Program-made: the position numbers and the translations under genes
Notes under the pieces: generated by a model
Told to the model about the DNA's origin: nothing
What the model saw: only the letters and a program-made list of their open reading frames with translations
Database searches by the model: none
From: a virus
Strand: one strand, 5' to 3'
Virus record (IMG/VR): IMGVR_UViG_3300017760_000015
Span: 1 to 41,890 of that record
DNA length: 41,890 nucleotides
Part shown: positions 1 through 41,890 of the stretch, one piece after another
How the letters are laid out: the number at the start of each line of letters is the position of its first letter
How positions within the stretch are numbered: position 1 is the stretch's first letter

Positions 1-179
1 ATGCGTCTAACTCTTCACCAACTGAGTTTGCTGGTGCAGTAGGAACTGCATCGTTTGGCCATGCAAATGACCTTCCTATGAATATATAAGTTGAAGAAGC
101 TCCTTCTGATGCTGAGAAGTCTTCTTTAAATTGTTTCGCGTTATGTGTACGAAACTTCTCTGTAATTATTGCTGCCATT
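1..179 (-). CDS. Partial baseplate/tail structural protein (N-terminus only)
   Basis: This is the first 59 codons of a minus-strand gene that runs off the left edge. It starts at ATG (177-179) behind a GGGAGAG Shine-Dalgarno and a TATAAATA late promoter at 209-216. The N-terminus begins MAAIITEKFRTHNAKQFKED and continues into a hydrophobic, glycine/arginine-containing strand (YIFIGR). I recognise this opening from large structural proteins of marine T4-like phages, where it sits in the baseplate-wedge cluster and is often likened to gp8. That identity is from memory of the family and cannot be confirmed with only 59 residues. Lying just downstream of the other baseplate genes supports a virion role. 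Confidence 0.6.
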
Positions 180-208
180 TTTATTTCTCTCCCGAAATTA
201 TATAATAC

Positions 209-216
209 TATTTATA
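209..216 (-). promoter_or_regulatory. T4-type late promoter for the partial left-end gene
   Basis: The minus strand reads TATAAATA, an exact match to the T4 late -10 box recognised by gp55-containing RNA polymerase. The predicted start lies near 203, giving a leader of about 24 nt that carries the GGGAGAG ribosome site of the gene starting at 179. Confidence 0.75.
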
Positions 217-219
217 ACA

Positions 220-3200
220 CTAACCCGACCTAACGTAAGCGGAATATGTTAAATTTGTTCGTTTGTTTGCAAAACTCTTCTCATATTCATCTGTATATCG
301 ATGTGGGAAGTAGTTTTCGAATTCTGATATTCTCAGTCCTTCATATTTAGGTGTTTCTAACATTACATTTCCTACACCATTCTCTAAAACTATACCATCA
401 TGTCCTTCAAAAGTTAAAGCTTTACTTGTTATCGTAATTGCATGACTCAAAGTGATTTGAGTACTACTAACTATGGTTGCAATTGTAGGAGCGGTATCTA
501 AATTAGTTCCTAACACCTCGTCTCCAACTTCAATCCTTGAACTGATTGCTGAACTAAAGTTTACAGTGGTAGAATTGTTTACTGCATTTGCAGTTTCTTG
601 TATCACTGCATCATTATTACTAGTTGAGTCACGATGACCTTCACCTTTCATATAGTAAGATATATCATAAGTCTCTTGACTTGATAACATATTTAGTCGT
701 CTTAATGTTGTTCCAAAACCATAATTTTGTTCTGCTCTTGCATATGATTGACTTCTTTCTGTTACAAAATATTCTTCTTCTCTAACTATGGTTGCGTCTT
801 CTATATGCATAGCTTCATTACCTATTGATACTGGTGAACCATCTACCAAGACTTCAGTTGCAGCTTCAAATTGAACGAAGTCTCCTTCCTCTGCATTTGT
901 ATTTTGTGTATGAGTAGGTTCCATTCTCATGAAGTTATCAACTTGTTCTTGTACAATCTTATGACCAGTTTCTAATAATAGTCCTTCGTCATTAAGTGTT
1001 TGTACTGAAGTCTGTACTTTACCATCCATAGAAGTTCTTGTTGGTAATGGTATAAGATTTGGTGGTGATGATTGGTCTAAAATAGATTCTGTTCCGTTAC
1101 CACCAATGCCTGAAATTTCTACATGGTCTCCATACTGGTCTGTTGGATATAATGATAATACAGTATCAAAGGATGGAACAATTTTAGCTGCTCTTCCACC
1201 CATTCCAGCATGTAGTGTACAATAATAGTAAAGAGTAGAAGGTGTTGAACCATCTACAATTAACTGAGTCAAGTTATATAAATCAGCTGAATTATTATGA
1301 TTGTAGTTTATAACACCAGTTGTATAGATAGTTCCACCACCGTGAGTTCCATCTGCAGTGGTTGAGAATTTTAATATATGTGCTTTAGGCACTGAGAAGA
1401 AGTATTGATATCCTTGTTGAACTTCTATTGTTCCAGCTCCGTCTGCAATTCCCATTACAAACTTACCATTTGAAACTGTTACAGGAACAGCAACCTTCTT
1501 CGGATTACCATCTGTTCTAGTTGTTTTTCTTTCTATTGGTTCTGCTTTAGAAACAATTCTTTGAATATTTACGTGTCTTGATTGTAATCTAGTAGATTTT
1601 TGTACTGGGTCTGTTATGACTATTGCTTCTGAATCGTCACTACCATCACCGTCACTATCTTGGATTGCTGTAACTCTAAGTGATTCTGTATCAAAAACCC
1701 CATCTGAGGTTGGTGAACCAGCATCTTTATAGAATGTTATTGGTGCATTAACCCTAGCAGCTGGGATGAATCTTTCATCGTTAATCTTACTCTCGGGTCT
1801 CGATAATTCATGGAGAACCTTAGTGCCGTCTTCAAATAGTATGTGATGGTCTTCGTAAATCTTACCATCTACTTTACTCTCAAGAACCATATAGTCTGTA
1901 AGATATGTCTGTATAATTCTTTGTGTTTCTTTAGAAGTATGTGCAAAATTATCTCTAGAGTTTTCATTCTCTAGTAGATGTATGTTTGTTGTTGAGTATA
2001 AGTCATGGTCAATTGCAAAACCATCTTCTAATGCTAAGTGGTCTTCTTGATTTCTATCTGAGGTTTCTAACAATACATTATCTGTAGGATGTAATTGCAT
2101 GATAACCATCGGTACCATTGACACAGCATTATCGGATGATGCATCTACTTCTGATTTGATTGCAACTTCACCAAAGAATATATGACCAGCTGGATGTAGC
2201 AAGTCTTTGACTATACTTCTCCATTTATTAATAGACTCACCAACTCTAACTACATAAGAGTGAGATTGATATCTATAACTATCATGTATGTTGGCTGCTG
2301 TTGCATCTAACCAAGACTTGTCTCCTAGGAATTGTTCTTGTATTACACCTTCACCACCAAACGTACCACGACCATTATAAGGGTCATCGAACATTACGGT
2401 AAATGAATCTATGTTTTCATATGCAACTCTTTCGTCCTGTAAAAAAGAACCTTTTAAATTTGTGTATTTAAGGATGTGTCTGTCTTGGTCATAATTAACT
2501 ACGGTTGCAGTTGCACCCGAAATATCACCAACAATTTTTGTTCCACTGTTTAGTGATGATGTTGGAGTTGTAATCAACATAGGGAAAATAGATGTAGGAC
2601 TTACGACTGCATCTGAGGTGAATCTATTACCTTGGTCTAGAATGTTTAATTCTTGAACTGCACCGATATCAGCTGAGTATACAAATAATTTTGCTCCAGC
2701 TCCAGTTGCAACATTGTTATTCAGAATAGTTGCAGTTACTAAAGAGTCATTACCTTTAATTAATTTACCGTTACCAAATATACCTGTATGTGTACTGTTT
2801 CTTAAAACTGTGATTCTATTTAATCTTTTATCTATTTCTAAAATTGTTGCGTTTGCAGTTGTACTACCACTCTCTCTTTGTTCTAATAATTCACCTTCTA
2901 CAAAACCTGTAACATCTTTAACAAAAATATGTCCGCCTGGATAACATTTAGGAAGAGTGTGATAACCAGCACCACCGTCTGTGATTAAGACTTCTCTGAT
3001 TCTTCCATCGGTAGAATTATAGTTTATAACTCTGCCATCTTCATAAACTATTCTGTAGTATTCTATAACAATCTCAATTACATCACCAGCACTACATGGT
3101 TCTGTGAATACTACTCTATCATTTTTATGTGAATAGTCATGAACTGTATGTGAAGTATTAGCTTTTCTTTCTATACCATTCTTAAATACTGTGATTGAGT

Positions 3201-4794
3201 TATCATTAAAGAAAAGACTCTTTCCATGAATGTCATCACCACTGAAAAGTGTTTGATTTGCAGTTGCAATATATTCATACTGACCAAATGTCTCATGGTT
3301 TTCTTGGATGACCTCGTCACCTACTGAACCTAGAATACCAGCTGCACCCGAACCACCAGTGGCAAAGTTATCAAAGACAACCATCTCTCCACCTTCATAA
3401 TTGGTTCCACCAGTTTCAATAAATATTTTTTGAACACCACCTAAAGATAAACCACTTATCGTGGATACTGCTTCTATAGTGTCGAGATTGTCCTTTGCAC
3501 CTGTAAAATTAATTCTATCAGCAAAACTGTACATAGAACCAGCATTACCACCTTCGAGTAGAACACCACCACCATCTTCAAATAGTAGGTCGAACTCTAC
3601 AGCTTCTTGTAGTATAAATCCACCGCCAGACGCATCTTCTAATAATGTTTTATTTCCATCTTCTAATGATATCATACCATCTTCAGAATCTACACCAACA
3701 TAGGTTGCAGATGCATCATGGTTTATAGAATGTACTAGACCTTGGATAGTTGCAGTCTCGGTTGTTATACCATCTCTATCAATTAAAAATACTGTACCAC
3801 CTTGAGTAAAGGTACCTTTGTGATTGTCTGTAATCTCTAATGAGTATTCGTCTTTGTTTAAATCTGTAACAAAGACTGCTTCAACAACTGATTCAGCTAG
3901 AACCTGTACTTTTGAAGAGTCTGTATATTGAATTAATTTATCTGTGGCAAGCGGTAGACTACCAACCTTTGTCATCTTTACATTTACTCTTCTCTTCTGA
4001 GAGTAATTAGAATCGGATGCAAATATTGTTTCGTTGTAAGGGTAACGCACCTCTGCATCTTGACCATAGATAAGTCTCATTAAGAACTTTAATGATTCTT
4101 CTGTACCCTTTTGTTGATATAGGTCTTTGATGTTTTTGATTGTAAGTCTCTTGTTCATTGTGAGACCTAAATCGAAAGCTGGTGCTAAATCTGTTTGGAA
4201 GTAATTTAAAAACTCTTCCGTTGTATGGTCGATATCAGAATAATCTAATAGTCGATTGTTTGCGAGAATTGTATTCTCTTTATAGGACTTTACTGTGGCT
4301 GTTTGCCTTCCTTCTCGTCCAGTGATAGTTTCGCCTTTTGCAAAACCAGTTCCCGATATTGTCTTAAGATATAAACATCTACCACTAGGTTTATTGTTTA
4401 TAACTGTAATTTCTGCAACCGTTTTACTATTTGTTCCAACAATATACTCACCAACCTTTAAAGGTTGTGCAGTAATAACATTATCGTTTGAATCTAAAAG
4501 TGATTGTGAATCAAGAGGGTTGGAATCTGTTCTTTCATATTTTATGAATGAATTTTCTTCGTCGGGTGATGGCGAGATGGTAGCAGGTTCCAATAACATG
4601 GAGCCTGTACCATCTTCATTTAAAATACCATCTATGTCACTCTCTACATCGAGAACTAAGATTTCTGCTTCTAGATATTCAAAGTATGCATTGAGGAAAG
4701 CCTCAAACATCGGAGATTCATCTTTCAAGTACTCGGGAAGTAATGAAGGAAGTCTCTGACTTAACTTATCTATAGTATAATCTTGGTGTGACAT
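220..4794 (-). CDS. Very large baseplate/tail-fibre-proximal structural protein with LEDG-type repeats
   Basis: This 1524-residue acidic protein is encoded between baseplate genes, so a virion role at the distal tail is likely. The N-terminus (about residues 10-45, LPSLLPEYLKDESPMFEAF) and the region to about 260 look like a folded attachment domain. The remainder is beta-rich, with Gly/Asp/Thr/Asn-rich stretches. A short motif of the form hLLEDG or hLE(D/N)G recurs at about residues 60-70, 368-416, 906-925, 981-998, 1270-1288 and 1475-1485, usually as neighbouring pairs. I know similar repeats from uncharacterised structural proteins of marine T4-like phages. No catalytic motif or membrane segment is visible. 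It could connect the baseplate to fibres or be a fibre itself; the sequence does not decide. Confidence 0.65.
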   Translation of the reverse strand: MSHQDYTIDKLSQRLPSLLPEYLKDESPMFEAFLNAYFEYLEAEILVLDVESDIDGILNEDGTGSMLLEPATISPSPDEENSFIKYERTDSNPLDSQSLLDSNDNVITAQPLKVGEYIVGTNSKTVAEITVINNKPSGRCLYLKTISGTGFAKGETITGREGRQTATVKSYKENTILANNRLLDYSDIDHTTEEFLNYFQTDLAPAFDLGLTMNKRLTIKNIKDLYQQKGTEESLKFLMRLIYGQDAEVRYPYNETIFASDSNYSQKRRVNVKMTKVGSLPLATDKLIQYTDSSKVQVLAESVVEAVFVTDLNKDEYSLEITDNHKGTFTQGGTVFLIDRDGITTETATIQGLVHSINHDASATYVGVDSEDGMISLEDGNKTLLEDASGGGFILQEAVEFDLLFEDGGGVLLEGGNAGSMYSFADRINFTGAKDNLDTIEAVSTISGLSLGGVQKIFIETGGTNYEGGEMVVFDNFATGGSGAAGILGSVGDEVIQENHETFGQYEYIATANQTLFSGDDIHGKSLFFNDNSITVFKNGIERKANTSHTVHDYSHKNDRVVFTEPCSAGDVIEIVIEYYRIVYEDGRVINYNSTDGRIREVLITDGGAGYHTLPKCYPGGHIFVKDVTGFVEGELLEQRESGSTTANATILEIDKRLNRITVLRNSTHTGIFGNGKLIKGNDSLVTATILNNNVATGAGAKLFVYSADIGAVQELNILDQGNRFTSDAVVSPTSIFPMLITTPTSSLNSGTKIVGDISGATATVVNYDQDRHILKYTNLKGSFLQDERVAYENIDSFTVMFDDPYNGRGTFGGEGVIQEQFLGDKSWLDATAANIHDSYRYQSHSYVVRVGESINKWRSIVKDLLHPAGHIFFGEVAIKSEVDASSDNAVSMVPMVIMQLHPTDNVLLETSDRNQEDHLALEDGFAIDHDLYSTTNIHLLENENSRDNFAHTSKETQRIIQTYLTDYMVLESKVDGKIYEDHHILFEDGTKVLHELSRPESKINDERFIPAARVNAPITFYKDAGSPTSDGVFDTESLRVTAIQDSDGDGSDDSEAIVITDPVQKSTRLQSRHVNIQRIVSKAEPIERKTTRTDGNPKKVAVPVTVSNGKFVMGIADGAGTIEVQQGYQYFFSVPKAHILKFSTTADGTHGGGTIYTTGVINYNHNNSADLYNLTQLIVDGSTPSTLYYYCTLHAGMGGRAAKIVPSFDTVLSLYPTDQYGDHVEISGIGGNGTESILDQSSPPNLIPLPTRTSMDGKVQTSVQTLNDEGLLLETGHKIVQEQVDNFMRMEPTHTQNTNAEEGDFVQFEAATEVLVDGSPVSIGNEAMHIEDATIVREEEYFVTERSQSYARAEQNYGFGTTLRRLNMLSSQETYDISYYMKGEGHRDSTSNNDAVIQETANAVNNSTTVNFSSAISSRIEVGDEVLGTNLDTAPTIATIVSSTQITLSHAITITSKALTFEGHDGIVLENGVGNVMLETPKYEGLRISEFENYFPHRYTDEYEKSFANKRTNLTYSAYVRSG

Positions 4795-4808
4795 ATATTA
4801 GTTTAACC

Positions 4809-5282
4809 TTAACTTAAAGTTGCACCAGTATTTGCAACGACATACCATTTGGTACCGTTCCATATTAACACTACTGCTTCACCAATAGTATCCAACTTAA
4901 TTTGCTCTGTACTGTCAGCTGAGAAACCCCAGTTTGATACAGTAATATTAGCTTTATGAGTTGAAGCTGGTTCAGTTGAAGCAAGGATAATTTTTAACTG
5001 ACCTACGTCTGTTCCGTTATCCAAAGTGAATGCAACATCACCACCAAATGAACTTCCATCAATGAACGTTGCAAAAGTTGATGCAAGGTTTGATGCTGAT
5101 GCTGTCAATGTAGCAATATCATCTACTGCTAAGTGAGTTGGAATGTTTTCAAACATCTGACCAATGGTCATTTTTTTGTTTACAGGAGTTCCGCCTGGGT
5201 TGTCTACAATGTGCAATAAATCATCAGCACCGATTTCTGAATCAGCAACTGCTGTTAAAGCTGTTATTTTCTTATCTGCCAT
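4809..5282 (-). CDS. Small fibre-like structural protein
   Basis: This 157-residue protein lies between the large structural protein and gp6. Its N-terminal 50 residues (KITALTAV..., DLLHIVDNPGGTPVNKKMTI) have the 'D-L-hydrophobic-IVD...kkiTi' pattern that opens many phage fibre and attachment proteins. The C-terminal half is a Thr/Ala-rich beta region ending in a V-x-IWNGTKWYVV strand typical of fibre tips. The start ATG at 5282 follows AGGAGA on the minus strand. It is probably a trimeric accessory fibre or decoration protein of the tail. No enzyme motif is seen. Confidence 0.5.
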   Translation of the reverse strand: MADKKITALTAVADSEIGADDLLHIVDNPGGTPVNKKMTIGQMFENIPTHLAVDDIATLTASASNLASTFATFIDGSSFGGDVAFTLDNGTDVGQLKIILASTEPASTHKANITVSNWGFSADSTEQIKLDTIGEAVVLIWNGTKWYVVANTGATLS

Positions 5283-5312
5283 TTTTATTTCTCCTAAAAT
5301 TGACTAATTTAA

Positions 5313-5333
5313 TTAAAACCCCTTTCGAGGAAT
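5313..5333 (-). terminator. Weak intrinsic terminator candidate after gp6
   Basis: On the minus strand a short stem (TTCCT/AGGGG with loop CGAA, two G-U pairs) is followed by TTTT and an AT-rich tract. It lies between the gp6 stop (5381) and the next start (5282). The stem is short, so termination would be partial at best. Confidence 0.3.
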
Positions 5334-5380
5334 GCTACTCTAAGCACTGAACCTACAGTCTTAGACCACTCTATGCATAA

Positions 5381-7252
5381 TTAATATGACGAGGTTGATG
5401 TTGATGAATAACCAACTCCAGCACTCGACTCACCACTTGCAATGGTGTCTACTTCACCTGTTACCTTAACATCTAGAGGGTCAATGTCAACTAAGTTACC
5501 TAAGTTTGCGACCACATCATTACCTGCTGGGATAACTGTGAAATCAATCGTTGAATCAGTATTACTCGTTGAAGTAATATTGATGGCATTGATTGTTATT
5601 TTCCCATTTGTATAATCCACTAAACCAGCTGTATTATCCAAATAAACTCTGGCACCACTTGATAAGTAGTACCTTCTTAGAATACCGTTACCATCATCAT
5701 CGAAATAATGAAGGTTAGTTGCATCCCCTTGAGTATAGAAACCTGTTGTTTGGGTGATACCACCACCCGCTGCATTATATCCAATGTTTGGATTATAAAA
5801 TGCATTACCAAAAGAACTTGTATAACCTGTTTCTTGTCCAGTCTTTATAGTAGTTCTTTTTCTTAATCTGATATTACATGTGTTAGATAGAATTGCACTA
5901 TCTGTTTCATCGATTGCCTTAACAAGATTTGAATGTCTGAATACTGCATCAAAGTTTGCAAGGTTAGTATTATCGAATGTATTGATTGAACTTGTTACTA
6001 ATGTCACCAATTCTCCGTTAGAGTATTGTGTTGCATTCTCATTGTATTTGAACACACATGTTATTAAAATTTTAACTATGTCTGCATCTATAATGGTAGG
6101 TCTTACTGTCATCATATTTAATGCATTTAGTTTTGTTTGTACTGCAGCCTTTTCTGTATCTGATAGATAGTCTGAGTTCTTAGGTTTTAGCGCAATGAAC
6201 ACCTTTCCATATTCAGGCGGGTCATTGTCTTCACCACCCCATACTGCAACTGCATCTGCGTTCGGGTAATACTCACTGACCTTTGCTTTGTAGTCATTCA
6301 GTGTTACCAGTCTGTTCTGAGATGTATAGAACTTTGTTGCTTTAAATTTGATTGAGTCTATTGATTCTTTTTCTGCACCACCTGTGGATGCAATAACTCT
6401 TGTAGTTCTTATGTCTGAGAATCCATTGATACTTCCCACCATTGAGAATTGATTAGCTCCATCTGCATGATTTTCATCTACCACAATATAGGTTACTGAA
6501 ATTGAATCACCGTCTTTAAGAGCTGCACCAAGAACACCATCACCAAAATACAATTCAACATATCCTTCTTCATTCTCTTGTGTATAATATACTTTAGAGG
6601 TTGTATTAATTGATGAAATGTTTGTTGACAATGCATATGTGTCTGTAATACCATTTGATGTAACTGTAACACTTACCTTAGATTTGTCAACCCTTGGATT
6701 TGATAATACGAATTTTGGATTTGCAATTTGAGAATCAAAGATGTATATGTCTGTTGCATAAGTTCCTTGTACAAGGTTTACGTCCGTGTAATTGTAAGTA
6801 GTTCCATTCTGACTAGGTCTTACTGTTGATGTCACTACATAATTATAATTAGTTCCATCATATACTGTCTGAAATACTGTTCCTCTTAACAATTGCATTT
6901 CTGCAGTTGTAGGAGATGTTCCATTTGCATTAATTACATTAGAACATGCAACATCGATTGTTGCTTCAGAAGCTGATTCAGACGCTGGAATGAATCCTAA
7001 ATCCTTTGCACGAGATACTACATTCTTTCTCATTTGTGCAGAGTCTAGGAATAATTCCGAAGCTGCTATGTTTGTATTGATTGCACCAATGTGTGATGAG
7101 TATGCAAGAAGGTCAATCAAGACCGACATATTTGACCCTTCAAAATCATAATCTTTAAATTGGTTTTGACCCTTTAAATAATTTTTTAGATTTTCTGCAA
7201 TTGAATCAAAGTCTAAATCTGTGACGTTTATTTGTGAACTATTTGTTGCCAT
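5381..7252 (-). CDS. gp6: Baseplate wedge protein gp6 (baseplate J-like)
   Basis: This 623-residue protein is close in length to T4 gp6 (about 660). The N-terminus (DLDFDSIAENLKNYL, then GSNMSVLIDLLAYS) is the hallmark helical opening of gp6/baseplate-J proteins in marine T4-like phages. It is followed by the F.PASE.A region and a long beta domain containing YVELYFGDGVLG, a typical J-protein strand. gp6 forms the ring of wedge dimers that holds the contractile baseplate together. gp25 ends 1 nt upstream of its ATG, reproducing the usual gp25-gp6 pairing. No obvious defect is seen. Confidence 0.92.
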   Translation of the reverse strand: MATNSSQINVTDLDFDSIAENLKNYLKGQNQFKDYDFEGSNMSVLIDLLAYSSHIGAINTNIAASELFLDSAQMRKNVVSRAKDLGFIPASESASEATIDVACSNVINANGTSPTTAEMQLLRGTVFQTVYDGTNYNYVVTSTVRPSQNGTTYNYTDVNLVQGTYATDIYIFDSQIANPKFVLSNPRVDKSKVSVTVTSNGITDTYALSTNISSINTTSKVYYTQENEEGYVELYFGDGVLGAALKDGDSISVTYIVVDENHADGANQFSMVGSINGFSDIRTTRVIASTGGAEKESIDSIKFKATKFYTSQNRLVTLNDYKAKVSEYYPNADAVAVWGGEDNDPPEYGKVFIALKPKNSDYLSDTEKAAVQTKLNALNMMTVRPTIIDADIVKILITCVFKYNENATQYSNGELVTLVTSSINTFDNTNLANFDAVFRHSNLVKAIDETDSAILSNTCNIRLRKRTTIKTGQETGYTSSFGNAFYNPNIGYNAAGGGITQTTGFYTQGDATNLHYFDDDGNGILRRYYLSSGARVYLDNTAGLVDYTNGKITINAINITSTSNTDSTIDFTVIPAGNDVVANLGNLVDIDPLDVKVTGEVDTIASGESSAGVGYSSTSTSSY

Positions 7253-7253
7253 C

Positions 7254-7673
7254 TTATCTTGCCCTCGTTACGGTGAATGTTAAATCTTGGTTTTTTACAC
7301 CGTCGGTTATGTTATAAAAGATGGTTACGTCCATCTCGTTTCTCTCAACCTCGCCAAACAATACTACAACATTTTTGACTCTTGGTTCGAAAGTCTCTAT
7401 TACTTTTTTCATAGTAGACTTCATTCTGTTTACCTTTCTATCTGTGTCCAATTCAAACAACATATTTCTAATAGAACCACCAAAGTTTGGCTTGAAAGGT
7501 CTTTCATATTTGTTGGTAAGAACTATATTTCTTACTGCTCTACGAATTGCATCTGTATCTGTTTTGGTTGTAATGTCACCAGTAACAGGATGTGGTTTCA
7601 TTGTAATATCCATATCGGCATAGATATTTTTTGTTGCAACTGTTTTTCCGTTATTTATTAGTGTCTTTGCCAT
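7254..7673 (-). CDS. gp25: Baseplate wedge protein gp25
   Basis: This 139-residue protein (T4 gp25 is 132) has the conserved gp25-like core: a Y.D.D....HP..GDI.....AIRRAVRNI segment, then RPF.P.FGG.IR..LFE, and a C-terminal beta strand with V...E......V.I.F.I. gp25 is the sheath-initiating wedge subunit, related to the type VI secretion TssE subunit; T4-family members are lysozyme-like in name only. There is no Shine-Dalgarno. The ATG sits exactly five bases after a TATAAATA late promoter, so the transcript is predicted to begin at the start codon itself. Confidence 0.93.
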   Translation of the reverse strand: MAKTLINNGKTVATKNIYADMDITMKPHPVTGDITTKTDTDAIRRAVRNIVLTNKYERPFKPNFGGSIRNMLFELDTDRKVNRMKSTMKKVIETFEPRVKNVVVLFGEVERNEMDVTIFYNITDGVKNQDLTFTVTRAR

Positions 7674-7678
7674 GTATC

Positions 7679-7686
7679 TATTTATA
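7679..7686 (-). promoter_or_regulatory. Late promoter abutting gp25 ATG
   Basis: The minus strand reads TATAAATA, then GATAC, then ATG. In T4 the octamer occupies -13 to -6, so +1 would be the A of the gp25 start codon. No ribosome-binding site lies between promoter and gene. Confidence 0.8.
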
Positions 7687-7701
7687 CTCGCTTACTTATT
7701 A

Positions 7702-9000
7702 CTAACTTGGTTTAACGGAACTATATGTTCCCGAACTAGAACCACCACTCACAGTTGTTTTATGTGTATGAGATGAAAGCTTAGGTTTATTACCTTTCTT
7801 AGTTTGTATCTCGCCATCTGCAACTATAGATTTCTTATTAGTCTGAGCTCCAGTGATATGAACCGTACCGTCAACTGTTAGATTTGTAGTCATTTTTGTA
7901 GTTGGTGAAGTGAATGTAGTGTTACCCACTACGTCTGCGTTTAGTGTTCCACCAATCTGTGCATCTACGTTACCTTCGGTCACATCTAGATTGACATTAC
8001 CTTTTGATACTGTTGTAAGAACATTTCCTTCTGATACTGTTGTGGTCATATCACCCTTCAATATGTTTGTTGTTACATTACCTGTATTGACATTGATAGT
8101 TACGTTACCTTTCTCTACGGTTACATCTGCATTACCAGCTATGTAAATCTTGTCATCCTTACATACTACTTGATAGTGGTCATTAACTATTCTAGAAACT
8201 TCTGAACCATCGGGATGTATCTCATGAAACGTTCCCGACCTATGATGTAAATTAATTCTTTCTTTAGTTGGAGTGTCATCTAATTCTATTAAATGACCCG
8301 ACTCTGTTTGAGTAACTTTATTGTATGGATAGACTGGTTCCTCTGCACTGTCTAGGAATCCCTCTAGATTGTCTGATAATTTATGGTCATATAAAGTTCC
8401 AGTTTTGAGTGTTCCTCTTGCAAAGGTTGACAAATCGGATTGGTCGGTGTATAATGGATAGAAGGGTAAATCACTTTCAGTAAGTTCTGTCTCTGTAATC
8501 TTAGAACCAGTTGCATCATACATGACTGTAATTTCTTTTGGTGTTTTTGGTGCAGTATCTAATGCAGTTGTTATTCCGAATCCTCGTCTAACATCTTGTT
8601 TTGGATTAGGCCCATCGGGTGTATCATTATAATCTGCAACGGTTAATTTTCTTGGGTCATTGAAACCTCTTTCAACTGACCTACTAACCTGTTCATCGGT
8701 TACAGTTTCTTTATAACCTTTTTGTGGAATACCTGCTGACGTTCCAAGAATGATAGGGTCTTGTTTTAAATCACCATCTCTGTAATATCCAAATACTGTA
8801 CAACCTTCTATAAGTCCATGTTGAGTTCCTATACCCGAGAGTCCAGCTGCAGTTGTAGGCAGAATTACTTGACACCAAGGTAAGTCGGGTGTTGCAATCC
8901 ATTGTTTATTATCAGTGTGGATTCCATGTATACGTACACGTACTCGACCTATCTTTAAAGGGTCTTGTCTATCTTCAACTATACCATAAAAGTAATCCAT
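7702..9000 (-). CDS. gp5: Baseplate hub spike gp5 (OB-fold plus beta-helix, no lysozyme domain)
   Basis: This 432-residue central spike protein opens with an OB-fold (about residues 1-120: YGIVEDRQDPLKIGRVRVRI, G..GT..GLIEG..V.GYYRDGDL). It then has a linker and a C-terminal triple-beta-helix (about 275-395) made of eight-residue repeats of the type V-x-x-G-N-V-T-x. The lysozyme domain that T4 gp5 carries between these parts is absent, as in many marine relatives, so cell-wall cutting must come from elsewhere. The ATG overlaps the gp27 stop (TAATG) behind AAGGAG, which implies coupled translation of hub and spike. Confidence 0.88.
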   Translation of the reverse strand: MDYFYGIVEDRQDPLKIGRVRVRIHGIHTDNKQWIATPDLPWCQVILPTTAAGLSGIGTQHGLIEGCTVFGYYRDGDLKQDPIILGTSAGIPQKGYKETVTDEQVSRSVERGFNDPRKLTVADYNDTPDGPNPKQDVRRGFGITTALDTAPKTPKEITVMYDATGSKITETELTESDLPFYPLYTDQSDLSTFARGTLKTGTLYDHKLSDNLEGFLDSAEEPVYPYNKVTQTESGHLIELDDTPTKERINLHHRSGTFHEIHPDGSEVSRIVNDHYQVVCKDDKIYIAGNADVTVEKGNVTINVNTGNVTTNILKGDMTTTVSEGNVLTTVSKGNVNLDVTEGNVDAQIGGTLNADVVGNTTFTSPTTKMTTNLTVDGTVHITGAQTNKKSIVADGEIQTKKGNKPKLSSHTHKTTVSGGSSSGTYSSVKPS

Positions 9001-10451
9001 TATATCTCCTTCGGTGATTTATCACTATCTGCTAAACCTGGCGCATCCACAACCTTCATTGTGTAACTTTCTTTTGCACACTCTAAATGCATTACCCCTG
9101 TTGCAGTACCTATGTCTATGTTGCAACTAAGGTCGGTTATTAGATATCTATCATCATTCAACGTGTCACTAACGTTACCATCTATTGTTTCTGCATTTGG
9201 AATGTTTAATTTAATAACTGTCCCTACTGAGATATCTGTTCTTAATGGTATCGTTACAATTATTTTATGTTGTTCTAAAATTTCTAGTAAAGCACTTCTT
9301 TCTAATCTTGCATTGTCTTTGTTTTTACTTCCACTAAAAATTTCATCGGTTGAAATATCATCTGCATTATCAAAGGAGTGGTTTGACGTGTATCCATATT
9401 CCACTTTAGTTTCAAATGCTTTGTTCATTGCAAGGTCTACATCAAGTTCAATTATACTTGGTGCTTCCCTTTCGTCCATCTGATTGTTAGCAGATAACAT
9501 AACTTCTTCATCATCTGTTATTATCAATGGAAAGCCTGAGACATGTTTCTGACCTTTAGACATTGATTCTTGATAATCGTAAATAATGTCTTCTTCTAGT
9601 TTTCTAACTGGGTCATATATTTTCATAGATGAACCATATGCACCACCAATCAATCCAGCAAGTGTATCAAACTCTTGGGGTTTATAGTAATTGAGTATAA
9701 CACTATTGAGACCGCCTGGAGCATTCAAATCAGTTTGGTCTGTTTCCAAATTACTCTGAGTCGGTTTAAAGGTAAACTCAATTGGGAATTCTCTTTGCAT
9801 CATTCCTTCTACTGAACCAAATCTAAATCCACCATTAAGAGTCTGATAGAAAAACATTGAGTTTTTCCATCCTTCACTTACTTCTGAGTTTGCAGTGTTG
9901 ACAACGTAATCCATAAATCTATTCACTGACCAATTGGGACAAATGAATTGATGATTTGTTGTTTCAGTACCTTCCCATAAATCAAATTCTTCGGGTTGGA
10001 AGTTTGCTTCGTCTAATAATGCATCCTGTAACATTTGACCTTTAGAACCTCTGAAAACTCTACTAAGTCTTTTCTTATTAACATAGAATTGTCTAGGGTC
10101 AACAAATTTTACTACATAAGACATGGTAGACTCTTTGGGTCTTTGAGTGTTTTCTACTTTGTATATTCTGAAAGTCTTATCAATAGTAAACTCTTTTGCA
10201 GCTTCTTCATCAAATCCTTCTTTTTGTTTTACAGATATACGAATAAACTCTTGTCCAGTAAAACGATAATTTTTAAGTAATCCTACCCCATCGATAAATG
10301 ATGCTTGGCCCGAACAGAATTTACTGAAGATTGATTCATATAAAGTTATACCAATACATACAGCATCAACCACGACTGTCTCACCGTGTTGATTTATAAT
10401 TGTAAGTGCTTCGATGGAAAAACCACCAGCAGTAAAATTGCCTTGGGCCAT
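9000..10451 (-). CDS. gp27: Baseplate hub protein gp27-like
   Basis: This 483-residue protein is encoded directly upstream of the gp5 spike with a TAATG stop/start overlap, matching the gp27-gp5 complex of T4. The N-terminus (FTAGGFSIEALTIINQHGETV, then a C.GITLYESIF...C.G strand) resembles marine gp27-type hub proteins. The fold expected is the two-tube-domain hub trimer that adapts the threefold spike to the sixfold tube. It is longer than T4 gp27 (391). The assignment rests on position and general pattern and I am fairly sure of it. Confidence 0.82.
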   Translation of the reverse strand: MAQGNFTAGGFSIEALTIINQHGETVVVDAVCIGITLYESIFSKFCSGQASFIDGVGLLKNYRFTGQEFIRISVKQKEGFDEEAAKEFTIDKTFRIYKVENTQRPKESTMSYVVKFVDPRQFYVNKKRLSRVFRGSKGQMLQDALLDEANFQPEEFDLWEGTETTNHQFICPNWSVNRFMDYVVNTANSEVSEGWKNSMFFYQTLNGGFRFGSVEGMMQREFPIEFTFKPTQSNLETDQTDLNAPGGLNSVILNYYKPQEFDTLAGLIGGAYGSSMKIYDPVRKLEEDIIYDYQESMSKGQKHVSGFPLIITDDEEVMLSANNQMDEREAPSIIELDVDLAMNKAFETKVEYGYTSNHSFDNADDISTDEIFSGSKNKDNARLERSALLEILEQHKIIVTIPLRTDISVGTVIKLNIPNAETIDGNVSDTLNDDRYLITDLSCNIDIGTATGVMHLECAKESYTMKVVDAPGLADSDKSPKEI

Positions 10452-11167
10452 TATGAACTCATTATTCTATCAAACTCTTGCACTACTTTTCTTATGTACG
10501 TTGGTCTAATAATTTTTATTAATCTTTTCTTATCGTTTATATCAAACTCATCTTGCCATAGTGATACTGAAGTATATCCATTTTCAAAATGATTTTTTCT
10601 TAATCCGTTACTATCTTTATAATATGCAATACCATCTATTTGATTAACTGCATTTAGAATTGTGGAAGTCTTATTAGAGATATCACCAGTAATAGTATCT
10701 CCACCATCAAAACCTAGTTTACCTTCTACTCCAATTCTATTATATGTAGGTTGCACTTTAATGATGTGTGCTTCGTTACCATCGTTGGCCACAATCTTTT
10801 CCCCCAATAGAAACTTTGAAGTTTGGTCTATCATATCAGAGGTATTATTGAAAGTCAACCATTGGCCTGGGTATTTTTGTTTCAAATATATTTCAAATGT
10901 TTGTGTGTCTTTATGCCAATCATAATATGATTGCATTTGGTTAACTAATAACAGAGTCCAATGCAAGTCACCATTACCATAAAGCTTTGTTGCAACGACA
11001 TCGGGTCTTTCACCATCTTCTAATTCGTAGTACTCATAATCAACAATACTGTTAACTGCATTTTGTTCTATTGTAGACTTTCTAAAGAAGTCTTTAATTG
11101 TAATCCATTTACCATTTGATAATTTATAATTGGTTGTAGGAAAGTTCTTGAAAAATTCATTTGCCAT
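10451..11167 (-). CDS. gp53: Baseplate wedge protein gp53
   Basis: This 238-residue protein shows the gp53 signature near its N-terminus: a Y.YYE..DGERPD..A..LYG...LHW..LLVNQM segment followed by W, corresponding to the LysM-like clamp part of T4 gp53 (196 residues). The extra central part (about 110-175) is a small beta insertion (VGGDTI..-like). gp53 locks wedges onto the hub during baseplate assembly. Its stop overlaps the gp27 start, and gp48 ends 2 nt upstream, so the four genes form one translationally linked run. Confidence 0.88.
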   Translation of the reverse strand: MANEFFKNFPTTNYKLSNGKWITIKDFFRKSTIEQNAVNSIVDYEYYELEDGERPDVVATKLYGNGDLHWTLLLVNQMQSYYDWHKDTQTFEIYLKQKYPGQWLTFNNTSDMIDQTSKFLLGEKIVANDGNEAHIIKVQPTYNRIGVEGKLGFDGGDTITGDISNKTSTILNAVNQIDGIAYYKDSNGLRKNHFENGYTSVSLWQDEFDINDKKRLIKIIRPTYIRKVVQEFDRIMSS

Positions 11168-11169
11168 TA

Positions 11170-12309
11170 TTAACCACCATCTCCACTAGACGCTGCATTC
11201 GTAGCTGCAACTGTTTCTGACCTTCTCATTGCAAGGGATTTATTACCACTACCGATAGTCTTATCTGCTTTAGAAGATTTAGATATCTGTTGATAATTTT
11301 CTTGAGTGAGTATTTTAATTTCTGTAAATGATAAGGACATTGTTGAAGACACAGGGTATCCATCTTCAAATAATTTAGTTGAATGTTTAGCAGATACACT
11401 TGTACAAACCATAGGTAAGAAGTCATCAAACTGTTCTGCGATTGGGCCTTCCCAATATGCCTTAAAAATATTTGGATAGTTGAAGTAGTTCTCTACTGCA
11501 GTGTCCCCTTCTGCATTACTATATGTATCGGGTAACATTGCTGTTTTAAAAGCCCATATGATATTTTGAACTTCTTGTGATTCATATTTATTTCTAGGAT
11601 AAAACTCGTAATCAAAACTAAAGTCTCTGAATCCTACTCCTTGAAACATTTGTTCTTCCATAGGATTCACTGCTCTTCCAGCAAGGAAATTACTTGAATC
11701 ACCAACTATCATTGTTGCAAGAGAATCTAAACCTGTTTGTATTGCATTTTCTAATGCAGTTCCAACAGCCTGTAATGTTGACCCATCCATCTTACCATTG
11801 AAAGAATCTTTTATTTCTAATGCACTTCTAATACCTTTACCAACTCCAGTTGCTGAGTATTCTGCTTTAACATCATCTCCAACTTCACTTGGAACATATA
11901 ATGCTATCTCTATGGTTTCAGATGATAGTAAGTTTTTATTGTTTTCTCCTTCTCTTGCAACCCTTGGTAATGTTTCAAAAATAATAAAATTTTCTACCCC
12001 ATCCCCAATTGGATATTGTAACTCTCTCACCTTTGTTTCGGGGGAGGCCTTTGCATATTTTTTTGATTTCACTGATTGACGAGACTTTTCTAGACTTGCA
12101 CGTCTATTGTTTAGTGTATTTTCAGCTTCTAATTTTTGTTGTGCTAATTTATCTGCAACACCACCAAGAGCAGACCCTTCAATGCCTTGGGTCACCATGT
12201 CTTTTAGGTCATAACCTGTTCCACTGATTTTTGCTTGTATTCCTTTAAGAGATTTAACTGCTTGTTTCCCTTGGTTTACTTTGTTTAGTATTTTGTTGAT
12301 ATTCGGCAT
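11170..12309 (-). CDS. gp48: Baseplate tail-tube cap protein gp48-like
   Basis: This 379-residue protein (T4 gp48 is 364) has an N-terminal basic coiled-coil part (about 1-95) followed by a tube-like domain beginning ELQYPIGDGVENFIIFE and a conserved 'RDFSFDYEFYPRNKYE' strand near residue 225 that is typical of tail-tube folds. The C-terminus is Ser/Ala/Gly-rich. gp48 caps the central hub and starts polymerisation of the tail tube together with gp54, which lies at 15393. It is the first gene of the leftward late run and is preceded by a CATAAATA late-type box at 12352-12359. Confidence 0.82.
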   Translation of the reverse strand: MPNINKILNKVNQGKQAVKSLKGIQAKISGTGYDLKDMVTQGIEGSALGGVADKLAQQKLEAENTLNNRRASLEKSRQSVKSKKYAKASPETKVRELQYPIGDGVENFIIFETLPRVAREGENNKNLLSSETIEIALYVPSEVGDDVKAEYSATGVGKGIRSALEIKDSFNGKMDGSTLQAVGTALENAIQTGLDSLATMIVGDSSNFLAGRAVNPMEEQMFQGVGFRDFSFDYEFYPRNKYESQEVQNIIWAFKTAMLPDTYSNAEGDTAVENYFNYPNIFKAYWEGPIAEQFDDFLPMVCTSVSAKHSTKLFEDGYPVSSTMSLSFTEIKILTQENYQQISKSSKADKTIGSGNKSLAMRRSETVAATNAASSGDGG

Positions 12310-12319
12310 TCAGAATCCC

Positions 12320-12327
12320 TATAAATA
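12320..12327 (+). promoter_or_regulatory. Late promoter for the rightward gp4-tape measure run
   Basis: The plus strand reads TATAAATA in the 47-nt gap between divergent genes. The predicted start is near 12333, leaving a leader of about 24 nt before the gp4 ATG. No clear Shine-Dalgarno is seen in the leader. Confidence 0.75.
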
Positions 12328-12351
12328 GTTCTTGTTAATTATGGTTACTGT

Positions 12352-12359
12352 TATTTATG
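12352..12359 (-). promoter_or_regulatory. Late-type promoter for the leftward baseplate run
   Basis: The minus strand reads CATAAATA (7 of 8 matches to TATAAATA), 43 nt upstream of the gp48 ATG at 12309. It overlaps the first codon of gp4 on the other strand. With the plus-strand box at 12320 it forms a divergent late promoter pair. Confidence 0.55.
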
Positions 12360-12806
12360 GCATATTCGGGTAAGTTCAAACCAAAGAACTACAAAAAATA
12401 CAAAGGAGACCCCACTAAAATCTATTATAGGTCTTTATGGGAGCGTAGATTTATGGTTTACTGTGATGAAAACACCAATATCTTAGAATGGGGTAGTGAA
12501 GAAATCATTATACCCTACATTTCACCCCTAGACAAGAGACCACATAGATACTTTCCCGACTTTTACATAAAATATAAGAATGCATCGGGTCAAATACTCC
12601 GTGAAATCATTGAAGTCAAGCCTAAGAAACAAACTAAACCCCCAAAACAACCAAAACGTAAGACACAACGTTACTACAAAGAGGTTGCAACCTATGTTAT
12701 CAACGAAGCAAAGTTTAAAGCTGCAGAAAGTTTCTGCAAAGATAGAAAATTGGGATTCCGTATACTAACTGAAGACCATTTACTCCCAAAAAAGGTAAAG
12801 AAATGA
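12357..12806 (+). CDS. gp4: Head completion protein gp4 (PD-(D/E)XK nuclease fold)
   Basis: This 149-residue protein matches T4 gp4 (150) in length and pattern. Visible are KIYYRSLWERRFM (E30 region), RYFPDF (D68) and EIIEVKP (E86, K88), which together make the E...D...ExK active-site array of TnsA/PD-(D/E)XK nucleases. In T4 the product (also called gp50/gp4) is needed to finish DNA-filled heads before tails attach. The C-terminus is strongly basic (KKQTKPPKQPKRK), suitable for DNA binding. The HAD gene starts inside its stop codon (ATGA at 12803-12806). Confidence 0.88.
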   Translation: MAYSGKFKPKNYKKYKGDPTKIYYRSLWERRFMVYCDENTNILEWGSEEIIIPYISPLDKRPHRYFPDFYIKYKNASGQILREIIEVKPKKQTKPPKQPKRKTQRYYKEVATYVINEAKFKAAESFCKDRKLGFRILTEDHLLPKKVKK

Positions 12807-13384
12807 AAAAATTATATGTGTTTGATTTAGATGGAGTCTTAATTGATTCCAAAAAGAACATGGAAACAGCATTCAACTCCTTAGAGACTGGTATGCCATT
12901 TGAAGATTACTTCAAACATATTGGTAAACCATTCAAAGACATCTTAACTGAGATGGGTATACTTACTGACCAAGATGAGTTGATGAAAATGTACAACAAA
13001 GCATCTGAAGAAAATGGAGACATGATAAAATTCTACAAGGGTGTAGAAAAACACCTTCAACATTTACAAGCTGAAGGTAAAAAATTAGCCGTGGTAACTT
13101 CGAAGTCACATCACCGAGCTCATGCTATTCTGCTTGAACTTGATGTTGAATTTGAAATTATATGCTGTCCGAATGAACGGTTTAGAGGGAAACCATCTCC
13201 CGACCAATTACTATATACACTTGCAGAATGTAATGTAGACCCAAAAGATGCAGTCTATGTGGGTGACATGCAAGTAGATATGGATTGTGCAGACAGAGCT
13301 GGTGTTGATTTTATTTACGCAGAATATGGATATGGAGATATAGAATGTTGTTGGAACAGAGCAAGTTCAATCGAGTCGGTTTAA
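12803..13384 (+). CDS. HAD-superfamily phosphatase
   Basis: This 193-residue protein has all four HAD motifs: DLDGVLIDS (nucleophile D8, acid D10), VVTSKS near residue 97, a lysine in FRGKPSP near 130, and VGDMQVDMDCA near 152. The helical insert after motif I indicates a C1 cap, as in phosphoglycolate phosphatase or beta-phosphoglucomutase, rather than the capless KdsC type. It overlaps gp4 upstream (ATGA) and kdsB downstream by 40 nt. A role in dephosphorylating a sugar phosphate for the neighbouring nucleotide-sugar enzyme is an inference; the substrate is unknown. Confidence 0.85.
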   Translation: MKKLYVFDLDGVLIDSKKNMETAFNSLETGMPFEDYFKHIGKPFKDILTEMGILTDQDELMKMYNKASEENGDMIKFYKGVEKHLQHLQAEGKKLAVVTSKSHHRAHAILLELDVEFEIICCPNERFRGKPSPDQLLYTLAECNVDPKDAVYVGDMQVDMDCADRAGVDFIYAEYGYGDIECCWNRASSIESV

Positions 13385-14085
13385 TACCTGCCCGATATGG
13401 TTCATCTAGATTTGAGGGTAAACCCCTTGCATTAATCTGTGGTGAATCTATGATTAAGAGAACCTATGACCGTGCATCGGCTTCGAAGAAACTAGACAAG
13501 GTCTACGTGGTTACGGATGATAATAGAATTGAATACCATTGTGAGATATTCAACATACCTGTAATAAGAGTTGACGATGATTGTGAGACTGGAACAGATA
13601 GGTGTGCAATTGCATCCGAACAAATAGATGCAGATATCTATGTTAACATCCAAGGTGACGAACCTTTGATTGACCCCGAAGCAATTGATAGACTATGTGA
13701 TTATTTTAATCCTAATCTTGGTGTTGCAAATGCATACGTTACAGTCGAAGAACCTTACAAGGTCATGGACAACGATGTAGTAAAGGTTGTGTTTGATTCA
13801 CATCATTGTGCAATGTATTACTCACGTCTTGGTATACCTTTCCCACGAGGTGAGGATGCAAGGGTACATCAACAACTTGGTTTATATGCATTCACTAAAG
13901 AACGTCTACAAGAGTTCTCTAAGTTGCCTATGCAAACTTTAGAGTTTGCAGAACGAATAGAAATGTTGAGATTCTTAGAACATGGATATAAAGTTCTAAT
14001 GGTTCATGTAGAAGATGATGGTCTATCAGTAGACACACCTAAAGATATCAAACTAGTAGAGGATAGAATAAATGCATATAACTGA
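13345..14085 (+). CDS. kdsB: 3-deoxy-manno-octulosonate cytidylyltransferase (CMP-KDO synthetase)
   Basis: This 246-residue enzyme activates a 3-deoxy-octulosonic-type acid with CTP. Diagnostic segments are the IPARYGSSRFEGKPL nucleotide-binding loop (about residues 15-29), VVTDD, the ETGTDRC loop and NIQGDEPLI, all standard in KdsB. The C-terminal VDTPKD also fits. The length is that of bacterial KdsB. The ORF start gives about eleven extra residues before the first strand; a TTG just downstream is an alternative start. Its presence suggests the phage alters or builds a KDO-like surface sugar, or feeds LPS synthesis. No kdsA is present in the window. Confidence 0.88.
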   Translation: MLLEQSKFNRVGLIPARYGSSRFEGKPLALICGESMIKRTYDRASASKKLDKVYVVTDDNRIEYHCEIFNIPVIRVDDDCETGTDRCAIASEQIDADIYVNIQGDEPLIDPEAIDRLCDYFNPNLGVANAYVTVEEPYKVMDNDVVKVVFDSHHCAMYYSRLGIPFPRGEDARVHQQLGLYAFTKERLQEFSKLPMQTLEFAERIEMLRFLEHGYKVLMVHVEDDGLSVDTPKDIKLVEDRINAYN

Positions 14086-14788
14086 AGACCGCCTACGAGA
14101 AGCCTTTGAAAATAAATCTAAGGTATCAATACCAAAGATAGCGACTCTAGCCGAATGTAAACATTGGCATCCATATCACCCTAAGACATATGGAAAGAAC
14201 TTATTAAAGTATATTCATCACATCAATGTTGCAGAGAATAAGACCGACGATGATTCACTGAGAAACGAAGCACAGAAACTAGTTTGGTTAATAGACCAAT
14301 ACAAAACAGTAGGGTTTTATTCTACACCACAAGCATGGATTAAACCAAACGATAGATGGAGAGTTCACCCAGGCTCTGTTCGTGTAAATGCTCTGATACA
14401 ATGTAAAGCTTATGAAACAAAATTTGTTGTTTGGGATGACTCTAATTACTTACCTAACAATAAACAAATCACTTACGATGATTGGATAAATGAATTTCCA
14501 ATCCCCGAAGGTAGAAATGCAGTGTTCTTTGATGTTGAAGGTATGATTGAGTTTCATATATCTGAAGACCGTCCCGAAATGTATGAGTACTACTATAGAC
14601 TTAGAGAATTATATGAGGGTAAGAAACCTAGACTCATAGGAACCTGTGATGAAAGTATAAAACATCTATTCGGAAATGGTAGAGTTACCGTTACTGGTCA
14701 TATCACTGAAGAAGACCTCGGGTCATTCCTAGAAATAAATCCATCTAATCGAGAAGTTATAGAAACTAATTTTAGTATTGTAGCCTAA
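14072..14788 (+). CDS. Uncharacterised protein of the kdsB cassette
   Basis: This 238-residue protein is of unknown function. Its start overlaps the kdsB stop by 14 nt, so it is likely translated with it. The first part is His-rich (CKHWHPYHPKTYGKNLLKYIHHI). A central segment has RVHPGSVRVNALIQC followed by FVVWDD, reminiscent of an alpha/beta enzyme, but I cannot name a family. No membrane segment or signal peptide is visible. The context with KdsB and a HAD phosphatase suggests sugar or ligand handling, which is inference only. Confidence 0.6.
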   Translation: MHITEDRLREAFENKSKVSIPKIATLAECKHWHPYHPKTYGKNLLKYIHHINVAENKTDDDSLRNEAQKLVWLIDQYKTVGFYSTPQAWIKPNDRWRVHPGSVRVNALIQCKAYETKFVVWDDSNYLPNNKQITYDDWINEFPIPEGRNAVFFDVEGMIEFHISEDRPEMYEYYYRLRELYEGKKPRLIGTCDESIKHLFGNGRVTVTGHITEEDLGSFLEINPSNREVIETNFSIVA

Positions 14789-14792
14789 AATA

Positions 14793-14800
14793 CATAAATA
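14793..14800 (+). promoter_or_regulatory. Late-type promoter abutting the gp2-like gene
   Basis: The plus strand reads CATAAATA, then GTTCT, then ATG at 14806. The octamer differs from TATAAATA at one base. The predicted +1 is the A of the ATG, and no Shine-Dalgarno lies in front of the gene. Confidence 0.6.
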
Positions 14801-14805
14801 GTTCT

Positions 14806-15393
14806 ATGGTATCAAGAGTCTTATTGTCAGCAGTAGCAAAAATGTTACCCGAAGATGTAGAGTCGGGAACTGAAGATAGTCTTGAATGGTTTAGAAATAA
14901 CGTAAGAGATATTAAACTAAGACCCGATAGAGTAATGGGTGGACTGAGTTCGGTTACATCTAGTGGTTTGAAACAAGGTAAAGTATACATGTTTCACTAC
15001 GATGCTAAATGGCAAGATGAATTACCTTACTGGGATAAGTACCCAATAGTGATACCAATAGAACAATATAAAGATGGGTTCTTAGGTATTAATACACATT
15101 ACATTGCACCTAGACATAGAACTGCATTACTCAGACCCTTATTAGAAGAGCTAAGAGGCAATACAATAGAGGGTGATGGAGATACTAGAATGGAAGTTGA
15201 TTACAACATCATTCAGTACAATAATGATTTAAGGTTTGCAAAACCTTGTATCAAAAGATATTTAACAACACACATAGGTGCAAGAATAGTGGAAGTACCT
15301 TATCAACAATGGGAAGCAATATTGATGTTACCACTTGCAAAATTTAACGTCAACGCAAATACTGTGTATGCAGAGAGTCAAAGGAAATTCTAA
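14806..15393 (+). CDS. Conserved T4-like virion protein, possibly gp2 (DNA end protector) type
   Basis: This 195-residue protein carries the pattern FHYDAKWQDELPYWDKYPIVI, then GFLGINTHYIAPRHR, followed by an aromatic-rich C-terminus. I recall this 'YD-K...LPY-D..P', 'GF.G.N.HY..P..R' signature from structural proteins of many myoviruses, sometimes annotated as the gp2 DNA-end protector. The exact T4 equivalent (gp2 or gp3) is uncertain. Lying between gp4 and gp54 agrees with a head-completion or head-tail joining role. Translation seems to start without a leader (see the promoter at 14793). The stop overlaps the gp54 ATG region (TAATG). Confidence 0.5.
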   Translation: MVSRVLLSAVAKMLPEDVESGTEDSLEWFRNNVRDIKLRPDRVMGGLSSVTSSGLKQGKVYMFHYDAKWQDELPYWDKYPIVIPIEQYKDGFLGINTHYIAPRHRTALLRPLLEELRGNTIEGDGDTRMEVDYNIIQYNNDLRFAKPCIKRYLTTHIGARIVEVPYQQWEAILMLPLAKFNVNANTVYAESQRKF

Positions 15394-16202
15394 TGAGTAT
15401 AACAATAGATACGTTTAAAGCAAATTTTGATGTAGGTGCAAGAGGAGACCTTTATGATGTTGCTATTCTAGCTCCTGCTGGATTAGGATTTCAGTTTTCT
15501 GCAGAAGACATGCTTAGATGTAGAAGTGTAGATATGGAAGGTTCATCTTTAGGAACTAATACAAGAGACCAATACAATTCGGGATATGAAATCCCCGACG
15601 GAACTGTAGACCAAGGTGGGTTTGTTGACTTAACCTTTATATGTGACCAATCATTTCATGACCGTGCATTAATTGAAGCATGGCATCGATGGATTTACGA
15701 AGCATCATACACAGGTGGTGCTGGTGGAACTCAAGGTTCTGCACAAATACCAGTCATGAAATATCTTGATGATTACATCGGACAACTTGAAGTGTATGCA
15801 CTGAGAAAGGACGAAACTAAGTCTTTAAAATATACTTACCATGATGTATATCCATCATCATTCGATACTCAAAGTTTTGGTGCAGACTCAAGTGGTATAC
15901 TAGAAATTAGTATGTCATTCCAATACAGACATTACGATACAGAATACATGGTAGAAGATAGGAAGCCAAATAGAAATTACACTGAGATATATGATGATAT
16001 GGTATCAAGACAACCAAAACTTCCCGAAGCTTCTGCACTAAATACTGGAAGAAAGATTTTAGATTCTACTTTAGACGTATTAAAAGTCGGAAGTAGATTT
16101 AACGATAAAGTTGGTGGTTACCTTAATAAGTTATCATCACTTGACACCGCTGCCACTAAGTACAAAAACCTAGGAATAGGAAAGTTACTAGGTGGTGGTT
16201 AA
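15393..16202 (+). CDS. gp54: Baseplate tail-tube initiator gp54-like
   Basis: This 269-residue protein has a tail-tube-like fold pattern: GDLYDVAILAP, FICDQSFHDRALIEAWHRWIYE, then YALRKDETKSLKYTYHDVYPSSF and ISMSFQYRHYDTEYM. These match tube/gp54-type proteins of marine T4-like phages. gp54 is the last baseplate component before tube polymerisation and works with gp48 (11170). The C-terminal 60 residues are helical and Gly/Leu-rich. It starts at TAATG overlapping the previous stop behind an AAGGA motif, so the pair is translationally coupled. Confidence 0.8.
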   Translation: MSITIDTFKANFDVGARGDLYDVAILAPAGLGFQFSAEDMLRCRSVDMEGSSLGTNTRDQYNSGYEIPDGTVDQGGFVDLTFICDQSFHDRALIEAWHRWIYEASYTGGAGGTQGSAQIPVMKYLDDYIGQLEVYALRKDETKSLKYTYHDVYPSSFDTQSFGADSSGILEISMSFQYRHYDTEYMVEDRKPNRNYTEIYDDMVSRQPKLPEASALNTGRKILDSTLDVLKVGSRFNDKVGGYLNKLSSLDTAATKYKNLGIGKLLGGG

Positions 16203-16221
16203 TTAATTATGGAGTATAATT

Positions 16222-16926
16222 ATGGCCTTACCAATTCAGGCAACCCCCACATACACATGTGAACTGCCCTCAACTGGTACTGAAGTAAAATTCAGACCGT
16301 TCCTAGTAAAGGAACAAAAGATTCTTGTCATTGCACAAGAAAGTGAAGACCCGAAAACTACACTTAGTGCAGTTAAGGATTTGATTAATAATGTGACGTT
16401 TGAGAAAGTCAATGCAAATGAATTGACTATGTTTGACCTAGAGTACTTGTTCTGTAAAATCAGAGCAGTATCAGTAGGTGAAACAATTCCATTAAAGTTG
16501 GCTTGCATGGCAACTGACTGTAATGGAACTGGTGAAACAGTAGTTAACTTAGATGACCTAACAGTAACAGAAGATACTGGTGGTGACCCTAAGATAATGA
16601 TATCAGATGACGTTGGTATTATATTAAGATATCCAAAGGTTAAAGATATGGAACAAATTACTACTGCTTCTGAAGACCAACAATCGATAGAAGTTCTTAA
16701 GGCATCAATCACACAAATTTTTGATGCAGAGAATGTCTACGATGAGGCTGATATGTCAGCTGACGATAAATCAGAGTTTGTAGAAAGTTTAACCTTTCCA
16801 CAGATTGAGAAGTTGAGTGCATTCTTTAACGGTATGCCCAAACTTCAAGGTAAGATTGAATACAAGTGTAACACTTGTGGTAAGTTGAATGAGAGATTAT
16901 TGGAAGGACTACAAAGTTTTTTTTAA
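16222..16926 (+). CDS. gp26: Baseplate hub subunit / tail assembly chaperone gp26
   Basis: This 234-residue protein (T4 gp26 is 208) has the T4 base-plate protein pattern: an N-terminal beta part (V.FRPFLVKEQKILVIA), an MFDLEYLFCKIRA segment, and a C-terminal helical part ending in a zinc-ribbon-like half. Cys95 and Cys100 with Cys216 and Cys219 (YKCNTCG) could bind one metal. In T4 this protein is needed to build the central hub around the tape measure. The last codons are AGT TTT TTT TAA, a T8 slippery run that can shift ribosomes into an ORF reaching 17120 (see the site at 16917). ATG follows GGAG. Confidence 0.87.
   Translation: MALPIQATPTYTCELPSTGTEVKFRPFLVKEQKILVIAQESEDPKTTLSAVKDLINNVTFEKVNANELTMFDLEYLFCKIRAVSVGETIPLKLACMATDCNGTGETVVNLDDLTVTEDTGGDPKIMISDDVGIILRYPKVKDMEQITTASEDQQSIEVLKASITQIFDAENVYDEADMSADDKSEFVESLTFPQIEKLSAFFNGMPKLQGKIEYKCNTCGKLNERLLEGLQSFF
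16917..16924 (+). promoter_or_regulatory. Probable programmed -1 ribosomal frameshift site (T8 run)
   Basis: Eight consecutive T residues (zero frame T TTT TTT TAA) immediately precede the gp26 stop. After a -1 slip, the reading frame is open from 16923 through the ATG at 16980 and on to the stop at 17118-17120. It adds 65 residues (19 linker, then 46) to gp26. This copies the gpG/gpGT arrangement of tail chaperones upstream of tape measures. Confidence 0.65.
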
Positions 16927-16979
16927 TAACCCTTTCTCATGAGTCGGTGTTTAATTTTTATAGCACCAACTTTCAACTA

Positions 16980-17120
16980 ATGCAACACCACAAATACTCG
17001 TTAGACGAATTAGATTCAATGATACCTTGGGAAAGGGAAATCTATATTAAATTGCTCATGCAACATCTAGAAGAAGAAAAAGAACGTCAGAAGGCAGAAC
17101 AAGCCAAAATGAGAAGATAA
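16980..17120 (+). CDS. gp51-like tail assembly ORF, probably the T part of a frameshifted chaperone
   Basis: This 46-codon ORF begins MQHHKYSLDELDSMIPWERE and continues into an acidic then basic helix rich in E, K, Q and R. The 'KYSL-ELD-M-PWER-IY' pattern resembles small baseplate-hub assembly proteins placed after gp26 in marine T4-like phages (the gp51 position). The ATG has no Shine-Dalgarno (the preceding bases are AACTTTCAACTA). It lies in frame with the -1 reading of gp26, with no stop between, so the natural product may be a gp26-gp51 fusion of about 299 residues rather than a separate peptide. Confidence 0.65.
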   Translation: MQHHKYSLDELDSMIPWEREIYIKLLMQHLEEEKERQKAEQAKMRR

Positions 17121-17148
17121 CGTTTAATTAAAACTAGAGGATACAACA

Positions 17149-17529
17149 ATGAGCGATATGGATAAATTTCAAGGCGACATGAGTCGTAACGAAGTAGAAA
17201 TTGACTTGAAAAAGTTTATGAGTATGGTTTCTGAAATCGGTGATTTGAAACAGGAAATCTTTGAACTAACTCAAGAAGATAGAAAGAACCCTTGGCAGAA
17301 ATGGATATTTGCAGCCAAGACAATTGATGCATGGAGAATTATACCTCGTGCATTCCTAGGTATTTATATGTACCTATTATATTATGCGACCTTTTGGTTT
17401 ATGGACTTGGCAGACCCAACCCTTGAACAGTCGGGATTAATTTCCGTACTAGTGGGTGCTGGAGCTGCATGGTTTGGTCTATACACTTCAAGTGCAGCGA
17501 AAGAACACGGTGACCAAAACCCCAATTAG
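17149..17529 (+). CDS. Two-transmembrane protein, holin candidate
   Basis: This 126-residue protein has a charged N-terminal coil (1-60) followed by two membrane segments: about residues 65-85 (IIPRAFLGIYMYLLYYATFWF) and 98-118 (ISVLVGAGAAWFGLYTSSA). It ends in a short polar tail. Size, two helices and the GAGAAWFGLY segment fit phage holins, which time lysis by permeabilising the inner membrane. The endolysin is encoded elsewhere (24923). AGAGGA precedes the ATG. Placement before the tape measure leaves a structural or injection-related membrane role possible. Confidence 0.55.
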   Translation: MSDMDKFQGDMSRNEVEIDLKKFMSMVSEIGDLKQEIFELTQEDRKNPWQKWIFAAKTIDAWRIIPRAFLGIYMYLLYYATFWFMDLADPTLEQSGLISVLVGAGAAWFGLYTSSAAKEHGDQNPN

Positions 17530-17540
17530 GAAAATCATAA

Positions 17541-19793
17541 ATGGCTGAGACCAACGCAGATATAAAGAATTTTACAGAAGGTTTAATTGGAAGCTTGAAC
17601 AGGGTAACAACTGGTCTTGCTTTCAAGCAGTCTGCTGAAATAATTAAAGCAAACGAAAGAATGAAAGAGTCTCAAGAAAGACTCGCTCGTAGGCAAGAAA
17701 CACATCAAGAAAAGGTCGAAGCACAACAAGAAAAATTCGATAAGTCTCGTGAGAAGATTATGCAAAAACACGCAAATAATCAAACTCAACGAGACATAGA
17801 ATTATACAAACTAGACAATAGAAGAAATGATGCAACTAAAGAATTGGTTGACGATTTTGATAAGTTTAAAAAATCATTAAGTGAAGGTAACGACTTAGAG
17901 AAAGACCACATCGAAAACCTTAAATCTCAAGGTAGTATGAATACTGGTATAGACGGAATGTCTTCTGGCATTGATGATATGGTTAAAGGTATTGAAGGTT
18001 TGACATTTGGTCTAGTAGACTTAAGTGGTAGTTCTAATAAACTAACTAATTTCTTTAAAGGGATTGTTAGTTTAGGTGTTGGTTTAATAAGTTTCTTAGG
18101 AAGTCTAGGTGAGACTGTTGTACTATTAACAGACCACTTAAAAGTCTTTGATAGAAAAATAAAAATTACTAGAACAGGGGGAGCGCCAGGTACAGTACCT
18201 AGTGGTATCACTGGCATGGGTGAAGATTTTGTTGGCCCTGTTAACCCCAATGCAGCTACATCATCAGAAGATATTATTGAATCATCGGTTGTTGATTTTG
18301 CAACCCCATTAGGTAAGAAAGCAGGCAGTTTCTTTAAAGGCATCAAAGATGGAATCGGTGGTGTCCTTGATACAGTAAGTCCACAAAACATCAAAAAGCA
18401 ATTTGATGTTGCAACCAAGACATTTGCTAAAGGAGCAAGCATTGTTGCAAATGTAACACCTACTGAAAGTGAAGAACGAAGACCTCTCCAAGAAACATTG
18501 CCGGGCATGGAGAAATCACCCCAAGATAAATCAGCTGAGTTCCTATCTACATACAAAAGTGATTCTGTTCCAATAGAAGCAGCTGGTGCAATATCTGATA
18601 TGTTAAATGGAATTAAAAATTCTCTTAGAAGTTCATTTTCGTTTGGTGATACAGACAAACAAGCAGAAGCTGGTGAGATGATGGAAGAAAATTTCTCACA
18701 GATGAAAGGTCATGCTGAAAACTTTAGAGGCTTAGTGTTTGGTGAAGGTTCTATGTTTGCTAAAATTACTGGTGGATTTGGAGATGCATTAAATTTCTAT
18801 GGTGAGAGTGTTAATAAGGTAGGCAATACGGTTATTGGATTTGGGAAATCAGTTGGCCAGTTCTTCAGTAGTGGAGAAAATATGAAAGCTGGGGTGGCGT
18901 CTTTCGCTGCATCTTCATGGTCATTTCTTAAATCTGCATTAAAGTTTGTTCCTGCTGTATTAGGATTCGTTGTTGCAACCACTATGTTTGTGGGTTCAAT
19001 GATTGTTGCATCCTTACCATTCATTGCAATGGGATTATTAATTGCAGTTGGAGTTGCTTTACTCGTTGGAGCTGTAGTTGCAGTATTTAATAAGTTCCCT
19101 ATCATAGGTGAGACTTTATCTACAGTATTTGGTTTTGTATTTGATACCATTAGTGGTATAGTCAATGTTATTATGGATGTCTTCAGCAATATATGGGGAG
19201 CCATAACAGACATCTTCGGTGGATTCATCGATATGTTTAGCGCTGCATTCAGTGGTGATTTTGGTGGTATTTTTGATGGTCTAATGAAGATAATAGGTGG
19301 AGTCTTTGATTTATTCTTAGCACCATTTAGAGCAATCTTCGATGGTATAGCAGGATTTGTTAATTCACTATTACCCGATTGGGCAAAAGACATGTTAGGG
19401 GGTGATACTGCTTCTGCAGAAGAGAGTGGTCTCTACGATAAAAACAGAATAGGTAAATCTACTGTAGATGCATCTATGATATCTGGCGCTCCAACTAAAG
19501 ACTTAATGGCCATTGTTTCACACAATGATTTATCTGAAGAAGACATGGCACTAGTTAAGGCAGAACTTGATTCAAGGAATATAGGTCTTGAAGGTACTCC
19601 TATGACTGGTGAAGAATTAAAAGAACAAAGAGAAGCATCTAAAGCTGCAATGGATGGTGGAACACAAAACAACACTGCAGTTGCACAACAAAACACTAAT
19701 AACAATGTAACTAATAATGCATTCTCACAATCACCTAATCCTAGACCAACTGATTCTACAATTGGAAGAACTGCAGCTGTAAATCTAAATTAA
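17541..19793 (+). CDS. gp29: Tape measure / baseplate hub protein (gp29-type)
   Basis: This 750-residue protein is the longest of the rightward run. Residues 35-120 form a highly charged coiled coil (ERLARRQETHQEK...). The middle (about 465-560) contains long Gly/Ala/Val/Phe-rich hydrophobic segments (FVVATTMFVGSMIVASLPFIA, then VGVALLVGAVVAVF), typical of tape measures that reach the host membrane. The C-terminus is Asn/Gln-rich. Position directly after the gp26/gp51-like chaperone pair strengthens the call. T4 gp29 is 590 residues, so the tail may be somewhat longer here. The 3' end overlaps the convergent gene at 19785 by 9 nt. Confidence 0.85.
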   Translation: MAETNADIKNFTEGLIGSLNRVTTGLAFKQSAEIIKANERMKESQERLARRQETHQEKVEAQQEKFDKSREKIMQKHANNQTQRDIELYKLDNRRNDATKELVDDFDKFKKSLSEGNDLEKDHIENLKSQGSMNTGIDGMSSGIDDMVKGIEGLTFGLVDLSGSSNKLTNFFKGIVSLGVGLISFLGSLGETVVLLTDHLKVFDRKIKITRTGGAPGTVPSGITGMGEDFVGPVNPNAATSSEDIIESSVVDFATPLGKKAGSFFKGIKDGIGGVLDTVSPQNIKKQFDVATKTFAKGASIVANVTPTESEERRPLQETLPGMEKSPQDKSAEFLSTYKSDSVPIEAAGAISDMLNGIKNSLRSSFSFGDTDKQAEAGEMMEENFSQMKGHAENFRGLVFGEGSMFAKITGGFGDALNFYGESVNKVGNTVIGFGKSVGQFFSSGENMKAGVASFAASSWSFLKSALKFVPAVLGFVVATTMFVGSMIVASLPFIAMGLLIAVGVALLVGAVVAVFNKFPIIGETLSTVFGFVFDTISGIVNVIMDVFSNIWGAITDIFGGFIDMFSAAFSGDFGGIFDGLMKIIGGVFDLFLAPFRAIFDGIAGFVNSLLPDWAKDMLGGDTASAEESGLYDKNRIGKSTVDASMISGAPTKDLMAIVSHNDLSEEDMALVKAELDSRNIGLEGTPMTGEELKEQREASKAAMDGGTQNNTAVAQQNTNNNVTNNAFSQSPNPRPTDSTIGRTAAVNLN

Positions 19794-20006
19794 TTCAGGC
19801 CCTTTAAGCATATCTGCTTTAGTCATTGCCTTTCTGTTATATTTTGTTTTATCTTTTTGAACTTGAGTAAGTCCATGTGAAGGTGTAACCTTTCTAACCT
19901 TTACTTCAGTTTTTTTACCAAAGATAGTATCCCAGTTATCTGAGTATAATTTCTCGTTAGAATTCCTACGTTGTGAACCCTTGCCACCGTGCCATTGTTT
20001 TGCCAT
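19785..20006 (-). CDS. Small basic conserved phage protein
   Basis: This 73-residue protein of unknown function is basic (MAKQWHGGKGSQRR..., many K and R) and encoded 4 nt downstream of bS21 on the same strand. Its basic, Gly-rich N-terminus suggests nucleic-acid or ribosome contact, but no family is recognised. Similar short proteins follow S21-like genes in some marine phages as far as I recall. Start ATG at 20006 follows TAGGTTG. Confidence 0.6.
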   Translation of the reverse strand: MAKQWHGGKGSQRRNSNEKLYSDNWDTIFGKKTEVKVRKVTPSHGLTQVQKDKTKYNRKAMTKADMLKGPELI

Positions 20007-20010
20007 GTCA

Positions 20011-20256
20011 TCAACCTAACGGCCCTCTAAATCCACGTCGTCCCATTGATGCTCTTTTTGCATCTAACTTCTTACGTCTCTTCAAGTCTTGGTTTCTTTG
20101 ATTCCTAATTGTATTAGGTTTGATGTGATACTTTCTATCACGACATTCTTGAACTATACCTGCTTTCTCACAATCCTTTTTGAATCTGCGAAGTAGTTGG
20201 TCGAACCCTTCTACGTTCCGATTCTTTGGATTTATTTTAGGTGTTACACTAGGCAT
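20011..20256 (-). CDS. rpsU: Phage-encoded ribosomal protein bS21
   Basis: This 81-residue protein has the bS21 core: [23 protein letters not shown] (bacterial consensus F..ALRRFKR.CEKAGI..E.R.R....KP) and then a basic tail ([13 protein letters not shown]). bS21 sits near the anti-Shine-Dalgarno region of 16S rRNA and influences initiation. Phage copies are known in marine and giant phages and are thought to replace host bS21 to favour phage mRNAs. The 197-nt region upstream holds a strong hairpin (20386-20431). It lies immediately after gp32 in the transcript. Confidence 0.9.
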
Positions 20257-20385
20257 AATTATTCTCTAATAGATGTGAAGTCACCCCACGCTTTACAGCA
20301 ACCCGTTCTTCACCGACCAATCCGCTATATGCTATTGACCTTTCCCTTACTGAGTACCCCCAATCATTTTCCACGGTCTCAGTGT

Positions 20386-20431
20386 GTAGTCGTCTTATTT
20401 TCAAGGACACATTTTGAATAAACACGACTAC
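20386..20431. other. Strong hairpin in the gp32-bS21 intergenic region
   Basis: GTAGTCGT (20386-20393) pairs perfectly with ACGACTAC (20424-20431). After a small internal loop, TTATT pairs with AATAA and CAA with TTG. On the minus strand this lies about 22 nt after the gp32 stop and about 130 nt before bS21. There is no T-run directly behind it, so it looks more like an RNA-processing or stability element or a leader structure than an intrinsic terminator. Confidence 0.55.
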
Positions 20432-20453
20432 CCCATTGTAAGAAACTCAACTA

Positions 20454-21353
20454 CTAACTATCAGCAGCCAGTTTCTTAAAGTAGTCCATCGCATCATCTT
20501 CTTCCACTTGGGGAGCAGATTCTGCTGATGCAACTACAGGTTCTTCTGCAACTGGAGACGTGTTAACATCTGACCATGGAAGTTCTTCCATATCATCTGC
20601 AACTGACTCAGCTGTAGAGTTAGTTACTGCACCTGTTAATCCAAGAACTCTATCGAGTTTCTCTTTTAACTCTTCGTAAGATTTAAACTCACTTGGTGCA
20701 ATAATTCCACTTAAGCTATGTAGGTTGTTTACCACATCTACAAGCTTTTGCTCATCATCAAATAAAGGTGCTTGTGAATCGAACTCTGATTTATCATAGT
20801 TCCAGTATCCGTCAACTTTTCTGATTTTAATCTTGAAGTTGGCACCTTCGTCTCTGAGGTCAAAAGGATTGATTGCTTTCTCATCTTCAAATGCTGGTGA
20901 GATTGCTTCCTTGAGTGCTTCAAAGATTTTTTTACCATATCTGTACTTAAACACTTTACCTTCGTTAGCAGGATTTTTAGGGTCTGAGATAACAAGGATG
21001 TTAGACACATAATGTAAACGTCTTTTCTGTTTACGTGCTTGGTCTTTGTTTGCCTCAACACCAGTATTCCATAACTGAGTATTGTATTCAGACACAGGGT
21101 CTTGTTTATTAAGAGTCGTTAAAGACTTCTCAATATACCATCCACCTGGCCCTTGGAAACCGTGGTCGAAGTATGATACCCATGGCATCTCTTCACCCTC
21201 GGGGGTAGGTAAGAAACGAACTACAGCGTAACCGTTACCACTCTTATCGAGTTCGGGTTTCCACATAGTGTCGTCTGAGTAGGATTTTTTTTCTCCGCCT
21301 GTTGGGGAAGCTGATTCCATTGCAGCTCTTAGTTTATCTAAACTACTTGACAT
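20454..21353 (-). CDS. gp32: Single-stranded DNA-binding protein gp32
   Basis: This 299-residue protein (T4 gp32 is 301) coats ssDNA in replication and recombination. Recognisable are the N-terminal cooperativity part (LDKLRAAMES), the OB-fold core with YAVVRFLPTP, PWVSYFDHGFQGPGGWYIE, the NILVISDPKNPANEGKVFKYRYGKKIF block, and WNYDKSEF. The C-terminal tail is acidic (EEDDAMDYF) for partner proteins such as gp59. There is no cysteine anywhere, so the zinc site of T4 gp32 (His-Cys3) has been lost. AGGAG precedes the ATG. Confidence 0.95.
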   Translation of the reverse strand: MSSSLDKLRAAMESASPTGGEKKSYSDDTMWKPELDKSGNGYAVVRFLPTPEGEEMPWVSYFDHGFQGPGGWYIEKSLTTLNKQDPVSEYNTQLWNTGVEANKDQARKQKRRLHYVSNILVISDPKNPANEGKVFKYRYGKKIFEALKEAISPAFEDEKAINPFDLRDEGANFKIKIRKVDGYWNYDKSEFDSQAPLFDDEQKLVDVVNNLHSLSGIIAPSEFKSYEELKEKLDRVLGLTGAVTNSTAESVADDMEELPWSDVNTSPVAEEPVVASAESAPQVEEDDAMDYFKKLAADS

Positions 21354-21401
21354 TGTATTCTCCTATTTTATTACAATTGTATCGCATTTTATCGCATATT
21401 A

Positions 21402-22133
21402 TCAAGATACTTCAGATGGGTGTCCCACCCCAAGTATCCACTTTTCACTATTTTCATAGTTAAGTTCATTATACTCTACTTTCACAAAACCTTCAAGAGG
21501 CTTTTTCCAATAGACATTAATGTTTTCATACTCCTTTAATAGAGCAAGAAACTGTTGTTGTTGAGTATGGAAGACTCTATCGTCTTCTGAATAATCAACC
21601 TTGTATTTATACAAGCCAGACTCAGCAAATATATTACTGGGGTCATTATGTTCAAGTGCATCGAATCCTATTAGACATATGTCTTTGTAACCGTTTTCGA
21701 TTGCATATCCTAATGCACTCATTCCACCAAATAGATTCTTAAGCTTAGGATTATTATACATAACTATGTTATTCCCATAGTCCCCGCTAATACCTATAAA
21801 GAAACATTCCTTTCCGTCGTAACTTCCTTGGACTGAAAACTCCGTATCTCCGTCCTTCCTAATCTCATAGAAGTTATCATATTCACCAATACCCATCTTC
21901 ATCATATCCCACATTTCAATCGGGACGGTCTCGAACTCGGCAAATGCAACTTTGTTTGTTTTATAGTATTCTTCGTCTACAATTTTTGCTTGAACTTCTA
22001 TATCAATTGCAAATAGTAAGTCGGGTTTAACAATATTATTTGATACTGCATTAAAACCCCACCACTCTTTATCTTTGAATTCTTCCCAGTCTACATTCTT
22101 CTGACTAGGGCCATTCCCTATTAAGTAGAGCAT
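21402..22133 (-). CDS. MptE/DUF115-like or sialyltransferase-like protein
   Basis: This 243-residue protein opens with YLIGNGPSQKNVDWEEF, the 'GNGPS' nucleotide-binding loop shared by DUF115/MptE-like proteins and CST-type sialyltransferases. A second shared element is FGGMSALGYAIENGYKDICLIGFDAL near residue 140-165. DUF115-type proteins act in glycan (for example pseudaminic acid) transfer or pterin pyrophosphorylation. The exact reaction here is unknown. The gene is inserted between gp59 and gp32, which are adjacent in T4, and overlaps gp59 by 13 nt. Confidence 0.65.
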   Translation of the reverse strand: MLYLIGNGPSQKNVDWEEFKDKEWWGFNAVSNNIVKPDLLFAIDIEVQAKIVDEEYYKTNKVAFAEFETVPIEMWDMMKMGIGEYDNFYEIRKDGDTEFSVQGSYDGKECFFIGISGDYGNNIVMYNNPKLKNLFGGMSALGYAIENGYKDICLIGFDALEHNDPSNIFAESGLYKYKVDYSEDDRVFHTQQQQFLALLKEYENINVYWKKPLEGFVKVEYNELNYENSEKWILGVGHPSEVS

Positions 22134-22717
22134 ATTTCTAGAAGCTTCTTTTTGTATTTCTGTTGGTCATATGATATGAATGACTTGTACTTGTTAATTC
22201 TAATGTGTAAGTCGGGATACACTACCTTCTCTGAGATAAGTGCTTCCCAATCTTTAGTGAAACCAATTATTTCATCCATGATGCAAATGGTTTCTAAACT
22301 TACATCCTTACTCATGTAAGCTTTAAGTAATCTAGGGTGTTGACCGTCGACTACTTTAAGTTGTGTCTGAATCTTGAACTTTCGTATCAAGTCATTCACT
22401 TCTGTTTCAAACATATAACCTAATTTCTGATTACGTTTCTTCCATTCACGATATCTCTTATCACATTCTTTATCTAGAAGGTCACCCGCCCAGAAATCTT
22501 TATATGATAGATTTGCAATATAGAAATCTTGTAATTCTTGTTTATATGTTCGGTACAGTTTACCAAAATGGTATTTATCTTTACGTTTAAGAAATGACTT
22601 GATGTCTGACTTCACTTTTCCGTTATACTTAACGAAGTCATAATCCTTGGAATGAAAATGTAACTTTATCCCAAGGTATAACGTGTATGCATCATAACCT
22701 TCTCTAGAAGTCATCAA
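22121..22717 (-). CDS. gp59: Helicase loader gp59
   Basis: This 198-residue protein (T4 gp59 is 217) shows the N-terminal pattern of gp59: YDAYTLYLGIKLHF.....YDFVKYNGKV, then KRKDKYHFGKLYRTYK and FYIANL. A helical C-terminal domain follows. gp59 brings the gp41 helicase onto gp32-coated forks. Its location beside gp32 and gp33 matches the T4 order (33-59-32). The ATG overlaps the stop of the preceding gene by four bases (ATGA), which implies coupled translation. Confidence 0.87.
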   Translation of the reverse strand: MMTSREGYDAYTLYLGIKLHFHSKDYDFVKYNGKVKSDIKSFLKRKDKYHFGKLYRTYKQELQDFYIANLSYKDFWAGDLLDKECDKRYREWKKRNQKLGYMFETEVNDLIRKFKIQTQLKVVDGQHPRLLKAYMSKDVSLETICIMDEIIGFTKDWEALISEKVVYPDLHIRINKYKSFISYDQQKYKKKLLEICST

Positions 22718-23022
22718 GTAATAATCTTTTTCTCTGCTGGGACTTCAACTCTTGGAGCTTCTTTTTGTCCTGTTGCAATAAGATATGCATTTTGAACACC
22801 TTCGTTAGATTCGGTTGCAAAAACATAATTATTAAATGTAATGACTGCTGGATTTTCGTCTCCAGTTACAGCCACACCTCTAGCAAAACCCATTCCACCT
22901 TCGGGATTGGATACTATCATTTTTGGTTGAGTTAATGTAATGGTTGTATCTAACTGACTGTCAAATGTTCCAACATACTCTCCACTGATTGCCACTACTG
23001 TGACGATATCACCTTTTTTCAT
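22714..23022 (-). CDS. Sm-like small beta-barrel protein
   Basis: This 102-residue protein sits between gp33 and gp59. The first 40 residues (KKGDIVTVVAISGEYVGTF, then TLTQPKMIV) have the strand pattern of Sm/LSm-type barrels seen in small phage proteins at this locus. The middle has a Gly-rich turn (GGMGFARGVAVTG) and the C-terminus is a charged tail. Its function is unknown. It could bind RNA or a transcription partner, but that is only suggested by the fold-like pattern and the neighbours. Confidence 0.6.
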   Translation of the reverse strand: MKKGDIVTVVAISGEYVGTFDSQLDTTITLTQPKMIVSNPEGGMGFARGVAVTGDENPAVITFNNYVFATESNEGVQNAYLIATGQKEAPRVEVPAEKKIIT

Positions 23023-23028
23023 AATTAC

Positions 23029-23265
23029 CTACTTGTTAAAGAAACCTGTAATGGTTCCTTGTGCTGATGAACCCCTGTTTATCATTTTCAAACCAGTTGC
23101 TTCCGCTTCTAGCTTTTCTTTGAGAGGTTGGGATATTAACCTCTTTGCTGATTCGGGTTCTACTTTGTTATCATCACAAACTTTTATGATTGCTCCCATA
23201 ACATCCGTTTTACCACCTATCAATAGTTTTTCAACTTGTTCTGTAAATTCTTTTTTACTAATCAC
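23029..23265 (-). CDS. gp33: Late transcription co-activator gp33
   Basis: This 78-residue protein corresponds to gp33, which with gp55 and the gp45 clamp activates late promoters. The helical core (KEFTEQVEKLL....DVMGAIIKVC, EPESAKRLISQPLKEKLEAEA) matches gp33 of marine T4-like phages. The C-terminus ends Q69-G-T-I-T-G-F-F76-N-K, a clean Q-x-x-I-x-x-F-F clamp-binding peptide. The start is GTG at 23265 behind GGAG; no in-frame ATG fits as well. It shares the late-promoter logic seen throughout the window (TATAAATA). Confidence 0.83.
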   Translation of the reverse strand: MISKKEFTEQVEKLLIGGKTDVMGAIIKVCDDNKVEPESAKRLISQPLKEKLEAEATGLKMINRGSSAQGTITGFFNK

Positions 23266-23267
23266 AT

Positions 23268-23933
23268 TTATACTCCATGTAAGTTTGAATACTGTTCTCT
23301 CAATTTATACAACTCGTCAACATATTCGCATGGGTCTGCAGAAAATAATTGAAAGTTACCATTTTCAAGACTTACTATTGCAGTAATTTCTTCAATGGGT
23401 GTTCCTGTTAGTTCTTCTACCATGATTGCATATGCAGTCATCTGTAAGAACCAAGGTTTAGCCATATAATCTTCTTTGAATGAAGAAGATGTCTTAAAAT
23501 CTATAATAGATAATGCATCTTCAAATATTCCAATGCAATCTACTCGTCCAGCCATTTGCAACTTGTTACTTAACATAGGTGCTTCTAAACATATCGGTAC
23601 TATTTCATCTAGTACTGGTTGGACTCCTCTGAATCTATTCTCTTCTATAAGGTCTTGGAATACTACTTCCTTTTCTTGCCTTAGATAGTCTTCTACGACT
23701 TGGTGGAATGATGTACCACGTTTGGCTGCACCAGTTGAAATACGATTGGCCTCTTCTTCACCAACTCGTTCTCTCCACAATTTGATATGTTCTCTATTGA
23801 GTAAACCGACAACCGTTGTTACACTTGGATAGTGAAATGATTCTTCTCCATCTGTGTAAAATCTTTTACCATTCTTCTGAACAGTTTTTAAATCTAAATG
23901 TTCTAGTTCCCACAGTTCTAATAATTTACTCAT
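23268..23933 (-). CDS. RecB/Cas4-like PD-(D/E)XK nuclease
   Basis: This 221-residue nuclease has the RecB-family arrangement: RGTSFHQVVEDYL (His of motif I), then GRVDCIGIF (aspartate), and LSIIDFKTSS (D-x-K motif), followed by WFLQMTAYAIMVEEL, the Q...Y helix of motif III. Such genes are annotated as exonucleases in cyanophages and presumably take part in recombination or host DNA breakdown. It lies 2 nt upstream of gp33 in the same transcript. The length is normal for the phage family and all catalytic positions appear present. Confidence 0.82.
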   Translation of the reverse strand: MSKLLELWELEHLDLKTVQKNGKRFYTDGEESFHYPSVTTVVGLLNREHIKLWRERVGEEEANRISTGAAKRGTSFHQVVEDYLRQEKEVVFQDLIEENRFRGVQPVLDEIVPICLEAPMLSNKLQMAGRVDCIGIFEDALSIIDFKTSSSFKEDYMAKPWFLQMTAYAIMVEELTGTPIEEITAIVSLENGNFQLFSADPCEYVDELYKLREQYSNLHGV

Positions 23934-23942
23934 AAGTCTATT

Positions 23943-24251
23943 CTACTTCTTTCTTGATTGAATGTCTAGATGCTTTTTAACTATTTCTTTAGTCTTAACT
24001 TCTTTGGTTCCACGTTGTCTATGTCTGTCCATAGGTGAGCCTGGGTTTGCAGAAGAAATTTTATTGAGGACTTCTTTGAATCCATCATCTGTTTTTACTC
24101 TATCTCCATGTCCACCTACGGTCATGGGAGCGTCAAGTATTACTTGTTTTAGATGTGGGTTGTTTTCTTTGAATTGGTCAAGTTTTGTATAAGACATATT
24201 ATGCTCTTCTACTTCACCAGTTTCATTATTTAAAAAATCATATAGAGGCAT
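23943..24251 (-). CDS. Conserved phage protein, degenerate FmdB-like
   Basis: This 102-residue protein begins MPLYDFLNNETGEVEEHNMS and continues L..FK..NPHLKQVI.AP..VGGHGDRVKTD.GF..VL..I. The N-terminal 'P-YDF' plus a 'VGG' beta turn resembles FmdB-type zinc-ribbon proteins, but the cysteines are gone. The 'GDRVKTD-GF-EVL-KI' pattern is common in marine T4-like phages, with no function assigned. The C-terminus is basic. It overlaps the start region of the next gene by 14 nt. Confidence 0.65.
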   Translation of the reverse strand: MPLYDFLNNETGEVEEHNMSYTKLDQFKENNPHLKQVILDAPMTVGGHGDRVKTDDGFKEVLNKISSANPGSPMDRHRQRGTKEVKTKEIVKKHLDIQSRKK

Positions 24252-24774
24252 TCATAAACTCGGGTGTTGGTCTTGCAGTCCATACTGCAAAATCTTTTTT
24301 GTATTTGTTATAGTATTTATGGTAACCATCTATACTCGATTTCATTTTGACATCGTCTGGCATACACTGAGGTGGTTCTCTCCATGCACAGAGGTCAATA
24401 TTGTTCGGTAACTGGTTTAGTAAATCTAGTAGTTTTGTCTCTGTTAAATGGGCCCTGGCATAACGATAGGTGTATTCCTTACATAACGCTGCAAATAGGT
24501 CATATACGAATTGATAGTGTACTGCATTCTCTCTAGTCCATATTGCAGACGGATGATTGACGTGTGAAGCCTTGTATAAATTGTCCATATCACCTTCAAG
24601 TCTCCATCTTTGAATTCTACGTCCACTTGAATCGTCAATATAATGTTTACCATCTAACATTCTATGTGCAGTTGATAAAAGCTGAGCATATTCTATAATC
24701 ATTTTGACCACATGTTTGTCACAATGCAATTCTGCAGCGACTTCGGGTTCTTCATGTAAATAGAATATGTTCAT
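24238..24774 (-). CDS. Conserved phage protein with HCDKHVVKM signature
   Basis: This 178-residue protein begins MNIFYLHEEPEVAAELHCDKHVVKMIIE and continues YAQLLSTAHR. This opening is very common in marine phages and I associate it with proteins listed as pyrimidine-dimer-glycosylase-like, though I cannot show that here. The central part has HPSAIWTR and W..PPQCMPDD. The His/Cys/Asp cluster could bind a metal. There is no T4 denV-like overall pattern, so the repair role is tentative. ATG overlaps the stop of the 51-residue gene upstream (ATGA). Confidence 0.6.
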   Translation of the reverse strand: MNIFYLHEEPEVAAELHCDKHVVKMIIEYAQLLSTAHRMLDGKHYIDDSSGRRIQRWRLEGDMDNLYKASHVNHPSAIWTRENAVHYQFVYDLFAALCKEYTYRYARAHLTETKLLDLLNQLPNNIDLCAWREPPQCMPDDVKMKSSIDGYHKYYNKYKKDFAVWTARPTPEFMNASI

Positions 24775-24926
24775 TGTTTAATCTCCCTTAACCAATCTCT
24801 GTAAGGGACTGGATTGTCTGTTGTTGTTAAATACTTTTTGTATTCCTCTTTATTTTCTTTTGATTTTGTCATGGTATCAACCCAACCAGTGGATGAGTCT
24901 TGCCATCTTTTAGAATTCTCTGTCAT
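24771..24926 (-). CDS. Small 51-residue protein coupled to the endolysin
   Basis: This short gene is enclosed by four-base ATGA overlaps with its neighbours on both sides (24923-24926 and 24771-24774), the clearest sign that it is real. The product is hydrophilic: MTENSKRWQDSSTGWVDTMT, then a Lys/Glu-rich helix, then NPVPYRDWLREIKQ. It has no signal peptide or membrane segment. The PYRDWL ending is reminiscent of short phage proteins but gives no function. Confidence 0.7.
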   Translation of the reverse strand: MTENSKRWQDSSTGWVDTMTKSKENKEEYKKYLTTTDNPVPYRDWLREIKQ

Positions 24927-25447
24927 TTATAAAATAAATGATTATTAATAACTACAGTCTCATTCAATGAGTCTGCCCAATAAGGATTTACACTGTCACT
25001 ATGGTAATGTGTGGCACCTTCAGTGATATCTTTGTACTCACCCCATGCAACTGCCTGTGCAACCTCGAGTGAAGCCAACCAAGTTGCACTATCTACAGGT
25101 TCGTCTGACTTACCATCACAAAACCATGAAAATTGACACATATTTCTAACTGGTACTGGATTACCTTGCCAGTTTGTTTTCCATTTGGACTGATAAATCA
25201 CTCCACAAATATTATCGGGGTAATCTCGGTTTGCAACGCGATTCATCACGACTTGTGCAACCGCTATTTTACCTGCCAGAGGCTGATTTCCAGCTTCGAA
25301 GTAAATATTTTTTGCCATACAGACATTTTCACCATTTGGGTCGGATGCAAAAGCCTTCTGAACGAAAATAACACCAATAAGGGTCAAAGTCATCAACCCC
25401 ATGTGCATAGGAATGAACCATTTAGATTCTGAATTTGGTATTTTCAT
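24923..25447 (-). CDS. SleB/CwlJ-type cell-wall hydrolase (endolysin)
   Basis: This 174-residue enzyme has an N-terminal hydrophobic segment (about 15-33) ending in AFA, a plausible signal-peptidase site, so it is probably exported or membrane-tethered. The hydrolase_2 domain follows: CMAKNIYFEAGNQPLAGKIA (catalytic Glu51), VAQVVMNRV, NICGVIYQ, QFSWFCDG and GATHYH near the end. Enzymes of this family cut peptidoglycan. Since gp5 lacks its lysozyme domain, this is the obvious lysin in the window. It overlaps both neighbours by four bases (ATGA). Confidence 0.88.
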   Translation of the reverse strand: MKIPNSESKWFIPMHMGLMTLTLIGVIFVQKAFASDPNGENVCMAKNIYFEAGNQPLAGKIAVAQVVMNRVANRDYPDNICGVIYQSKWKTNWQGNPVPVRNMCQFSWFCDGKSDEPVDSATWLASLEVAQAVAWGEYKDITEGATHYHSDSVNPYWADSLNETVVINNHLFYK

Positions 25448-25650
25448 GATTTATACTCCACCCAAGCCTTAAAAATTGTATTTGCTTGGTCTCTGTTAAA
25501 ACCAAAGTTTTCTCTTAACCATCTTGGAGCTCCAAACATGTTAATTTCACCACTTTCTTGTAATAAGTCTAATTCGGGAAACCACTCAGCTGGTTCAAAA
25601 GGCAAATCTGCCCTACTTAACTGATTTTGGTTTAAATGATAATTACTCAT
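25444..25650 (-). CDS. Small protein of unknown function
   Basis: This 68-residue protein is coupled to the endolysin by an ATGA overlap. The N-terminal half is polar and acidic (LPFEPAEWFPELDLLQESG). The C-terminal half (MFGAPRWLRENFGFNRDQA) looks like a short helix-turn-helix-sized unit. There is no export signal. The function is not recognised. Confidence 0.6.
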   Translation of the reverse strand: MSNYHLNQNQLSRADLPFEPAEWFPELDLLQESGEINMFGAPRWLRENFGFNRDQANTIFKAWVEYKS

Positions 25651-25886
25651 AATTGTTCTATCTCCTTCAGAGTGCTTTTTACGTCTGCATCTGATAAATA
25701 ACCTATAACATCATTTGTTATATGTGTATTATAACACAATTCTCCTTCTTTGAGAACTGCCATTTCCCATAAACCGTCTTTACCGCCATATGAGTAGTCG
25801 TGTTTAACTACACTTGCACCATAACCGTTAGGAAATTCGTGTACAACCTGTACACCATTGGCATATTCTTTAGTTTCTATAATCAT
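25647..25886 (-). CDS. Small protein of unknown function
   Basis: A product of 79 residues is given if the ATG of MIIETKEYANGVQVV at 25886 is used. The frame stays open to 25913, but those extra codons overlap the upstream 32-residue gene. The sequence is beta-strand-rich at first (VQVVHEFPNGYGASVVKH) and ends in an acidic helix (SDADVKSTLKEIEQL). It belongs to a chain of short genes with overlapping ends, probably early-expressed. No family is recognised. Confidence 0.6.
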   Translation of the reverse strand: MIIETKEYANGVQVVHEFPNGYGASVVKHDYSYGGKDGLWEMAVLKEGELCYNTHITNDVIGYLSDADVKSTLKEIEQL

Positions 25887-25968
25887 CGTCATCATCCATA
25901 AGCATTTTGGCAACGGCTAAGCACATTACACACATAAACCCTACCACTACTGTTAAACCTATATCCAT
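25870..25968 (-). CDS. 32-residue single-span membrane peptide
   Basis: The peptide has a hydrophobic stretch (IGLTVVVGFMCVMCLAVA) followed by KMLMDDDDDYRN. Its ATG overlaps the stop of the gene before it (TAATG at 25966-25970), and its end overlaps the next gene, so it fits the coupled gene chain. The layout is that of a small inner-membrane peptide with a cytoplasmic or periplasmic acidic tail. The function is unknown. Confidence 0.6.
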   Translation of the reverse strand: MDIGLTVVVGFMCVMCLAVAKMLMDDDDDYRN

Positions 25969-26180
25969 TAGTAACCGCTCGTTGTATGAGCATACTCATC
26001 TTCACAAGCTTCTTCACCACAGACACATATGTTCTCATCTAAATCCAATTCACCTTGAAAAGGATTCATATCTTGAGCATTAGTTGTTCCATAAGTTGCA
26101 AGATTGTAAACATCATCTGCTGATAGTTTACCATCGGTACATGATGCAATTAGTTTTGCACTTTCGTAATCAAGCTGCAT
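25968..26180 (-). CDS. Small acidic protein with C-terminal cysteines
   Basis: A product of 70 residues results from ATG at 26180 (MQLDYESAKLIAS). The frame is open to 26231, but this start overlaps the preceding stop by only 11 nt and is preferred. The body is helical (LSADDVYNLATYG). The tail is acidic with three cysteines (ENICVCGEEACED), which might bind metal. No family is recognised. Confidence 0.6.
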   Translation of the reverse strand: MQLDYESAKLIASCTDGKLSADDVYNLATYGTTNAQDMNPFQGELDLDENICVCGEEACEDEYAHTTSGY

Positions 26181-26562
26181 AATTTCTTTCTCCGTTCCAG
26201 TTCTCACCGTTTCTATTATAGTTGTCAACAATCATGTCAACAACATCACCTGCCCAAAAGGACGTACCACCAATATTCCACTGACACTCTTCAGTAGGAA
26301 TGTATCCATACTTCCAAGCATAAATGGTAACAGTCTCATACTCCCAATCATCGTAATCAATCTCATCGACATTGTTTGCATCATACCACTTGGCATCAAT
26401 AACCCACTCACATGACACTTTGTCATCGGGGTTAGCACTAGTAAATGTTGGGGGCCCCAACACTTCACACAACCTTGAATAGGTTGTAGTTTTATATCCC
26501 TTAAGGGATGTCCCGCCCGAACACATATCGGGGGAAAGGACTTCATAATCTTTAATTATCAT
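26170..26562 (-). CDS. Conserved small protein of unknown function
   Basis: This 130-residue protein is rich in Trp and Tyr. It opens IKDYEVLSPDMCSGGTSLKGY and has R...EVLGPPTFTS..PDDKVSCEWVI, then YAWKYG and W.IGG.SFWAGDVVDMIV. The 'LKGY....Y..L...FG.P' opening is widespread in marine phage genes of unknown role. No catalytic set is apparent. The ATG overlaps the upstream gene stop by four bases (26559-26562). Confidence 0.65.
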   Translation of the reverse strand: MIIKDYEVLSPDMCSGGTSLKGYKTTTYSRLCEVLGPPTFTSANPDDKVSCEWVIDAKWYDANNVDEIDYDDWEYETVTIYAWKYGYIPTEECQWNIGGTSFWAGDVVDMIVDNYNRNGENWNGERNYAA

Positions 26563-26912
26563 ATTGCATTTACCTCACTAATTAATTCTGTTACATCACC
26601 CACCCATGTAGGATTGTCGATTTCATCAGAACGAAAATCTCCTTCTTGCACTTCAATCGAAGTGATGTAATCGAATGACCCTCTCAGGCCATTGTACCTG
26701 TTGACATGTTTCATGACCAATGCAGCTGCACTAGCCTCAGTCAAACTAGGTGAATGGTAGTAAGAGTGTTCACCCTCACCATATGCGTTCTCCTCATACA
26801 CGAGGGTCTCCACATCGAAACCGATGACATAATCCGACCCACCTTTGAACTTATGGAAGTTATCTCCATACTCTTCAAGATTTTGGGTGGTGATTACATA
26901 TTGGTTTCTCAT
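26559..26912 (-). CDS. Small protein of unknown function, first gene after early promoter P1
   Basis: This 117-residue acidic protein shows Y-rich segments (SDYVIGFDVETLVYEE, GEGEHSYYHS) and a C-terminal helical end (WVGDVTELISEV). It is the first gene downstream of the sigma70-like promoter at 26943-26972 and has a normal AGGAAA ribosome site in a leader of about 24 nt. The early promoter and leading position suggest a role in host takeover, which is inference. Confidence 0.65.
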   Translation of the reverse strand: MRNQYVITTQNLEEYGDNFHKFKGGSDYVIGFDVETLVYEENAYGEGEHSYYHSPSLTEASAAALVMKHVNRYNGLRGSFDYITSIEVQEGDFRSDEIDNPTWVGDVTELISEVNAI

Positions 26913-26942
26913 AATTTTTTCCTATTAATTTATTACTCTACT

Positions 26943-26972
26943 AGTATATCAAAAAGCCAGAGCCATTGTCAA
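26943..26972 (-). promoter_or_regulatory. Early promoter P1 (sigma70-like, GCTTT element)
   Basis: The minus strand carries TTGACA (26972-26967), an 18-nt spacer containing GGCTTTTTGA, and TATACT (26948-26943). The -35 box is preceded by GCC. It overlaps the 3' end of the membrane-protein gene at 26949 and drives the genes starting at 26912. Confidence 0.85.
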
Positions 26973-27212
26973 GGCATTCTTAATTAAGAATAGTAGACCT
27001 ACTGCATTAAGTAATATCAATGCCCTATCGTTCCATAAGAATGATACCCATAACCAAAGTGCAATTCCAATCATGGAAAGACCTAAGTCATAATGCGCCA
27101 TACCATCGATACCTCTTAGAGACATCGCTGCAAGAACGAATACACATGCCAACCACTTAACATACCAATCCGTGGTATGTTTTGGGGTTACACTTTTTTT
27201 TGAATATTTCAT
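26949..27212 (-). CDS. Small membrane protein
   Basis: This 87-residue protein has a short basic N-terminus (KYSKKSVTPKHTTDWYVKW) followed by about three hydrophobic segments (LACVFVLAAMSL, LSMIGIALWLWVSFLW, ALILLNAVGLLFLI). The 'TDWYVKW' opening is frequent in small marine phage membrane proteins of unknown function. The ATG overlaps the upstream stop by four bases. The gene end contains promoter P1. Confidence 0.65.
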   Translation of the reverse strand: MKYSKKSVTPKHTTDWYVKWLACVFVLAAMSLRGIDGMAHYDLGLSMIGIALWLWVSFLWNDRALILLNAVGLLFLIKNALTMALAF

Positions 27213-27583
27213 ATTAGATAATCCGGCCCGTATTTTCTCATGCCAGTAATTTGATATCCACCTTCCATGAAGAGGTTTCCTCTAGGAGCGTTAAGAGCAG
27301 GAGTTGCCCATCCAGCAGACATTAGAACATCACCACATTTGAAAGTGATTCCACTTGATTTAGTCCACTCTGCTTTATTAATGAAACCCCAAACTGAACG
27401 TTGACTTCCACTATTAGTGATAATCTTAATATACTTCCTAGACACTTTATACTCGTAAGAGTAATCCGTTAGTGTTGGATACTGTTTTAAGTGTTCGATT
27501 AATAAATCGTCACACAGTTTATCACAAAGTTGTAAGAGTTCTTGCTCTTGGTTAACCTCGTTTACTAGTTCTGAAAGTTTCAT
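27209..27583 (-). CDS. Small protein of unknown function after promoter P2
   Basis: A 124-residue product is obtained from ATG at 27583 (MKLSELVNEVNQ), chosen because AAGGAGA lies at the right spacing. The frame is open for ten more codons to 27613, but those codons directly abut the promoter -10. The N-terminal half is an acidic helix. The C-terminal half is beta-rich (GFINKAEW..., FKCGDVLMSAGW, RGNLFMEGGYQI). No family is recognised. Confidence 0.65.
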   Translation of the reverse strand: MKLSELVNEVNQEQELLQLCDKLCDDLLIEHLKQYPTLTDYSYEYKVSRKYIKIITNSGSQRSVWGFINKAEWTKSSGITFKCGDVLMSAGWATPALNAPRGNLFMEGGYQITGMRKYGPDYLI

Positions 27584-27613
27584 ATTGTCTCCTTGATTTT
27601 TCATTATATACAT

Positions 27614-27643
27614 AGTATAACAAAAAGCTTAGGCTGCTGTCAA
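27614..27643 (-). promoter_or_regulatory. Early promoter P2 (sigma70-like, GCTTT element)
   Basis: The minus strand has TTGACA (27643-27638), an 18-nt spacer ending AGCTTTTTGT, and TATACT (27619-27614). GGCC precedes the -35. It overlaps the end of the gene at 27629 and drives 27583 leftward. Confidence 0.85.
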
Positions 27644-27901
27644 GGCCTCTTTGGCTAGTAGAAATTCTTGTACTGCTATCTGTTCAGTTTTAGTTAAGTC
27701 GGATATTCCATTGAACCTAGAATAGGTTAATCCTATTGTGGTCATCTTGTTTCCAGCAGTGACCGCTGCATTCCATAGTCTTAGAGAATCTTCATCATTC
27801 CCAGCGTGTAGTTCTCCCATTTCACATGCCGTGATAATTTCACGTCCAAGTTTTACAATCTTCATTTGAGATTCGGGTGATGTGTAAATACTGTTTTCCA
27901 T
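27629..27901 (-). CDS. Small protein of unknown function after promoter P3
   Basis: This 90-residue, mostly helical protein (MENSIYTSPESQMKIVKLGR..., LTKTEQIAVQEFLLAKEAL) has AAAGGAG ahead of its ATG and the early promoter at 27932-27961. No signal, membrane segment or motif is seen. It is the first of a set of three early units each carrying its own promoter. Confidence 0.65.
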   Translation of the reverse strand: MENSIYTSPESQMKIVKLGREIITACEMGELHAGNDEDSLRLWNAAVTAGNKMTTIGLTYSRFNGISDLTKTEQIAVQEFLLAKEALTAA

Positions 27902-27931
27902 TATAAACTCCTTTATTGTTTAATGGATACC

Positions 27932-27961
27932 AGTATATCAAAAAGCTGGGGGTGCTGTAAA
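27932..27961 (-). promoter_or_regulatory. Early promoter P3 (sigma70-like, GCTTT element)
   Basis: The minus strand has TTTACA (27961-27956), an 18-nt spacer containing AGCTTTTTGA, and TATACT (27937-27932). The -35 differs from TTGACA at one base; the remainder matches P1 and P2 closely. Confidence 0.82.
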
Positions 27962-27967
27962 GACCTT

Positions 27968-28213
27968 TTAGAGATTTTTTTGTATCTCGTCTAATTCTTT
28001 TAATTTCTTATTGATGATGTCTACTCTATTGGGCCAATAGATATAATCCTTGTCTGAATCTTTTGCAAGATTCTCTAGAAGGGGTCTGACAAAATTATCG
28101 AGTTTGTTGATTACATCCGTTGCAGTTGTAGTCTTCTCAATAATCTTAGTATCAATGGCTGCAAGTTCATCTGCATCCATCGCTGTAAATCCGAAATCGT
28201 TATAGTCTGTCAT
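27968..28213 (-). CDS. Conserved small T4-like phage protein with DFGFTA and YIYWPNR motifs
   Basis: This 81-residue helical protein is widespread in marine T4-like phages as I recall. Visible hallmarks are the N-terminal DFGFTAMDADEL and the C-terminal KDYIYWPNR, with a coiled-coil-like middle. The role is unknown. The ATG lies five bases behind a perfect TATAAATA box and has no Shine-Dalgarno, so a leaderless late mRNA is predicted. Confidence 0.75.
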   Translation of the reverse strand: MTDYNDFGFTAMDADELAAIDTKIIEKTTTATDVINKLDNFVRPLLENLAKDSDKDYIYWPNRVDIINKKLKELDEIQKNL

Positions 28214-28218
28214 AGTAG

Positions 28219-28226
28219 TATTTATA
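28219..28226 (-). promoter_or_regulatory. Late promoter abutting the 81-residue gene, embedded in the SDR stop
   Basis: The minus strand reads TATAAATA, CTACT, ATG. The TAA stop of the upstream SDR gene (28222-28224) lies inside the octamer. The predicted +1 is the A of the ATG at 28213. Confidence 0.8.
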
Positions 28227-28833
28227 ACGTATCGTCGTGAAGATGGTAAAAAGTTTCCATATCTTTATACATCTGTTTGTCACTCTGTACATCTTGATAG
28301 TTTGCAAATGCTTGTATGGTTGCTTCGGGAATCTCTATATCGGGATAACTAGTAATTAAATAATACACTAGACCCGAAACACTTTGCCATGTAAGACTAG
28401 GTAAGTCTTCATGATTTAACAGTCCTAGATTGAGTGTAGTAAGTTTGTATTGTCTTTCTGAGTTGTATGTAAGGTTACTACTTAAATGATTTAGAGAAGC
28501 TTTCTCAGCTGCATACATGTGACCCTTGGAGATGTTTGGTTGAGATGCACGAGATGAAAAGTTAATGATGAACTTAGTTTTATCTTCTTTCCATGCACGG
28601 TGAGCTATCTCTAGAACTTTAGTTTGGTCAAAGTCTCTATGTGCAAAGTTAATTAACACGTCAATATGATTAGGGTTCTCATAATCAAATCCGAACCAGT
28701 TAACGTCATTCATTAGTATGTCGTCTAGTCTAGGTGTAGACACTTTAATATCATCACCTTGATATGGTGTTGCTTCTAGTGTATCTTTAATGTTCTTTGC
28801 GAGACCACTACTTCCTGTTATTGCTACCTTCAT
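28222..28833 (-). CDS. SDR-type NAD(P)-dependent oxidoreductase/epimerase-like protein
   Basis: The protein is 203 residues from ATG at 28833 (MKVAITGSSGLAKNI); a GTG nine bases upstream is an alternative. The Gly-rich Rossmann loop TGSSGLAKNI, a VLINFAHR strand, the FIINFSSRAS strand and YAAEKAS (the Y-x-x-x-K pair of SDR enzymes) are all seen. It is shorter than typical sugar epimerases, so the substrate-binding part is reduced. It overlaps the radical-SAM gene by 26 nt, so the two probably act on one pathway. The substrate is unknown. Confidence 0.75.
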   Translation of the reverse strand: MKVAITGSSGLAKNIKDTLEATPYQGDDIKVSTPRLDDILMNDVNWFGFDYENPNHIDVLINFAHRDFDQTKVLEIAHRAWKEDKTKFIINFSSRASQPNISKGHMYAAEKASLNHLSSNLTYNSERQYKLTTLNLGLLNHEDLPSLTWQSVSGLVYYLITSYPDIEIPEATIQAFANYQDVQSDKQMYKDMETFYHLHDDTL

Positions 28834-29761
28834 AATATTCACTCACTATGTCGAACGATTGTTTACCAAATAAGCTACCATCGACACTGCACTTATTACA
28901 TGGGGACATATCTCTGTTCCCCTTTATTAATTTTTTTCTAATCTTATTCATGGGTTTAGAGAACCATACATTATGTAGGGTCTCTGATAATAAGTTACCT
29001 ACAACATGCTCTCTACCCCAGTCATTGGAACAGAATAAAACATCACCATTCCAATCAACAAACATTTTATAAAAAGGATAATGACATGGCTTACCTTTAA
29101 GTGCTTCAATTGTAGACTCCTCTATTCCTACCCAATCCATTACACCACTTCGATTGTTTAGTATCAATCCATGTGTTACGAAATCTCCCCAATGCATTCT
29201 GTACTTGTATCTTTCTTCGGGAATGTATTTCATCACTTCATCAAAGTGTTCTATCTGTTCTACTCCGTCATAAAGATTAATGTAGAGTAAATCTAATCCA
29301 CTAAACTCAAACAACTCTTCTGCATATTCTCTAGTAAGTTTATCTCCGTTAGTGTTACACTCTAATGTTGCATTCGGAACACTGTGTCTAAACGTATGCA
29401 CAATTTCTTGGAACCTAGGATTAAGTAAATTTTCTCCGTATCCACTTAACGATATCTTACCACTAAATCCATTCTTATGTAATTCGTCTCCAATAGTCTT
29501 TGCAGCCTTGGGTGTCATATGTAAGTTTCTATTTGGAAACACTTCGGGATTTGCACGTGGACAAAATGAACATGTCCTGTTGCACAACTCTGTAGTGTTA
29601 ACTTCGACTGTGAGAATAGAACTAAGTTCTGTCAACTCTCCTTGTCGACTCCAATGTTTCTCTTCTTGCTTCCTACGGTGTTCTAGAAAATCATACTGGT
29701 CAACTGCAGTGATTGGAATATTACGTGACACGTTTAACTCTGATTTGTCTTTCTTGTTCAT
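28808..29761 (-). CDS. Radical SAM enzyme with SPASM-like C-terminus
   Basis: The protein is 317 residues from ATG at 29761. The open frame extends 44 codons further, but that part lies inside the upstream gene and does not look like protein from this family. The radical-SAM cluster motif is C60-x3-C64-x2-C67 (CNRTCSFC), followed by the GYGENLLNP (GGE-like) loop. The C-terminal cysteines (CHYP, LFCSNDWG, PCNKCSVDG) resemble a SPASM domain that binds auxiliary Fe-S clusters. Such enzymes modify peptides or sugars. The A-type Fe-S carrier at 35630 may help mature it. Confidence 0.82.
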   Translation of the reverse strand: MNKKDKSELNVSRNIPITAVDQYDFLEHRRKQEEKHWSRQGELTELSSILTVEVNTTELCNRTCSFCPRANPEVFPNRNLHMTPKAAKTIGDELHKNGFSGKISLSGYGENLLNPRFQEIVHTFRHSVPNATLECNTNGDKLTREYAEELFEFSGLDLLYINLYDGVEQIEHFDEVMKYIPEERYKYRMHWGDFVTHGLILNNRSGVMDWVGIEESTIEALKGKPCHYPFYKMFVDWNGDVLFCSNDWGREHVVGNLLSETLHNVWFSKPMNKIRKKLIKGNRDMSPCNKCSVDGSLFGKQSFDIVSEYYEGSNNRK

Positions 29762-30170
29762 CCAAAATCTGTTCGTGGTAAGAAAACTCAATTGAGTCGC
29801 CAATGTTAAACTCTCCTTCTGTAAAGTATTTGGGGATGATAAAAAACTGTGATGATTTGTCTTCGTTGATTTTACAACTTCTTGGGTCACCATGTCTATT
29901 GTAAAGATATGGTCTAACGTGTAATCCGTCTTTGTTTAAATCGTGTGCTGAGAAAATCAGCTCATTGTCTTCTAGATAAAGATTAACGAATGGGGTATCG
30001 TATTGGATACCTAAACGGATTGTGTATTCGGTAGGGAAATTAAAACGAAGAACGTCATCCTCTATTTCAGAAAAACGTTCTACGTATCTTGGACTAACTT
30101 TGTTTAAATCAAGGGGTAATACTTCTGATAACTTAGAAGTATCCACCGTCTCGCACAGTATCATCGTCAT
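29721..30170 (-). CDS. Uncharacterised protein between the acidic protein and radical SAM
   Basis: This 149-residue protein is beta-rich (EYTIRLGIQYDTPFVNLYLE, FIIPKYFTEGEFNIGDSIEF). Its first codons overlap the end of the acidic protein by 38 nt and its end overlaps the radical-SAM start by 41 nt. A GTG within the overlap (reading VDTSKL) is an alternative start. No family is recognised and no membrane or signal segment is present. Confidence 0.6.
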   Translation of the reverse strand: MTMILCETVDTSKLSEVLPLDLNKVSPRYVERFSEIEDDVLRFNFPTEYTIRLGIQYDTPFVNLYLEDNELIFSAHDLNKDGLHVRPYLYNRHGDPRSCKINEDKSSQFFIIPKYFTEGEFNIGDSIEFSYHEQILDEQERQIRVKRVT

Positions 30171-31680
30171 TGTCTTTGTCTCCGTCGCTATCTACAGCTG
30201 AAACAAATGAACCGTCATCTTGTAATGATTGGATTAACTCATCTGTTTGGTCTTGGAATGACTCAATCATTTGTGCTTTTGTATCTGAAGTATTGACTGT
30301 AAAATCTAATCCTTCAGCTGCTTTCTTAATACCAGTCTTGGTCATTGCATCTAGTTCTGCACTTGATGGAATTGTAATCTCGTCATAAGACTCTTCTTCT
30401 TCAACATCTGTTTGTGCATCAATTTTTGCTTGTGCAGCTGCAAGTAATTCTTCTTCAGTATCATAAGAAGGAATTGTTTTTTCCGTTACTGGTGCTGATA
30501 CTTCATCACCATCCTGTAAAGTTTCTGCTCTTGGTTTAAAGTTACCACCAGTGATTACTGGTTTTGCAAATTCAGATTCAGTTCTTACATCTTCTTCCTG
30601 TACTTGAAACTCTGAACCTAGAGGTTGTACTTCGTCTGATAATTCAAAACCTGTATCTTCTTCAACTGTGTCTTCAGTAACATTATCATTTGCATCAACC
30701 CATTCTTGGAATGATTGTTTTGTTTCTTCTATCTTGTCATTGAAAGCTTCGTCTGTAGATAAAGGTTTGTCTTCGATTATCTCATCTGCTTGTGCAACTT
30801 CATCTACTCTCTCAACTTCATCCAAGAAGGATTCTGTTGTAGTTCCACTTGGTTGGAATATTGGAGTCTCTACTGCTGGAGAATCAAATACTTCTTCTGC
30901 TGGTTGAATAGTTTCTTGTGTTTCTTCTGTTGGTGTATCCCATCCACCATCAGCAGGATGTGTTGGTGCTGGGTTAGGTGTGTCTACTTTAGTATGAGAC
31001 TGTGGTGTATCCAACGGTATGTAAGGTTCTTCTTCTACACCTTCGGGAGCTGGATTCATTGCACGTGCAAGTCCGAATGCTCCTGTAGCACTCTTCTTAG
31101 GTGCAAGAGGTGTTTGTGGGGGTGGAGTAGGAAGTTCGTATCCATGTTGTTTTGCAAGGACACCAATCTCTTCTGCTGACAACTGTACGAATCCTTCAGA
31201 GTTTAATTCACCCTGTTTAACTCCGATGACTCCATCGTTGTTTAAGTCCATGTTGATTCCATGAGAAGCAAGTACTGCTTCTAACTGTGCAATCTTCAAG
31301 TCTGCTTCTTTTCTTTTGATTCTTTCAGAACTTAATCTATCGTCTTGTTCTCTTTGACGTTGTGCAAAGAGTTCTTGTTTTGCAAGATTGTCTGCAGCGA
31401 TTAATTCTTCTGCTCTACGTTGTGCATTTTGAACCATGGTATTATATTCTTCTTGACCAGCAGCGTACTCTCTAGTAACTGCATCAAGAGGAATTAATTC
31501 ACCTTGGGTAACGTTTCCACTTTTAAGATGTGATTGAACAAGTGCATTGACTACGCCAGCACTGTTAATTGTAAACCCGATTTTAAAATCAGCAATCCTC
31601 TTTTGGATTCTTTCCAATTCAGTTGGTTCGGGTGCGTCTTGTGCAAACTGAGATACAGTTTGGTTTTCATTTGTTGCCAT
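30133..31680 (-). CDS. Long acidic protein with coiled coil, Ca-loop-like motifs and HeH/LEM-like C-terminus
   Basis: This 515-residue protein is very rich in Glu, Asp, Thr and Pro. Order: N-terminal helical part, then a coiled coil (about 75-135, rich in RQRE, ERIKRKEAD), a DLNNDGVIG loop that matches EF-hand/dockerin-type calcium loops, a long low-complexity acidic/proline region (200-420), a short helical region (SAELDAMTKTGIKKAAE) resembling an HeH/LEM/SAP-like fold, and a second Asp-rich loop (DSDGDKDNDD) near the C-terminus. It may be a scaffold or virion protein. The function is not established. Confidence 0.6.
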   Translation of the reverse strand: MATNENQTVSQFAQDAPEPTELERIQKRIADFKIGFTINSAGVVNALVQSHLKSGNVTQGELIPLDAVTREYAAGQEEYNTMVQNAQRRAEELIAADNLAKQELFAQRQREQDDRLSSERIKRKEADLKIAQLEAVLASHGINMDLNNDGVIGVKQGELNSEGFVQLSAEEIGVLAKQHGYELPTPPPQTPLAPKKSATGAFGLARAMNPAPEGVEEEPYIPLDTPQSHTKVDTPNPAPTHPADGGWDTPTEETQETIQPAEEVFDSPAVETPIFQPSGTTTESFLDEVERVDEVAQADEIIEDKPLSTDEAFNDKIEETKQSFQEWVDANDNVTEDTVEEDTGFELSDEVQPLGSEFQVQEEDVRTESEFAKPVITGGNFKPRAETLQDGDEVSAPVTEKTIPSYDTEEELLAAAQAKIDAQTDVEEEESYDEITIPSSAELDAMTKTGIKKAAEGLDFTVNTSDTKAQMIESFQDQTDELIQSLQDDGSFVSAVDSDGDKDNDDDTVRDGGYF

Positions 31681-31728
31681 AATTTAATTTACTCCATGGA
31701 GCAGAACTAGACTAGAAAGTTGTTTACT

Positions 31729-31753
31729 GAAGTTAAATCTAACTTCCCTTTTT
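31729..31753 (+). terminator. Hairpin with T-run, reading against the local genes
   Basis: GAAGTTA and TAACTTC (7 bp, 4-nt loop, 31729-31746) are followed on the plus strand by CCCTTTTT. The form is that of an intrinsic terminator for rightward transcription, although all genes here read leftward. It would stop antisense transcripts entering the acidic-protein/AT-hook gap. Confidence 0.4.
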
Positions 31754-31787
31754 AATATGTATAGTCTCGGTCTACTCTTATATTTAG

Positions 31788-32303
31788 TTATCGTGAAATC
31801 TCGGGAAAGGCTGAAACTGCAATTTCCTTAGTAATATTTGGGAATGCCCAAACGCCATCCTTGAGAAGGTCTAACAGTTCTGCTTCTTCTTTAGGGATAC
31901 CTTCTAGTAATCCAATCCATAGTGCTTCTCTTTTTGTAGTAGGCACTTGTTCGGTTACAAAATATTTGAATTGTTTATGTTCAAATCTTAGACTTGTTTC
32001 TGTAAGGTCTGTTGCTGGTGCAGCGTTTCTTCCATAAGGTGTTTTACCTTCGGGTAATGTTGAATTAATATTGTCATCAAATGCCCATTGAAGTATTGGT
32101 TTGATTGCACCATTTCTATCGTTGAATACTTTTAGACCTTGAACTGCTAATTCGGGTTCCTTCTCTGCAACGATGTTTGCTTGACATAGTATTTCATATG
32201 CATCTGCATTGTTTTGAAGTTCTTTCCTTTCGGTAATCAACTTCATCTTCGGTTTATTGGGAGCTCCTTTCGGTCTTCCTCTTCCTCTTTTTTTCTCTGT
32301 CAT
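31788..32303 (-). CDS. Conserved phage protein with N-terminal AT-hook
   Basis: This 171-residue protein begins MTEKKRGRGRPKGAPNKPK, containing the RGRP core of an AT-hook minor-groove binder. The remainder (YEILCQANIVAEKEP, LPEGKTPYGRNAAPATDL, WIGLLEGIPKEEAELLDLL) is a helical domain common to marine T4-like phages next to rnh. It starts four bases inside the end of rnh, so the genes are coupled. A DNA-binding or replication-associated role is suggested by the AT-hook and by rnh, not shown. Confidence 0.72.
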   Translation of the reverse strand: MTEKKRGRGRPKGAPNKPKMKLITERKELQNNADAYEILCQANIVAEKEPELAVQGLKVFNDRNGAIKPILQWAFDDNINSTLPEGKTPYGRNAAPATDLTETSLRFEHKQFKYFVTEQVPTTKREALWIGLLEGIPKEEAELLDLLKDGVWAFPNITKEIAVSAFPEISR

Positions 32304-33136
32304 AATGTAAAATCCTCTACATGATTTAACAACTGGTCTAGTCTATGTGTTCTTAGATAGTCAAACACTTTACCTCTTACAGGTTCAGTCTTGTCAAACT
32401 CTTCTAAGATATTCTTTTCTATCTCAGCTGGTATAAACTCTAAGTCAATTAAAGTTTGGTTTCTTAAATAGTTACGATAGTATTTATCGTCACTCTCAAT
32501 TGTAATTCTTAAGTACTTATCTTTGATAGGTTTCCTTAAGGGTGTCTGTCTAATACCTAGGTCTAAACAATCATCATTAGATAGAATGTTTGGAACTCCA
32601 TCTGACTTATCACCAGTAAGGATATGTTCTCTCAAAAATAAATCGGGGTCTTGACAATCTATCATCTTATTTAGATTGGGACTCCATTGAGTTACATATG
32701 GGTATTTATGCAATTGCTGAAAGTCTTTATCTCCACTGACAATGAGTACATCTTCCTTTGCATGTTTAGTTAACACTGCAATGATGTCATCAGCTTCACA
32801 CTTCTCAACATACATGTAACGGTATGGAAAGTTCTCTTTGATTTCCATCTTAACTTTGTGAAGGGTATCGAATATCATACCCCAATCTTTATCGTCAGCC
32901 TCTCTAGACTTTTTACGATTTGCTTTGTACTGTGGGTAGAAGTCACGTCTCCACGGATTGGCTGCATCCGTGCAAAGAGTTATCTCACCATAGTCGCCTG
33001 AGTATTTCTTTTGATAGTTTCTGACTGAGTTAAGTATCATGTGTCTCAACATGTCCTCACTCATTTCACCACCATTCATTTTAAGTTGAGCCATTAGACC
33101 AGCAATGATGGTCTGAGTAAAGTCTATAAGAATCAT
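32300..33136 (-). CDS. rnh: RNase H / 5'-3' exonuclease (T4 rnh, FEN-1-like)
   Basis: This 278-residue protein (T4 rnh is 305) has the FEN-type acidic array: Asp5 in MILIDFT, LCTDAANPWRRDFYPQYKANR, the EKCEADDI motif and VLIVSGDKDFQQL, then the LTGDKSDGVPNIL helix-hairpin-helix-type loop. It removes RNA primers and displaced flaps behind the fork. In T4 it lies in the same rnh-33-59-32 cluster as here. All key residues are visible and length is only slightly short. Confidence 0.92.
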   Translation of the reverse strand: MILIDFTQTIIAGLMAQLKMNGGEMSEDMLRHMILNSVRNYQKKYSGDYGEITLCTDAANPWRRDFYPQYKANRKKSREADDKDWGMIFDTLHKVKMEIKENFPYRYMYVEKCEADDIIAVLTKHAKEDVLIVSGDKDFQQLHKYPYVTQWSPNLNKMIDCQDPDLFLREHILTGDKSDGVPNILSNDDCLDLGIRQTPLRKPIKDKYLRITIESDDKYYRNYLRNQTLIDLEFIPAEIEKNILEEFDKTEPVRGKVFDYLRTHRLDQLLNHVEDFTL

Positions 33137-33846
33137 TTAATCACTTTTAATAATAATGTATTTTTGGTCATCATGTCGTTTCCGTCTTTCAACTTCGACC
33201 TAGGAATCTCATCCATAAATCCACGAGCAATAATATTACCACCTCTTACTAGTCTATCAAGCAACTTGGAATCTGTCAAGGTCTTTTCTTTGCATGAATC
33301 GTATCCAGTAATTCTAGAACCTTTGACTGCAAGATTACCACTGAAGTGTGTAAACTTTTTAGATGCAGTGTTGTACGTGAATAAATCATATGCACGTGGT
33401 ATCTCTATTGGTTCTATTGATTTGTAATCTTCCCACTCTGCAAGGAAAGGAAGTTTCCTTACCATACGAGCTGGGGTCATAGGTTTGACTCTACGGATTG
33501 GTTTGTATTCATCACAATATTTTCCAATATCGGATTCAATACTCTCTAGAAATTTAATGTATTTTTTCTTTTGTGTCTTGGTAAGGAAATTAAAAGCTTC
33601 CTCTAACTGTTCACATCCTTCTTCGTTCTTAACTTCAACCAATGCTGGTTCGGTATGACCTTTCATAAATGTAACAACCTTTCCACTGTACTCAAGTTGT
33701 TTTAAATACTTATACATTGAGAAATCAGATTTCTTATTATCCATCCAACAATCTATTTGATATTCTACTTCGGCATAAGCATCCATTGCCTTCTCACGCA
33801 TCCTCTCTTGAATGTTTATTTTTTTGGGTTCAGTTTTCATAATCAT
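33133..33846 (-). CDS. Uncharacterised conserved phage protein before rnh
   Basis: This 237-residue basic protein has segments RMREKAMDAYAEVEYQIDCWMDN and ARMVRKLPFLAEWEDYKSI, and a beta part (YDLFTYNTASKKFTHFSG.LAVKGSRITGYD). Marine T4-like phages carry similar genes next to rnh. The role is unknown. The first ATG (33846) is six bases behind the -10 of promoter P4, which would make the transcript leaderless; a second ATG (33840) follows. The stop overlaps rnh by four bases. Confidence 0.7.
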   Translation of the reverse strand: MIMKTEPKKINIQERMREKAMDAYAEVEYQIDCWMDNKKSDFSMYKYLKQLEYSGKVVTFMKGHTEPALVEVKNEEGCEQLEEAFNFLTKTQKKKYIKFLESIESDIGKYCDEYKPIRRVKPMTPARMVRKLPFLAEWEDYKSIEPIEIPRAYDLFTYNTASKKFTHFSGNLAVKGSRITGYDSCKEKTLTDSKLLDRLVRGGNIIARGFMDEIPRSKLKDGNDMMTKNTLLLKVIK

Positions 33847-33852
33847 GTGAGC

Positions 33853-33882
33853 AGTATATAATAAAGCTTAGTGCATTGTCAA
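33853..33882 (-). promoter_or_regulatory. Early promoter P4 (sigma70-like, GCTTT element), abutting ATG
   Basis: The minus strand has TTGACA (33882-33877), an 18-nt spacer containing AGCTTTATTA, and TATACT (33858-33853), then GCTCAC and ATG. The start codon lies at the expected +1. Confidence 0.85.
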
Positions 33883-33892
33883 GTATGTTTAT

Positions 33893-35275
33893 TTAACTAT
33901 CGTCTTTTTCATCTCTCTTGTTCGTAATCATAAACTTACGTGCTGGATTTATCATTAAGTTTGCACGTTGCATTAAGTCACGATTTGCAAGAAAAGGAAT
34001 GACACCTCTACTATCTAAACTAACTTCTTGTTCGTATATAGTGTTTAGAAAATTTAATTCAAGTTCTACGACTGGTCTGTCTTCAGCTGGTTTTAATAAA
34101 GTAACCATTCTCTTTAATGGTTTCTTATACTTAACACCCTCTGTTGTCCATGTAACTATCTTACCGTTGACCTTTAAATCTTCTGCATGAAGTGAACAAG
34201 CTGTAACTGAATTACCTGTGTCTAACTTCACTGTCATTTCTTGACCTTCGACTTCGATGGTTTCTAATACACCACACTCTGTTGGTGACTTCTTCCATAT
34301 GTCTCTGTCTCTGTAAATCTTAAGAACCATCTTAACAATGTCCTCACCGATAACCTTAGAGATTCCTTCAGTGCCTGGCGAATGATTTACTTCCAATAGG
34401 TATGGTGGTTCAGTCTTTCTGTTTTTGCTAGGAATAAAGTCTACACCACACCATTGTCCGTTGACGGCTTTGCTAGCTCTTAGACAAACATCTTTTTCTA
34501 ACTCTGTCAATGTAACTGATTGTGCATCTGCACCTTGGGATACATTACTTCTAAAGTCATCTGTAATTTTGTTTCGTCTCATTGCACCAACAATTTCTCT
34601 GTTGACAATGACAACACGTACATCGTAATCTGATTCGATATACTCTTGTAATAGAATATCACAGTAGGGGTCAATCTTATAAATCAAGCTGACCTGTGAT
34701 TGTAGTGACCGTTCTGTTTCGATGAGTAGAACACCTACACCTTTAGAACCCTGTAATGTTTTGAGTACCATCGGGAAATTATTATCTAATGCTTCGTGAG
34801 CTCTATCTACGGTCTCGGGTTCATCGTTTGGAATCAATACGGTACGTGGTTGGTTTAGACCTATCTCTTGCAGTCTCAGATACGTTCTAAACTTGTCTGA
34901 ACAAACTTCGATACATTCCCTAGGGTTGCATGTTGCAATACCGTAGCGTTCAATCTGAGAGATTAAATCAAGGTAGGAATCCTTAGTTGTTACTGCACCA
35001 CGAATCATAACTAATGTGTCTGCATCAATCTCGAATCCTTTCTCATCGTCTGCATTGTGAATAGAGATAACGCCAGACTTATCATCACGTTCTAGGTATG
35101 CACCATTGACACGAACGTTGTAAACATCCATACCTAACTTTTCTGCAACACCAACTATCTTACCACTGGTAGATTTCTTAGATTGTTTCTTAGGACGTTC
35201 TGCGATAACAACAAGACGATAAGGGTCTGATTTCTTAACGTCTTCTTCTACTATTAATTCTTGAAATGATTTCAT
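33893..35275 (-). CDS. RimK-type ATP-grasp ligase fused to a retropepsin/RimB-like domain
   Basis: This 460-residue protein has three parts. Residues 1-130 form the N-terminal lobe. Residues about 130-310 are the ATP-grasp fold, with KTLQGSKGVGVLL (about 172-184), LQEYIESDYDVRVVIV and LLEVNHSPGTEGI (about 291-303, the metal-binding EvN). Residues about 335-450 are a retropepsin/Zn_protease (PF05618)-like domain with VKLDTGNSVTACSLHA (Asp352 of the DTG). RimK adds glutamates to ribosomal protein S6. The fused DTG domain matches a family that in some bacteria is encoded beside RimK. The target here may be S6, bS21 or another phage/host protein. Confidence 0.85.
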   Translation of the reverse strand: MKSFQELIVEEDVKKSDPYRLVVIAERPKKQSKKSTSGKIVGVAEKLGMDVYNVRVNGAYLERDDKSGVISIHNADDEKGFEIDADTLVMIRGAVTTKDSYLDLISQIERYGIATCNPRECIEVCSDKFRTYLRLQEIGLNQPRTVLIPNDEPETVDRAHEALDNNFPMVLKTLQGSKGVGVLLIETERSLQSQVSLIYKIDPYCDILLQEYIESDYDVRVVIVNREIVGAMRRNKITDDFRSNVSQGADAQSVTLTELEKDVCLRASKAVNGQWCGVDFIPSKNRKTEPPYLLEVNHSPGTEGISKVIGEDIVKMVLKIYRDRDIWKKSPTECGVLETIEVEGQEMTVKLDTGNSVTACSLHAEDLKVNGKIVTWTTEGVKYKKPLKRMVTLLKPAEDRPVVELELNFLNTIYEQEVSLDSRGVIPFLANRDLMQRANLMINPARKFMITNKRDEKDDS

Positions 35276-35655
35276 TTCTTTTTTAATCCCACCTGTATGG
35301 CTTGTTCTTCTAATGGGGTTAATGGTTTCTTATGCAACTCTACAAAGTATTCTGCATCCACCAACACCAATGGTTTATGTCTGTTTCTTTTAATTACAAC
35401 AATAGGTTCGTACTTACCACAATTGCTTTCTGCTTGTGTGTATGCATTCCACACGTTAACTGCTTCTTGGTTCTTACACTCTACACTGTATGGAAATAAT
35501 CTTCGGGACTCTGTACCTAGGATAATATCCTCACCTTGAGAACCCATAGGTCTAGACTCTGAATCTTCGGGGTCTAACTCTAACTTCTCTACTAGAAGAT
35601 TACGAAACCACTGTTGTAGTTTACGTCCTTTAGCTTTTGCTGATGATGTCTTCAT
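35272..35655 (-). CDS. Small PD-(D/E)XK nuclease, resolvase-like
   Basis: This 127-residue protein has the layout of small Holliday-junction resolvase-like or restriction-type nucleases: KGRKLQQWFRNLL (motif I region), SRPMGSQGEDIIL (the catalytic Asp), PYSVECKNQE (E-x-K) and a helix WNAYTQAESN beyond. Such phage genes are usually called hypothetical. A function in DNA recombination or packaging is plausible. It overlaps the ATP-grasp gene by four bases and is itself overlapped by the Fe-S carrier. Confidence 0.75.
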   Translation of the reverse strand: MKTSSAKAKGRKLQQWFRNLLVEKLELDPEDSESRPMGSQGEDIILGTESRRLFPYSVECKNQEAVNVWNAYTQAESNCGKYEPIVVIKRNRHKPLVLVDAEYFVELHKKPLTPLEEQAIQVGLKKK

Positions 35656-35956
35656 TAAAAGTAATACTCACTCCACAACCACAACTGGCTTCTTCATTAG
35701 GATTCTGAAACGTGAACGTTTCATTTAATCCCTGTTGTTCATAATCTAAAGTCATACCATTTAAAAACGGTTGACTCATTGTATCTATTAAAAATTTAAA
35801 CTTACCGTAATCTATTTCTAGGTCACCGTCTTGATATTCGTCACGGATGAAAACATATTCGTATCCACTGCAACCACCACCTGTAACTCCTAGTCTAACT
35901 TTGTCTACTTGTTTTTCTATAAGTTTTGCTATGGCAATGTCTGTAACTTCTATCAT
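35630..35956 (-). CDS. A-type iron-sulphur carrier (IscA/HesB/ErpA family)
   Basis: This 108-residue protein has the A-type signature: GGGCSGYEY (Cys29) and, near the end, SCGCGVSI (Cys92, Cys94), the three cysteines that bind iron or a 2Fe-2S cluster. The full-length domain is present. Fe-S carriers deliver clusters to apoproteins. In this genome the radical-SAM enzyme (28808) is an obvious possible client. The ATG follows TATAAATA by five bases without a Shine-Dalgarno, so late, leaderless expression is predicted. Confidence 0.92.
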   Translation of the reverse strand: MIEVTDIAIAKLIEKQVDKVRLGVTGGGCSGYEYVFIRDEYQDGDLEIDYGKFKFLIDTMSQPFLNGMTLDYEQQGLNETFTFQNPNEEASCGCGVSITFNEDIISKS

Positions 35957-35961
35957 AGAAG

Positions 35962-35969
35962 TATTTATA
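35962..35969 (-). promoter_or_regulatory. Late promoter abutting the Fe-S carrier gene, embedded in upstream stop
   Basis: The minus strand reads TATAAATA, CTTCT, ATG. The TAA stop of the carbamoyltransferase C-part (35965-35967) lies inside the octamer. The predicted +1 is the ATG at 35956. Confidence 0.8.
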
Positions 35970-36603
35970 CTTCAGACTCCCATACGCCGTGGTCATTAGC
36001 GTCGTTATCATGTTTATCTTTTTTAGGTTTAAATAATTCATAAGGAATATCTCCAGTTTGGTCTTCGGGTACATAGAGATAATTAATATCTGAACGGTTA
36101 CATGTATCAATTGCATCGAAGATAGTTTCCACTAAAGCTTCACCACCTAAATTAAATGATGTATTAAATATAATAGGGGTGCCATTCTTTTCACCTAATG
36201 CTTTAATTAAATTATAATAATTTTTATTTTGTTCTTCTGTAACTGTTTGAATTCTACATGTACCATCTGCATGAACAATAGCAGGAATCTCTTCGTATGC
36301 TTTCTTCTTACATTGAATTGCAAACGACATATAAGGAGACTCTTCTAACTGCAACATTTTAAAATATTCATGTGCATGTTCTTTTAATACAGTACCAGCA
36401 AATGGTCTATAATATTCTCTCTTCTTAATTGTATTAACAATTTGTTTTGCATTTGGATTAGTAGGGTCAAATAATATTGAACGATTACCTAATGCACGTG
36501 GGCCCCATTCGGAACCGTTTTGAAACATACCAATAACCTGTTGTTTATCTGTAAGTAATTCGATTACTTGGTCTTGGTCTCTTATGACTTCTGCTTTAAT
36601 CAT
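35965..36603 (-). CDS. Carbamoyltransferase, C-terminal subunit (split gene)
   Basis: The protein is 212 residues from ATG at 36603 (MIKAEVIRDQDQVIELL). It is the C-terminal domain of NodU/CmcH-type O-carbamoyltransferases: GMFQNGSEWGPRALGNRSIL, YYRPFAGTVL, HADGTCRIQTV and NTSFNLGGEAL are all hallmark segments. In most bacteria this is one protein with the N-terminal domain. Here the two parts are separate genes with an ATGATTAA overlap of eight bases and an AGGAG in front of the second start, so both are made and should assemble. An earlier in-frame ATG (36693) lies in the other ORF and looks spurious. Confidence 0.85.
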   Translation of the reverse strand: MIKAEVIRDQDQVIELLTDKQQVIGMFQNGSEWGPRALGNRSILFDPTNPNAKQIVNTIKKREYYRPFAGTVLKEHAHEYFKMLQLEESPYMSFAIQCKKKAYEEIPAIVHADGTCRIQTVTEEQNKNYYNLIKALGEKNGTPIIFNTSFNLGGEALVETIFDAIDTCNRSDINYLYVPEDQTGDIPYELFKPKKDKHDNDANDHGVWESEV

Positions 36604-37795
36604 TTGTAGTCTCCTGTTGTTTCTGATTATAATAATGCAACCAGTATGCAGCTCCAAGTGCAGTACCACCATCATGGGGTACAGGGTCAACAAATATATT
36701 TAATTCGGGGAACTCTTGTAAGTATCTGTAATTGTTTGTACAATTTAATGAGAACCCACCACTGAGTACTAGGTTCTTACAATCGGGATTTAATTCCATT
36801 GCACGTCTTATAACAATACATGCATTCTTAAATGATTCTTCCTCACACATTTGTGCAACGATATGTCTATCAAATCTATCGGGTCTATCTTCATATAGTC
36901 TTCCGTATGATGCCATACCCATTACCTTACCCGCTGCACGTCCATGAGCATCTGCACCGAAGGCATAACTCATGTTACTGAAGTTCATACCGCTAGAAGG
37001 GAAGCTAGTGAACACTGTAGGGATATTATTAGTAGAGTCATCGTTGACTACCTTATCCTGTAAACAGTGTGCTGAATCATAGTACATGTTAGGGAAATAC
37101 TTACTTGCAAGTGAACCTAACTCACGGTGATTAGACATCTTCTTCCATTGGGGTAGAATCTCTTTCTTCTCAAAGTTACAAGACCAAATAGATTCAATCT
37201 CTTGGTAGTTCGGATACTCTTTGTGCAAACACTTTGCACCGCCACCGTCCCATGCGATAGCCATTGCATCCTCACCCTTCTCATAGAAAGGACTTAGGAA
37301 GTAACCACTGTATGCATGATACATATGATGTTCGATATCAAAATGATATTCTTCTACCTCATGAAACTGTTTACACATTGCATCGTGTATAGCTTCATCC
37401 ATATCTTCGTGCCAGTCGAACTTTAGTCCGAGTTTAGGAAACTCTTCTGATATTTCTTCTAGTCTTTTAAGACTGAGTTGTTCTTTTGAAAATGCAACTG
37501 CTACTTCTTCTGCAATTAATCTATTCTCCATAAGATATTCTTTGTCCATGTCTATCTGACATACACGTCTATCGAAAGAAGCAAAGATAAGTTCACCACA
37601 TGGGGTACCATCTTCGTTGATTAATGCATCTGCAACTCCTTTAGAGTCTACTACATGTAATTCGGGGTTGTTTATATTCGGTGAATAGTACTTATCTCGA
37701 CGTTCTCTCTCTTCTTCAAAGAGTTCTTTGACTTCACCGTCTTCCATGATACACAAAGAAGTGTCATGGCTGGAATTGATTCCAATTATTCTCAT
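36596..37795 (-). CDS. Carbamoyltransferase, N-terminal subunit (Kae1-like, split gene)
   Basis: The protein is 399 residues with the Carbam_trans_N pattern: GINSSHDTSLCIMEDGEV, then DIEHHMYHAYSGYF (metal-binding His), AIAWDGGG, GKVMGMASYG, and LVLSGGFSLNCTNN, followed by DPVPHDGGTALGAAYW. These enzymes use carbamoyl phosphate and ATP to make a carbamoyladenylate and transfer it to a sugar or antibiotic hydroxyl. The frame ends just after the N-terminal domain, and the C-terminal domain is the next gene. The phage substrate may be a virion glycan, a host polysaccharide or a modified nucleotide. Confidence 0.88.
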   Translation of the reverse strand: MRIIGINSSHDTSLCIMEDGEVKELFEEERERRDKYYSPNINNPELHVVDSKGVADALINEDGTPCGELIFASFDRRVCQIDMDKEYLMENRLIAEEVAVAFSKEQLSLKRLEEISEEFPKLGLKFDWHEDMDEAIHDAMCKQFHEVEEYHFDIEHHMYHAYSGYFLSPFYEKGEDAMAIAWDGGGAKCLHKEYPNYQEIESIWSCNFEKKEILPQWKKMSNHRELGSLASKYFPNMYYDSAHCLQDKVVNDDSTNNIPTVFTSFPSSGMNFSNMSYAFGADAHGRAAGKVMGMASYGRLYEDRPDRFDRHIVAQMCEEESFKNACIVIRRAMELNPDCKNLVLSGGFSLNCTNNYRYLQEFPELNIFVDPVPHDGGTALGAAYWLHYYNQKQQETTND

Positions 37796-37813
37796 AATAT
37801 AATCCTGTTATTT

Positions 37814-37990
37814 CTATTCTGACTCTTTATTAGCCTTATAGAATGTTATTATGTCCTTTGGTAGGACGAGTTTATCTTCAATGAGTTGATTTACCATCTC
37901 TTCTCTACCTGCTCGGAGACCATTACGGTACACTGACCACACAAGAGCTACGATAAAACCTATATGTATTAATATTAATTCAGTACTCAT
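37814..37990 (-). CDS. Small single-span membrane protein
   Basis: This 58-residue protein has an N-terminal hydrophobic segment (LILIHIGFIVALVWSVY) followed by a positively charged turn (RNGLRAGREE) and a helical tail (EDKLVLPKDIITFY). This layout is common in small phage membrane proteins. The ATG is preceded by CCTAAATA-N5, a poor match (6 of 8) to the late box with the same spacing as the exact late promoters. Confidence 0.65.
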   Translation of the reverse strand: MSTELILIHIGFIVALVWSVYRNGLRAGREEMVNQLIEDKLVLPKDIITFYKANKESE

Positions 37991-37998
37991 GGTTTTAT

Positions 37999-38190
37999 TT
38001 AGGTTCCTTTATTATGTTCTAAATTATTTAGTTGTGATTCGACAAGTTCTCTGACTTTTTTCTCTGAATACCATAATCCACTGTACATTGAAGACCTTCC
38101 GTCTCTCCAATCCACATGATATCTCTTATATCCGAAGGGTCTATCAGAAAATATTCTTACTTCTCCGTAACTTTCTACTAATACTCTCAT
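37999..38190 (-). CDS. Small protein of unknown function
   Basis: This 63-residue protein is rich in aromatic and basic residues (RVLVESYGEVRIFSDRPFGYKRYHVDW). No motif is recognised. The ATG follows GAGAG within the same tandem run of small genes. Confidence 0.55.
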   Translation of the reverse strand: MRVLVESYGEVRIFSDRPFGYKRYHVDWRDGRSSMYSGLWYSEKKVRELVESQLNNLEHNKGT

Positions 38191-38192
38191 AA

Positions 38193-38393
38193 TTATACTC
38201 TCTCGTCGACAATATTACCTTTAGAAGGCTTGTCTGCACCAATTTCATTTATGTAGGGGACTTTATTACGGTCATACATTGCTTCAAACTCTTTAAGATT
38301 CCGTGAATTGATTTTATCTGCAGTACGTTGAAAGGAACGTTCGAGAAATCTCTCTAGTTCTTTGTTTATTTTTCTTATTATCCAACTTAACAC
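38193..38393 (-). CDS. Small basic helical protein
   Basis: The 66 residues start at GTG (38393) behind AGGGAGA. The first 30 residues are amphipathic and basic (IIRKINKELERFLERSFQR); the remainder is polar. No family is recognised. There is no signal peptide. Confidence 0.55.
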   Translation of the reverse strand: MLSWIIRKINKELERFLERSFQRTADKINSRNLKEFEAMYDRNKVPYINEIGADKPSKGNIVDERV

Positions 38394-38395
38394 AG

Positions 38396-38698
38396 TTATC
38401 TCCCTATATGTTTCACCTCATTTCGAGGTATAACTTGGTATGCACCCTTATTGTAGGACGGTGCAACGGTATACTCGGACGAGATACGTTGCCTCTCTTC
38501 TTTACTTAGGGTATTTGAAGGTTCATAACCTTTATCACAAGTCATCGACGGATAGTATACACTCTCACGCACGTAAGGAGCTGGTGGTTTTATTCTAACG
38601 TCCCAATTATAATCAGAAGCCTTCTTAGTCTTGACTTTCCATGCATTGGTCTTACGTTTCTTACCACTGAAGGAATGAGTCATAGAACCATATCTCAT
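38396..38698 (-). CDS. Small basic protein coupled to the lipoprotein
   Basis: The protein is 100 residues from ATG at 38698 (MRYGSMTHSFSGKKRKT). That start overlaps the lipoprotein stop as ATGA and is preferred over the ATG three codons upstream. The sequence has a Lys/Arg-rich N-terminus (KKRKTNAWKVKTKKA), then a Pro/Tyr-rich middle (IKPPAPYVRESVYYPS). No membrane segment or known motif is seen. Confidence 0.55.
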   Translation of the reverse strand: MRYGSMTHSFSGKKRKTNAWKVKTKKASDYNWDVRIKPPAPYVRESVYYPSMTCDKGYEPSNTLSKEERQRISSEYTVAPSYNKGAYQVIPRNEVKHIGR

Positions 38699-38895
38699 AC
38701 GACACACTCACATATGCACATCTGCCATTGTTCTACCGTGTCTAACTCTAATAACCACTCACATCTTTCCCAATTGGTAGGGTAATCGATGTAATCATTA
38801 TAAGGGTCGTTAATAATTTCTTCTATTTCAATAGCTGTCTCTATCATAGAACAACTACTGAGTAGAAATGTAAGGGGTATTAAATATTTTATCAT
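38695..38895 (-). CDS. Small lipoprotein
   Basis: This 66-residue protein has a signal peptide and lipobox: MIKYLIPLTFLLSSC, with lipidation expected at Cys15. The mature part is acidic (IETAIEIEEIINDPYNDYID) with Cys at the end (MCICEC). Such short lipoproteins in phages may be outer-membrane spanins or superinfection-exclusion factors. The low proline content does not fit classic Rz1. The ATG sits six bases after an extended -10 box, with no Shine-Dalgarno. Confidence 0.6.
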   Translation of the reverse strand: MIKYLIPLTFLLSSCSMIETAIEIEEIINDPYNDYIDYPTNWERCEWLLELDTVEQWQMCICECVV

Positions 38896-38901
38896 AAGTC
38901 T

Positions 38902-38910
38902 ATTATACCA
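38902..38910 (-). promoter_or_regulatory. Extended -10 promoter abutting the lipoprotein ATG
   Basis: The minus strand reads TGGTATAAT, an extended -10, then AGACTT and ATG (38895). A -35-like TTCCCA (4 of 6 to TTGACA) lies 17 nt upstream. The start codon coincides with the expected +1. Confidence 0.5.
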
Positions 38911-38918
38911 TAAAACTG

Positions 38919-38992
38919 GGGGGATGGGAATACGGTTTCACGCATGTCGTGTAAGTATTTGTGGACTTGGTGATGTTCGATTCCCTGTCCCC
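38919..38992. other. tRNA-sized structured intergenic element, not a canonical tRNA
   Basis: Two arms, GGGGGATGGGAA (38919-38930) and TTCCCTGTCCCC (38981-38992), pair over ten positions with a 2x2 internal loop. They enclose a small CACG/CGTG hairpin and a GTTCGATTCC segment that looks like a tRNA T-loop. No D-arm, anticodon arm or proper T-stem can be drawn. It could be a decayed tRNA, a regulatory RNA or a processing site. Confidence 0.4.
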
Positions 38993-39009
38993 TTCCCGAG
39001 TGAGTGCAA

Positions 39010-39237
39010 TTATGCACCACCCCTATTATAAAAATGTCTACGTATGATATACACACGTGTGTAAGCTACACCTGTCATCCATGCAGTAATGGTTGTACCT
39101 ATGGTAAACGAATCAGTCCATTCTAATAGGTCTATACATATCCACAAACCTATTAGATTCAATGGATAGTTAATTAACAGTCCTGTAAAGACTGTGGTAA
39201 AGGTTTCTTTGTGTATCTTACGTGACTTAATACTCAT
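39010..39237 (-). CDS. Small two-span membrane protein
   Basis: This 75-residue protein has two hydrophobic segments (FTTVFTGLLINYPLNLIGLW and FTIGTTITAWMTGVAYT) and ends in a basic tail (RVYIIRRHFYNR). It matches a small membrane-protein type (INYPLNL...., T...T..S..R.Y..RR.F) widespread in tailed-phage genomes with no known role. It overlaps the next upstream gene by four bases (ATGA). Confidence 0.7.
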   Translation of the reverse strand: MSIKSRKIHKETFTTVFTGLLINYPLNLIGLWICIDLLEWTDSFTIGTTITAWMTGVAYTRVYIIRRHFYNRGGA

Positions 39238-39629
39238 GCTTCTCTATCTATATCCCATAGTATACGGACACCATTGTTAGTACGATTCAGAAACAGTTTA
39301 AACTTAGACTGTTCACGTCTCCACTCTTCATGCCACTTATGTCCGTCTCTCTCTGCATCCACAAAGACTGCATTCGTAACGAGTATAGGGATAAGGACAC
39401 CTGCGTGTATGAATATACTGGTAACAATAGAATAACCATACCATCCTAGGTAGAATGTGCAAAGGAATCCGAAGAATCCACTCCACATAGTAAAGAGTAC
39501 TAACATGAAGTATGCTTGTAGACTAGGGTCGGGAACGTATTTAAGAGGATTGTATCTCACATCCATTACTAGTTTCCAACTGTCTACCACCCATAGGATG
39601 AATCGTCTGTGTAATTTTGGTTTTATCAT
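39234..39629 (-). CDS. Three-span membrane protein
   Basis: This 131-residue protein has a basic N-terminus, and hydrophobic segments at about residues 38-58 (AYFMLVLFTMWSGFFGFLCT), 59-75 and 76-92 (IHAGVLIPILVTNAVFV). A charged C-terminal tail follows (HKWHEEWRREQSKFKLF). It is known to me from marine phages as a hypothetical membrane protein. AGGAAA lies 11 nt ahead of the ATG. Confidence 0.62.
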   Translation of the reverse strand: MIKPKLHRRFILWVVDSWKLVMDVRYNPLKYVPDPSLQAYFMLVLFTMWSGFFGFLCTFYLGWYGYSIVTSIFIHAGVLIPILVTNAVFVDAERDGHKWHEEWRREQSKFKLFLNRTNNGVRILWDIDREA

Positions 39630-39711
39630 AATATAATATTTCCTATTTAACTCAAAAATTTACCCGAAAAAAAAATTCTCGGTAGTAGTATATAATGCTT
39701 CACAGAGCTAT

Positions 39712-39747
39712 TAGGTAGGGGGGTTGAGTTGCTGCCCACAATACCTA
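39712..39747. other. Intergenic hairpin after the 57-residue gene
   Basis: TAGGTA (39712-39717) pairs with TACCTA (39742-39747), and inner GGG/CCC pairing extends the stem. On the minus strand it sits just past the stop at 39767. No T-run follows directly; a poly-T tract with CCGA/TCGG flanks lies about 40 nt further. It may be an attenuation or processing site. Confidence 0.35.
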
Positions 39748-39766
39748 GGAGTCCCGTAGCACTGTT

Positions 39767-39940
39767 CTAAGACGCTCTACGTAACTCGACTACGTGTTTA
39801 TACCTCTCTAGCTCTGCACAGATGCTGAGACCCTCTGAGAGGCTCACAGGTTTCTCTGTGCGCTTGAGCAACGTATGACTACCATCAATCTTAACGACTT
39901 TGGTATCAATACTGTATACGTGTACAGTATTCCATTTCAT
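39767..39940 (-). CDS. Small protein after promoter P7
   Basis: The protein is 57 residues from ATG at 39940 (MKWNTVHVYSIDTKVVKIDG). An in-frame upstream extension crosses the promoter and is rejected. It has a beta-hairpin-like start and an amphipathic helical end (LSEGLSICAELERYKHVVEL). The function is unknown. AGGAGA lies eight bases ahead of the ATG but directly adjoins the -10 box. Confidence 0.6.
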   Translation of the reverse strand: MKWNTVHVYSIDTKVVKIDGSHTLLKRTEKPVSLSEGLSICAELERYKHVVELRRAS

Positions 39941-39953
39941 AGATGTATCTCCT

Positions 39954-39982
39954 ATTATAACATAAGCGTATGCTTTTGTCAA
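39954..39982 (-). promoter_or_regulatory. Early promoter P7 (consensus sigma70)
   Basis: The minus strand has TTGACA (39982-39977), a 17-nt spacer and TATAAT (39959-39954), a perfect consensus promoter. GGCC precedes the -35. The predicted start leaves a leader of only about 6-7 nt, so most of the AGGAGA would lie upstream of the transcript. Confidence 0.85.
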
Positions 39983-40142
39983 GGCCACTCGGAAACGCCG
40001 TAGTAGCAAGGCATACAGAGGTGGCGCTTCTCATCACCACACGCGCTTTCGGTTACGACCCACTGAGACTTAACTCAAAGCAATCCACAGTACAATTCTC
40101 AGTTCAACTCCTGTAAATATAAAGTATAACTCTATTATATCA
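39983..40142. other. GC-richer non-coding stretch between two early units
   Basis: The stretch is about 160 nt without a credible ORF. Around 40000-40060 it is clearly richer in GC than the surrounding sequence and contains GCGC repeats (40024-40050) that can pair. I see no tRNA and no promoter pointing rightward. It might be a small RNA or a 3' region of the leftward transcript from P5. Confidence 0.3.
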
Positions 40143-40367
40143 TCAATGGAACGGTCTTGCAACCCCCTTTATGATGATTTCGTTTAATTCTATCTGACCA
40201 ATAATCTCGATACCCAGGCGCTCATACACCATCGCACACATATACTCCCATGAAGCGTTAGAGCTAACAGGGTCATTATCACATGCATACGACATCTCTA
40301 CGTCATTGAGTTCTATAGAGACAGGTATATTAGAAGCGATATGAATACCTTCTAGTCCATTCATCAT
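40143..40367 (-). CDS. Small protein of unknown function after P5
   Basis: The protein is 74 residues, acidic and strand-rich (SNIPVSIELNDVEMSYACDN, LGIEIIGQIELNEIII). The start may be either of two consecutive ATG codons (40367 or 40364), AAGGTG lying upstream. The start overlaps the stop of the 33-codon ORF before it. No family is recognised. Confidence 0.6.
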   Translation of the reverse strand: MMNGLEGIHIASNIPVSIELNDVEMSYACDNDPVSSNASWEYMCAMVYERLGIEIIGQIELNEIIIKGVARPFH

Positions 40368-40465
40368 CCGCCAAGCACCTTTAATAGTATAGGGAGTATG
40401 AACAGAGGGAGTGCTTGAATGAAATCAGCATCCAACAATCCGTTTTTCTTTATTATCTTTATCAT
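40364..40465 (-). CDS. Possible 33-residue hydrophobic leader peptide
   Basis: The ORF MIKIIKKNGLLDADF... ends in a hydrophobic helix (ALPLFILPILLKVL). It begins eight bases after the P5 -10 box and ends overlapping the ATG of the next gene, which is compatible with translational coupling. It has no Shine-Dalgarno. It could be a real small membrane peptide or a leader that regulates the next gene. Confidence 0.4.
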   Translation of the reverse strand: MIKIIKKNGLLDADFIQALPLFILPILLKVLGG

Positions 40466-40473
40466 ATACAGCT

Positions 40474-40503
40474 AGTATACCACTAAAGCCATACCACTGT
40501 CAA
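40474..40503 (-). promoter_or_regulatory. Early promoter P5 (sigma70-like, GCTTT element)
   Basis: The minus strand has TTGACA (40503-40498), an 18-nt spacer with GGCTTTAGTGG, and TATACT (40479-40474). It faces away from P6. Confidence 0.85.
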
Positions 40504-40535
40504 GGCCTCTCGCCGAAGGTCTGCGTGCCTTGACA
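40498..40535. repeat. Inverted repeat joining divergent promoters P5 and P6
   Basis: TGTCAAGGC (40498-40506) and GCCTTGACA (40527-40535) are perfect inverted copies, each containing a -35 box. The 20-nt centre is GC-rich. It lies within the 363-nt stretch (40368-40731) that otherwise holds only the small leader ORF, P5, P6 and a late promoter. Confidence 0.75.
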
Positions 40536-40558
40536 CTACGGGCTTTCTGTGATATACT
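40530..40558 (+). promoter_or_regulatory. Early promoter P6 (sigma70-like, GCTTT element), rightward
   Basis: The plus strand has TTGACA (40530-40535), a 17-nt spacer with GGGCTTTCTG, and TATACT (40553-40558). The next plus-strand gene starts at 40732. Confidence 0.83.
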
Positions 40559-40668
40559 TAGAGTACCACTGCACCCCTCTGAGGGCCATTGACTCCAAAC
40601 TAAATATGTGATTAACCTCTCCGAACAACAGCACCTAACCCCACTTTATTCCACTTCCCACCACTCCG

Positions 40669-40676
40669 TATAAATA
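40669..40676 (+). promoter_or_regulatory. Late promoter upstream of the oxygenase-like gene
   Basis: The plus strand reads TATAAATA, with a predicted start near 40682. The following leader of about 50 nt leads to the ATG at 40732. With P6 upstream, the gene should be expressed both early and late. Confidence 0.7.
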
Positions 40677-40731
40677 CCATTATTATTACACACTTTGACA
40701 CACTACTACACACAATATATTAGAGTCCACC

Positions 40732-41334
40732 ATGATACCCTTTGAATTATATTCAATCACCCCCGATGTAGATGATTATGGACACATATTCCGTATACCT
40801 AACTATTACACCCCCTCTGAATTGGACTTTCTGCAGTCTAGAATACCTACTACACCCATATCTCCCGAGGTGTATCCATCCTGTAGAGTAAACCTACCTA
40901 GACCTAATCACACTCCCTCAAAGTTTATTGGAGAAAAGACTCAATGGTTTCTTGATAACTGGGATGAAGTATGTGAACTCACTCATATAGAAGGTGTTGA
41001 TAAGAGGTTCTATCATGATAACCCACCCACATATACGGATGAATCTCTACGTGGTTCTCCCCCTAACTCTAAGTTGTATCCCATGCATACTGATAAGGGT
41101 AGTAAGAAGCTGTTAACTATACTTGTTCCTATGAGTGATATGGGTAATCCTACGATGTTTCATGGAGCGTCTCGGTCTCGTGTATGGTGTCATGAATGGG
41201 CGGTCAATGATGCATATATGTTTAGACCTTCTGATAGGTCTGTGCATTCATATCAGAATAATATGGATGTCAATCGTTGGATTATGAATGTGAATGTATG
41301 TGGTACGGTTGGTTGGATGGAGAAGTCTAACTAA
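40732..41334 (+). CDS. 2-oxoglutarate/Fe(II)-oxygenase-like protein
   Basis: This 200-residue protein has the H-x-D...H...R layout of the double-stranded beta-helix oxygenases: MHTDKGSKKLLTILVPMSD (H and D at about 119-121), AYMFRPSDRSVHSYQNN (second His near 172) and N.RWIMNVNV (Arg near 183). The N-terminal third (IPNYYTPSELDFLQSRI) is the usual lead-in to such proteins in phages. Substrates in phages are mostly unknown and could be nucleotides, DNA or proteins. It is convergent with the next gene, and their ends overlap by eight bases. Confidence 0.72.
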   Translation: MIPFELYSITPDVDDYGHIFRIPNYYTPSELDFLQSRIPTTPISPEVYPSCRVNLPRPNHTPSKFIGEKTQWFLDNWDEVCELTHIEGVDKRFYHDNPPTYTDESLRGSPPNSKLYPMHTDKGSKKLLTILVPMSDMGNPTMFHGASRSRVWCHEWAVNDAYMFRPSDRSVHSYQNNMDVNRWIMNVNVCGTVGWMEKSN

Positions 41335-41890
41335 TCTCTACGTGTACGAAGTTGTCTCTACCGTCTCCACTATTGTATATTGATATAGGGTCTAGGTGAA
41401 TGCCACAGACGTGTCCGTCTATATGGATGTCGAATGCCTGACTCATTCTAGGCTCTTGTCTCGTGTTAGAGTCTACGGAATGCACGATAAGTGGACTGAA
41501 TAAATGTAAGTCTCCTCGGATATTCTCTATCCAACCCTTATGTTGATACCATGTACCGTATTCTCTGTGGTCGTTATGACTAAGGAATATATTACCGCTA
41601 ATCATGTGATTCCTAGCCATGTCCTCGTAAGGTGTGTGTTCCCTAATCGTCGCATATTCATTCTTACCGATTGTCTCGTATTCTAGGGCTGCATGTCTAT
41701 GTGGTTGTATACCCTTTCCAGTTGTCCATAGATTGCACCATGACTTGATGAATATATCTTGGGTGTCTTTGGTGTCTATCTCATGCATGAGACGTTCGAG
41801 TAGGTTGATACCTAACTCATCTTCTATGAAGGGTATCCAGTTATAAGATGAATGCAGTGAAGTGAGTCCTTCGTATAGATTGTATTCTAC
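41327..41890 (-). CDS. Second 2OG-Fe(II)-oxygenase-like protein (partial)
   Basis: The reading frame is open to the right edge of the window, so the N-terminus lies outside. The visible 187 residues include WCNLWTTGKGIQPHRHA (first His), MISGNIFLSH, and the ending GDLHLFSPLIVHSVDSNTR...RMSQAFDI, matching the 'G.L.LFPS...H.V.P......R.S..F' pattern of putative 2OG-Fe(II) oxygenases in marine phages. An internal ATG at 41788 is unlikely to be the true start, since upstream codons (NWIPFIEDELG) look coding. The substrate is not known. Confidence 0.7.
   Translation of the reverse strand, partial: VEYNLYEGLTSLHSSYNWIPFIEDELGINLLERLMHEIDTKDTQDIFIKSWCNLWTTGKGIQPHRHAALEYETIGKNEYATIREHTPYEDMARNHMISGNIFLSHNDHREYGTWYQHKGWIENIRGDLHLFSPLIVHSVDSNTRQEPRMSQAFDIHIDGHVCGIHLDPISIYNSGDGRDNFVHVEIS

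Follow-up and report, generated by a model that had tools for sequence, protein, structure and literature searches.

Sugar-metabolism genes carried by phages are commonly taken to be host-envelope genes. Precedents for a use on the virus particle come from two quarters: in Cluster O mycobacteriophages such as Corndog, glycosyltransferases are encoded within the virion-structure operon and have been proposed to modify the capsid (PMC4351075), and in giant viruses CMP-KDO genes have been proposed to serve virion glycoconjugates (PMC10570341). The mycobacteriophages and their enzymes are unrelated to those considered here, and the available portion of that report mentions no CMP-sugar step; the giant-virus modules belong to eukaryotic viruses and comprise three pathway genes (K01627, K00979 and K06041), with no mention, in the available portion of the report, of the third protein described below. 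A further comparable system is the glycan island of cyanophage S-SCSM2R (KdsB, KdsA and GT24), in which a phage KdsB, 32% identical to the one studied here, lies near a glycosyltransferase related to one that we describe below. This island has KdsA and, unlike the present locus, no head genes in the stretch examined, which also gave no match to a hidden Markov model (HMM) of our third protein.

The locus considered here lies in a 41,890-base virus record (IMGVR_UViG_3300017760_000015), probably a fragment, which was analysed in full and is referred to as the window. Its preliminary description placed a HAD phosphatase, a CMP-KDO synthetase and an unknown protein in three overlapping open reading frames between head-completion and tail genes. 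An ORF check bore out the three frames, their start and stop codons and their overlaps of 4 nt (gp4/HAD), 40 nt (HAD/KdsB) and 14 nt (KdsB/UNK). The placement is right on the upstream side, where gp4 lies; the next gene on the other side, gp2, is itself a head-completion gene, and tail genes come only after it (gp19 tail tube, then gp26 baseplate hub, by PHROG matches). As for the names, the HAD phosphatase and the unknown third protein (hereafter UNK) stand, and that of the synthetase holds only in the wider form given in Table 1. The G+C content of the cassette is 0.36-0.38, the same as that of its surroundings. The locus is described here as a probably late CMP-ulosonate module that lies between two head-completion genes and shares its third protein with glycosyltransferases of a fibre locus; in the parts of the literature available to us we recognised no description of this cassette or of the UNK-glycosyltransferase fusion.

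Table 1. Features of the cassette and its borders in the window
Feature	Coordinates	Strand	Remarks
Late promoter TATAAATA	12320..12327	+	Exact match, 37 nt 5' of gp4; probable promoter of both gp4 and cassette
gp4 head closure/completion	12357..12806	+	Upstream neighbour; PHROG 218, E 4.5e-60; its own TGA overlaps the HAD start (ATGA)
HAD-superfamily phosphatase	12803..13384	+	PF13419, E 1.6e-33; catalytic-type motifs
KdsB-like CMP-ulosonate (CMP-KDO type) synthetase	13345..14085	+	PF02348, E 4.4e-43
UNK, unnamed family	14072..14788	+	Family shared with phage glycosyltransferase fusions (their N-terminal half); fold possibly ParB/sulfiredoxin-like
CATAAATA, probable gp2 late promoter	14793..14800	+	On the downstream edge of the insert
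gp2 DNA end protector	14806..15393	+	Downstream neighbour; PHROG 429, E 2e-44

Relatives gathered from viral contigs comprised 13 loci for UNK, 25 for KdsB and at least 80 for gp4; the UNK- and KdsB-recruited sets are biased toward cassette carriers, and counts based on gp4 are lower bounds. Merging of near-identical loci among L001-L115 left 83 sequence clusters, 19 of which have cassette genes and 51 of which have gp4 followed directly by gp2 with a gap of 3-444 bp, the remaining 13 being impossible to judge. This survey, which the preliminary description had proposed, also revealed a fixed order: all five markers, gp4-HAD-KdsB-UNK-gp2, occur in this sequence in 16 of the 19 cassette clusters, and the three others either end at contig ends (L023 and L042) or have the full trio with gp2 not behind it (L061). 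Gene order is constant across the cassette clusters, the trio being split solely at contig ends. Among the 80 gp4-recruited loci listed, 15 carry at least HAD. With gp4 and HAD overlapping by 4 nt in each of the 16 cassette loci compared, and with the trio recurring at identities down to about 46% (HAD), 49% (KdsB) and 28% (UNK), the arrangement is far beyond chance. When L063 is compared with L059, the two being about 70-77% identical near the site, the insert falls after the gp4 end and ahead of the gp2 promoter. PF02348 matched every one of the 20 cassette-bearing virus records and none of the 11 others. HAD-KdsB-UNK is a true presence/absence cassette, inserted as a block at the gp4-gp2 border. 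On a gp4 tree at least five changes of cassette state are counted, of which strongly supported branches alone force just one, and repeated gain or loss of the cassette appears likely. Estimates of dN/dS (about 0.11-0.34 for HAD, KdsB and UNK over six pairs) indicate that all three genes are under purifying selection.

Of 16 distinct cassette loci, 14 have the octamer TATAAATA, reported as the late promoter of T4 and KVP40 (PMC2984593), 30-46 nt 5' of gp4; NATAAATA, reported in the same source as the late promoter of the T4-like cyanophage S-PM2, occurs in 14 of 15 loci no more than 80 nt 5' of the gp2 match. Over the whole window the late-promoter motif is not enriched (101 matches with at most one mismatch versus 107 expected). 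The conservation of the gp4 promoter, together with the overlapping of the genes, supports the late expression that had been proposed for the cassette, which, judging from the sequence, is probably read late by read-through from the gp4 promoter.

The HAD protein displays the motifs FDLDGVLI, TSK, GKPxPDQLL and GDMxxD in all 19 aligned homologues, and we take these four conserved motifs to be the catalytic ones of the superfamily. It is closest to capped phosphatases of the PGP/beta-PGM type (phosphoglycolate-phosphatase-like) and has a weak match to N-acylneuraminate-9-phosphatase. KdsC, the KDO-8-P phosphatase, shares with it the HAD superfamily and the pathway step that would be expected of it, but the cassette enzyme is PGP/beta-PGM-like and the KdsC model TIGR01670 matched none of the 32 records, though it did give matches in control genomes; by these profile comparisons the cassette HAD is not KdsC.

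The second protein scores 148 bits against PF02348 (CTP_transf_3; curated cut-off 22.6) and passes the NCBIfam models NF003952 (249.6 versus a cut-off of 193) and NF003950 (240.8 versus 234). It narrowly misses NF009905 (246.5 versus 255) and falls below both the kdsB equivalog TIGR00466 (140.9 versus 155.2 bits) and the equivalog NF003948 (157.1 versus 281); since these equivalog cut-offs are missed, we file it only as a KdsB-like CMP-ulosonate synthetase. Its best solved-structure matches are all CMP-KDO synthetases, headed by KpsU (1gq9; profile E 4.3e-56), and the CMP-sialate synthetase PpNeuA scores far lower. The motifs F.GKPL, QGDEP and SVD are found in 18 of 18 aligned homologues, so that the metal-binding aspartate pair and the catalytic lysine (QGDEP, SVD, GKP), whose roles have been described for CMP-KDO synthetases (PMC3149649), are intact in every one of these phage proteins. 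While sharing family and motifs with KdsB/KpsU, the phage enzyme differs from them in scoring below TIGR00466, in lying within a phage late operon, and in its C-terminal domain, whose HxGxY stretch has histidine in four aligned bacterial enzymes and glutamine in all 18 phage ones (QQ[LM]GLY). Because TIGR00466 is missed and glutamine stands for this histidine, the sugar may not be KDO, and the predicted product is CMP-KDO or a related CMP-ulosonate.

Searches of the collected records, mostly fragments, recovered KdsA (KDO-8-P synthase) in none of the 31 virus records, its sole match being in a bacterial metagenome-assembled genome (MAG), and KpsC/S-type and KdtA-type KDO transferases in none of 32 records each. 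Since the virus records searched gave no match to a known KDO-8-P synthase, to KdsC or to a known KDO transferase, the cassette is left with UNK as its one new candidate for using the activated sugar. A further protein, GTx (window 21405-22133), has a GNGPS motif and belongs to no known family; among the 32 records it is full-length in nine cassette-bearing and two cassette-free ones, with remnants in three more, and it is absent from the 146 kb cassette record G004. GTx was considered as a candidate for the missing KDO transferase and, on this distribution, rejected as a required partner. A comparison of the G004 proteins of at least 100 aa with five cassette-free records, weak since most records are fragments, showed no further enzyme-like gene confined to cassette carriers: apart from HAD and KdsB, the list comprised one protein of 126 aa and ORFs that are small or dubious, with UNK missing from it solely owing to a fusion protein in the cassette-free record G021.

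Sequence searches with UNK against Pfam, PHROGs, NCBIfam, PDB and INPHARED returned nothing credible. Its motifs HPGxxRxxA and ExHxxExR are found in 18 of 18 aligned homologues, and in this phage group proteins about 450-540 aa long have a UNK-like domain as their N-terminal half. A search with these fusions yielded at least 266 relatives, of which 80 loci were kept and fetched, giving 50 distinct complete ORFs; all 50 match the UNK HMM (E 6e-31 to 6e-9) and contain HPGxxR, and hhalign of UNK against the fusion N-domain gives a probability of 99.8% (3E-27). By these profile measures UNK is clearly homologous to the fusion N-terminal half. The domain is widespread, as the number of fusion relatives indicates, yet without an entry in the family libraries searched.

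The C-terminal half of the fusions, for which we found no earlier name, matches PHROG 28018 and proteins that certain isolates have annotated as glycosyltransferases. In a structural model (pLDDT 72 overall), Foldseek matched this half to UGGT (4e-6) and to the PBCV-1 capsid glycosyltransferase (3.9e-4), and the VIA comparison, which speaks only for the families listed there, matched it to the GT8 structure 3tzt_B (Z 12.6, rmsd 2.7 over 185 residues); its Pfam GT8 score of 16.9 is below the cut-off of 24.3. A DDD motif of the DxD metal-binding type occurs in 43 of the 50 distinct ORFs. As modelled, the C-terminal half is a GT8/GT24-type glycosyltransferase with a GT-A fold. One of the seven ORFs lacking DDD is probably the 340-aa ORF of L261.

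Judged by our own composition rule, a proline-rich repeat protein is encoded upstream of the fusion in 33 of 41 assessable loci, the upstream repeat proteins of L210, L213 and L214 being just under its threshold; downstream, four constant families that include two 2OG-Fe(II) oxygenases are found in 43 of 44 assessable loci. In a second fusion architecture (L215-L225), the preceding protein resembles, by eye, the tail-tube end. UNK and the fusion occur together in four cassette-bearing records (G001, G004, G008 and G013), and the cassette-free G021 has only the fusion, showing that the UNK domain does not require KdsB. The fusions are thus alike to the cassette protein in the UNK domain with its invariant HPGxxR, and differ from it in being joined to a GT8/GT24-type transferase and, in the G004 stretch, in having no adjoining KdsB or HAD.

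The confident AlphaFold2 model of UNK itself (pLDDT 91.2) recovered in Foldseek top PDB rows that consist almost entirely of ParB, KorB, Noc, PadC and sulfiredoxin, all weak (best E 0.074); the VIA comparison, with the same restriction to its listed families, was likewise weak (Z 4.0, rmsd 4.8 over 82 residues), and the viral matches were similar. HPGxxR, invariant in the 18 UNK proteins and 50 fusions, contains GxxR as in the P motif of ParB proteins, whose R-to-A mutants serve as non-binding controls (PMC12704722), and it may occupy the same place in the fold; the word glycosyltransferase has 0 occurrences in that article. Direct sequence kinship with ParB found no support: hhalign of UNK against 31 bacterial ParB proteins gave a probability of 0.2%, and none of 18 UNK members had a ParB Pfam match. 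UNK thus resembles the ParB/sulfiredoxin superfamily (ParB, Noc, Srx, SbnI, SerK) weakly in modelled fold and in the GxxR motif, while no similarity of sequence profile to ParB was found, and such a fold is only a lead. Genome contigs searched for UNK gave a single relative, L116, from a Sphingobacteriales MAG; as its contig stretch is a T4-like phage bearing the same trio, it was rejected as a bacterial homologue and taken as phage.

Our best explanation, put forward tentatively and with doubt slightly outweighing confidence, is that this three-gene insert of marine T4-like phages provides, late in infection, an activated ulosonic acid (KDO or one closely related to it) for glycosylation, with virion proteins as the most likely target. 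The HAD enzyme would strip phosphate from a host-made phospho-ulosonate, for example KDO-8-phosphate; KdsB, recognised by its family and catalytic residues and with its substrate surmised, would couple the sugar to CMP; and UNK, a stand-alone version of the domain that fibre-region proteins have joined to GT8/GT24-type glycosyltransferases, would receive or deliver the activated sugar or prepare the acceptor. The preliminary description had offered virion glycosylation or a late envelope change as alternatives, and the kinship of UNK to glycosyltransferase fusions beside repeat and fibre-like genes supports the former over a pure LPS role. Counted against this best explanation are that the fusion transferases are GT8/GT24-type and normally use UDP-sugars, so that UNK need not act on CMP-KDO, and that adjacency to gp4 and gp2 does not name the acceptor. 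The envelope alternative, which is the main rival, has its basis in the host being able to use CMP-KDO with its own transferases: phage-boosted CMP-KDO would be taken up by host KDO transferases, with UNK as helper, to alter LPS, so that receptors are hidden, superinfection is blocked or release is helped. CMP-KDO canonically serves LPS, host enzymes would be needed given that no phage KdtA or KpsC/S was found, the LPS gene clusters of cyanophage P-SSM2 have been proposed to act likewise (PMC2984593), and the finding of no photosystem genes among the 20 cassette-bearing virus records searched is consistent with a host that is heterotrophic and Gram-negative; however, with UNK relatives fused to glycosyltransferases beside fibre-like genes and the cassette inserted in a late virion-assembly operon, we consider this course rather unlikely.

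Compatible with either of these is the view that the sugar is a variant ulosonic acid (e.g. amino-deoxy or 9-carbon) that is made from some other host intermediate and has in the capped HAD a phosphatase specific to it. The affinity of the HAD to capped PGP/beta-PGM phosphatases rather than KdsC, its weak match to N-acylneuraminate-9-phosphatase, and the missed TIGR00466 cut-off and QQ[LM]GLY of KdsB all point that way, but the best solved matches of KdsB, all CMP-KDO synthetases with PpNeuA far behind, make it doubtful, if possible. That UNK works outside sugar transfer, as a kinase or nucleotide switch resembling ParB, the trio merely regulating or supporting metabolism, would account for the Foldseek rows and the invariant GxxR; it is improbable in view of the weakness of every fold match, the hhalign result and the fusion of the domain to glycosyltransferases. 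Passive cargo (a moron) with no function for the phage would agree with the patchy occurrence (15 among the 80 gp4-recruited loci listed) and with the changes of state on the gp4 tree (at least five, one of them forced by strongly supported branches alone), but is scarcely credible for genes under purifying selection, with overlaps conserved across divergent phages and a G+C content equal to that of their neighbours. The unnamed UNK is the most interesting part of this sugar gene set. A speculative and improbable extension is that it represents a new class of glycan enzyme, ParB/sulfiredoxin-like, which binds cytidine nucleotides or CMP-sugars and transfers ulosonic acid (or its phosphate) to late virion proteins, alone with KdsB and HAD here and in tandem with a GT8/GT24 transferase at the fibre locus; if so, these phages would decorate their particles with sugar in two steps. 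The cassette offers a concrete way to ask whether phages of the marine T4-like group coat their virions with sugar.

The cassette carriers are uncultured marine T4 relatives. No isolate searched has the cassette: INPHARED gave no UNK match at E 1e-5 and KdsB relatives in 7 of 50,697 records, at identities of about 36% or less, with gp4 matches in 2461 records. Among 31 records, the two in which photosystem genes occur both lack the cassette, which indicates that the carriers are probably not cyanophages. The nearest isolates by gp6 (39-41%) are the OM43 phage Melnitz and the SAR11 phages Mosig and HTVC008M. In the Methylophilales phage Melnitz, gp4 and the following gene are about 16 nt apart.

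In some of the viruses carrying the cassette (loci L061, L127, L132 and L133), the head-closure gene gp4 and the cassette lie opposite to, or away from, the genes for the DNA end protector gp2 and the tail tube protein gp19, and thus the trio travels with gp4 and not with gp2. The same trio, HAD phosphatase, KdsB and UNK, the third cassette protein, is borne by a T4-like phage contig (L116; JAAXIF010000105.1) placed in a Sphingobacteriales MAG.

UNK is homologous to the N-terminal half of glycosyltransferase fusions encoded in a conserved phage locus, together with a proline/tyrosine/arginine-rich repeat protein, a pair of 2OG-Fe oxygenases and two further proteins, one of 185 aa and one belonging to PHROG 7084. 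This locus looks like a unit for protein hydroxylation and glycosylation that serves a fibre-like protein. The cyanophage S-SCSM2R island combines KdsB with KdsA, a GT24-like transferase related to the C-terminal half of these fusions, and 2OG oxygenases lying next to psbA.

Features and their coordinates
Feature	Location	Strand	Remarks
S-SCSM2R glycan island	L206 = PQ898602.1 202814-217416		
UNK-GT8/GT24 fusion locus	L210-L289; L158:2719-10060; L198:208-7042		Conserved in phages
GTx	window 21402-22133	-	GNGPS motif; flanked by gp59 and gp32
Radical SAM/SPASM and short dehydrogenase-like proteins	window 28222-29893	-	Genes overlapping
Carbamoyltransferase, PHROG 1601 type	window 35965-37795	-	Two overlapping frames
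N-part	window 36599-37795	-	
C-part	window 35965-36693	-	

GTx, considered as a possible KDO transferase, matches no known family; 26 relatives were recovered among viral contigs and none in INPHARED, and three cassette-bearing records (G003, G005 and G020) yielded only a 26-residue C-terminal remnant of it. The two-frame state of the carbamoyltransferase may reflect a real split, a frameshift or a sequencing error. The radical SAM pair is also present in relatives.
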